Shown here: piece by piece, positions 1 through 21,537 of the stretch
How the letters are laid out: each line of letters opens with the position of its first letter
Position numbering within the stretch: the first letter of the stretch is position 1
Source of the DNA: a virus
Virus record (IMG/VR): IMGVR_UViG_3300042516_003738
Coordinates: 1 to 21,537 of that record
Strand: one strand, 5' to 3'
DNA length: 21,537 nt
Notes under the pieces: model-generated
Told to the model about the DNA's origin: nothing
Database searches by the model: none
Seen by the model: the letters and a program-made list of their open reading frames with translations, nothing else
Program-made: the position numbers and the translations under genes

Positions 1-19
1 CTTGAAAGGTTTTGGAAAA

Positions 20-364
20 ATGAAGAAAATTCTAACGCTATTGCTTCTATTACCGGCAATAGCCTTTTGTAATGAATCGGATTCAAATTCTGGCCAAATG
101 GTATACCAGGATACAAAAATAGTCTGTGCCAATGGTTCTGTTCTATTTGATGTTTTAAAAAAATATGGGGAAGTTCCAATGCTCTCCTTGATTTCATACA
201 GAACATTGGAAACGGATCAAAACGGTGACGCATCACAACTTGATTCGAGATTATTTTCAAACCCTTCTACTGGAACTTGGACATTGGTGGAAAGACATGA
301 TGGTGATTTATATTGTGTCATTGGAATAGGTGAACAATTGAAACCTATTCAAAGGACTAAGTAA
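20..364 (+). CDS. Small exported protein with signal peptide, function unknown
   Basis: A 114-residue protein. I chose the ATG at 20 rather than the TTG at 2 because GAAAGG at 4-9 is a good ribosome binding site for it and the product then begins directly with a signal peptide (MKKI, a run of leucines, then PAIAFC, about residues 1-17). The cysteine at 17 is not in a convincing lipobox, so a plain secretory signal is more likely than a lipoprotein. The mature part has two further cysteines (36 and 99) that could form a disulfide in the periplasm. I do not recognise a function; similar short secreted proteins are common in accessory regions of T4-like phages. It is the first of three closely spaced small genes (4-base gap to the next). 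Confidence 0.75.
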   Translation: MKKILTLLLLLPAIAFCNESDSNSGQMVYQDTKIVCANGSVLFDVLKKYGEVPMLSLISYRTLETDQNGDASQLDSRLFSNPSTGTWTLVERHDGDLYCVIGIGEQLKPIQRTK

Positions 365-368
365 AAAT

Positions 369-536
369 ATGTTTTACGCTCTTTTCATAACATTTGTTTT
401 GAACGGTAATCCTCCTGTAGAACAGAGGTGGAAAACATATGAAACGTTTGATGAATGTTGGGAAGCAGCTACAATAATAGTAAGAGGTAGAGATAATTTT
501 ACCGCAAGATGTGTTTTAGTTGAAAGTAAAGAATGA
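369..536 (+). CDS. Very small hypothetical protein (55 aa)
   Basis: A 55-codon reading frame from ATG at 369 to TGA at 534-536, starting 4 bases after the previous gene and overlapping the next by ATGA. The N-terminus (MFYALFITFVLNG) is hydrophobic, like a short signal or anchor. The rest contains a W-K-T-Y-x-T-F-x-E-C-W-E-A-A stretch and a later F-T-A-R-C, giving two cysteines at 30 and 48. The pattern resembles small secreted phage proteins with a conserved 'YxTFxEC' core, but no function can be given. Tight coupling to both neighbours supports a real gene; the ribosome binding site is weak, so it may rely on translational coupling. Confidence 0.6.
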   Translation: MFYALFITFVLNGNPPVEQRWKTYETFDECWEAATIIVRGRDNFTARCVLVESKE

Positions 537-793
537 TTAAAACATTACTATTGGCTATTGTACTTAATGCTTCTGAATTGTCTTATTCAGAATTGGAAAA
601 ATATTATTGGGATTGTGATACATCCTTTATGAAAGGTGAACTGGGCGGGCAAGACACATGGAGTTGTCTATCTATAACGGAAGAATTTCAAAAACATTTT
701 GCCAGTCGTGAAGATTTTATGATATACTGGCACGAACATAGAATGAAGCAATGGACGGATCGTGGTTATTATCCACCTCCGGATTTTGTATAG
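533..793 (+). CDS. Small hypothetical protein (86 aa)
   Basis: An 86-residue protein whose ATG overlaps the preceding stop (ATGA). A hydrophobic N-terminus (MIKTLLLAIVLNAS) looks like a short signal sequence or membrane anchor. It is followed by an acidic, aromatic-rich body: YYWDCDTSFMKGELGGQD, SCLSITEEFQ and FMIYWHEHRM. Two cysteines (28 and 45) could pair if the protein is exported. From memory, proteins with a 'WDCDTxFMKGEL...SCLSITE' core recur as unknowns in tailed phages. No enzymatic motif is visible. The stop codon lies only a few bases before the start of the tmRNA acceptor piece, so the three small genes and the tmRNA may share a transcript. Confidence 0.7.
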   Translation: MIKTLLLAIVLNASELSYSELEKYYWDCDTSFMKGELGGQDTWSCLSITEEFQKHFASREDFMIYWHEHRMKQWTDRGYYPPPDFV

Positions 794-799
794 AATTGT

Positions 800-1140
800 T
801 GTAATCCCTTCAAAGTGAAGGCATTCTGGACGTGGGTTCGACTCCCACCTGGTCCACCAAAAACGAGATGACTCTGGATACTGTGGTCGACATACGGTAC
901 CTGAACATTAGGATAATAGGTAGTCCTAGTCCGTTTTTGAGGGGCCAGACCTGGTTTCGACAGGGTGAGATAGTGGAGAAGGCAACACGGTAGGCGATGA
1001 CCGTAAATCAAGCAAATAAAGTAACCGCAAATGACAGCGAGTACGCTCTAGCAGCTTAAGCTCTAGATGAGGTTTCGCAAGGTGTGCCTTATAACCAAAA
1101 CACCTTGCACCGATTCATTAGAGATATTTAATGAATATCA
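800..1140 (+). ncRNA. ssrA: Circularly permuted (two-piece) tmRNA
   Basis: The 3' acceptor half lies upstream of the 5' coding half, as in permuted tmRNAs of alphaproteobacteria, some betaproteobacteria and cyanobacteria. Acceptor piece: T-arm GTGGG-TTCGACT-CCCAC (832-848), acceptor strand CTGGTCC (849-855), then ACCA with encoded CCA at 857-859. Coding piece: GGGCCAG (942-948) pairs with 849-855 at all seven positions (one G-U), followed by CCTGGTTTCGAC, the tmRNA D-loop-like motif. AGGGTG (962-967) pairs with CATTCT (822-827) as the inter-piece P2 helix. The resume codon GCA is at 1027 and the tag reads ANDSEYALAA with TAA at 1057-1059, close to the E. coli tag ANDENYALAA. Downstream stems GCAAGGTGT/ACACCTTGC (1077-1108) and ATTCATTA/TAATGAAT (1113-1136) fit later tmRNA domains. 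Outer ends are estimates. Role: ribosome rescue and protein tagging by trans-translation. Confidence 0.9.
860..941 (+). other. Intervening segment removed between the two tmRNA pieces
   Basis: In permuted tmRNA genes the RNA between the CCA end and the 5' piece is processed out. Here the segment would begin and end with complementary strands: AAAAACG (859-865, overlapping the CCA end) can pair with CGTTTTT (932-938), stacking near the acceptor stem and presenting the precursor as one closed structure for end processing. A smaller hairpin TAGGA/TCCTA lies inside. No protein gene is visible. Confidence 0.65.
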
Positions 1141-1176
1141 GTAGTAATTTATTATAGTTATTATGATACATAAAAA

Positions 1177-1201
1177 GACAATGTTTTATTGTCATTATTT
1201 T
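1177..1201 (+). terminator. Weak hairpin with T-rich tail between tmRNA and pqqA
   Basis: GACAAT-GTTTT-ATTGTC (1177-1193) is a perfect six-pair hairpin followed by ATTATTTT. The stem is AT-rich, so this may be a weak or partial terminator, or a processing or stability element, between the tmRNA and the pqqA ribosome binding site. Confidence 0.4.
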
Positions 1202-1213
1202 GAGGAGAAAAAC

Positions 1214-1285
1214 ATGTGGACTAAACCTACTGCACAAGATATGCGTTTCGGTTTCGAAATCACGATGTACATTGCAAATCGCTAA
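1214..1285 (+). CDS. pqqA: PqqA-like PQQ precursor peptide
   Basis: A 23-residue peptide beginning MWTKP and continuing R-F-G-F-E-I-T-M-Y to IANR. PqqA is the ribosomal precursor of pyrroloquinoline quinone: PqqE (radical SAM, with PqqD) cross-links a glutamate and a tyrosine spaced E-x-x-x-Y, after which peptide is trimmed away and the cofactor completed by other Pqq enzymes. Here Glu15 and Tyr19 have exactly that spacing, and the length, the N-terminal W-x-K-P and the G-x-E-[VI]-T-x-Y core match bacterial PqqA. The start has a strong ribosome binding site (GAGGAG, 1202-1207; AGGAG ends 6 bases before the ATG). No other pqq gene is in the window, so host PqqBCDE would have to act on it. It follows the tmRNA directly. 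Very short, but the motif match makes chance unlikely. Confidence 0.85.
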
Positions 1286-1411
1286 ATAAAGCAGTGGGTT
1301 TGGTGGCATCACCCGGCCTTAGTGTCAAAAAACCACCACTTTAAGTTTTAAAAACACTAAATAAAAGTATCGGTTCGCCGATATACACACAACACACAAT
1401 AGGAGAAGTAA
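1286..1411 (+). other. Non-coding, structured region between pqqA and the next gene
   Basis: No convincing gene. AGTGGGTTT (1293-1301) can pair with AAACCACCACT (1330-1340) with a two-base bulge, enclosing a small hairpin GGTG-GCAT-CACC (1302-1313). This could end or stabilise the pqqA message, although no clean U-tract follows. CTAAATAA occurs twice (1282-1289 and 1358-1365) and resembles a T4-like late promoter. TATCGG-TTCG-CCGATA (1368-1383) forms a six-pair hairpin in the leader of the next gene. A ribosome binding site TAGGAG precedes the ATG at 1412. Confidence 0.5.
1358..1365 (+). promoter_or_regulatory. Possible T4-like late promoter
   Basis: CTAAATAA resembles the T4 late promoter box TATAAATA and its relatives in marine T4-like phages. 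Transcription from it would begin near 1371, leaving a leader of about 40 bases for the gene at 1412. The same octamer occurs at 1282-1289 and 5823-5830. Motif match only. Confidence 0.35.
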
Positions 1412-1684
1412 ATGAGTAATCTTACACCATTCGAGATTCGTCTTGAACTTTTAAAAATGGCGAAAGAACTTTTGTTAGAAGAATATCATTCTAACAAAGA
1501 TCGCCTTCAACAAGAGTGGCATGTAAAGGTTGAAACGTCTAAATTAAACGGACAACCAATACCAGATCATCCACCATATCCAACATATCCCACAGAAAAC
1601 GATATCATCACAAAGGCAATGTCTTTGAACGGGTTCGTTTCTAATATCACAGCAGAAAAGACACAGAGCAAAAAGTCTGCCTGA
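1412..1684 (+). CDS. Conserved small phage protein (90 aa), function unknown
   Basis: A 90-residue soluble protein. The N-terminal half (TPFEIRLELLKMAKELLLEE) is predicted helical, followed by a charged stretch and a proline/tyrosine-rich segment (PDHPPYPTYPTENDI) leading to a final helix (AMSLNGFVSN). This layout is typical of a small unknown family in marine T4-like phages that I recognise by pattern only; no function is assigned. No cysteines, no signal peptide, no membrane segment. TAGGAG just upstream is a strong ribosome binding site and decides the ATG. The leader carries a small hairpin, and a stable UUCG hairpin follows the stop. Confidence 0.8.
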   Translation: MSNLTPFEIRLELLKMAKELLLEEYHSNKDRLQQEWHVKVETSKLNGQPIPDHPPYPTYPTENDIITKAMSLNGFVSNITAEKTQSKKSA

Positions 1685-1691
1685 CGGGAAA

Positions 1692-1711
1692 AGATGTGCT
1701 TCGGCACATCT
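1692..1711 (+). promoter_or_regulatory. Intercistronic C(UUCG)G tetraloop hairpin
   Basis: AGATGTGC-TTCG-GCACATCT is a perfect eight-pair stem closed by a C(UUCG)G tetraloop, an exceptionally stable RNA hairpin. Such hairpins are frequent between genes in T4 messages. No U-tract follows, so it is more likely a 3' protector or translational separator than a terminator. It ends 19 bases before the next ATG. Confidence 0.75.
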
Positions 1712-1730
1712 CTAACTTATAGGAGAAAAT

Positions 1731-2291
1731 ATGCGTTTTTTAATTTTATTAACTAGTTTTGTATTTGCTTTATTTTTATACACATTTGCAGCTGCATTTT
1801 CAAGTGTAGAAATACCGACAAAGTTAAATGTTAAACTTACAGATTTAAATAAAACAGCCAGACAAGAAGTAGAATGTTTGGCACAAAACATCTATTTCGA
1901 ATCAGCTAAAGAACCAGTTGAGGGACAAATTGCTGTTGCGTTTGTCACTTATAATAGAATGAAGAGTGGACAATTTCCAAACACGTATTGTGATGTTGTA
2001 AAACAAAAAACATATTTTGAAAGATATGTAGTTTGCCAATTTTCTTGGTATTGTGAGGACAAACCTCTGGCGATATTGAAAAATAAAGGCTTGACAACAC
2101 ACAACAATGCGTTGTATAATAACATTGTTAATCTATCTTTGAATTTTTATTTGAACCATAAAAATATGAAAGATCCTACCAAGGGTGCCTTGTATTATCA
2201 TGCCGATTATGTTTCACCCGGTTGGCCAAACATGAAAAGGACTGCTTACATTGGAAGGCACATTTTTTACAACAAAGTTAAACATGCTTAA
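1731..2291 (+). CDS. SleB-type cell wall hydrolase (likely endolysin)
   Basis: A 186-residue protein with an N-terminal hydrophobic segment (about residues 3-23; signal peptide or signal anchor) followed by a SleB/Hydrolase_2 domain. Visible family features: ECLAQNIYFES (49-58) with the likely catalytic glutamate at 57, the helix EGQIAVAFVTYNRM (64-77), FPNTYCDVV, QFSWYCE (103-109) and ALYYHADYV (153-161). This family cleaves the glycan strands of peptidoglycan, as in spore cortex SleB and CwlJ-like enzymes. The N-terminal segment suggests export by the host Sec system, as for signal-arrest-release endolysins, which would reduce dependence on a large-hole holin. TAGGAG precedes the ATG. The next gene encodes a one-TM protein and could be a lysis partner (inference). 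Confidence 0.85.
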   Translation: MRFLILLTSFVFALFLYTFAAAFSSVEIPTKLNVKLTDLNKTARQEVECLAQNIYFESAKEPVEGQIAVAFVTYNRMKSGQFPNTYCDVVKQKTYFERYVVCQFSWYCEDKPLAILKNKGLTTHNNALYNNIVNLSLNFYLNHKNMKDPTKGALYYHADYVSPGWPNMKRTAYIGRHIFYNKVKHA

Positions 2292-2308
2292 AATTGAAAG
2301 GAAGATCG

Positions 2309-2566
2309 ATGGAAAAGAAAGAAATTATGAGTAATAACAACACTAGAAGTTTTGCTGTTATTTTTTCGGTGACAGTTATTGTTCTTGGAACTATTTCTGC
2401 ACTTTGTGTTTATGGTCTGAATGAAAGGCGATTGATGGCATCTAATATTGAAAATGCTATCAGTAAAGGTATTGATCCACTTTCAGTTCGATGCTCATAT
2501 GCTCATGGCGATGACATTATTTGTGTAACTCATGCTGCAGCAGGTACTAGAACAACTGGTCGATAA
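2309..2566 (+). CDS. Small single-TM membrane protein
   Basis: An 85-residue protein. The ATG at 2309 is preferred over the TTG at 2294 because AAAGGAAG (2297-2304) lies just upstream of it. Topology: a short polar N-terminus (about 14 residues), one membrane helix (FAVIFSVTVIVLGTISALCVYG, residues about 15-36), then a 50-residue tail containing GIDPLSVRCSY and DDIICVTHAA with two cysteines. The tail pattern recurs in small phage membrane proteins of unknown function. The position directly after the wall hydrolase (17-base gap) makes a lysis role, for example pinholin or spanin-like, possible, but no lysis motif is visible, so this stays a guess. Confidence 0.7.
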   Translation: MEKKEIMSNNNTRSFAVIFSVTVIVLGTISALCVYGLNERRLMASNIENAISKGIDPLSVRCSYAHGDDIICVTHAAAGTRTTGR

Positions 2567-2580
2567 TTAGGAGATATATT

Positions 2581-2853
2581 ATGGCAGTACAACAATTATC
2601 AGTAAATGTTTTGTCGAATCCGAAAGATAGAGAGACTTTTCTTGGTGCTCTAAAAGAATGTTCGGATTCGATGACAAGAATGGAAGCAGAAAAAGATTTG
2701 ATTCGTGAAGTGATTGCAACTACTTCAAAAAATTTGCAGTTACCTAAAAAGATCGTATCGAAAATGGTTAAAGTTTATCATAAACAAAATTATGATGAAG
2801 AAGTCGCTACACATGAACAATTTGAAACTCTTTACGAAACGGTGGTAAAATGA
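2581..2853 (+). CDS. dsbA: DsbA-like double-stranded DNA-binding protein
   Basis: A 90-residue protein, nearly the length of T4 DsbA (89 residues). The C-terminal half, with KMVKVYHKQNYDEEVA and FETLYETVVK, lines up with the 'LYHKDN...E.E...LYDTVF' region of T4 DsbA as I remember it. T4 DsbA is a phage dsDNA-binding protein linked to late transcription; it is unrelated to the thiol oxidase of the same name. Context supports the call: in T4 the neighbouring order is dsbA-33-59-32, and here gp33, gp59 and gp32 follow in the same order with a few inserted genes. TTAGGAG precedes the ATG. The gene overlaps the next by ATGA. Confidence 0.75.
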   Translation: MAVQQLSVNVLSNPKDRETFLGALKECSDSMTRMEAEKDLIREVIATTSKNLQLPKKIVSKMVKVYHKQNYDEEVATHEQFETLYETVVK

Positions 2854-3215
2854 AATATACATTTACATGTGAAGATATTGGTACTGAATGGAAAAATTCT
2901 GTCGAGTTTCAAGCAATTCAAGTCGATGATATCATGCAAAACTTTAAGTACTTTTTGAAGGGATGTAGTTTCGATTCAGATTTGGTAGAATCTAGATTTG
3001 CAGATGAAGATGTTGAGTTAAATTTTGAAGAATACTTTCCTGAAGAAGATAACTCGGATGCAGTTATGAAGTTTACGGTTGATTCTTTATCTTCATGGCC
3101 AAAATCATACCAAGTTACTTCATCCGCCGATGATTGTCCAAAATGTAAAATTCCTATGAACATAATTTATCGTCATGGTTGTTTAGATCCTAATTGCAAA
3201 CATAATGCCAACTAA
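2850..3215 (+). CDS. Hypothetical protein with C-terminal zinc-ribbon-like motif
   Basis: A 121-residue acidic protein starting inside the stop of the dsbA-like gene (ATGA). The N-terminal region reads MKYTFTCEDIG followed by an F-Q-A-I-Q-V-D-D-I-M-Q-N-F-x-x-F-L-K-G-C stretch, a pattern I associate with small phage unknowns. The C-terminus has C-P-K-C (residues about 98-101) and, some 14 residues on, C-L-D-P-N-C, a four-cysteine arrangement that could bind zinc. It sits between the DsbA-like gene and gp33, two genes that are adjacent in T4, so it is either an insertion or a lineage-specific partner in late transcription or DNA binding. No function is assigned. Confidence 0.7.
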   Translation: MKYTFTCEDIGTEWKNSVEFQAIQVDDIMQNFKYFLKGCSFDSDLVESRFADEDVELNFEEYFPEEDNSDAVMKFTVDSLSSWPKSYQVTSSADDCPKCKIPMNIIYRHGCLDPNCKHNAN

Positions 3216-3429
3216 AGATGAAATGTTAAAGTTTGCCAAATCCATAGAATCTATGGTTGCAAACACAGATTACAATTACATTGAAGCTATTGTTGAACAT
3301 TGTAAACAAACTGGTCTAGAAATAGAAGTTGCAGCTTCTCTCATCAATCAAAATCTGAAAGCGAAGATTGAAAATGAAGCGATGAATAACAATTTACTCA
3401 AAGTGAAAACCAATCAATTACCTATATGA
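3205..3429 (+). CDS. 33: Late transcription coactivator, gp33-like
   Basis: A 74-residue protein. The block YIEAIVEHCKQTGLEIEVAA with the following SLINQNLKAKI matches the phage late-transcription coactivator family (gp33-like) found in T4-like phages of aquatic bacteria. In T4, gp33 binds the RNA polymerase beta-flap and, with the gp55 sigma factor and the gp45 sliding clamp, turns on late genes. It is shorter than T4 gp33 (112 residues), as usual outside the T4 group. The start overlaps the previous gene by 11 bases and no strong ribosome binding site is seen, which suggests coupled translation. The place between dsbA and 59 is that of T4. The TATAAATA-like boxes in this window would be the expected targets of the complex. 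Confidence 0.75.
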   Translation: MPTKDEMLKFAKSIESMVANTDYNYIEAIVEHCKQTGLEIEVAASLINQNLKAKIENEAMNNNLLKVKTNQLPI

Positions 3430-4025
3430 TTACTGGTTATGAGGCCTTTGGAATATATAATGCACTCAAACTACATTTTACACAAGAATCGTATGATTAC
3501 TTTAAGTACAATGGTAAAACCAATATTAGTTTGAGTTCGTTTGAAAATCGTAAAGATAAATGGCATTTCACAAAATTATCAAAGAAATTTAATGATAAGG
3601 AAGAGTTGATTTTTTTCATTGTATCTAATCTTTTACAGAATGATAAATTTTGGATAGGAGATTTACTGGCAGAAGATTCAGACGTTAGATATTTGAGTCG
3701 AAAAAAAGTTTTACAGTCATTATCTTATTTTTTCGAAAATGATTGTAAAAAGATTTTTGAAGGCATTACAAATCCAAATGAATTGATTTTAGTAACTAGT
3801 GGAGATCATCCTAAATTACTGAAGTCTTTTATGAGAAAAGAAATTGAAATAGAAACTCTCTGTTTGTTAGACTCTATTTTAAATTTCGTTCCTATGTGGA
3901 AACAGAAAATAAAAGACGATATAGTATGGCCAAATCATAGGTTGAAAATCGTAAAGTATAGAGATTTTTTACCGAAAGACAAGACCAAATTTAAAGTAAT
4001 TTTAAGGAAGATCATAAATGCATAG
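3426..4025 (+). CDS. 59: Loader of replicative helicase, gp59-like
   Basis: A 199-residue protein (T4 gp59 has 217). The N-terminal motif ITGYEAFGIYNALKLHF, then YDYFKYNGKTN, is characteristic of gp59, and a basic C-terminus follows. In T4, gp59 binds forked DNA and gp32 and loads the gp41 hexameric helicase on the lagging-strand template, linking recombination intermediates to replication. The start overlaps the gp33 stop by ATGA. In T4 the next gene is 32; here four genes are inserted before gp32. The last 8 bases overlap the D-Ala-D-Ala peptidase gene. Confidence 0.88.
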   Translation: MITGYEAFGIYNALKLHFTQESYDYFKYNGKTNISLSSFENRKDKWHFTKLSKKFNDKEELIFFIVSNLLQNDKFWIGDLLAEDSDVRYLSRKKVLQSLSYFFENDCKKIFEGITNPNELILVTSGDHPKLLKSFMRKEIEIETLCLLDSILNFVPMWKQKIKDDIVWPNHRLKIVKYRDFLPKDKTKFKVILRKIINA

Positions 4026-4914
4026 ATTAATACCATTAGTAATTTTATTCTTTTGTTTCTCAGTAAACGCCAAAGAGAAAAAACGCAGACCAGTTGATCC
4101 TCGTGAACCAGCTATTATACATTATGATGTGTCTGAAGATAGAGTTCTTTATAACAAGAACATAAATCAAACCAGACCGATAGCAAGCATAACGAAATTG
4201 ATGACTGCTATGGTTGCACTAGACTATAGTACGAATATGAAGAGAGAACTATCTTTAGTTGTAAAAGTTAGTTCTAGTTTACCTCGAAAAACTTATAAGA
4301 GAGGTGAACTATTCGAAGCTATGTTAATTCGTAGTGACAATGCAGCAGCGGAAACTTTAGCTAATGATTATCCTGGAGGTAGAAAAGCCTTTATTGAAGA
4401 AATGAATAATAAGGCTTTGAGATTGGGTATGTCAACAACAGTTTTCAGGGATCCAACAGGGTTAAACAATAACAACGTTTCTACCGCAACAGAAGTTGCT
4501 GATATGGTTAAAGCTGCATCCACTTATCCTTTAATACTAAACACTAGTATTAAGAAACAAACTTATATTGAAACAAAATATAAGAAGAAGGTTAGAACGA
4601 TTATGTTGACAAACACCAATCGTGCCATATTGTTTGAGTTTGATAATGTGATTGTAAGTAAAACTGGATATACAACACCGGCAGGGTTTTGTGTTGCTAT
4701 TATGGTAGAACAAAAGAAAAAGAAATTGAAGGAACAAGAAAATTATGGACTAATGGAATATTTTATGGGTAAACCTGGTCCTAAAGACGAAACTGTGGTA
4801 AACAAACATGTAATTGTCATTTTAGGAGCTAAAAACCCTAAAGAAAGAGTTGACACCGTAAAAGAAATAATGTATAATAATGTTATAGATCAAGATTTGG
4901 AAGAAGTAAAATGA
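4018..4914 (+). CDS. D-Ala-D-Ala carboxypeptidase/endopeptidase, S11 family (low-molecular-weight PBP type)
   Basis: A 298-residue serine peptidase of the penicillin-binding fold. A signal peptide (MHRLIPLVILFFCFSVNA, residues 1-18) directs it to the periplasm. All three active-site motifs are intact: S57-I-T-K60 (nucleophile and base), S106-D-N108, and K215-T-G217. RDPTGLNNNN (144-153) also fits the S11 family (DacA, PBP7/PbpG-like). Such enzymes trim the terminal D-alanine or cut peptide cross-links in peptidoglycan. No C-terminal amphipathic anchor like that of PBP5 is evident, which leans towards a PBP7-like endopeptidase. AAGGAAG upstream is a good ribosome binding site. It sits between gp59 and gp32, which are adjacent in T4, so it looks like an acquired gene. 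The role may be lysis, wall remodelling or superinfection interference. Confidence 0.88.
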   Translation: MHRLIPLVILFFCFSVNAKEKKRRPVDPREPAIIHYDVSEDRVLYNKNINQTRPIASITKLMTAMVALDYSTNMKRELSLVVKVSSSLPRKTYKRGELFEAMLIRSDNAAAETLANDYPGGRKAFIEEMNNKALRLGMSTTVFRDPTGLNNNNVSTATEVADMVKAASTYPLILNTSIKKQTYIETKYKKKVRTIMLTNTNRAILFEFDNVIVSKTGYTTPAGFCVAIMVEQKKKKLKEQENYGLMEYFMGKPGPKDETVVNKHVIVILGAKNPKERVDTVKEIMYNNVIDQDLEEVK

Positions 4915-5132
4915 AAAAGGAAGAATTTGTTAAACTGATAGAGTCGATTAAAAGTCTACAGGAATATGAGGTACAATATGTTATACCTGAAGATTTTGAT
5001 TTCTATGGAGTTGTTCCGTTTGATATGAGTATATCTTCTGGAGTTGCCTATGTTAAACTCGTCGCACCATCTTTGGAAGAAGCTGTAAATAGAGTGGAGA
5101 AATATTTTATGGGTGGAATGAATTATGAGTAA
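4911..5132 (+). CDS. Hypothetical protein (73 aa)
   Basis: A 73-residue acidic protein starting in the stop of the peptidase gene (ATGA). It begins MKKEEFVKLIESIKSL, then YVIPEDFDFYGVVPFD and a C-terminal helix (SLEEAVNRVEKYF). This alternating strand/helix layout suggests a small compact fold. No signal peptide, membrane segment or cysteines. It overlaps the next gene by 8 bases. I do not recognise the family; its place in the 59-32 insertion marks it as accessory. Confidence 0.65.
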   Translation: MKKEEFVKLIESIKSLQEYEVQYVIPEDFDFYGVVPFDMSISSGVAYVKLVAPSLEEAVNRVEKYFMGGMNYE

Positions 5133-5334
5133 TATTACTATTACAGATAGAGATGATTGGAAATTAAAGGCTTCTATAAATTCTTGTGATAAACCAGATG
5201 GTTACTTTCATGTATGCTTTTCTGGAGAACAATATAACAAAGAAGGTGAGATGACAGAAGAATCATCTTATGATTTCTTTTTGAAGGAATCTGAGTTGGT
5301 TCACCTATGTAATTTCCTACTTAAAAGAAGTTAA
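5125..5334 (+). CDS. Hypothetical protein (69 aa)
   Basis: A 69-residue acidic protein overlapping the previous gene by 8 bases and ending one base before the HAD gene start. Features: N-terminal MSNITITDRDDWKLKASI, a central YFHVCFSGEQY strand region, and a C-terminal helix LVHLCNFLLKRS. Two or three beta strands followed by a helix are likely. No known motif, signal peptide or membrane segment. Function unknown; translational coupling with both neighbours supports it as a real gene. Confidence 0.6.
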   Translation: MSNITITDRDDWKLKASINSCDKPDGYFHVCFSGEQYNKEGEMTEESSYDFFLKESELVHLCNFLLKRS

Positions 5335-5335
5335 T

Positions 5336-5830
5336 ATGATTAAAAAAATATATTTGGATATGGATGGTGTTTTAACTGATTTCGAAAAAAGGTATTTTGA
5401 CCTTTTTGATGAAACACCAGGTGAAACTAGAGATAGGAAAAATTTTAACCCTAACTGGAAGGCCTTCGTTAAAGGTGAAAATTTTGCCACATTGGATTGG
5501 CACTCTGGTGGAAAAGAATTGCTAGAATTTATAAGAAAATATCCTGTTGAAGTTGAAATACTTTCTTCTTCAGGTGGTGAGAAGTTTCATGGTGAAGTGA
5601 CTGTACAAAAAATAAACTGGTTGAAAAAACATGGTATTCATTACAAAGCAAATATCGTGCCTGGTCGTAAACATAAGAAAGAATACGCTCGAGCAGATAC
5701 TATTTTGATTGATGATACTGAAGATGTTATTCATGATTTCAATGCAGCTGGAGGTCATGGTATACTTCACAAAGATATTAGTAAAACTAAGGCACAATTG
5801 CAAAAATTGCTTGCAAAGAATACTAAATAA
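5336..5830 (+). CDS. HAD-superfamily phosphatase, 5'-nucleotidase-like
   Basis: A 164-residue HAD-fold hydrolase. Motif I is YLDMDGVLTDF with nucleophile Asp8 and acid/base Asp10. Motif II is LSSSG (about 76-80). A basic KHKK patch (112-115) may supply the motif III lysine. Motif IV is ILIDDTEDVI, with Asp126, Asp127 and Asp130 for magnesium. Size and motif I resemble 5'(3')-deoxyribonucleotidases (NT5C type) found in many phages, which dephosphorylate nucleoside monophosphates; polynucleotide phosphatase activity is an alternative. It lies one base after the previous gene, in the inserted group before gp32. Substrate not determined. Confidence 0.8.
   Translation: MIKKIYLDMDGVLTDFEKRYFDLFDETPGETRDRKNFNPNWKAFVKGENFATLDWHSGGKELLEFIRKYPVEVEILSSSGGEKFHGEVTVQKINWLKKHGIHYKANIVPGRKHKKEYARADTILIDDTEDVIHDFNAAGGHGILHKDISKTKAQLQKLLAKNTK
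5823..5830 (+). promoter_or_regulatory. Possible late promoter upstream of gp32
   Basis: CTAAATAA, overlapping the end of the HAD gene, resembles the T4-like late box. Transcription would start near 5836, giving a gp32 leader of about 70 bases. Motif match only. Confidence 0.35.
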
Positions 5831-5859
5831 ATGATATACTATGATTTATGTGGATAACC

Positions 5860-5891
5860 CGTTTTATACACCGTTAATACTACGTTTATAC
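5860..5891 (+). promoter_or_regulatory. Triple CGTTNATAC-type repeat in the gp32 leader, candidate autoregulatory operator
   Basis: Three near-copies of one element stand in tandem at 11-12 base spacing: CGTTTTATAC (5860-5869), CGTTAATAC (5872-5880), CGTTTATAC (5883-5891). They end directly at the ribosome binding site GAAAGGAAG (5892-5900) of gp32. In T4, gp32 represses its own translation by binding cooperatively to an unstructured, AU-rich leader next to the ribosome binding site. These repeats are placed where that operator would be. The operator role is inference. Confidence 0.5.
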
Positions 5892-5904
5892 GAAAGGAAG
5901 TACT

Positions 5905-6795
5905 ATGTCTAGTTTTGCAAATCTCAAACGCAATCGCAGTTCTTTGGAAAAACTAACCAAAGCGATTGAATCAACTACTCAAACAACCGAATCAAACTCA
6001 AAAGACGATAATCGATTCTGGCAACCATCTGTCGATAAAGCAGGTAATGGTATGGCAGTTATTCGTTTTCTTCCCGCACCAGCTGTTGATGGTGATGAAG
6101 GATTGCCTTGGGTTCGTATTTTTCACCACGGATTTCAGGGACCAGGCGGTTGGTTAATTGATAACTGTTTAACTACAGTAAACGAAAAGTGTCCAGTGTG
6201 CGAACACAATTCAACACTATGGAATTCTGGTGTAGAAGCTAACAAAGATATTGCACGTAAGCAAAAACGTAAACTATCTTATATCGCAAACGTTTATATC
6301 GTTTCTGATCCTAGCAATCCAGAAAATGAAGGTCAAATCAAACTATTTAAGTTTGGTAAAAAGATTTTTGATAAGATTACAGAAGCAATGAATCCAGAAT
6401 TCGCTGATGAAACTCCTGTAAATCCTTTTGACCTTTGGGAAGGTGCTAACTTCAAATTGAAGATGCGTAACGTAGAAGGCTATCGTAATTATGATAAATC
6501 AGAATTTGCTGATAAGTCAGCACTTCTTGATGGTGATGATGAGAAACTTGAAAATCTTTGGAAGAGTGAGTTCTCACTAAAAGAATTTACTGAGAAGAAA
6601 CACTTCAAGTCTTATGACCAACTCAAATCTCGCCTCGATAAGGCTCTAGGTTTTGAATCTGTTGCACCGAAAACTAAAGCTGAAGATTTTGTTGCGAAAA
6701 CTTCTCCTGACTTGGAAGAAGCATCATCATTTAATACTTCTGGTATTGATGATGACGATTTGGATTATTTCAAATCACTCGCTGAACAAGACTAA
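5905..6795 (+). CDS. 32: Single-stranded DNA-binding protein gp32
   Basis: A 296-residue orthologue of T4 gp32 (301 residues). The N-terminal K-R-N-R-S-S (8-13) matches the basic LAST motif used for cooperative self-interaction. The core OB domain includes FWQPSVDKAGNGMAVIRFLP and WVRIFHHGFQGPGGW. The likely zinc ligands are a histidine at 74 or 75 and cysteines 88, 96 and 99 (NEKCPVCEH), as in T4. The C-terminus is strongly acidic (IDDDDLDYF), the tail that T4 gp32 uses to contact replication partners. It coats ssDNA in replication, recombination and repair and works with gp59. A good ribosome binding site and a repeat-bearing leader precede it; a strong terminator follows. Confidence 0.95.
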   Translation: MSSFANLKRNRSSLEKLTKAIESTTQTTESNSKDDNRFWQPSVDKAGNGMAVIRFLPAPAVDGDEGLPWVRIFHHGFQGPGGWLIDNCLTTVNEKCPVCEHNSTLWNSGVEANKDIARKQKRKLSYIANVYIVSDPSNPENEGQIKLFKFGKKIFDKITEAMNPEFADETPVNPFDLWEGANFKLKMRNVEGYRNYDKSEFADKSALLDGDDEKLENLWKSEFSLKEFTEKKHFKSYDQLKSRLDKALGFESVAPKTKAEDFVAKTSPDLEEASSFNTSGIDDDDLDYFKSLAEQD

Positions 6796-6799
6796 AAGA

Positions 6800-6824
6800 A
6801 AACCCACCGAAAGGTGGGTTTTTT
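6800..6824. terminator. Rho-independent terminator, probably bidirectional
   Basis: AAACCCACC-GAAA-GGTGGGTTT (6800-6821) is a nine-pair stem with a GAAA tetraloop followed by TTT on the plus strand. On the minus strand the same hairpin is followed by TCTTTT. It lies between the convergent ends of gp32 and the minus-strand muramidase-like gene, whose stop codon (6823-6825) is in the T-tract. It should end transcripts from both sides. Confidence 0.9.
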
Positions 6825-8466
6825 ATACTACCGCAGTTTTCAATTTCTTCAACGGGTCAACTGATCTTCCCTGTTTTTTGTTTACTACAACAGTTTGTTG
6901 ATTTACGTTGTTGTTAATAATAACATAAGGCGTTTCACTTTCAACTTCTCGTATTGATAAATCAAAAGAAGCAACATCAATTTTTGATGCATCTCGAACG
7001 CCTGCCACGTTTTGATTAAAATCTGGTATAACTAAACTTGAAGTTTTATCTTTAGGTGTTTTTATATCTTCTTTATTTTCTATTTTTTTTCTCGTTGTTT
7101 CTATCTTTTGTTGTTGTCTGTTTAAAAATTCATTGGCCGATTGACTCATCCAAGGATTATTTAATAAGTTCGTTGGATAACCAGCTTCAGACATTATTTT
7201 TCCAACAGATTCTCTTCCTCGTCCTTCTTTTACAGCTTTAATTAAAGCTTGAGTTCCTCCAGAACCTACAGCCCACGAAGAAGCGAGAGTTTCTGGTGTA
7301 ACAGGAACGCTTAGTCTTTCCAGTTCTAACATTTTACTTCTAGCCAATGACTGAGCAACTATATCTTGCATTGATGCATCAAATTTTCTGTCGAGTATAT
7401 CTGGAATGGTTTTCTTTAGTTTATTAATTTCACCTTTCAATGTGTCAGGCATAAATTGATAAGCACCAACTGCACTTTGTCCTTTTTTTACTTTTTCTCT
7501 TGCAGATTGAAAATCCATAACTTCTCGTATTGACATTTGAGTAAGTGGTTTTCCAGAAAATTCCTCTGCTGTTTGTTGTTTTATAAATCCAGGTTTATCT
7601 TTACCGTAAGCAAACTCTAGTTTACCTTCTTTATTTTTTCTTTCACCAAAAGATATATTATAGTTTTGTCCCGATTCGAATCTATACATAGATTTTAAAA
7701 CTAAATCGATGTCGGAAGTTGATAATTTTCCTGCTGGAAAGTCTATTTTAAAATCTGGTAATTCTCCTGCGTGGGCTTCACTTATGAATAATTTCTTTAT
7801 CGAGTTGTAAAGGTCCGTTGTAAATTCTTCTAGGTAAGATTTTAAATCTACGGTTCTCAATTTGTCTAGTGTTTCTTTTACTTCATCAACAGCCGCTTTA
7901 ATTGCAACTACAACGCCAGCAAAAATGCCACCTATTACCAGAAAATCCAGTAAATTAAAATTAGATTTCTTTTTATTTTTAAGTTCTTCTGGAGAATTTT
8001 TCGAACGTCCCTTTAACTGTTCAAGTTGAGATTCATACATCTGTTCTCGTTTAGAAGCCGCTTTAAAATACATATCAGCTTTTGTTGCAGCATCACCTTT
8101 TTCCAATTTTAAATATTTTACCAGATTTTGTCTGAAAACATTAAAATCTCTATGCAATGCAGGAAGAACAGATAAGTTTTTTGCTGTTAATGTTGTATTA
8201 TATTGTATACTTTCAAATATAGGTTTTACATTTGAAACGTCTAAGGAACCTTTTTCTATAGATTCACCAGAAGTCCTGGTAGCTGAAGTTTTTGCTTTGT
8301 AAGTTTTTAAACCAGGAAAAAGAGCAACTAATAAACCTTTTTGATTTATCAATTGGCGAGGATCAAATTTCTCTTTTAATCGTTCTTTTACACCACCAGC
8401 CAATGACGATACAACGCCTTGACCTGATTGCCTTTTTGAAGAAACTAAATCTCTAAGAGAAGCCAT
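6823..8466 (-). CDS. Virion protein with lysozyme/transglycosylase-like domain
   Basis: A 547-residue protein. Residues 1-157 are a paralogue of the N-terminus of the upstream 648-residue protein (shared FDPRQLINQKGLL, ALFPGLKTY, MHRD/LHRD and TKADM). A single hydrophobic segment follows (about 172-190), then a lysozyme-superfamily region (about 250-430): MYRFESGQNY with likely catalytic Glu264, then SAVGAYQFMPDTLKG (331-345) and SSWAVGSGG. The GAYQF motif is typical of phage muramidases and lytic transglycosylases. The C-terminus is low-complexity and charged. It is probably a tail-borne peptidoglycan hydrolase that helps tail penetration. TAATG overlap with the upstream gene; a start site AGGA lies upstream. 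It may replace the lysozyme domain missing from gp5 here. Confidence 0.75.
   Translation of the reverse strand: MASLRDLVSSKRQSGQGVVSSLAGGVKERLKEKFDPRQLINQKGLLVALFPGLKTYKAKTSATRTSGESIEKGSLDVSNVKPIFESIQYNTTLTAKNLSVLPALHRDFNVFRQNLVKYLKLEKGDAATKADMYFKAASKREQMYESQLEQLKGRSKNSPEELKNKKKSNFNLLDFLVIGGIFAGVVVAIKAAVDEVKETLDKLRTVDLKSYLEEFTTDLYNSIKKLFISEAHAGELPDFKIDFPAGKLSTSDIDLVLKSMYRFESGQNYNISFGERKNKEGKLEFAYGKDKPGFIKQQTAEEFSGKPLTQMSIREVMDFQSAREKVKKGQSAVGAYQFMPDTLKGEINKLKKTIPDILDRKFDASMQDIVAQSLARSKMLELERLSVPVTPETLASSWAVGSGGTQALIKAVKEGRGRESVGKIMSEAGYPTNLLNNPWMSQSANEFLNRQQQKIETTRKKIENKEDIKTPKDKTSSLVIPDFNQNVAGVRDASKIDVASFDLSIREVESETPYVIINNNVNQQTVVVNKKQGRSVDPLKKLKTAVV
8335..8364. repeat. 30-bp identical repeat, copy 1 (paralogous N-terminal module)
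   Basis: This 30-base stretch, coding for part of the DPRQLINQKG segment, is identical to 10254-10283 in the neighbouring gene. A second identical block of 20 bases is at 8300-8319 and 10219-10238. The two genes share a duplicated 5' module. Confidence 0.9.
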
Positions 8467-10412
8467 TATTTTATTCCTATAATTGAGGTATCTCCAAGAT
8501 TTTCAAAATAATCCGTATTCCATGCTGGCGCAACTTCTTCACCTGAAGAAACTGTATCTTTGTTACTCGAATTATTTGTAATGACTTGAACGTTAGTTTT
8601 CGATTCGGTGGTTCTTTGTTTATTCGACGAAGTGAAATCTTCTATTCGCTTAGTCAAAGTTTGTCTAGATTCGTCTAGTAAGTTTAATCCTTGAGATTTT
8701 AGTTCATCAAATTTAAACTGGTCTGTTAATTTACTAAGTCTTTTTTCTACATCAGGCATATATGATGATGGCAGATTTTTAATAAAATCGGTACCTAACA
8801 TTTCTTCTAAAGCATCGTCGGATATTGAATCAAACATAGTTCTAGCTTGCAATTTATCTTTTACAGATTCTAAACCATTTTTTAATAAATCATATTCTTT
8901 ATAGTCTTTATTATATTGTTCATTAAAAAGTTTTAACGATTTCTCTGAAATATCCGCCTTTATTGGTTCTATTTGAGAAATTAAAAGATCAATTAAATTT
9001 CTATTTGGTTTTGATTGTTTCGATTCTTCAGATAGTCTTTCCATTAAAACTTCATAAAGTTTAATTTGTTTACCAAAATGTTTAGCCTCAGAATCAGATA
9101 ATAATAGTGTTAGCGGTTCTTTAAATCCTGGAATGGGCACACCATAAATTTTTGCTGGTCCTTTACCATTATTATATAACTTGTATGCCGCATTATTGAA
9201 TATGGGTTCAATATAACCATGAGTATCATCTAGTCTTTGATTAAAAAGAGATTCATCATATGCTAACGGTTGAGCTCTAACTGGTTTGCTCATTCCCATT
9301 GCTTCACTGGTTGCATTTTTAGATAAGATACCAGATTTTTTTAATTCTTGGAACTCAGTTTCACTAAACTGATATGGCAAATAGGATCTTCTTTTGTCTG
9401 ATGTTTTTTGATTTTCTTCAAATCTTTTGGCGGATTCTCGAATATCTTCCATAGAAGATTCTTTTGATAATGGAGTTTCCGCAAAACTACTTTCTCGGAA
9501 TTTTTTTGCGAAATATTCTAATCCAAATGTTGTTGCAAAAACACCCATTAAGTAACCAGCTAATCTAACTAGTCCTTTTTTACTGAATAATAGAGAAAAT
9601 ACTCCACCTATAGCTCCCCTGATTATAGTGGTAGCCAAAACTCTCATAAAACTTGTTTTGAAGAAATCTATAAAAAAATCTTTAATTATGTTACCTAATA
9701 ATTTAAAGGGTGATAATAACAAAGATAATGCTTTTCCTATAACATCAATGACAACCTCTGCTAATAATTTAAAAGCACCAAATATGGCCTTACCTAAATC
9801 TAAAATTGCACTAACAATACTTTTAAGTCCATTAATAATAGTTGAAAATATTTTTCCTAGAAATCCTAATATACCTTTAGATTTCTTCTTATCTTCTTCG
9901 TCTTTTTGTTTCTGTAGTTTGTCTTGATTATTTCTAGCCTTCTTTAACTCTCTTTCATACTTTTCTTCTCTTTCTTTTGCATTGACAAAAAACATATCGG
10001 CTTTTGTTCTTGCATCACCACTTTTTAATTTAACCAACTTAACCATGTTTTGTCTTATGACGTTTACATCTCTATGCATAGCAGGAAGAACCATAGTGTT
10101 CTTTGCGGTCATTTTAGTATTGTATGAGATTGTTTCTAAAACAGGTTTAATTTCATCTAAAGACGCAGACTGAATAGAAGATTTGGATAATTTTTCAGCC
10201 GAAGCTGTTTTGGCGGCATAAGTTTTTAAACCAGGAAATAAGGCCGTTAAAAGACCTTTTTGATTTATCAATTGGCGAGGATCGAATTTCTCTTTCAATC
10301 TTTCTTTTAGACCACCAGCGAGAGCGCCAGTAACACCACTACCTTGACTTCTTCGGTAGGCTACAATTTCAGCTAATCTATTTGTAGGAGGTTTACTTTT
10401 TTTAGTTGCCAT
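8466..10412 (-). CDS. Candidate tail tape measure / baseplate hub protein (gp29 position)
   Basis: A 648-residue protein. Residues 1-170 form a module shared with the next gene, ending in a charged helix (KYERELKKARNNQDKLQKQKD-like, about 151-175). Residues 181-300 are a long hydrophobic/amphipathic region (GILGFLGKIF, LLLSPFKLLG, IIRGAIGGVF), as tape measure proteins often have for ejection into the membrane. The rest is helical and charged, with an Asn/Ser-rich end. The position after gp26 and its frameshift product, and a length close to T4 gp29 (590 residues), fit the tape measure; no sequence motif proves it. In T4-like tails the tape measure sets tail length and starts from the hub. The start is preceded by a weak GAGA ribosome binding site, 3 bases after the gp26 extension ends. 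Confidence 0.55.
   Translation of the reverse strand: MATKKSKPPTNRLAEIVAYRRSQGSGVTGALAGGLKERLKEKFDPRQLINQKGLLTALFPGLKTYAAKTASAEKLSKSSIQSASLDEIKPVLETISYNTKMTAKNTMVLPAMHRDVNVIRQNMVKLVKLKSGDARTKADMFFVNAKEREEKYERELKKARNNQDKLQKQKDEEDKKKSKGILGFLGKIFSTIINGLKSIVSAILDLGKAIFGAFKLLAEVVIDVIGKALSLLLSPFKLLGNIIKDFFIDFFKTSFMRVLATTIIRGAIGGVFSLLFSKKGLVRLAGYLMGVFATTFGLEYFAKKFRESSFAETPLSKESSMEDIRESAKRFEENQKTSDKRRSYLPYQFSETEFQELKKSGILSKNATSEAMGMSKPVRAQPLAYDESLFNQRLDDTHGYIEPIFNNAAYKLYNNGKGPAKIYGVPIPGFKEPLTLLLSDSEAKHFGKQIKLYEVLMERLSEESKQSKPNRNLIDLLISQIEPIKADISEKSLKLFNEQYNKDYKEYDLLKNGLESVKDKLQARTMFDSISDDALEEMLGTDFIKNLPSSYMPDVEKRLSKLTDQFKFDELKSQGLNLLDESRQTLTKRIEDFTSSNKQRTTESKTNVQVITNNSSNKDTVSSGEEVAPAWNTDYFENLGDTSIIGIK
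10254..10283. repeat. 30-bp identical repeat, copy 2 (paralogous N-terminal module)
   Basis: Identical to 8335-8364. The conservation at base level, within a longer region of protein similarity, suggests recent duplication or continuing gene conversion between the two neighbouring genes. Confidence 0.9.
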
Positions 10413-10415
10413 TTT

Positions 10416-10610
10416 TTATCTCTTTTGATTTTGTGCGGCTTTTAATCTTTCCGCCTCTTCTTCTAGATATCGCATTAACATATTCACATAGATATCTTTT
10501 TCCCACGGAATCAAATTCTCCAACTCTGTCAAACTATATTTGTGGTGTTGCATTAGAGCAAAATTGGTATGATAATGATTCTGTAGGTTGTCATGACCAA
10601 AAATTATTCG
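10416..10610 (-). CDS. -1 frameshift extension of gp26 (64 aa), tail/hub assembly chaperone-like
   Basis: After the slippery T-TTT-TTC near the gp26 end, the -1 frame is open from CGA at 10610 to TAA at 10418-10416. It encodes 64 residues beginning RIIFGHDNLQNHYHTNFALM, then HHKYSLTELENLIPWEKDIY and V-N-M-L-M-R-Y-L-E-E-E. The only ATG before the conserved part (10553) has no ribosome binding site, and the sequence before it still reads as sensible protein, so expression as a gp26 fusion of about 305 residues is the better model. The 'LIPWEKDIYVxML' type motif is, from memory, typical of small proteins in the gp26/gp51 region and of tail assembly chaperones made by frameshifting in other phages. 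It ends 3 bases before the tape-measure candidate. Confidence 0.65.
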   Translation of the reverse strand, partial: RIIFGHDNLQNHYHTNFALMQHHKYSLTELENLIPWEKDIYVNMLMRYLEEEAERLKAAQNQKR

Positions 10611-11332
10611 AAAAAACTTTGTAGACCTTCAAGTTCAATGTTTTCATGATAACCACATTTCTTACACTCAAAATCAACTTTCTTTTTAAGTTTTGGCATA
10701 GTATCAAAGAATGTTTTTATTTTTTCCAAATCTTTTGATTGTAAAGAATCTAAAAATTCCATAAGTTCTTCGTTTGTTGAATCTTTAGCATAGTAAATAT
10801 TATCTTTATCATAAATGTAATCAATACAACTAATGATTAGATCCAATACTACATTAAAATCATCAACTTCAGTATTGTCTTTGATTAGTCCTATTTTAGG
10901 ATATTTCATGACAATACCTAATTCGTTTGTAATTTCTATTTTATTGGTATGTTCTGAATTTCTTGTAGGTTCAACTTCTAAAATATTAAGTTGCATTTCA
11001 ACCGGACTATTACATTTTTTAGGTTCTTCTTCGGTACCAACATCATTATTGCAACGATAACGAAGATTTACAATTTCGCCAATTGAACGAGCTCTAAGAT
11101 TTAAAAATAGATATTCAATGTCAAAGGTTGGTAAATCTCTTATCTCAATATCACTTATAACGCAATTATTTAAAACTTGTATGATTGTGTCTACTGAATA
11201 TTTTGCATCATCCGATTCATAAGCCATTAGAAATAATTTTTCTTCCTTTACTGTGAAAGGTCTAAATCTTACTGACTCTCCAGAAGAAGGTAATTTTATT
11301 TCATATACTGGAACATCAATTTTAGGTAACAT
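10604..11332 (-). CDS. 26: Baseplate hub protein gp26
   Basis: A 242-residue protein of the T4 gp26 family (T4 gp26: 208 residues). It starts MLPKIDVPVYEIKLPSSGE, typical of the family, followed by FRPFTVKEEKLFLMA. Four cysteines, Cys94 and Cys107 plus C223-x-x-C226 (FECKKCGYHE), probably bind zinc. In T4, gp26 takes part in baseplate hub assembly. GGAG precedes the ATG. The gene ends at TAA 10606-10604, just after a slippery heptamer that would send some ribosomes into the -1 frame to make a longer product. It follows the gp54-like gene with an 11-base gap. Confidence 0.8.
   Translation of the reverse strand: MLPKIDVPVYEIKLPSSGESVRFRPFTVKEEKLFLMAYESDDAKYSVDTIIQVLNNCVISDIEIRDLPTFDIEYLFLNLRARSIGEIVNLRYRCNNDVGTEEEPKKCNSPVEMQLNILEVEPTRNSEHTNKIEITNELGIVMKYPKIGLIKDNTEVDDFNVVLDLIISCIDYIYDKDNIYYAKDSTNEELMEFLDSLQSKDLEKIKTFFDTMPKLKKKVDFECKKCGYHENIELEGLQSFFE
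10610..10616 (-). promoter_or_regulatory. Slippery heptamer T-TTT-TTC for -1 ribosomal frameshifting
   Basis: In the gp26 frame the codons read AGT TTT TTC GAA TAA, so T TTT TTC fits the X-XXY-YYZ slippery pattern in frame. The stop lies one codon downstream, and the -1 frame then stays open for 64 codons. No stimulatory hairpin was worked out. Confidence 0.6.
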
Positions 11333-11343
11333 AGTATCTCCAT

Positions 11344-12108
11344 TTAAAATCTAAAGAAATTTTCAAATAATTTTGTGCTTTTTGCTCCGAAGTAGGACGC
11401 TGCTGCTTCTCCAAGGTCTGTATAACCTTCATAGATAGGTTCATATTTTTGATATGCAAATTGAACAGTCAATCTATGATAACCATCATCACCCCAAGCC
11501 AAAGGCATTGCAGCAACACCTATTGGAAATGCATCTATTAATTTCACTGCATAAATTTGTTTAATAAAATCATCATATTGAAGAATTTGTATATTACTCA
11601 TGTAACGAGTTTCTTCATCATGAGAGAATCTTAAATTATTTGTTATTGGATTCATTATAGAACTAATCCAAGAATCAAATAATTTTCTTTCATAGAAATC
11701 ATTTGTACAAATAAATCCTAAACTTATATCATTGTATTGTTTTTGATAAGGAACTTTAAACGAAGGTCCATAAATTTTGACATCAGCTGTTTGTAATGTT
11801 TTTCCTGGTAATTCTGCTGTTTCACATTGTAACGATAGATATCTTGTTATGTTGGGATTCGACCCTCTTCTTGGGTCTCCAGATGGCCAAGATTTTCCCG
11901 TTCTTTCATATGTTGTTGCACGACTAACCCAATCAGTAACATCGGTAACTAATGTATTTGGTAAGTTTAATAATTGTTCTAATACGTTACTGTCGATGTT
12001 ACCGTCAATATATCTTGGAATAGGAAGAATCATTTTAAATCTGTTGGGTCTAGCCAAATCACCTTTAGATTTTATGTGTGATAGAAATAAAGTTGGTGTA
12101 AAAGACAT
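11344..12108 (-). CDS. 54: Baseplate tail tube initiator, gp54-like (tail-tube fold)
   Basis: A 254-residue protein. I use the ATG at 12108 rather than the upstream one at 12207, because AAAGGA lies 8 bases before it and it overlaps the previous stop as TAATG; the upstream extension lies wholly within the preceding gene. The protein begins MSFTPTLFLSHIKSKGDLAR and contains the tube-like core: RPNRFKMILP, LQCETAELPGKT, then a late AVKLIDAFPIGVAAMPLAWG and LTVQFAYQKYEP. These are features of the T4 gp19/gp54 tail-tube family. In T4, gp54 (320 residues) starts tube polymerisation on the gp48 cap of the baseplate. Tail tube gp19 itself is an alternative, but the neighbours gp26 and gp48 favour gp54. 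Confidence 0.7.
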   Translation of the reverse strand: MSFTPTLFLSHIKSKGDLARPNRFKMILPIPRYIDGNIDSNVLEQLLNLPNTLVTDVTDWVSRATTYERTGKSWPSGDPRRGSNPNITRYLSLQCETAELPGKTLQTADVKIYGPSFKVPYQKQYNDISLGFICTNDFYERKLFDSWISSIMNPITNNLRFSHDEETRYMSNIQILQYDDFIKQIYAVKLIDAFPIGVAAMPLAWGDDGYHRLTVQFAYQKYEPIYEGYTDLGEAAASYFGAKSTKLFENFFRF

Positions 12109-12698
12109 TAAAATAATTCCTTTGAATCTTGAAATACTAGTGATTTTGAAATTGGTTTTTTTTCTGAAGTGAAACTTTCTACTGGTAACAAAGCTGCAAT
12201 ATCCCACTCATCCGCACTAATCTCCAAAAATCTAGATTGTATTTGAGTAAATAGATAGCGTTTTATGCAGGCATTTTGTTCAAAAATTTTAGATGCTGAC
12301 TTTAGTGTTTGATAGGATAACCTAAGTTTTGTAGTGTTATCAAACTTGTCGTTCGTTGCATAGGAACTTAGTTTATCAAGTAATATTAATCTTTGTTTTG
12401 GATGAATATAGTGAATATTCAATCCTAAAAATCCATCGTTATAGGGTTCTATTGGCAAAACTAAAGGAAAGGTATCATAGTACTTCATTTTGTCTTTAGT
12501 CTTAGGATCATAAACGAAAAAATAAAGTCTGCCAACAATACTTCTTTCACGAAGTCTTGCCATGTCATTCATCAAACTTGCTTTAGTGGGTTTTAAGTTT
12601 GCGACTTTCGTGCGTAACCAATCTCTAGATTCTCTGGACCTAGAGGCGAAACCTTCTTTTTGTAGTGAAGCTTGAATACGGTCGATTAGATATGCCAT
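12108..12698 (-). CDS. Conserved T4-like virion protein (possibly DNA end protector gp2)
   Basis: A 196-residue protein with a distinctive core: VGRLYFFVYDPKTKDKMKYY, DTFPLVLPIEPYNDGFLGLN and HYIHPKQRLILLDKLSSYA, then DEWDIAALLPVESF near the C-terminus. I recognise this as a widely conserved structural gene of aquatic T4-like phages, but its T4 counterpart is uncertain. Placement next to gp4 recalls T4 genes 2 and 4, so a gp2 role (protecting DNA ends, joining head to tail) is possible. A perfect late box TATAAATA on the minus strand ends four bases before the ATG and there is no ribosome binding site, so a leaderless late transcript is possible. The stop overlaps the gp54-like ATG. Confidence 0.65.
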   Translation of the reverse strand: MAYLIDRIQASLQKEGFASRSRESRDWLRTKVANLKPTKASLMNDMARLRERSIVGRLYFFVYDPKTKDKMKYYDTFPLVLPIEPYNDGFLGLNIHYIHPKQRLILLDKLSSYATNDKFDNTTKLRLSYQTLKSASKIFEQNACIKRYLFTQIQSRFLEISADEWDIAALLPVESFTSEKKPISKSLVFQDSKELF

Positions 12699-12702
12699 CG
12701 AC

Positions 12703-12710
12703 TATTTATA
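12703..12710 (-). promoter_or_regulatory. T4 late promoter box TATAAATA
   Basis: The minus strand reads TATAAATA, identical to the T4 late promoter consensus, overlapping the gp4 stop codon. With T4 spacing (start about 6 bases after the box) transcription would begin at or next to the A of the ATG at 12698. Confidence 0.5.
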
Positions 12711-13140
12711 CTAGACCTAAATCCCTTTCGGTGAGTATTTTGAACTGCCAACCTCTTTCTTTACAGAATATATCGGCAGCCTTCCACTTCTCTTGATTTA
12801 TGGCATAGGTCATAGACTCTTGTAAAAATCTTTTGGTTTTTCTTTTTTGAGTGGGTTTTTTGGTTTGAACTTCTGGTTTTACCTCTAAAATATGAGTCAT
12901 TACTGACCCGTCCTTTTTTTGAGTTTTTACTATGAAGTCTGGGAAATAACGGTGGATTTTTTTATCGATTGGATTTCTGTAGGGAATGTATAATTCTTCA
13001 GATGCCCACCAAACCACTCCAGGATTTTCATCCAAATACTTCATAACTCTCAGTTCCCAAGAGGAACGAAAGATAATATTTGTAGGGTCACCCTTATATT
13101 TCGAAGGATTGAGTGGAGTAAACTTTCCTGTATATGGCAT
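12706..13140 (-). CDS. 4: Head completion nuclease gp4
   Basis: A 144-residue protein (T4 gp4: 150 residues). Motifs: NPSKYKGDPTNIIFRSSWE, WWASEELYIPYRNPIDKKIH and RYFPDFIV, followed by the strand HILEVKPE. The arrangement E (in SxWE), then P-D, then E-V-K is the PD-(D/E)xK nuclease core. In T4, gp4 (gp50) completes filled heads before tail joining. No clear ribosome binding site precedes the ATG; an A/T-only stretch with TATAAT (minus strand, 13150-13145) lies immediately upstream, so a very short or leaderless transcript is possible. It is the first gene of the minus-strand block, divergent from gp48. Confidence 0.88.
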   Translation of the reverse strand: MPYTGKFTPLNPSKYKGDPTNIIFRSSWELRVMKYLDENPGVVWWASEELYIPYRNPIDKKIHRYFPDFIVKTQKKDGSVMTHILEVKPEVQTKKPTQKRKTKRFLQESMTYAINQEKWKAADIFCKERGWQFKILTERDLGLV

Positions 13141-13145
13141 AAATA
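13138..13145 (+). promoter_or_regulatory. Late promoter for the gp48 block
   Basis: CATAAATA matches the NATAAATA late box of T4-like phages. Expected transcription start is near 13151, which leaves a leader of about 19 bases carrying AAGGA (13160-13164) before the gp48 ATG at 13170. The box overlaps the gp4 start codon on the other strand. Confidence 0.6.
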
Positions 13146-13169
13146 TTATATATTCAACAAAGGAAAAAT

Positions 13170-14480
13170 ATGCCTTTTTTCAGTTTAACAGACATAAAAA
13201 TAAAAGATCCCTCAAACACTGCTCAAAAGGGTTCTCTTTTACCTAGTGCATACGAGAGTAATGTTCTTAGATATCCACTCGATATTGGTTCTTTAGATAA
13301 AGGACATTATATGGTGATACATGTGAACCAACAGGTAAAAACTCAATTTAAAAGACCTGTGGTTCAAGAAGATTTACCTACGATCTACGCAAATCAGAAA
13401 AGAAACCAAACTGCACAATCTATTTCTTCTGTGGGACAAAATTTAAAAACTTTTTCTAATGACGTAAAAAATAGAAAAGAAACTAAACAGTTAATTAATA
13501 TTAGTGCATTATTAGCTAATAAAACAAATTCTGGAGCATCTTCAATTTTACAATATTCTGGACTTTCGGAGTCAGAAGCTAGAAGTTATTTGAGTAGATT
13601 AGGAGAAACTGTAGACAGTATATCATCTGGCGGAGCAGAAGTCTTTCGAGAAGCTGCAAAACTTTTTACTAGTGGTAAGGGTCTAAGAACTATTGAGAGA
13701 ACGACTGATACGATAGCTCTTTACATGCCAGATACTTTAAGTTTTACTCACAATCAACAGTACTCTTCTCTTGAATTTGGAAATTCTCCTTTGGCTTTGT
13801 TGTCGGCCGCTGCGGCAGGATATAGTTATTTAAAAGACTTTCAGGGAGATAAATTAAAAGAGACTATTAAAAATATAACTCCATTTATCGCTTCTAGAGC
13901 GTTACAAAATTTTGGTGGTAATGCAGGCACAGCAGTTTTTGCTGCTGCCACAGGAACAGTAATTAATCCTCAATTAGAATTAATTTATACTTCTCCATCA
14001 TTTAGAGAATTTAGATTTGATTTTATGTTGTATCCAAGAAGTTCAAAAGAAGCTTTAGAGATACATAGAATTTTAAACAGGTTAAGATTTCACCAAGCAC
14101 CAGAATTATTACAGGAAGGTGCTGCTGGAGGATTAGGTGCTTTCTTTTTAGTTCCTCCTTCAGAATTTGATATTAAATTTTATTACAACGGTAGAATAAA
14201 TCCTAATATTCCACCAATTTCTACTTGTGTTTTAACTTCAATTGAAACTGATTATGCACCTAATGGTTGGTCAGCTTACGAAGTTCCTGGTAACGCTGGA
14301 GTACCCACTTTAGGTAAAACAGGCACTCCTGTTGGTATAAAATTATCGTTAGTTTTTCAAGAAACAGAAATACTCACAAAACAAACTTACGACGACAAAG
14401 GTGGACTTTCAGTTACAGATTTTTCTGGAAGTGGAAGTTCTTCAGTTGAAACTCGTATGTCGTCCGGCGATTTAAGATAA
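13170..14480 (+). CDS. 48: Baseplate tail tube cap gp48
   Basis: A 436-residue protein (T4 gp48: 364 residues). N-terminal MPFFSLTDIKIKDPSNTAQK and YPLDIGSLDKGHYMVIHVNQ are typical. A variable helical, Ser/Thr-rich middle follows (about 70-170). The conserved C-terminal tube-like domain has IALYMPDTLSFTHNQQYSSL, NPQLELIYTSPSFREFRFDF, MLYPRSSKEALEIHRILNRL and a PPSEFDIKFYYNG strand. In T4, gp48 caps the baseplate hub and, with gp54, starts tail tube assembly. The gene has its own late promoter motif and AAGGA ribosome binding site and heads the plus-strand baseplate block. It stands divergent from gp4, with gp54 encoded on the opposite strand. Confidence 0.88.
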   Translation: MPFFSLTDIKIKDPSNTAQKGSLLPSAYESNVLRYPLDIGSLDKGHYMVIHVNQQVKTQFKRPVVQEDLPTIYANQKRNQTAQSISSVGQNLKTFSNDVKNRKETKQLINISALLANKTNSGASSILQYSGLSESEARSYLSRLGETVDSISSGGAEVFREAAKLFTSGKGLRTIERTTDTIALYMPDTLSFTHNQQYSSLEFGNSPLALLSAAAAGYSYLKDFQGDKLKETIKNITPFIASRALQNFGGNAGTAVFAAATGTVINPQLELIYTSPSFREFRFDFMLYPRSSKEALEIHRILNRLRFHQAPELLQEGAAGGLGAFFLVPPSEFDIKFYYNGRINPNIPPISTCVLTSIETDYAPNGWSAYEVPGNAGVPTLGKTGTPVGIKLSLVFQETEILTKQTYDDKGGLSVTDFSGSGSSSVETRMSSGDLR

Positions 14481-14483
14481 AAA

Positions 14484-15137
14484 ATGGCAAAATATTTTAA
14501 TTACTTTCCTCAAGTTCCTTATTTTTACGATAACGACAAAACTTCTGTTGATGTTGTTACAAACTTAACTTTCAAATTTAAATTTAATGAAGCTTTTAAA
14601 GAAAACTCTGTAGTATATTACGACTATATCGTTCCTGAAGGTGAAACACCTGAAATACTTGCTTCAAAAATTTATAATTCAGCTGAGAGGCACTGGATTA
14701 TATTAATGGTGAATAATATAATAAATCCATCAAATGATTGGCCAATGAACAGTTATGCATTAAACAAATATATTGATTTAAAATATTCTACCAGTGAATA
14801 TGCTAATACAGCAAATACTTCTGTTACAGGTATTCAATGGGCAGAATCTAATGTTAAAGAATATTTTGTAAAAGAGAAGAAAACTATAATAAGCACTGGA
14901 AAAAGTGAGGAAAAAACAATAATTATAACTCAACAAGATTACGCAAATACTTCTCCAGTTACTTCAAATAACTACACATTAAGTGACACTACACAAATAG
15001 AATTGAGAAGAACTAGAGGAACAAAAACATATTATGATTATGAAATAGAAAGTAATGAAGAAAAAAGAAAAATTAAACTCTTAAAACAAGAATTCGTACC
15101 TTTTGTTGAAAAAGAATTCAGACAACTAATGAAATAA
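14484..15137 (+). CDS. 53: Baseplate wedge protein gp53
   Basis: A 217-residue protein (T4 gp53: 196 residues). Family features: MAKYFNYFPQVPYFYDN, FKENSVVYYDYIVPEGETPE, ILASKIYNSAERHWIILMVN, and NPSNDWPMNSYALNKYI. The 'E-T-P-E-x-x-A-x-K-x-Y ... H-W-I-I-L' LysM-like segment is the hallmark of Phage_gp53. In T4, gp53 clamps neighbouring wedges and is needed to join wedges around the hub. It starts 3 bases after gp48 with a weak ribosome binding site, so coupling is likely. The C-terminal part (YDYEIESNEEKRKIKLLKQE) is charged and helical. Confidence 0.9.
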   Translation: MAKYFNYFPQVPYFYDNDKTSVDVVTNLTFKFKFNEAFKENSVVYYDYIVPEGETPEILASKIYNSAERHWIILMVNNIINPSNDWPMNSYALNKYIDLKYSTSEYANTANTSVTGIQWAESNVKEYFVKEKKTIISTGKSEEKTIIITQQDYANTSPVTSNNYTLSDTTQIELRRTRGTKTYYDYEIESNEEKRKIKLLKQEFVPFVEKEFRQLMK

Positions 15138-15138
15138 C

Positions 15139-16491
15139 ATGGAATTAGATTATTTTAAATCTACTGGTTTTAGAATAAAAGAATTAAAAATCAGTACTAA
15201 AGATGGAAAAACAGAAGATATAACACAATTATATGAAGAAATAAACATCTTCGATTCTATTTTTCAACCTTGTCTTAACGGCAATATTCTCATAAAAGAT
15301 TCAAGTGGATTGATACACAATTTACTTTTGGATGGTAATGAGTTTCTTTTGTTAAACATCGGTAAAACTAATGACGATGAATTAAGTATAAAAAGAATAT
15401 TCAGGATTTATAAACTGACCAATAGAAAAATGGTTAATTTAAATTCTGAAACTTATATCTTACATTTTGTTTCCGAAGAATACATTCAATCAACTGTAAC
15501 AAGAGTTTGTCAATCTTTTGGAGATAAAACTTTATCTGAGATTGCTCTATTCATATTGAGAGATTATATGAAAGCACCAGATAGTAAAATAAAAGATGGT
15601 ATTTTTGATTCTTCTTTAGGTATAAAGAAAATTGTTTTTCCAACAGTTTCGCCGATTAAGGCCATAACAGAGGTTGCTAAACTGGCGATTGATGAAAAAG
15701 GAACTCCTGGATTTTTATTTTTTGAGAATCTTTTTGGTTACAATTTTGCAAGTTTGAGAAATCTTTTGGAAAAAAAGTCTGTATTTGATATAAATTTTAA
15801 TCCTAAAAATTTAAACGTTTCAGAAGAAGTTTCTGATTTTTTGGGTGTCAGACATTTCGAAGTTTTACAACAATTTGATTTGTTAGATAATATTGAAAAG
15901 GGAGTTTATGGTGGAAAATATAAAGCCTTTGATCCACAAACGCATGATTATGTTGAAATGTTGTTTACATATGACAGTATAAATCATCCTAGAAGTCCAG
16001 AAAACTCTGCACCATCAGTTGGTAATATAAGAACATATGATGGTTCTGTAATGAACTCACATTTTGATGCTTCGTTTATAAAAGGCACAACAAATTTATT
16101 GGCTGATTTTGATGAAAGTATTAAAAATAATGACGAAGATTCTTCGCAAAAAAGAATCGATTATGAAAATATTGTATTTCAAAGAAAAGCAATCTTCAGT
16201 TTGTTTTCGTCGCAGAGAGTTAAACTTGTTGTGCCAGGTAATTTTTTGTTATGTTCTGGAAACAACGTTTTCTTGCATGTACCTAAATTTTCTCAAAAAA
16301 CTCCAGGTGAAGATAATTGGGATAGAACTTTATATGGAAGTTATATGATTGTTTCTTCACGACACATGATAAAACCAAATGGAATTCATGAAACCATTTT
16401 TGAGGCTTGCACAAACAGTTCAAACAGAAGTGAAAACAATGTAATGTATGATAGAAATAACTATTTAAATGAGGACTATAATGTTGCTTGA
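15139..16491 (+). CDS. Baseplate hub protein, gp27-like
   Basis: A 450-residue protein (T4 gp27: 391 residues). It opens with a strand-rich domain (GFRIKELKISTKDGKTEDIT, INIFDSIFQPCLNGNILIKD) and YILHFVSEEYIQS, features of the gp27/gpD hub fold that forms a torus around the gp5 needle. A second such domain is suggested late in the sequence (VKLVVPGNFLLCSGNNVFLH, YMIVSSRHMI). The position between gp53 and gp5 fits. Similarity to T4 gp27 cannot be proven by eye, so the name is by context and general pattern. It overlaps the upstream ATG of gp5 and the gp5 ribosome binding site lies in its last codons. Confidence 0.7.
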   Translation: MELDYFKSTGFRIKELKISTKDGKTEDITQLYEEINIFDSIFQPCLNGNILIKDSSGLIHNLLLDGNEFLLLNIGKTNDDELSIKRIFRIYKLTNRKMVNLNSETYILHFVSEEYIQSTVTRVCQSFGDKTLSEIALFILRDYMKAPDSKIKDGIFDSSLGIKKIVFPTVSPIKAITEVAKLAIDEKGTPGFLFFENLFGYNFASLRNLLEKKSVFDINFNPKNLNVSEEVSDFLGVRHFEVLQQFDLLDNIEKGVYGGKYKAFDPQTHDYVEMLFTYDSINHPRSPENSAPSVGNIRTYDGSVMNSHFDASFIKGTTNLLADFDESIKNNDEDSSQKRIDYENIVFQRKAIFSLFSSQRVKLVVPGNFLLCSGNNVFLHVPKFSQKTPGEDNWDRTLYGSYMIVSSRHMIKPNGIHETIFEACTNSSNRSENNVMYDRNNYLNEDYNVA

Positions 16492-18265
16492 AGAAAATAA
16501 AGAATATGAGGGAGTGGTTGTTGATAATGTAGACCCTTTAGGTAAATCTAGATTGAGGGTTTTTATTTTTGGCTACCATGATTTAACAGGCACTAGAACT
16601 AAAGTTGAACATCTTCCTTGGGCATTTTCTGGACAAATTCAAAATTTTCAATCTGTACAACAAATTGGTTCGATTGTAAAAGTAAAATTTAGTTTTAGTA
16701 GTTATCAAAATATAACTTGGTACCCAACTTCACAATATACAAAAACTGGAAATAAAGTAAAGAGTCCTTTACCGTTTCTTGTCTATAACCCTGAAACAGA
16801 AAAGTTTATAAATTCTTTTAATGCTTATAATGACCAAAAACAAGCAACACTGGATTCACAGATACAAGAACTTGAAAATCAAAAAGCTGAGTACGAATCT
16901 CAACTACAACAATTAAAAAATGATTTAAATTCAACTAATGATGAATCTCAAAATCTTGATGATCCAATTACTGTAACATCATTAAACAGCTCAATAAAAG
17001 AATTAGGATTAAGAATAGATGAAAAAAACGTAGAAGAAACCACCATAAGAAATAGATATCAAAGTTTATTGTCCAGTGGTAATAATGCTGCAAAAGTTCT
17101 TTGGAATTCTAACAACGCGGAAATAACTTCAGATGGGAGAATACCTTCAGGTGAAACTCAATCTTTTGCCACTTTAGAAGAATATCAACAGTTTTATAAT
17201 ACCGATATTCAAAACGAATTCGATACAGCTATTCAAACAGTGGCTACTCAAAGAGGAGAACTTATTCAACAATCCAATGCGTTAACTGAAGAAGTAAGAA
17301 ATAATAAAACAAAATCTACTAATTTGAATGAAAGTAGTAAATCAATACAAGTAGAAATAGACGCAAAAAGTAAACAGATTTCTGAAACAAATTCAAAAAT
17401 TAATGCATTAAAAGGATCAACTCCATCCAGTACTGTAGCAACAACAACTGGTGAAAATTTACAAGAACAAAATGCACAAATTAGTCGAGTTGATAAAGAA
17501 ACAGGAAAAGTTTATGCGAATGTTAATGGAGAAGAAAAATTAATTGGAGTTTGGACAGGACTTTATTATTATACTCCAGGTTTTAATGGCCAACCAGGAA
17601 TTCCTATCTACGACAGACCCACTAATGAATTTGTTAAAGAAGAATCTTATTTGGTGGCATCTGACATATTTGCATCAAAGAGAGGTAATACTACATCTAA
17701 CCACCCTTCACAGAATCCTGCAATTGAAGATTCAAATAATGACAAAACTTGGAACTGCGACATATCATATGAAACTAGGATGAAGATATTAAGTAAACGT
17801 CAAGAAGTAATGATGGCAATAAAATGGTTAAGGGATAAAATTGCTTCATATTTCACTGGAATATCCGACTCTGCTATCAGTCAATGGGTAAAAGCAACAG
17901 TTAAACAATTAACAGCTATGTTAAAATCCATACAGAAGTTTTTAAAATTTATAAACAATGTGGTATTAGAAATTGCTAAATTGACAGCGCAAATAAGACA
18001 ATTGATTACTTGGATTTTAAGTTTGCCAGTTAGACTCTTGGTACTATTACAGGACTGTCTGACACACTTTTTTAATTCAATATCTGATGCATTTTCGGAA
18101 TCATTATCGGTTGGTGGTGATTCTCCTAGTTTAGGTTTTTCGGAAGTCACTGAATTAGTAAATCAAGCACAAAGTACATTTGGTACAGCAATGGAAACTG
18201 TCGAAGCCACTACGATAGTTTATACAGAAATTAAAACAGTTGAAGCTACATTTCAAAAGGTATAA
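16481..18265 (+). CDS. 5: gp5-like baseplate hub/needle base, no lysozyme domain
   Basis: A 594-residue protein. I prefer the ATG at 16481 (GAGGA at 16471-16475) over 16469. Residues 1-95 are the gp5 N-terminal OB-fold: YEGVVVDNVDPLGKSRLRVF, IFGYHD, LPWAFSG. Where T4 gp5 has its lysozyme domain, this protein has long coiled-coil segments (about 110-170 and 245-320; repeated Q, E, N and S), a second strand-rich piece (about 340-400, VDKETGKVYANVNGEEKLIG), and then amphipathic helices (420-540). No E-x8-D-x5-T lysozyme motif or GAYQF motif is visible. The beta-helix spike is a separate gene, immediately downstream. It probably links the gp27-like torus to the spike. Confidence 0.75.
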   Translation: MLLEENKEYEGVVVDNVDPLGKSRLRVFIFGYHDLTGTRTKVEHLPWAFSGQIQNFQSVQQIGSIVKVKFSFSSYQNITWYPTSQYTKTGNKVKSPLPFLVYNPETEKFINSFNAYNDQKQATLDSQIQELENQKAEYESQLQQLKNDLNSTNDESQNLDDPITVTSLNSSIKELGLRIDEKNVEETTIRNRYQSLLSSGNNAAKVLWNSNNAEITSDGRIPSGETQSFATLEEYQQFYNTDIQNEFDTAIQTVATQRGELIQQSNALTEEVRNNKTKSTNLNESSKSIQVEIDAKSKQISETNSKINALKGSTPSSTVATTTGENLQEQNAQISRVDKETGKVYANVNGEEKLIGVWTGLYYYTPGFNGQPGIPIYDRPTNEFVKEESYLVASDIFASKRGNTTSNHPSQNPAIEDSNNDKTWNCDISYETRMKILSKRQEVMMAIKWLRDKIASYFTGISDSAISQWVKATVKQLTAMLKSIQKFLKFINNVVLEIAKLTAQIRQLITWILSLPVRLLVLLQDCLTHFFNSISDAFSESLSVGGDSPSLGFSEVTELVNQAQSTFGTAMETVEATTIVYTEIKTVEATFQKV

Positions 18266-18267
18266 TT

Positions 18268-19074
18268 ATGGCAGATACAGAAGTTAGTAAACCTCAAGGT
18301 GACAGCACTTGGTATGAACCAGATTCACAAGCAGCAAATTCTGCTTACACGCATAATCATGGTTACTATACGAATTCAGGACATTTTGTTGAAATGGATG
18401 ATACGCCTGGATATGAAAGAATAAGATTACAACATCGTATAGGAAATTATACTGAAATACAATCTGATGGCACAGAAGTTCATAAAATAACTGGTGATAA
18501 TTATGAAATTGTGGTAAAAAATAATCATGTCTTGATAAAAGGATATTGTTCTGTTACAATACAGGGTGATTCGAAATTAAGTGTTGAGGGTAACGTATAT
18601 CAAAACATTCAAGGTAATGTTTATCAGAATATTGAAGGTGAAATGGATGCTGTTGTTGCTGGAGAAGTTAATATAACGTCCGAATCTGATGTTAATATAA
18701 CTGCTGGTGGTTTAAGTGGACAAGTTAATATAAATGCGCCTTTTGGAGTTCACATAGATAGTGATGTCACAGTTAGTGGTTCAATATCTTCAACCGGATA
18801 TATTGCTAGTTCTGAAAACATCATAGCGTCTAAAAAAGTTTTTGGTGCGTTAGGATTAGTCACACCAACAGGAGTTCAAGTGGGAATACCAGATGCTGGT
18901 CCTGTTGCTCCAGGAATTATATCTGCTGGACCGATTACTTCTTTCACTTCAGTTACAGCACCAGTTTTAAATGATGTATTTGGTCCTATTGTTTTGTTTA
19001 GACTCACATATACTGAACATATTCATCCAGCTCCATTAGGAGCGACTGGTATACCTTTCCAAGGAGCTTTATAA
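18268..19074 (+). CDS. Baseplate spike, gp5 C-terminal beta-helix type
   Basis: A 268-residue protein. Residues about 38-95 (FVEMDDTPGYERIRLQHRIG, YTEIQSDGTEVHKITGDNYE) match the start of the gp5/VgrG-type spike domain. Short beta repeats follow: GNVYQNIQGNVYQNIEGEMD, GEVNITSESDVNITAGG, typical of the intertwined triple-stranded beta-helix. The C-terminus has TEHIHPAPLG with two histidines, reminiscent of metal-binding spike tips. In T4 this region is the C-terminal part of gp5 and punctures the outer membrane; here it is a separate gene. AAAAGG (18255-18260) precedes the ATG, and the stop overlaps the next start (TAATG). Confidence 0.8.
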   Translation: MADTEVSKPQGDSTWYEPDSQAANSAYTHNHGYYTNSGHFVEMDDTPGYERIRLQHRIGNYTEIQSDGTEVHKITGDNYEIVVKNNHVLIKGYCSVTIQGDSKLSVEGNVYQNIQGNVYQNIEGEMDAVVAGEVNITSESDVNITAGGLSGQVNINAPFGVHIDSDVTVSGSISSTGYIASSENIIASKKVFGALGLVTPTGVQVGIPDAGPVAPGIISAGPITSFTSVTAPVLNDVFGPIVLFRLTYTEHIHPAPLGATGIPFQGAL

Positions 19075-19883
19075 TGGCAAATGTTTTAAGTAGACTCACT
19101 TCATCTTTTGATTCGGAAAAATTTGGTGATGACGTAATTTTGAGTAATATGGCAAAACAATTCTTAAATACGAATCCAATAAAAGTTTCTGCTTGGGCAG
19201 CTAATGATTTATCAAATGGTGCAATTACAAGAACTGATTATTTTCAAAATCCAGTATCGTCTATTATTACTTCAATATCTTCAAATGTCAATTCTATTAT
19301 TACTTTATGCACAAATGACCCAGTAAATAATTATCCTTTGGCGACTTCAACAGTATTAAATTTAGCAAATTCTTCTAATAATTTAATAACCCAACTCAAT
19401 TTGTTTTTAGATCATACAAATAGAATTTCTGGAGTTTCAGCTTCTGCTGTTGATACCACCACAGGTGGACTAAAACCTAATTATCAAGCTTGCATAGGTA
19501 CTGGAGGAATACTTCTAACATTACTTGCTGCAACTGATAATGTTAGAACGGCCGAACCTATGCTAAATCACTTTACAAGTTTGTATATAGAAGATGAATT
19601 ATCGGCAAACAGTTGGAATATAGGAAATTCAAAAGTTTCACTGCAAACTGTACCTTCTTCCCTGAATTCATCTCAAGTTGAAGCTATGAATGTCATAATA
19701 AACACTGCAAACACATTGATTTATCAGAGAAGAACGGGGGATGAGAACTATTTTTACACTTCGCAACAGATTATAAATGAATATCAATTGTTAAATTCTC
19801 TACAAAATTCTGGAAGTACAGAGAGGAATCTTATCAAAAACAAAATAGGAACTACAAAACTTAAAAATTCGATAGGTAGTTGA
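19074..19883 (+). CDS. Putative virion structural protein, function unknown
   Basis: A 269-residue protein, Ser/Asn/Thr-rich with long helical stretches, lying between the spike and gp25, so a baseplate or tail role is likely by context. It begins MANVLSRLTSSFDSEKFGDD, has several amphipathic segments (VSSIITSISSNVNSIITLCT, LVNLANSSNNL-like, LNLFLDHTNRISGVSAS), a glycine-rich middle (ACIGTGGILLTLLAATDN) and a basic C-terminus. No signal peptide, no cysteine motif, no known enzyme motif. The TAATG overlap with the spike gene suggests coupled translation. I do not recognise a T4 counterpart. Confidence 0.6.
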   Translation: MANVLSRLTSSFDSEKFGDDVILSNMAKQFLNTNPIKVSAWAANDLSNGAITRTDYFQNPVSSIITSISSNVNSIITLCTNDPVNNYPLATSTVLNLANSSNNLITQLNLFLDHTNRISGVSASAVDTTTGGLKPNYQACIGTGGILLTLLAATDNVRTAEPMLNHFTSLYIEDELSANSWNIGNSKVSLQTVPSSLNSSQVEAMNVIINTANTLIYQRRTGDENYFYTSQQIINEYQLLNSLQNSGSTERNLIKNKIGTTKLKNSIGS

Positions 19884-19890
19884 ATAAATA
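19882..19890 (+). promoter_or_regulatory. Late promoter-like box just before gp25
   Basis: GAATAAATA contains ATAAATA and ends four bases before the gp25 ATG, the same spacing as the TATAAATA box before the gene at 12698. There is no ribosome binding site between them. It may give a leaderless gp25 transcript; chance in AT-rich DNA is the alternative. Confidence 0.4.
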
Positions 19891-19894
19891 ACCA

Positions 19895-20299
19895 ATGGCA
19901 AACATTACTACGAATGTCGCAAGAACGTATAAGGACCTAGACCTCCTTTTTAATGTTCATCCGATAAAAAAAGATATCAATAAACATACTGCTGAAATGG
20001 CGGTAATTAATTCGATTAAAAATCTAGTTTTAACTAATCACTATGAAAGGCCTTTTCAACCAGAACTTGGTTCGAACGTGTCAAAACTTTTATTTGAAAA
20101 TTTAGATTTCGTAACTGCGGCATCTTTAGAAAGAGAAATAGTACAGACAATTACTAATTTTGAACCTAGAGCCTCAGTTTACAGAGTAAGAGCTATACCA
20201 GATTACGATAATAATGGATTTACGGTTGATATGGAATTTTTAATAGTAAACAGAACAGAACCTATAACAATAACATTTTTTCTGGATCGAGTAAGATAA
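19895..20299 (+). CDS. 25: Baseplate wedge protein gp25
   Basis: A 134-residue protein (T4 gp25: 132 residues) of the GPW/gp25 family. Hallmarks: DLDLLFNVHPIKKDINKHTA, AVINSIKNLVLTNHYERPFQ, PELGSNVSKLLFENLDFVTA, and the C-terminal strand FTVDMEFLIVN. The fold resembles lysozyme without activity; gp25 helps trigger sheath contraction through its contact with gp6 and the sheath. No ribosome binding site is visible, and an ATAAATA box lies four bases upstream. It ends directly before gp6 (stop 20297-20299, next ATG at 20300), as in related phages. Confidence 0.93.
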   Translation: MANITTNVARTYKDLDLLFNVHPIKKDINKHTAEMAVINSIKNLVLTNHYERPFQPELGSNVSKLLFENLDFVTAASLEREIVQTITNFEPRASVYRVRAIPDYDNNGFTVDMEFLIVNRTEPITITFFLDRVR

Positions 20300-21537
20300 A
20301 TGACAGATCGTTTAAAAGTAACAGAACTTGATTTTGACACAATCAAATCAAATTTAAAAAATTTTTTAAAAAGTCAAAATGAATTTTCAGACTATGATTT
20401 TGATGGTTCCGGTTTAAGTGTTCTTTTAGATATATTGGCTTACAATACACACTATAATGCCTACTATCTAAACATGATTGCAAATGAATCTTTTTTAGAT
20501 ACTGCATTATTAAGAAATTCGGTTGTATCACACGCCAAAAAATATGGTTATGTTCCAAGATCAGCAACAGCTTCAAGAGCTACAATTAATTTTACAATTA
20601 ATACTTTGAATTCTACTCCAGGTAGTTTAACTTTACCAAGAGGATACACTTTCCTTTCAAGCTTATTGGATGATAGACTTTATACATTTGTCACACTTGA
20701 AGATACTACAGTTTCTAAGACAGGAACAAACTTTGTTTTTTCAAATTTAAAAATATATGAAGGTTCATTAAATAGATATACTTTTAATCATTCACAGTCG
20801 TCTAATCCAAAACAAATATTTTCTATACCAGAATCAAATATTGATACTTCTACTTTAAAGGTTTCCGTACAACAATCAACATCAAACACTGATACTGTTG
20901 TATATAATTTATCCAGTGATGTAATTAATCTAACTGCGAATTCAAAAGTTTATTTCTTACAAGAAGGAGTAAATAATCAATATGAGATTTATTTTGGTGA
21001 TGATGTAATTGGTAAAAAACTTCCTGATGGTGGTGTAGTGAATGTTACCTATCTTTCCACAAGTGGATCCGTGTCAAATAAAGCCAATAGTTTTATTGCA
21101 ACTGCACCTGTATCTTCGTTTACAAACTTTACAGTTAATTCTGTTTCTGCTGCAGCAGGAGGATCAGAAAGAGAAACTGTAGATCAAATTAAGTTTGCTG
21201 CTCCTTTACAGTTTACTTCTCAGAATAGAGCAGTAACCAAAAATGATTATATTAAGATAATACAACAAAGATATCCTCAGTTTGATGCGGTAAACGTCTG
21301 GGGTGGTGAAGAAAATATTCCTCCAGTTTATGGTAAAGTTTTTATTTCTGCAAAGCCAAAATTAGGATTCGAAGTTTCTGATACCGAAAAAGATTATTTT
21401 ATCAATGAAATAGTAAAACCAGTGAGTGTACTAACTGTTACGCCAGAATTTGTAGACGTTGACTATAATTTTATTAAATTAATTTCTAGTGTTTATTATG
21501 ACCCAACAAAAACAGATTTAAATACTTCTACCTTACA
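20300..21537 (+). CDS. 6: Baseplate wedge protein gp6 (N-terminal part; runs off the window)
   Basis: An open frame from ATG at 20300 to the window edge (about 412 codons; T4 gp6 has 660 residues). It starts MTDRLKVTELDFDTIKSNLK and contains GSGLSVLLDILAYNTHYNAY, then YLNMIANESFLDTALLRNSV and KYGYVPRSATASRA, the conserved N-terminal gp6 signature. Further on, AAGGSERETVDQIKFAAPLQ and NRAVTKNDYIKIIQQRYPQF belong to the Baseplate_J-type core. In T4, gp6 dimers form the inner iris ring of the baseplate and work with gp25 and gp53. It follows gp25 without a gap. Incomplete at the 3' end only because of the window boundary. Confidence 0.93.
   Translation, partial: MTDRLKVTELDFDTIKSNLKNFLKSQNEFSDYDFDGSGLSVLLDILAYNTHYNAYYLNMIANESFLDTALLRNSVVSHAKKYGYVPRSATASRATINFTINTLNSTPGSLTLPRGYTFLSSLLDDRLYTFVTLEDTTVSKTGTNFVFSNLKIYEGSLNRYTFNHSQSSNPKQIFSIPESNIDTSTLKVSVQQSTSNTDTVVYNLSSDVINLTANSKVYFLQEGVNNQYEIYFGDDVIGKKLPDGGVVNVTYLSTSGSVSNKANSFIATAPVSSFTNFTVNSVSAAAGGSERETVDQIKFAAPLQFTSQNRAVTKNDYIKIIQQRYPQFDAVNVWGGEENIPPVYGKVFISAKPKLGFEVSDTEKDYFINEIVKPVSVLTVTPEFVDVDYNFIKLISSVYYDPTKTDLNTSTL

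Follow-up and report, generated by a model that had tools for sequence, protein, structure and literature searches.

A conserved two-piece tmRNA gene of beta-like type upstream of gp32 in a T4-like phage

Two-piece tmRNAs encoded by phages have been described before. The T4-like phage Melnitz was reported to have one by Buchholz and co-workers (PMC9004378), and in that 2022 work 53 of 133 unique phage tmRNA structures were two-piece, 50 of the 53 being aquatic. A tmRNA database from 2025 holds 79 phage sequences (PMC11915505). Mycobacteriophages (Bxz1 and others) and Bacillus phage G also carry ssrA; these are unrelated phages, and the two-piece form is not reported for them in the paper concerned (PMC4131195). 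The tmRNA-like RNA of mycobacteriophage DS6A has a phage-encoded tRNA-like domain, as does the gene described here. In contrast to that gene, however, it has no tag reading frame and is an inhibitor. In bacteria, the two-piece tmRNA of Caulobacter functions in trans-translation, according to work cited in a review (PMC3985003); the same review considers RNase P and tRNase Z the likely processing enzymes of two-piece tmRNAs.

We found that a 21,537-base virus record, a genome fragment referred to here as the window, contains a complete, beta-like, circularly permuted (two-piece) tmRNA gene on the plus strand, from 791/797 to ~1124. The Rfam model RF01850 (beta_tmRNA) matched positions 746-1117 with 147.3 bits (gathering threshold 84, E 1.3e-45), and RF04321 (tmRNA_permuted) matched 797-1059 with 145.4 bits (gathering threshold 47, E 3.8e-29); lower-scoring overlapping clan matches were omitted from the scan. 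The best subtype model was the beta model. ARAGORN also called a permuted tmRNA, with the tag ANDSEYALAA, and found no further tRNA or tmRNA gene in the 21,537 bases. The original prediction had called this region a permuted tmRNA, to be dropped if every permuted model scored below threshold. Both scores are far above gathering, and the acceptor stem, P2, T-arm, CCA and tag that it described are all present where it had placed them. Its span of 800-1140 has the right locus and needs correction at both ends: conservation is sharp from ~791-797 and ends near 1117-1124. The gene is not the first of its kind among phages. The original prediction had implied rarity, which is at odds with the 53 two-piece phage tmRNAs already described, that of T4-like Melnitz included.

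The acceptor piece (797-859), the intervening segment (860-941) and the coding piece (942-1124) follow one another in one gene. The parts, all on the plus strand, are as follows, with the evidence for each in parentheses.
797-859: acceptor piece, that is, the aminoacylated 3' piece, with an encoded CCA at its end (Rfam alignment, ARAGORN 3' tRNA domain, onset of conservation)
822-827: 3' strand of P2, CATTCT, partner of AGGGTG at 962-967 (Rfam, ARAGORN, covariation)
832-848: T-arm, GTGGG-TTCGACT-CCCAC, stem 832-836/844-848 (ARAGORN, covariation)
849-855: 3' strand of the acceptor stem, CTGGTCC, partner of GGGCCAG at 942-948 (sequence, covariation)
857-859: encoded CCA (sequence)
860-941: intervening segment, 82 nt, between the CCA and the coding piece
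942-1124: coding piece, that is, the 5' piece, 3' end approximate (Rfam, ARAGORN, conservation, pair counts)
983-987: CAACA, forming the second inter-piece helix with TGTTG at 797-801 (Rfam structure)
1027-1059: tag frame including the stop, ANDSEYALAA (ARAGORN)
1067-1108: putative H-type pseudoknot 3' of the tag (pair counts)

The coding piece holds the 5' strand of the acceptor stem, the D-loop analogue, the 5' strand of P2, the inter-piece helix, the tag frame (GCA AAT GAC AGC GAG TAC GCT CTA GCA GCT TAA) and the pseudoknot. The encoded tag ends in a degron of the hydrophobic Ala-Ala kind. The acceptor stem has seven pairs. The third, G944-U853, is equivalent to G3-U70, the pair read by alanyl-tRNA synthetase. 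P2 has six pairs, two of which are G-U.

The helices were evaluated in viral permuted tmRNAs from isolates and from IMG/VR, which was scanned once with a sequence pattern and once with gp32. Among the matches listed there were at least 114 such tmRNAs (called by ARAGORN) with at least 64 distinct stem sets, a sample of viral diversity that is biased because the pattern was built on a motif of the window itself. In 64 listed stem sets, the fraction fully paired was 0.98 for the acceptor stem, 0.91 for P2 and 1.00 for the T stem, compared to 0.20, 0.38 and 0.35, respectively, when partners were swapped. The G-U at the third acceptor pair was present in all 64 of these stem sets. Because ARAGORN itself selects for pairing, we recounted with a fixed structure in 18 relatives aligned without regard to structure; this count is not fully independent, since ARAGORN also supplied those rows. 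In the recount, 90.5% of cells were paired, compared to 46-51% with the strands slid, and 22 pairs were altered on both sides. The covariation score was 0.309, compared to 0.128 after shuffling and at most 0.084 with slid strands. P2 was paired in 100% of cells and the second inter-piece helix in 95.6%. Across the viral stem sets, covariation is strong in the acceptor, P2 and T helices. In the same 18 relatives, the hairpin after the tag (1077-1085/1100-1108) had changes on both sides in eight of nine pairs. The stem that crosses it (1067-1072/1087-1092) was 76% paired and had no double changes, and a pseudoknot formed by this stem is weakly supported.

Tags ended in ALAA in 71 of the 114 viral tmRNAs among the matches listed, and nearly all ended in AA. 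Some tags were much longer than 10 residues. Those of L010, L036, L043, L060, L073, L099, L105, L114 and L116 have ~28-31 residues of the form ANADTFDFSAMSFTGNTV...ALAA. The ARAGORN-predicted tags of four viral tmRNAs of cyanobacterial type (L004, L031, L065 and L118) end in ATV or ATA rather than AA. Such endings, which depend on the stops that ARAGORN predicts, may alter the degradation signal.

The intervening segment contains a helix at the predicted processing site. AAAACG at 860-865 pairs with CGTTTT at 932-937, and four nucleotides (UGAG) then lead to the coding piece. The segment varies in both sequence and length among relatives, and the placement of the helix is kept. In 86 distinct viral sequences among the matches listed, the best helix had a mean score of 20.5, compared to 11.2 (maximum 12.1) when 3' ends were swapped between viruses, and it started mostly at the same two positions. 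Double changes were found in three of its five pairs in the 18 aligned relatives. Alpha-type bacterial genes had a helix likewise placed in nine of 10 cases, with a small excess over swapped partners. The helix at 860-865/932-937 probably serves tRNA-type processing; it would keep the two predicted cleavage sites close to each other for RNase P and a 3' nuclease. Its conservation is consistent with the predicted cleavage into two RNAs.

The virus is T4-like and related to Kyanoviridae. Downstream of the tmRNA gene, on the same (plus) strand, are the following neighbours.
1731-2291, plus strand: cell wall hydrolase (PF07486)
2581-2853, plus strand: T4 DsbA-like regulator (PF11126)
3205-3429, plus strand: gp33-type late transcription regulator (phrog_254)
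3426-4025, plus strand: gp59-type helicase loader (phrog_269)
4018-4914, plus strand: D-alanyl-D-alanine carboxypeptidase (Peptidase_S11, PF00768), adjoining the gp33-gp59 genes
5905-6795, plus strand: gp32-type single-strand DNA-binding protein (phrog_224)

A deoxynucleotidase gene is also listed between the carboxypeptidase gene and gp32. Past gp32 are tail genes, baseplate genes, the gp2 DNA end protector and a TnsA-like nuclease that is likely to belong to the head completion type. T4 core homologues are in the typical order (gp33, gp59, gp32, gp2, gp5, gp25, baseplate/tail), and homologues of gp2, gp5, gp25, gp32, gp33 and gp59, together with further baseplate and tail proteins, bear out the earlier assignment to the T4-like phages. 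By gp32 and gp25, cyanophages and Pelagibacter phage HTVC008M come nearest among the isolates, with identities mostly of 42-56%, and megablast gave no near-identical isolated phage. A TTGCCA/TATACT promoter-like site lies near the gene at 699-728, and such sites were no more common than in shuffled sequence. Between a small upstream ORF and the tmRNA gene is an 86-aa ORF without a family match (533-793, plus strand). In the tmRNA loci L063 and L125, nothing separates the upstream ORF from the start of the tmRNA. Compared with these two, the window therefore has an additional gene precisely where the tmRNA unit begins on its 5' side.

The slot occupied by the tmRNA gene is conserved. We compared 18 viral relatives with gp32 at least 77% identical and at least 7 kb of sequence upstream of gp32; some of these contigs (for example, L141-L143) may be copies of one virus. 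A permuted tmRNA was found upstream of gp32 on the same strand in 15 of the 18, 11 by ARAGORN and four more by Rfam. In the other three, ARAGORN and Rfam found no permuted tmRNA in the sequence covered. A match to gp33 was present in eight of 12 larger viral records, and all eight have the tmRNA upstream of it on the same strand. The two-piece tmRNA of this freshwater-type, T4-like phage is a real gene, conserved in a large phage group. Variovorax phage V45v66, which has the closest DsbA homologue among isolates (35% identity), had no tmRNA in the 24 kb surrounding the gene for it, and Pelagibacter phage HTVC008M had no annotated tmRNA within 5 kb upstream of gp32.

Methylophilales phage Melnitz (MZ577097) has its tmRNA in the same slot, with gp33, gp59 and gp32 downstream as in the window. 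Both the kind of gene and its slot were therefore already known, from Melnitz and from the 2022 counts of phage tmRNAs. The two loci differ in other respects. The Melnitz tmRNA is alpha-type (RF01849, 106.7 bits), whereas that of the window is beta-type. In Melnitz a glutamine riboswitch follows the tmRNA, whereas Rfam found no riboswitch in the window. Each has a cell wall hydrolase gene within a few kb, upstream of the tmRNA in Melnitz and downstream of it in the window. We also observed both types upstream of gp32 elsewhere: the tmRNAs of L173 and L181 best match the alpha model, and those of L170 and L172 match the beta model, near threshold. The type of tmRNA therefore changes within one phage group.

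The betaproteobacterial two-piece tmRNAs (RF01850; for example, those of Rhodocyclaceae and Accumulibacter) are also similar to the window gene. They share with it the order of the pieces, the stems, the AGGCNTTCTGGACG motif, a tag of the form ANDxxxALAA and the hairpin after the tag. In contrast, their sequence identity to the window gene is at most 72%, and their intervening segment is ~29 nt (17 calls in the bacterial group) compared to 82 nt in the window and a viral median of 81 among the matches listed. With the beta model, typical bacterial members score 240-336 bits and some others 157-169, compared to 147 for the window.

The original prediction suggested capture of the gene from a host with the permuted form, a candidate origin on which the following results bear. 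The nearest 15 sequences among the matches listed were all viral (87-99% identity), and the best bacterial permuted gene was 72% identical. Of 399 genomes sampled from the bacterial order, only 16 (~4%) had a beta-type permuted tmRNA above cut-off. As a guide to the host, base composition gave no match: the window has 32% G+C and is unlike every beta-type locus sampled (40-69%). In addition, we found permuted tmRNAs, unannotated in the records, in Pseudomonas phage SM1 (L202, 1477-1897) and Acinetobacter phage BUCT628 (L204, 550-883). The tmRNAs of Pseudomonas aeruginosa and Acinetobacter themselves are one-piece; that is, phages of hosts with a one-piece tmRNA can carry the permuted form. In trees of 172 and 99 sequences, bacterial beta genes fell between viral groups. 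An AU test on 157 columns rejected neither viral monophyly (p 0.445) nor monophyly of the bacterial beta genes (p 0.253). One reading of the direction of transfer is that T4-like phages are an old reservoir of two-piece tmRNAs, alpha or beta by branch, in a fixed gp33-gp59-gp32 slot, and that the bacterial beta-type genes came from phages. We consider this unlikely, but give it some weight because the beta type is in ~4% of the bacterial genomes and a permuted tmRNA in 15 of 18 phage relatives, and because the best tree places bacterial rows between those of viruses.

An SmpB gene was found in none of the 12 related viral records and none of three isolate genomes; the window itself is a 21.5-kb fragment, and an SmpB gene may be present in another part of this phage's genome. 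The same search was positive in 10 of 14 control genomes. These results suggest that SmpB of the host is used, and the phage presumably relies on it.

We hold with high confidence that a T4-like lineage has kept a working two-piece tmRNA that is processed, charged by the host, tags proteins and rescues ribosomes. Anatomy, helices, covariation, conservation and locus were computed directly; for processing, charging, use of SmpB and benefit, we infer the following course. A single precursor transcript would contain the acceptor piece, the intervening segment and the coding piece. The helix in the intervening segment would stack on the acceptor stem, from which a small internal loop, with the CCA side opposite UGAG, would separate it. 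Cleavage by RNase P at G942 and by a 3' endonuclease after the CCA ending at 859 would excise the intervening segment, and the two RNAs would stay joined through the acceptor stem, P2 and the second inter-piece helix. Host alanyl-tRNA synthetase would charge the RNA through the G3-U70 equivalent, and host SmpB and EF-Tu would deliver it to ribosomes that have stalled because their mRNA is broken, compatibility with the host factors being assumed at both steps. Translation would resume at the GCA at 1027 and append ANDSEYALAA, a normal degradation tag, and tagged fragments would go to the host's proteases. The most likely benefit to the phage would be that ribosomes are kept circulating during destruction of host DNA and mRNA. 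The role suggested in the original prediction, ribosome rescue and tagging, is likely.

It is also conceivable that the RNA is a decoy, a mimic of tRNA that titrates SmpB and blocks trans-translation by the host, comparable to the DS6A tmRNA with only a tRNA domain. The phage RNA of DS6A inhibits endogenous tmRNA (PMC11915505, PMC4131195), and the related phages (12 viral records, three isolates) gave no SmpB of their own. A decoy would have no need of an mRNA half, however, and here that half is intact and conserved, with its resume codon, a 10-codon tag ending in ALAA and the hairpin. Because of this tag frame we consider a decoy improbable. A recent, accidental capture from the phage's own host, without a role in the phage (for example, as a by-product of integration at ssrA), might account for beta being the best Rfam subtype, and some bacteria with the beta type do exist. 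But the nearest relatives among the matches listed are viral (87-99%, compared to 72% for the best bacterial gene), the locus is conserved in 15 of 18 relatives, the helices covary within the viral set, and no integrase was found among the window genes tested. We regard such a capture as a poor explanation. That the region is a degenerate gene or a chance fold merely resembling a tmRNA has a negligible probability. Nothing in its favour was found, and this candidate was rejected on sequence grounds: the E value is 1.3e-45, every stem pairs, and covariation is above every control.

Together with its relatives, the gene extends the known phage two-piece tmRNAs by a conserved set with good support and ties this set to one fixed position in the genome plan of T4-like phages. 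The helix at the predicted processing site is open to experiment. Two questions become testable: why lytic phages keep a ribosome-rescue RNA of their own, and whether the rare two-piece tmRNA of beta type passed from phages to bacteria or from bacteria to phages.

Two other RNA elements were seen. In crAssphage cr60_1 (L203), the annotated tmRNA was below every Rfam tmRNA cut-off, and near it, at 228-329, is a RAGATH-20 RNA (122.4 bits). In the window, a hairpin, AAACCCACCGAAAGGTGGGTTTT, lies between convergent genes at 6800-6822. It gave a weak match to sroH in Rfam, below cut-off, and is probably a two-way terminator.

Follow-up and report, generated by a model that had tools for sequence, protein, structure and literature searches.

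The window, the whole 21.5-kb stretch of DNA analyzed here, is an entire virus record. It contains a genuine pqqA gene that starts with the ATG at 1214 and terminates with the TAA at 1283-1285 (Table 1). The initial annotation had called this ORF pqqA-like from its letters, and profile searches established the identity. The TIGR02107 equivalog model scored the peptide at 39.5 bits against a cut-off of 20 (E = 3.3e-10), and Pfam PqqA (PF08042) scored it at 39.4 bits against a cut-off of 21.1 (E = 5.6e-10). Because both scores exceed the curated cut-offs, a chance likeness to PqqA is excluded. The W-x-K-P start described in that annotation is Trp2-Thr3-Lys4-Pro5, and Glu15 and Tyr19, the residues that become PQQ, have the E-x-x-x-Y spacing claimed for them. 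The ribosome-binding site, which had been called strong, is a GAGGAG hexamer six bases 5' of the ATG. An alternative in-frame ATG lies upstream at 1163, but a relative (L293) has an in-frame TAA just before the pqqA ATG, so it is the short start that is conserved. A sigma-70 promoter scan returned nothing above chance.

Table 1. Features of the pqqA locus in window coordinates
Feature	Position	Strand	Evidence or remark
Permuted tmRNA, tag ANDSEYALAA, directly 5' of pqqA	767..1150	+	ARAGORN; Rfam RF01850 (147.3 bits), RF04321 (145.4 bits)
Hairpin GACAAT-gtttt-ATTGTC, between tmRNA and ribosome-binding site	1177..1193	+	Sequence comparison; function putative
Ribosome-binding site GAGGAG	1202..1207	+	6 nt before ATG; AGGAG at the same place in relatives
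pqqA CDS, 23 aa	1214..1285	+	TIGR02107 and PF08042 profiles; same locus in 6/6 informative relatives
Conserved RNA element GTGGGTTTGGTGGCATCACCCGG...AAACCACCAC, just 3' of the pqqA stop	1294..1339	+	Alignments, consensus fold
UUCG-loop hairpin, before the ribosome-binding site of the next gene	1368..1383	+	Fold; paired in relatives, different stem in L295
Next gene downstream, 90 aa, starts MSNLTPFEIRLELL...	1412..1684	+	ORF; start conserved in relatives
T4 gp59-like helicase loader, synteny anchor	3426..4025	+	PF08993, PF08994

PHROGs and Pfam searches of the window ORFs identified the gp59 helicase loader, gp32, a DNA end protector, and head closure, tail tube, baseplate hub and baseplate wedge proteins. 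The contig is a fragment of a T4-like phage, and its source is a T4-like virus of water bacteria. The gp59, gp32 and structural genes, together with the presence of pqqA in complete cultured phage genomes, uphold the earlier statement that the gene sits in a phage. The window gp32 is nearest to proteins of T4-like cyanophages and pelagiphages at only about 53-61% identity, so the phage group is itself uncultured. No pqqB-E was found among the window ORFs tested with PHROGs and Pfam, and the 90-residue ORF downstream of pqqA had no Pfam match. A cell-wall hydrolase (PF07486; 1731-2291) and a D-alanyl-D-alanine carboxypeptidase (PF00768; 4018-4914) are encoded near the locus.

The pqqA gene is surrounded by RNA features. 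In most relatives the gap between the tmRNA and the ribosome-binding site also contains a hairpin at this position, though its sequence differs. The element that follows the stop codon was found in 18 IMG/VR contigs, where it comes behind pqqA or else adjoins the tmRNA end. A nested or three-way structure is predicted for it by the consensus fold, and the element is almost invariant in sequence, so covariation says little about this fold. Rfam matched no family to the element and no known riboswitch to the pqqA region, whereas a glutamine riboswitch is reported in the methylophage Melnitz (PMC9004378). tmRNAs with varied tags are common upstream of gp59 across this phage group.

Synteny was examined by anchoring on gp59, which is independent of pqqA. 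Contigs were informative if their gp59 was 74-97% identical and preceded by more than 2.2 kb of sequence (L290, L292-L296); L288, L289 and L291 end too early to show the whole gene, L288 beginning inside the pqqA ORF. The claimed conservation at the same locus was found in all of the informative contigs, with pqqA approximately 2.2 kb upstream of gp59 in 6/6. Five of the six encode the window peptide letter for letter with silent DNA changes, L295 being the exception. Among relatives with 47-63% gp59 identity, L302, L304 and L324 have pqqA (directly at the tmRNA end in L302 and L324), and most others with a visible tmRNA do not. In L354, L512, L513 and L515, the tmRNA is joined directly to the element found behind the pqqA stop in the window. 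Because these distant relatives show the tmRNA without pqqA and joined to the element, pqqA is an accessory gene that was gained or lost between the two. It is not essential, since more distant relatives lack it.

Because the ORF is flanked by a tmRNA and a conserved structured RNA element, it could be read as a leader peptide, or as non-coding sequence within the tmRNA-element RNA, with a coincidental likeness to PqqA. However, the tmRNA and element occur without the ORF, other phages have the ORF without either of them, and the profile scores lie far over the curated cut-offs. Together with the conservation, these data refute this explanation for practical purposes, and we give it a vanishingly small probability.

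The window peptide was compared by tblastn with 50,697 phage records. Matches were confined to methylophages, the spring-water podovirus ctXG6705 and two records that resemble bacterial contamination. Nine cultured methylophage genomes carry pqqA (four strains of Melnitz, Venkman, MEP301, MEP401, MEP402 and P19250A), and these differ in genome size and in the genes around pqqA. HIM624-A, phiMB624-A and MEP431-434, also phages of Methylophilales, either had no match or were absent from the collection searched, so carriage by all methylophages cannot be claimed. In the two excluded matches, both named Acinetobacter phage MD-2021a, pqqA is accompanied by pqqB, pqqC, pqqD and a radical-SAM gene, and both resemble pieces of bacterial chromosome deposited under a phage name. 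They are records L008 and L009 (CAKLQF020000010.1 and CAKLQH020000055.1), one of which also contains ppk. The expectation that annotation overlooks a gene this short was correct for the cultured methylophages, none of whose deposits labels PqqA. The deposits of Venkman, MEP301, MEP401, MEP402 and P19250A have no annotated feature at pqqA. In Melnitz and ctXG6705, a hypothetical ORF was deposited over pqqA on the opposite strand (L002 3961-4056 in Melnitz; L007 2067-2195), and this wrong-strand call hid the real gene. Surveys of viral metabolic genes miss peptides as short as PqqA.

IMG/VR was scanned with a degenerate DNA pattern for seven residues (residues 13-19), which returned at least 120 stretches with pqqA. 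In all of the matches listed, W-x-x-P precedes the pattern in frame, and the stop codon falls 23-25 codons after the start. All searches pooled gave at least 66 distinct peptides in at least 157 viral loci, a count that includes the same contig twice in places and the two contaminant records. Three of the peptides collected match, letter for letter, bacterial peptides recovered in this analysis; the window peptide does not. In an IMG/VR virus of 72 kb (G022), approximately 6 kb separate pqqA from the gene for a PQQ-dependent methanol dehydrogenase, and a formate-dehydrogenase-like gene lies nearby. Along with pqqA and the PQQ methanol dehydrogenase, this virus (L516 7990-12784 and 15891-15959; the record behind L062) encodes a 946-residue molybdopterin formate-dehydrogenase-like protein, CsgG and ClpS.

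Glu15, Tyr19, Trp2, Pro5, Arg11 and Gly13 are invariant among the matches listed, which comprise 125 distinct viral coding sequences; residues 13-19 were built into the search pattern, and Trp2, Pro5 and Arg11 lie outside it. Conservation of E-x-x-x-Y in phage homologues was confirmed, with Glu15 and Tyr19 kept in all viral copies found. The mean pN/pS among the same 125 coding sequences is 0.24. The window peptide is encoded by six different DNA sequences that differ by 1-10 bases per pair, and every difference is silent. The silent-only changes and the pN/pS value indicate, from sequence comparison, that viral pqqA is kept by selection.

This constraint bears on whether pqqA is neutral cargo, carried by chance and without benefit. 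The gene abuts a tmRNA in the window clade, L064, L094, L302 and L324, and it adjoins tRNA genes in Melnitz, L013, L050 and L066. Such surroundings are a known kind of insertion spot, and the direct tmRNA-element junction in relatives lacking pqqA would fit chance carriage. A gene of this kind would not be expected to show the strong protein-level constraint seen in the silent differences among the window-peptide copies and in the invariant residues of the 125 coding sequences. Purifying selection is also seen across deep divergence, and pqqA recurs in different methylophages amid different genes. Neutral carriage is therefore very unlikely. In L013, L050 and L066, pqqA lies approximately 80 bases from the end of tRNA arrays of roughly a dozen to 28 genes.

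The source of the remaining PQQ enzymes was addressed by searching for the PqqE family, for which only matches above cut-off were counted since the family gives weak radical-SAM matches in control genomes too. None of 46 viral records exceeded the cut-off, against three of four candidate host genomes, so the host must provide the enzymes. PQQ dehydrogenases are also present in the candidate hosts. Among the Methylophilaceae, 149 of 150 genomes have pqqA, usually in several copies and with up to 12, and one methylotroph has five copies of which three are lone (PMC9851590). Because of these multiple and lone copies, an extra free-standing pqqA is normal biology. Added PqqA peptide gave PQQ in cell-free extract at 70-80%, as cited in PMC9851590. 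PqqA is not always the sole limit, because in Acetobacter more pqqAB yielded 29% more PQQ versus an eightfold gain with the whole cluster (PMC7936290).

The gene is a genuine phage-borne pqqA, and we consider it quite probable that through it the phage supplies only the consumed part of the PQQ pathway. The phage would make the 23-residue precursor, host PqqD and PqqE would bind this peptide and join its Glu15 and Tyr19 by a cross-link, and the remaining host Pqq enzymes would complete PQQ. PqqA is the only pathway member used one-for-one per PQQ, whereas each enzyme can be used again. If a phage turned off or outcompeted host expression, the peptide gene would be all that it had to carry to keep the host's PQQ-dependent dehydrogenases for alcohol or methanol charged, because PqqA is consumed stoichiometrically and the host enzymes are reusable and stable. 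We infer this supply role, and with it that the gene is expressed in infected cells, that host enzymes process the peptide and that the phage benefits, from the stoichiometry, the strict conservation of the reacting residues and the pairing with a PQQ dehydrogenase in some viruses. The original proposal that phage copies raise PQQ supply during infection is retained as a probable reading: the gene is real, and it would raise the supply.

The same peptide could instead act as a decoy or brake that occupies PqqD/PqqE, lowers host PQQ synthesis and redirects host metabolism. Binding of the viral peptides to PqqD would be expected, because they retain the N-terminal W-x-[KTS]-P and the core. The reacting Glu15 and Tyr19 and a normal C-terminus would be superfluous in a decoy, yet every viral copy keeps them, and several of the viral peptides match host peptides exactly. 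The combination of pqqA with a PQQ dehydrogenase in some viruses (G022; PMC7678222) fits supply rather than inhibition, which leaves the decoy very unlikely.

The window peptide shares 19 of 22 residues, including an identical second half, with PqqA from several Burkholderiales, Rhodoferax and Thauera, and it differs from the Methylophilaceae PqqA types. Among the genomes tested, the best match to the window tmRNA was in Thauera (171 bits), and the Methylophilaceae tested reached at most 41 bits. Host assignment by tmRNA similarity was rejected, as only short matches were found in Methylophilaceae and Thauera. These comparisons point to a betaproteobacterium as the likely host of the window phage, although in the Burkholderiales family tested only 57 of the 251 genomes sampled have pqqA. 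The PQQ may serve a purpose other than methanol oxidation. The affinities of the peptide and of the betaproteobacterial permuted tmRNA would fit a freshwater host from the Burkholderiales or Rhodocyclales that is not a methylotroph, in which the cofactor could serve, for example, dehydrogenases for sugars or alcohols. However, 23-residue peptides and tmRNAs are weak host markers, and the Melnitz tmRNA does not match its own host either (PMC9004378). This variant of the supply role is tentative, somewhat less probable than not but a serious contender.

Beyond the window, we lean toward the view that different phage lineages of PQQ-dependent methanol or alcohol oxidizers each bring just the precursor PqqA. 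It would be a standard overlooked gene, acquired repeatedly and often beside tRNA or tmRNA genes, and PQQ supply would be a common infection bottleneck. If so, viral control over the oxidation of methanol and alcohols in lakes and coastal seas is exerted by providing the precursor of a cofactor instead of an enzyme, and the gene that does this is about as small as a metabolic gene can be. The idea is directly testable because the pqqA-bearing cultured phages (Venkman, Melnitz, MEP301, MEP401/402 and P19250A) have cultured hosts.

The description of the gene as possibly new does not hold. Phage PqqA was reported together with methanol dehydrogenase in a T4-like Methylophilaceae virus of Lake Baikal in 2020 (PMC7678222), and pqqA is among the virus-encoded genes listed in a 2026 reservoir study (PMC13188868). 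The kind is already known, and the window pqqA adds a new member from another phage group. The Baikal virus VP_266 resembles the window phage in being T4-like, carrying PqqA and having the same proposed role in PQQ supply (PMC7678222). Its population has a methanol dehydrogenase, whereas the 21.5-kb window fragment shows none and its pqqA adjoins a tmRNA. The cultured methylophages (Melnitz, Venkman, MEP301, MEP401/402 and P19250A) also carry pqqA, but their peptides differ from that of the window at 5-8 of 22-23 positions and the genome location differs. The Melnitz paper names PQQ only as a medium ingredient and does not mention pqqA (PMC9004378), and the MEP401/402 and Venkman papers mention neither PqqA nor PQQ. 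No earlier report of the spread of pqqA across cultured methylophages was found in the open-access literature searched, where its breadth seems to be unreported.

The window peptide shares with the bacterial PqqA family (TIGR02107/PF08042) its length, the W-x-K-P start, the R-x-G-F-E-x-T-x-Y core and the reacting Glu15 and Tyr19; the window copy differs in being phage-borne and without pqqB-E alongside. The PQQ operon (pqqABCDE) links pqqB-E in cis, unlike the window, which resembles the lone pqqA of methylotroph hosts (PMC9851590). The phage would supply one consumed component and the host the rest, an arrangement that may be likened to that of psbA in cyanophages. Cyanophages bring psbA for the fastest-turning-over photosystem protein. 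That gene is unrelated in sequence and encodes an enzyme subunit, whereas phage pqqA encodes a substrate peptide for a cofactor.

Follow-up and report, generated by a model that had tools for sequence, protein, structure and literature searches.

In bacteriophage lambda the tail assembly chaperone is produced in a short and a long form (G and GT) by a -1 shift at the slip site G GGA AAG, directly before the tape measure gene. For the Vandenendeviridae, a tail assembly chaperone (TAC) locus with a conserved -1 shift at a T run is described in the excerpted sections of PMC12846349, which credit similar sites in T4-like TAC-N genes to Vladimirov et al. 2022. The relevant passage of the PRFect paper (PMC10885494) cites the same study for T4-like phages in which a short gene is accompanied by a long, fused one. 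The study itself (Vladimirov, Gautam & Davidson 2022, Virology 566:9-15), on TAC-N and TAC-NC of T4-like phages, is represented here by the citing passages in PMC12846349 and PMC10885494, and with it known in that form the literature search found no paper devoted to the T4-like gp26-gp51 frameshift. In the pertinent section of a T4 tail review, gp26 and gp51 are listed as hub assembly chaperones (PMC3004832). As far as these passages go, both the frameshift in T4-like phages and the two-gene solution of T4 are already in print, so that the locus described below adds one more case, ordinary for tailed phages.

The window, i.e., the whole stretch of DNA analysed, is a 21.5-kb virus record fragment (positions 1 to 21,537 of IMGVR_UViG_3300042516_003738) with T4-like genes for head closure, DNA end protector, tail tube, gp26 and tail tube cap. 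Its gp26 locus very probably gives rise to two forms of a tail assembly chaperone, the long one arising by predicted -1 slippage on T TTT TTC. The features of the locus are given in Table 1. The locus lies between a tail tube ORF upstream of gp26 (phrog_45, E 1.7e-39) and the 648-aa ORF, which showed a weak match to the tape measure family phrog_58 (E 1.4e-4).

Table 1. Positions of the features of the gp26 locus in the window
Feature	Position	Strand	Basis
gp26-like ORF, short form (TAC-N), 242 aa	11332..10604	minus	PF12322, phrog_150, fold match 2ob9
Slippery heptamer T TTT TTC, zero frame	10616..10610	minus	kept as TTTTTTC/TTTTTTT in 79/80 loci
Sense codon GAA between heptamer and stop	10609..10607	minus	sequence read
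Zero-frame stop TAA, one sense codon past heptamer	10606..10604	minus	sequence read
-1 frame extension, 64 codons + stop, gp51 C-terminal domain (by family match)	10610..10416	minus	phrog_634, pN/pS
-1 frame stop TAA	10418..10416	minus	sequence read
Predicted frameshift fusion, 305 aa, long form (TAC-NC)	11332..10416	minus	T4 gp51-like domain order
GAAGG, possible Shine-Dalgarno-like stimulator, 9 bases upstream of heptamer	10630..10626	minus	analogy with dnaX
648-aa ORF, tape measure candidate, likely chaperone client	8466..10412	minus	phrog_58 weak match, position
547-aa ORF, N-terminal ~200 residues common to tape measure candidate	6823..8466	minus	53% identity, E 6e-58

The zero frame of the gp26 ORF ends with AGT TTT TTC GAA TAA. 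The first-pass annotation had placed a T-TTT-TTC in frame one codon before this stop, followed by a 64-codon -1 frame that ends 3 bases short of the tape measure candidate, and both were borne out at the positions listed in Table 1, on the minus strand, which that annotation had left unstated. The extension reads RIIFGHDNLQ...NQKR, and its stop is separated by the spacer AAA from the ATG of the next ORF at 10412. The 26 ORFs of the window (6263 codons) contained 10 in-frame six-T heptamers. Nine of these led into -1 frames of 2-30 codons that all ended inside their own gene, and the heptamer at the gp26 end was the sole one whose -1 frame passed a gene end. In shuffled window sequence, open runs of at least 64 codons started at 0.6% of positions. 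A chance origin is untenable because relatives conserve both the heptamer and the -1 frame.

For this comparison the best 80 of 598 loci found in a gp26 search of IMG/VR were taken, which together with the window gave 81 loci. The end of gp26 was readable in 80 of them (79 uncultivated relatives and the window), while L021 was left out as its contig ends inside gp26. An in-frame heptamer was present at the gp26 end in 79 of these 80 loci (75 TTTTTTC, 4 TTTTTTT; best 80 of 598 plus the window), a count given without a probability as the loci share ancestry, and in 78 of the 80 it stood exactly one sense codon before the stop. The -1 frame carried the extension in 78 of the 81 loci. The remaining three were L019, which has an internal deletion in gp26, and L078 and L021, whose contigs end; that of L078 ends too early and gave no extension match. 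In L019 (positions 400-700) the frame relation is lost: gp26 lacks about 67 residues, so that the T run and the extension follow directly on about residue 174, either through a real deletion or perhaps through a misjoined assembly at the T run. Elsewhere in these genes Phe was encoded by TTT 650 times out of 866, and 3646 of 4402 further codons of a comparable type had T as their last base; amino-acid conservation and codon usage alone would therefore not fix the site so strictly.

The named reference phages gave the same picture, with T TTT TTC, T TTT TTT or T TTT TTG in 18 of 20, the exceptions being CBA120 and Vibrio phage K452. The heptamer was also present in six further named records (ACG-2014j, metaG-MbCM1, Syn30, S-ShM2, ACG-2014f and P-HM2), in the distant loci L121 and L122, and in the KVP40-type loci L104 and L105 (100% and 88% identity to the KVP40 query). 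Scans with the gp26 of KVP40 and of DLP_6 yielded 2 loci each, and a scan with a mixed gp26 alignment gave no usable pattern. The alignment of related gp26 loci, suggested in the first-pass annotation as a check, thus found slippery site and -1 frame both conserved. The arrangement that had been named there as contrary, a small gene with its own start and no slippery site, occurred only in Vibrio phage K452 and not in the close relatives.

The same counts bear on the explanation that sequencing or assembly went wrong at the T run, the frame change being an artefact and the true gene a continuous gp26-gp51C fusion. Homopolymer runs are error-prone, and T4 gp51 shows that a continuous fusion can exist. 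Across 79 of 80 loci, which stem from different samples, the frame relation with a zero-frame stop was nevertheless the same, and the frame relation recurred in 18 of 20 named reference phages, which refutes such an error for the family as a whole. Among the 81 loci none reads from gp26 into the extension in one frame, and an error in the window is extremely improbable.

A different gp26 end was observed in the kuttervirus loci (L106-L120, 15/15 loci) and CBA120 (L094), which read GAG/GAA ATT TTC ATT TAA. A similar extension with the motif MPWHLD is open there in the -1 frame, and neither the canonical heptamer nor an obvious early ATG was present in these 15 loci and CBA120.

The gp26 ORF belongs to the T4 gp26 family according to its matches to PF12322 (E 3.4e-64) and phrog_150 (E 2.1e-69, positions 7-233). 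The extension alone matched phrog_634, "baseplate hub assembly catalyst" (gp51 family), with an E value of 7.6e-27, and also positions 234-277 of phrog_150, directly past the region covered by the gp26 ORF. Aligned as profiles, the gp26 of the window corresponded to residues 6-185 of T4 gp51 (E 1.1e-5) and the extension to residues 207-244 (hhalign E 8e-5). By these family matches the extension is identified as the C-terminal domain of the T4 gp51 family, an identity that the first-pass annotation had not named. T4 gp26 (208 aa) covers positions 14-235 of phrog_150, and T4 gp51 (249 aa) covers positions 13-280 and matches phrog_634 as well, which explains why ORF and extension match adjacent phrog_150 regions. 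The two T4 proteins also match one another (E 2e-6 across 161 residues). A weak match of residues 32-141 of T4 gp26 (P0002, from L087) to phrog_1140 (gp28, "baseplate hub distal subunit"; E 9.4e-4) was also seen, and this gene block may include gp28 as a third relative.

An AlphaFold model of gp26 had a mean pLDDT of 88. Foldseek searches with this model gave weak scores, the top hit being the HK97 tail assembly chaperone 2ob9 (E 0.39, probability 0.75). When 470 of the Foldseek chains were aligned with VIA-align, 2ob9, 3klu and 3fgx all reached a Z score of 7.5 over 83-85 residues (2ob9 over 83 residues of the N-terminal part of gp26), a value in the range below 8 in which a match can be a common arrangement. 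They were followed by 5ir0 with 5.7 and then an unrelated chain with 2.9. Among these structure records a tail chaperone is named in 2ob9 only; 3klu and 3fgx presumably originate from prophage tail regions. The 2ob9 match was accepted because the top hit has the function suggested by gene order and frameshift, and the N-terminal domain of gp26 has a chaperone-like fold. The remainder of gp26 (about residues 87-237) showed a weak zinc-ribbon-like match (NrdR, Z 2.8), and the match to Pfam Zn_ribbon_RPB9 (E 0.0065) was below the cut-off of that family. The model of the 64-residue extension was helical with a mean pLDDT of 78. A PDB sequence search gave chance matches only (best E 0.069), and NCBIfam yielded no family for the six proteins searched.

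Selection on the extension was estimated from 71 loci with at least 50 extension codons, using 475 pooled pairs of 72-95% identity. In the -1 frame pN/pS was 0.23 for extension residues 3-19 and 0.16 for residues 20-58, while the zero and +1 frames of the same DNA gave 1.19 and 2.28 (755 gap-free pairs, a different pair set); the pairs share ancestry, and these values are descriptions, not tests. Judged by these ratios, it is only in the -1 frame that the extension evolves as a protein. An untranslated remnant of gp51, next to a T run kept by the need for Phe-Phe in an AT-rich genome, would agree with the G+C content of 32% and with the conserved Phe-Phe, and it can practically be discounted in view of the purifying selection confined to the -1 frame. 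T4-type gp26 genes, which have a separate long-form gene, moreover mostly keep Phe-Phe with TTC TTT after GAG or GAA, or with other codons; their ends have similar amino acids, often EFF, and the slip heptamer was found in none of 10 complete cases (L125 is cut). Two Rhizobium phages, RL2RES and RHph_N34, have TTG (Leu) in place of the second Phe codon, so that the T run stays and the amino acid differs.

The extension could also be a separate small gene, started after the gp26 stop or at the internal ATG at 10553 (45 codons) and yielding a free gp51-like peptide. Starts of this kind are annotated in P-TIM40, KVP40 and P-SSM2; an ATG was present somewhere before residue 20 of the -1 frame in 58 of the 71 loci, at residue 4 in 38 of them, and Vibrio phage K452 has TAATG and a -1 extension with no slip site. 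For the window this explanation is very unlikely. Its first 19 extension codons contain no ATG, GTG or TTG, yet the codons before 10553, which is residue 20, are protein-selected across the family, and this speaks against a true start at that ATG. Seven of the other 70 loci also had none of these codons before residue 20, and in two of them (L008 and L070) residue 20 is Ile, not Met. The heptamer persists even where an ATG is available, as in KVP40, in which it is kept together with an ATG overlapping the stop (GAT TTT TTC GTA TAATG), and five named records leave the extension unannotated. The only ATG codons of the -1 frame in the window are those at 10553, 10481 and 10475, and no convincing ribosome binding site was present in the 22 bases upstream of any of them, which agrees with the earlier claim that none serves an independent start; GGAAAAAG is located in coding sequence, well before the ATG at 10481. 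As an early ATG exists in 58 of 71 loci, a restart after the stop is possible there, and an additional free peptide is a possible product in many relatives, next to the frameshift product preferred here.

A stimulatory RNA structure downstream of the heptamer is not supported, as the folding z values were -0.07 (90 bases) and -1.8 (210 bases) and no consensus pair was found in 20 sequences. The dnaX frameshift has a Shine-Dalgarno-like stimulator upstream of its slip site, and by analogy the GAAGG upstream of the heptamer might pair with the ribosome. The conservation of this motif is inseparable from that of the Glu-Gly codons, and T4 gp26 has Gly at the same place. The lack of support for an RNA structure, together with the kutterviruses, CBA120 and K452, which have a -1 extension but no heptamer, counts against slippage.

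We infer the following course for the slippage, and likewise how efficient it is, what the two forms bind and how they act in assembly. Most ribosomes would stop at 10604 and release the short form. A minority would shift back by one base at the T TTT TTC heptamer, with the P-site UUU and the A-site UUC re-pairing with UUU UUU, and would then read the -1 frame to give the gp26-gp51C fusion. By analogy with lambda gpG and gpGT, the C-terminal domain would bind and hold subunits of the tail tube, and the N-terminal domains would form a coat on the tape measure protein, whose gene comes next; the finished virion would contain neither form.

The genes next to the locus showed two peculiarities. 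The tail tube ORF (11344-12207, beginning with GTG at 12207) and the end-protector ORF (12108-12698), both on the minus strand, have 100 bases in common; a later tail tube start is likely because the family match begins at residue 19. The two ORFs that follow the extension are tandem and share the N-terminal region listed in Table 1. The same sharing was found in L004, S-SSM4, ACG-2014d, S-ShM2, ACG-2014f and P-TIM40 and was absent in P-SSM2 and P-HM2; RN05-S and MA01 gave weak partial matches, their second ORFs being cut. It is a speculative and rather unlikely idea that, in this clade, two tape-measure-like proteins encoded in tandem are both clients of a single chaperone pair tuned by frameshifting. 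If it were true, the two clients would dock through the shared N-terminal module, and their loading into one tail would be set by the ratio between gp26 and gp26-gp51C.

The annotation of 27 named records (P-TIM40 twice) was also inspected, and none has a joined CDS at the gp26-extension junction. In the cyanophages S-SSM4, ACG-2014d, ACG-2014j, metaG-MbCM1 and Syn30, and in CBA120, the extension is not covered by any CDS. The results support a correction in many T4-like records, in which two genes or an unannotated gap would become a short protein and a frameshift fusion.

The likeness to frameshifted chaperones such as lambda G/GT, which the first-pass annotation had drawn, is supported by the conserved site, frame and extension and by the N-terminal chaperone fold. 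It is a likeness of organisation, i.e., two forms via a predicted -1 shift, and gp26 is larger than lambda gpG and has an added domain at about residues 87-237. The TAC locus of Vandenendeviridae and Andersonviridae, as presented in the excerpts of PMC12846349 on Pseudomonas phage Adele, has a proposed -1 shift at the T run GTTTTT near the TAC-N end, and its extension precedes the tape measure gene as in the window. These phage families are other than that of the window, and the likeness is drawn from the description in those excerpts (PMC12846349). The cyanophage (Kyanoviridae) gp26/gp51 loci of P-SSM2, S-SSM4 and S-ShM2 have the same heptamer and the same -1 frame as the window and are likewise placed before large tail ORFs; gp26 is about 34-43% identical among the cyanophage matches listed. 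Many cyanophages have an ATG near the extension start, whereas the window has none. T4 and the window share the same two protein families, and the predicted fusion has the domain order of T4 gp51. In T4, however, gp26 as the short form and gp51 as the long, fused one are two separate, divergent genes, and the gp26 end has no slip site, while in the window both forms would come from one gene with a -1 shift. A DNA search of the record with window positions 10001-10700 gave no second copy of the extension within this 21.5-kb fragment. Phages that make two chaperone forms by slippage can thus be set against T4 with its two genes in a clean comparison.
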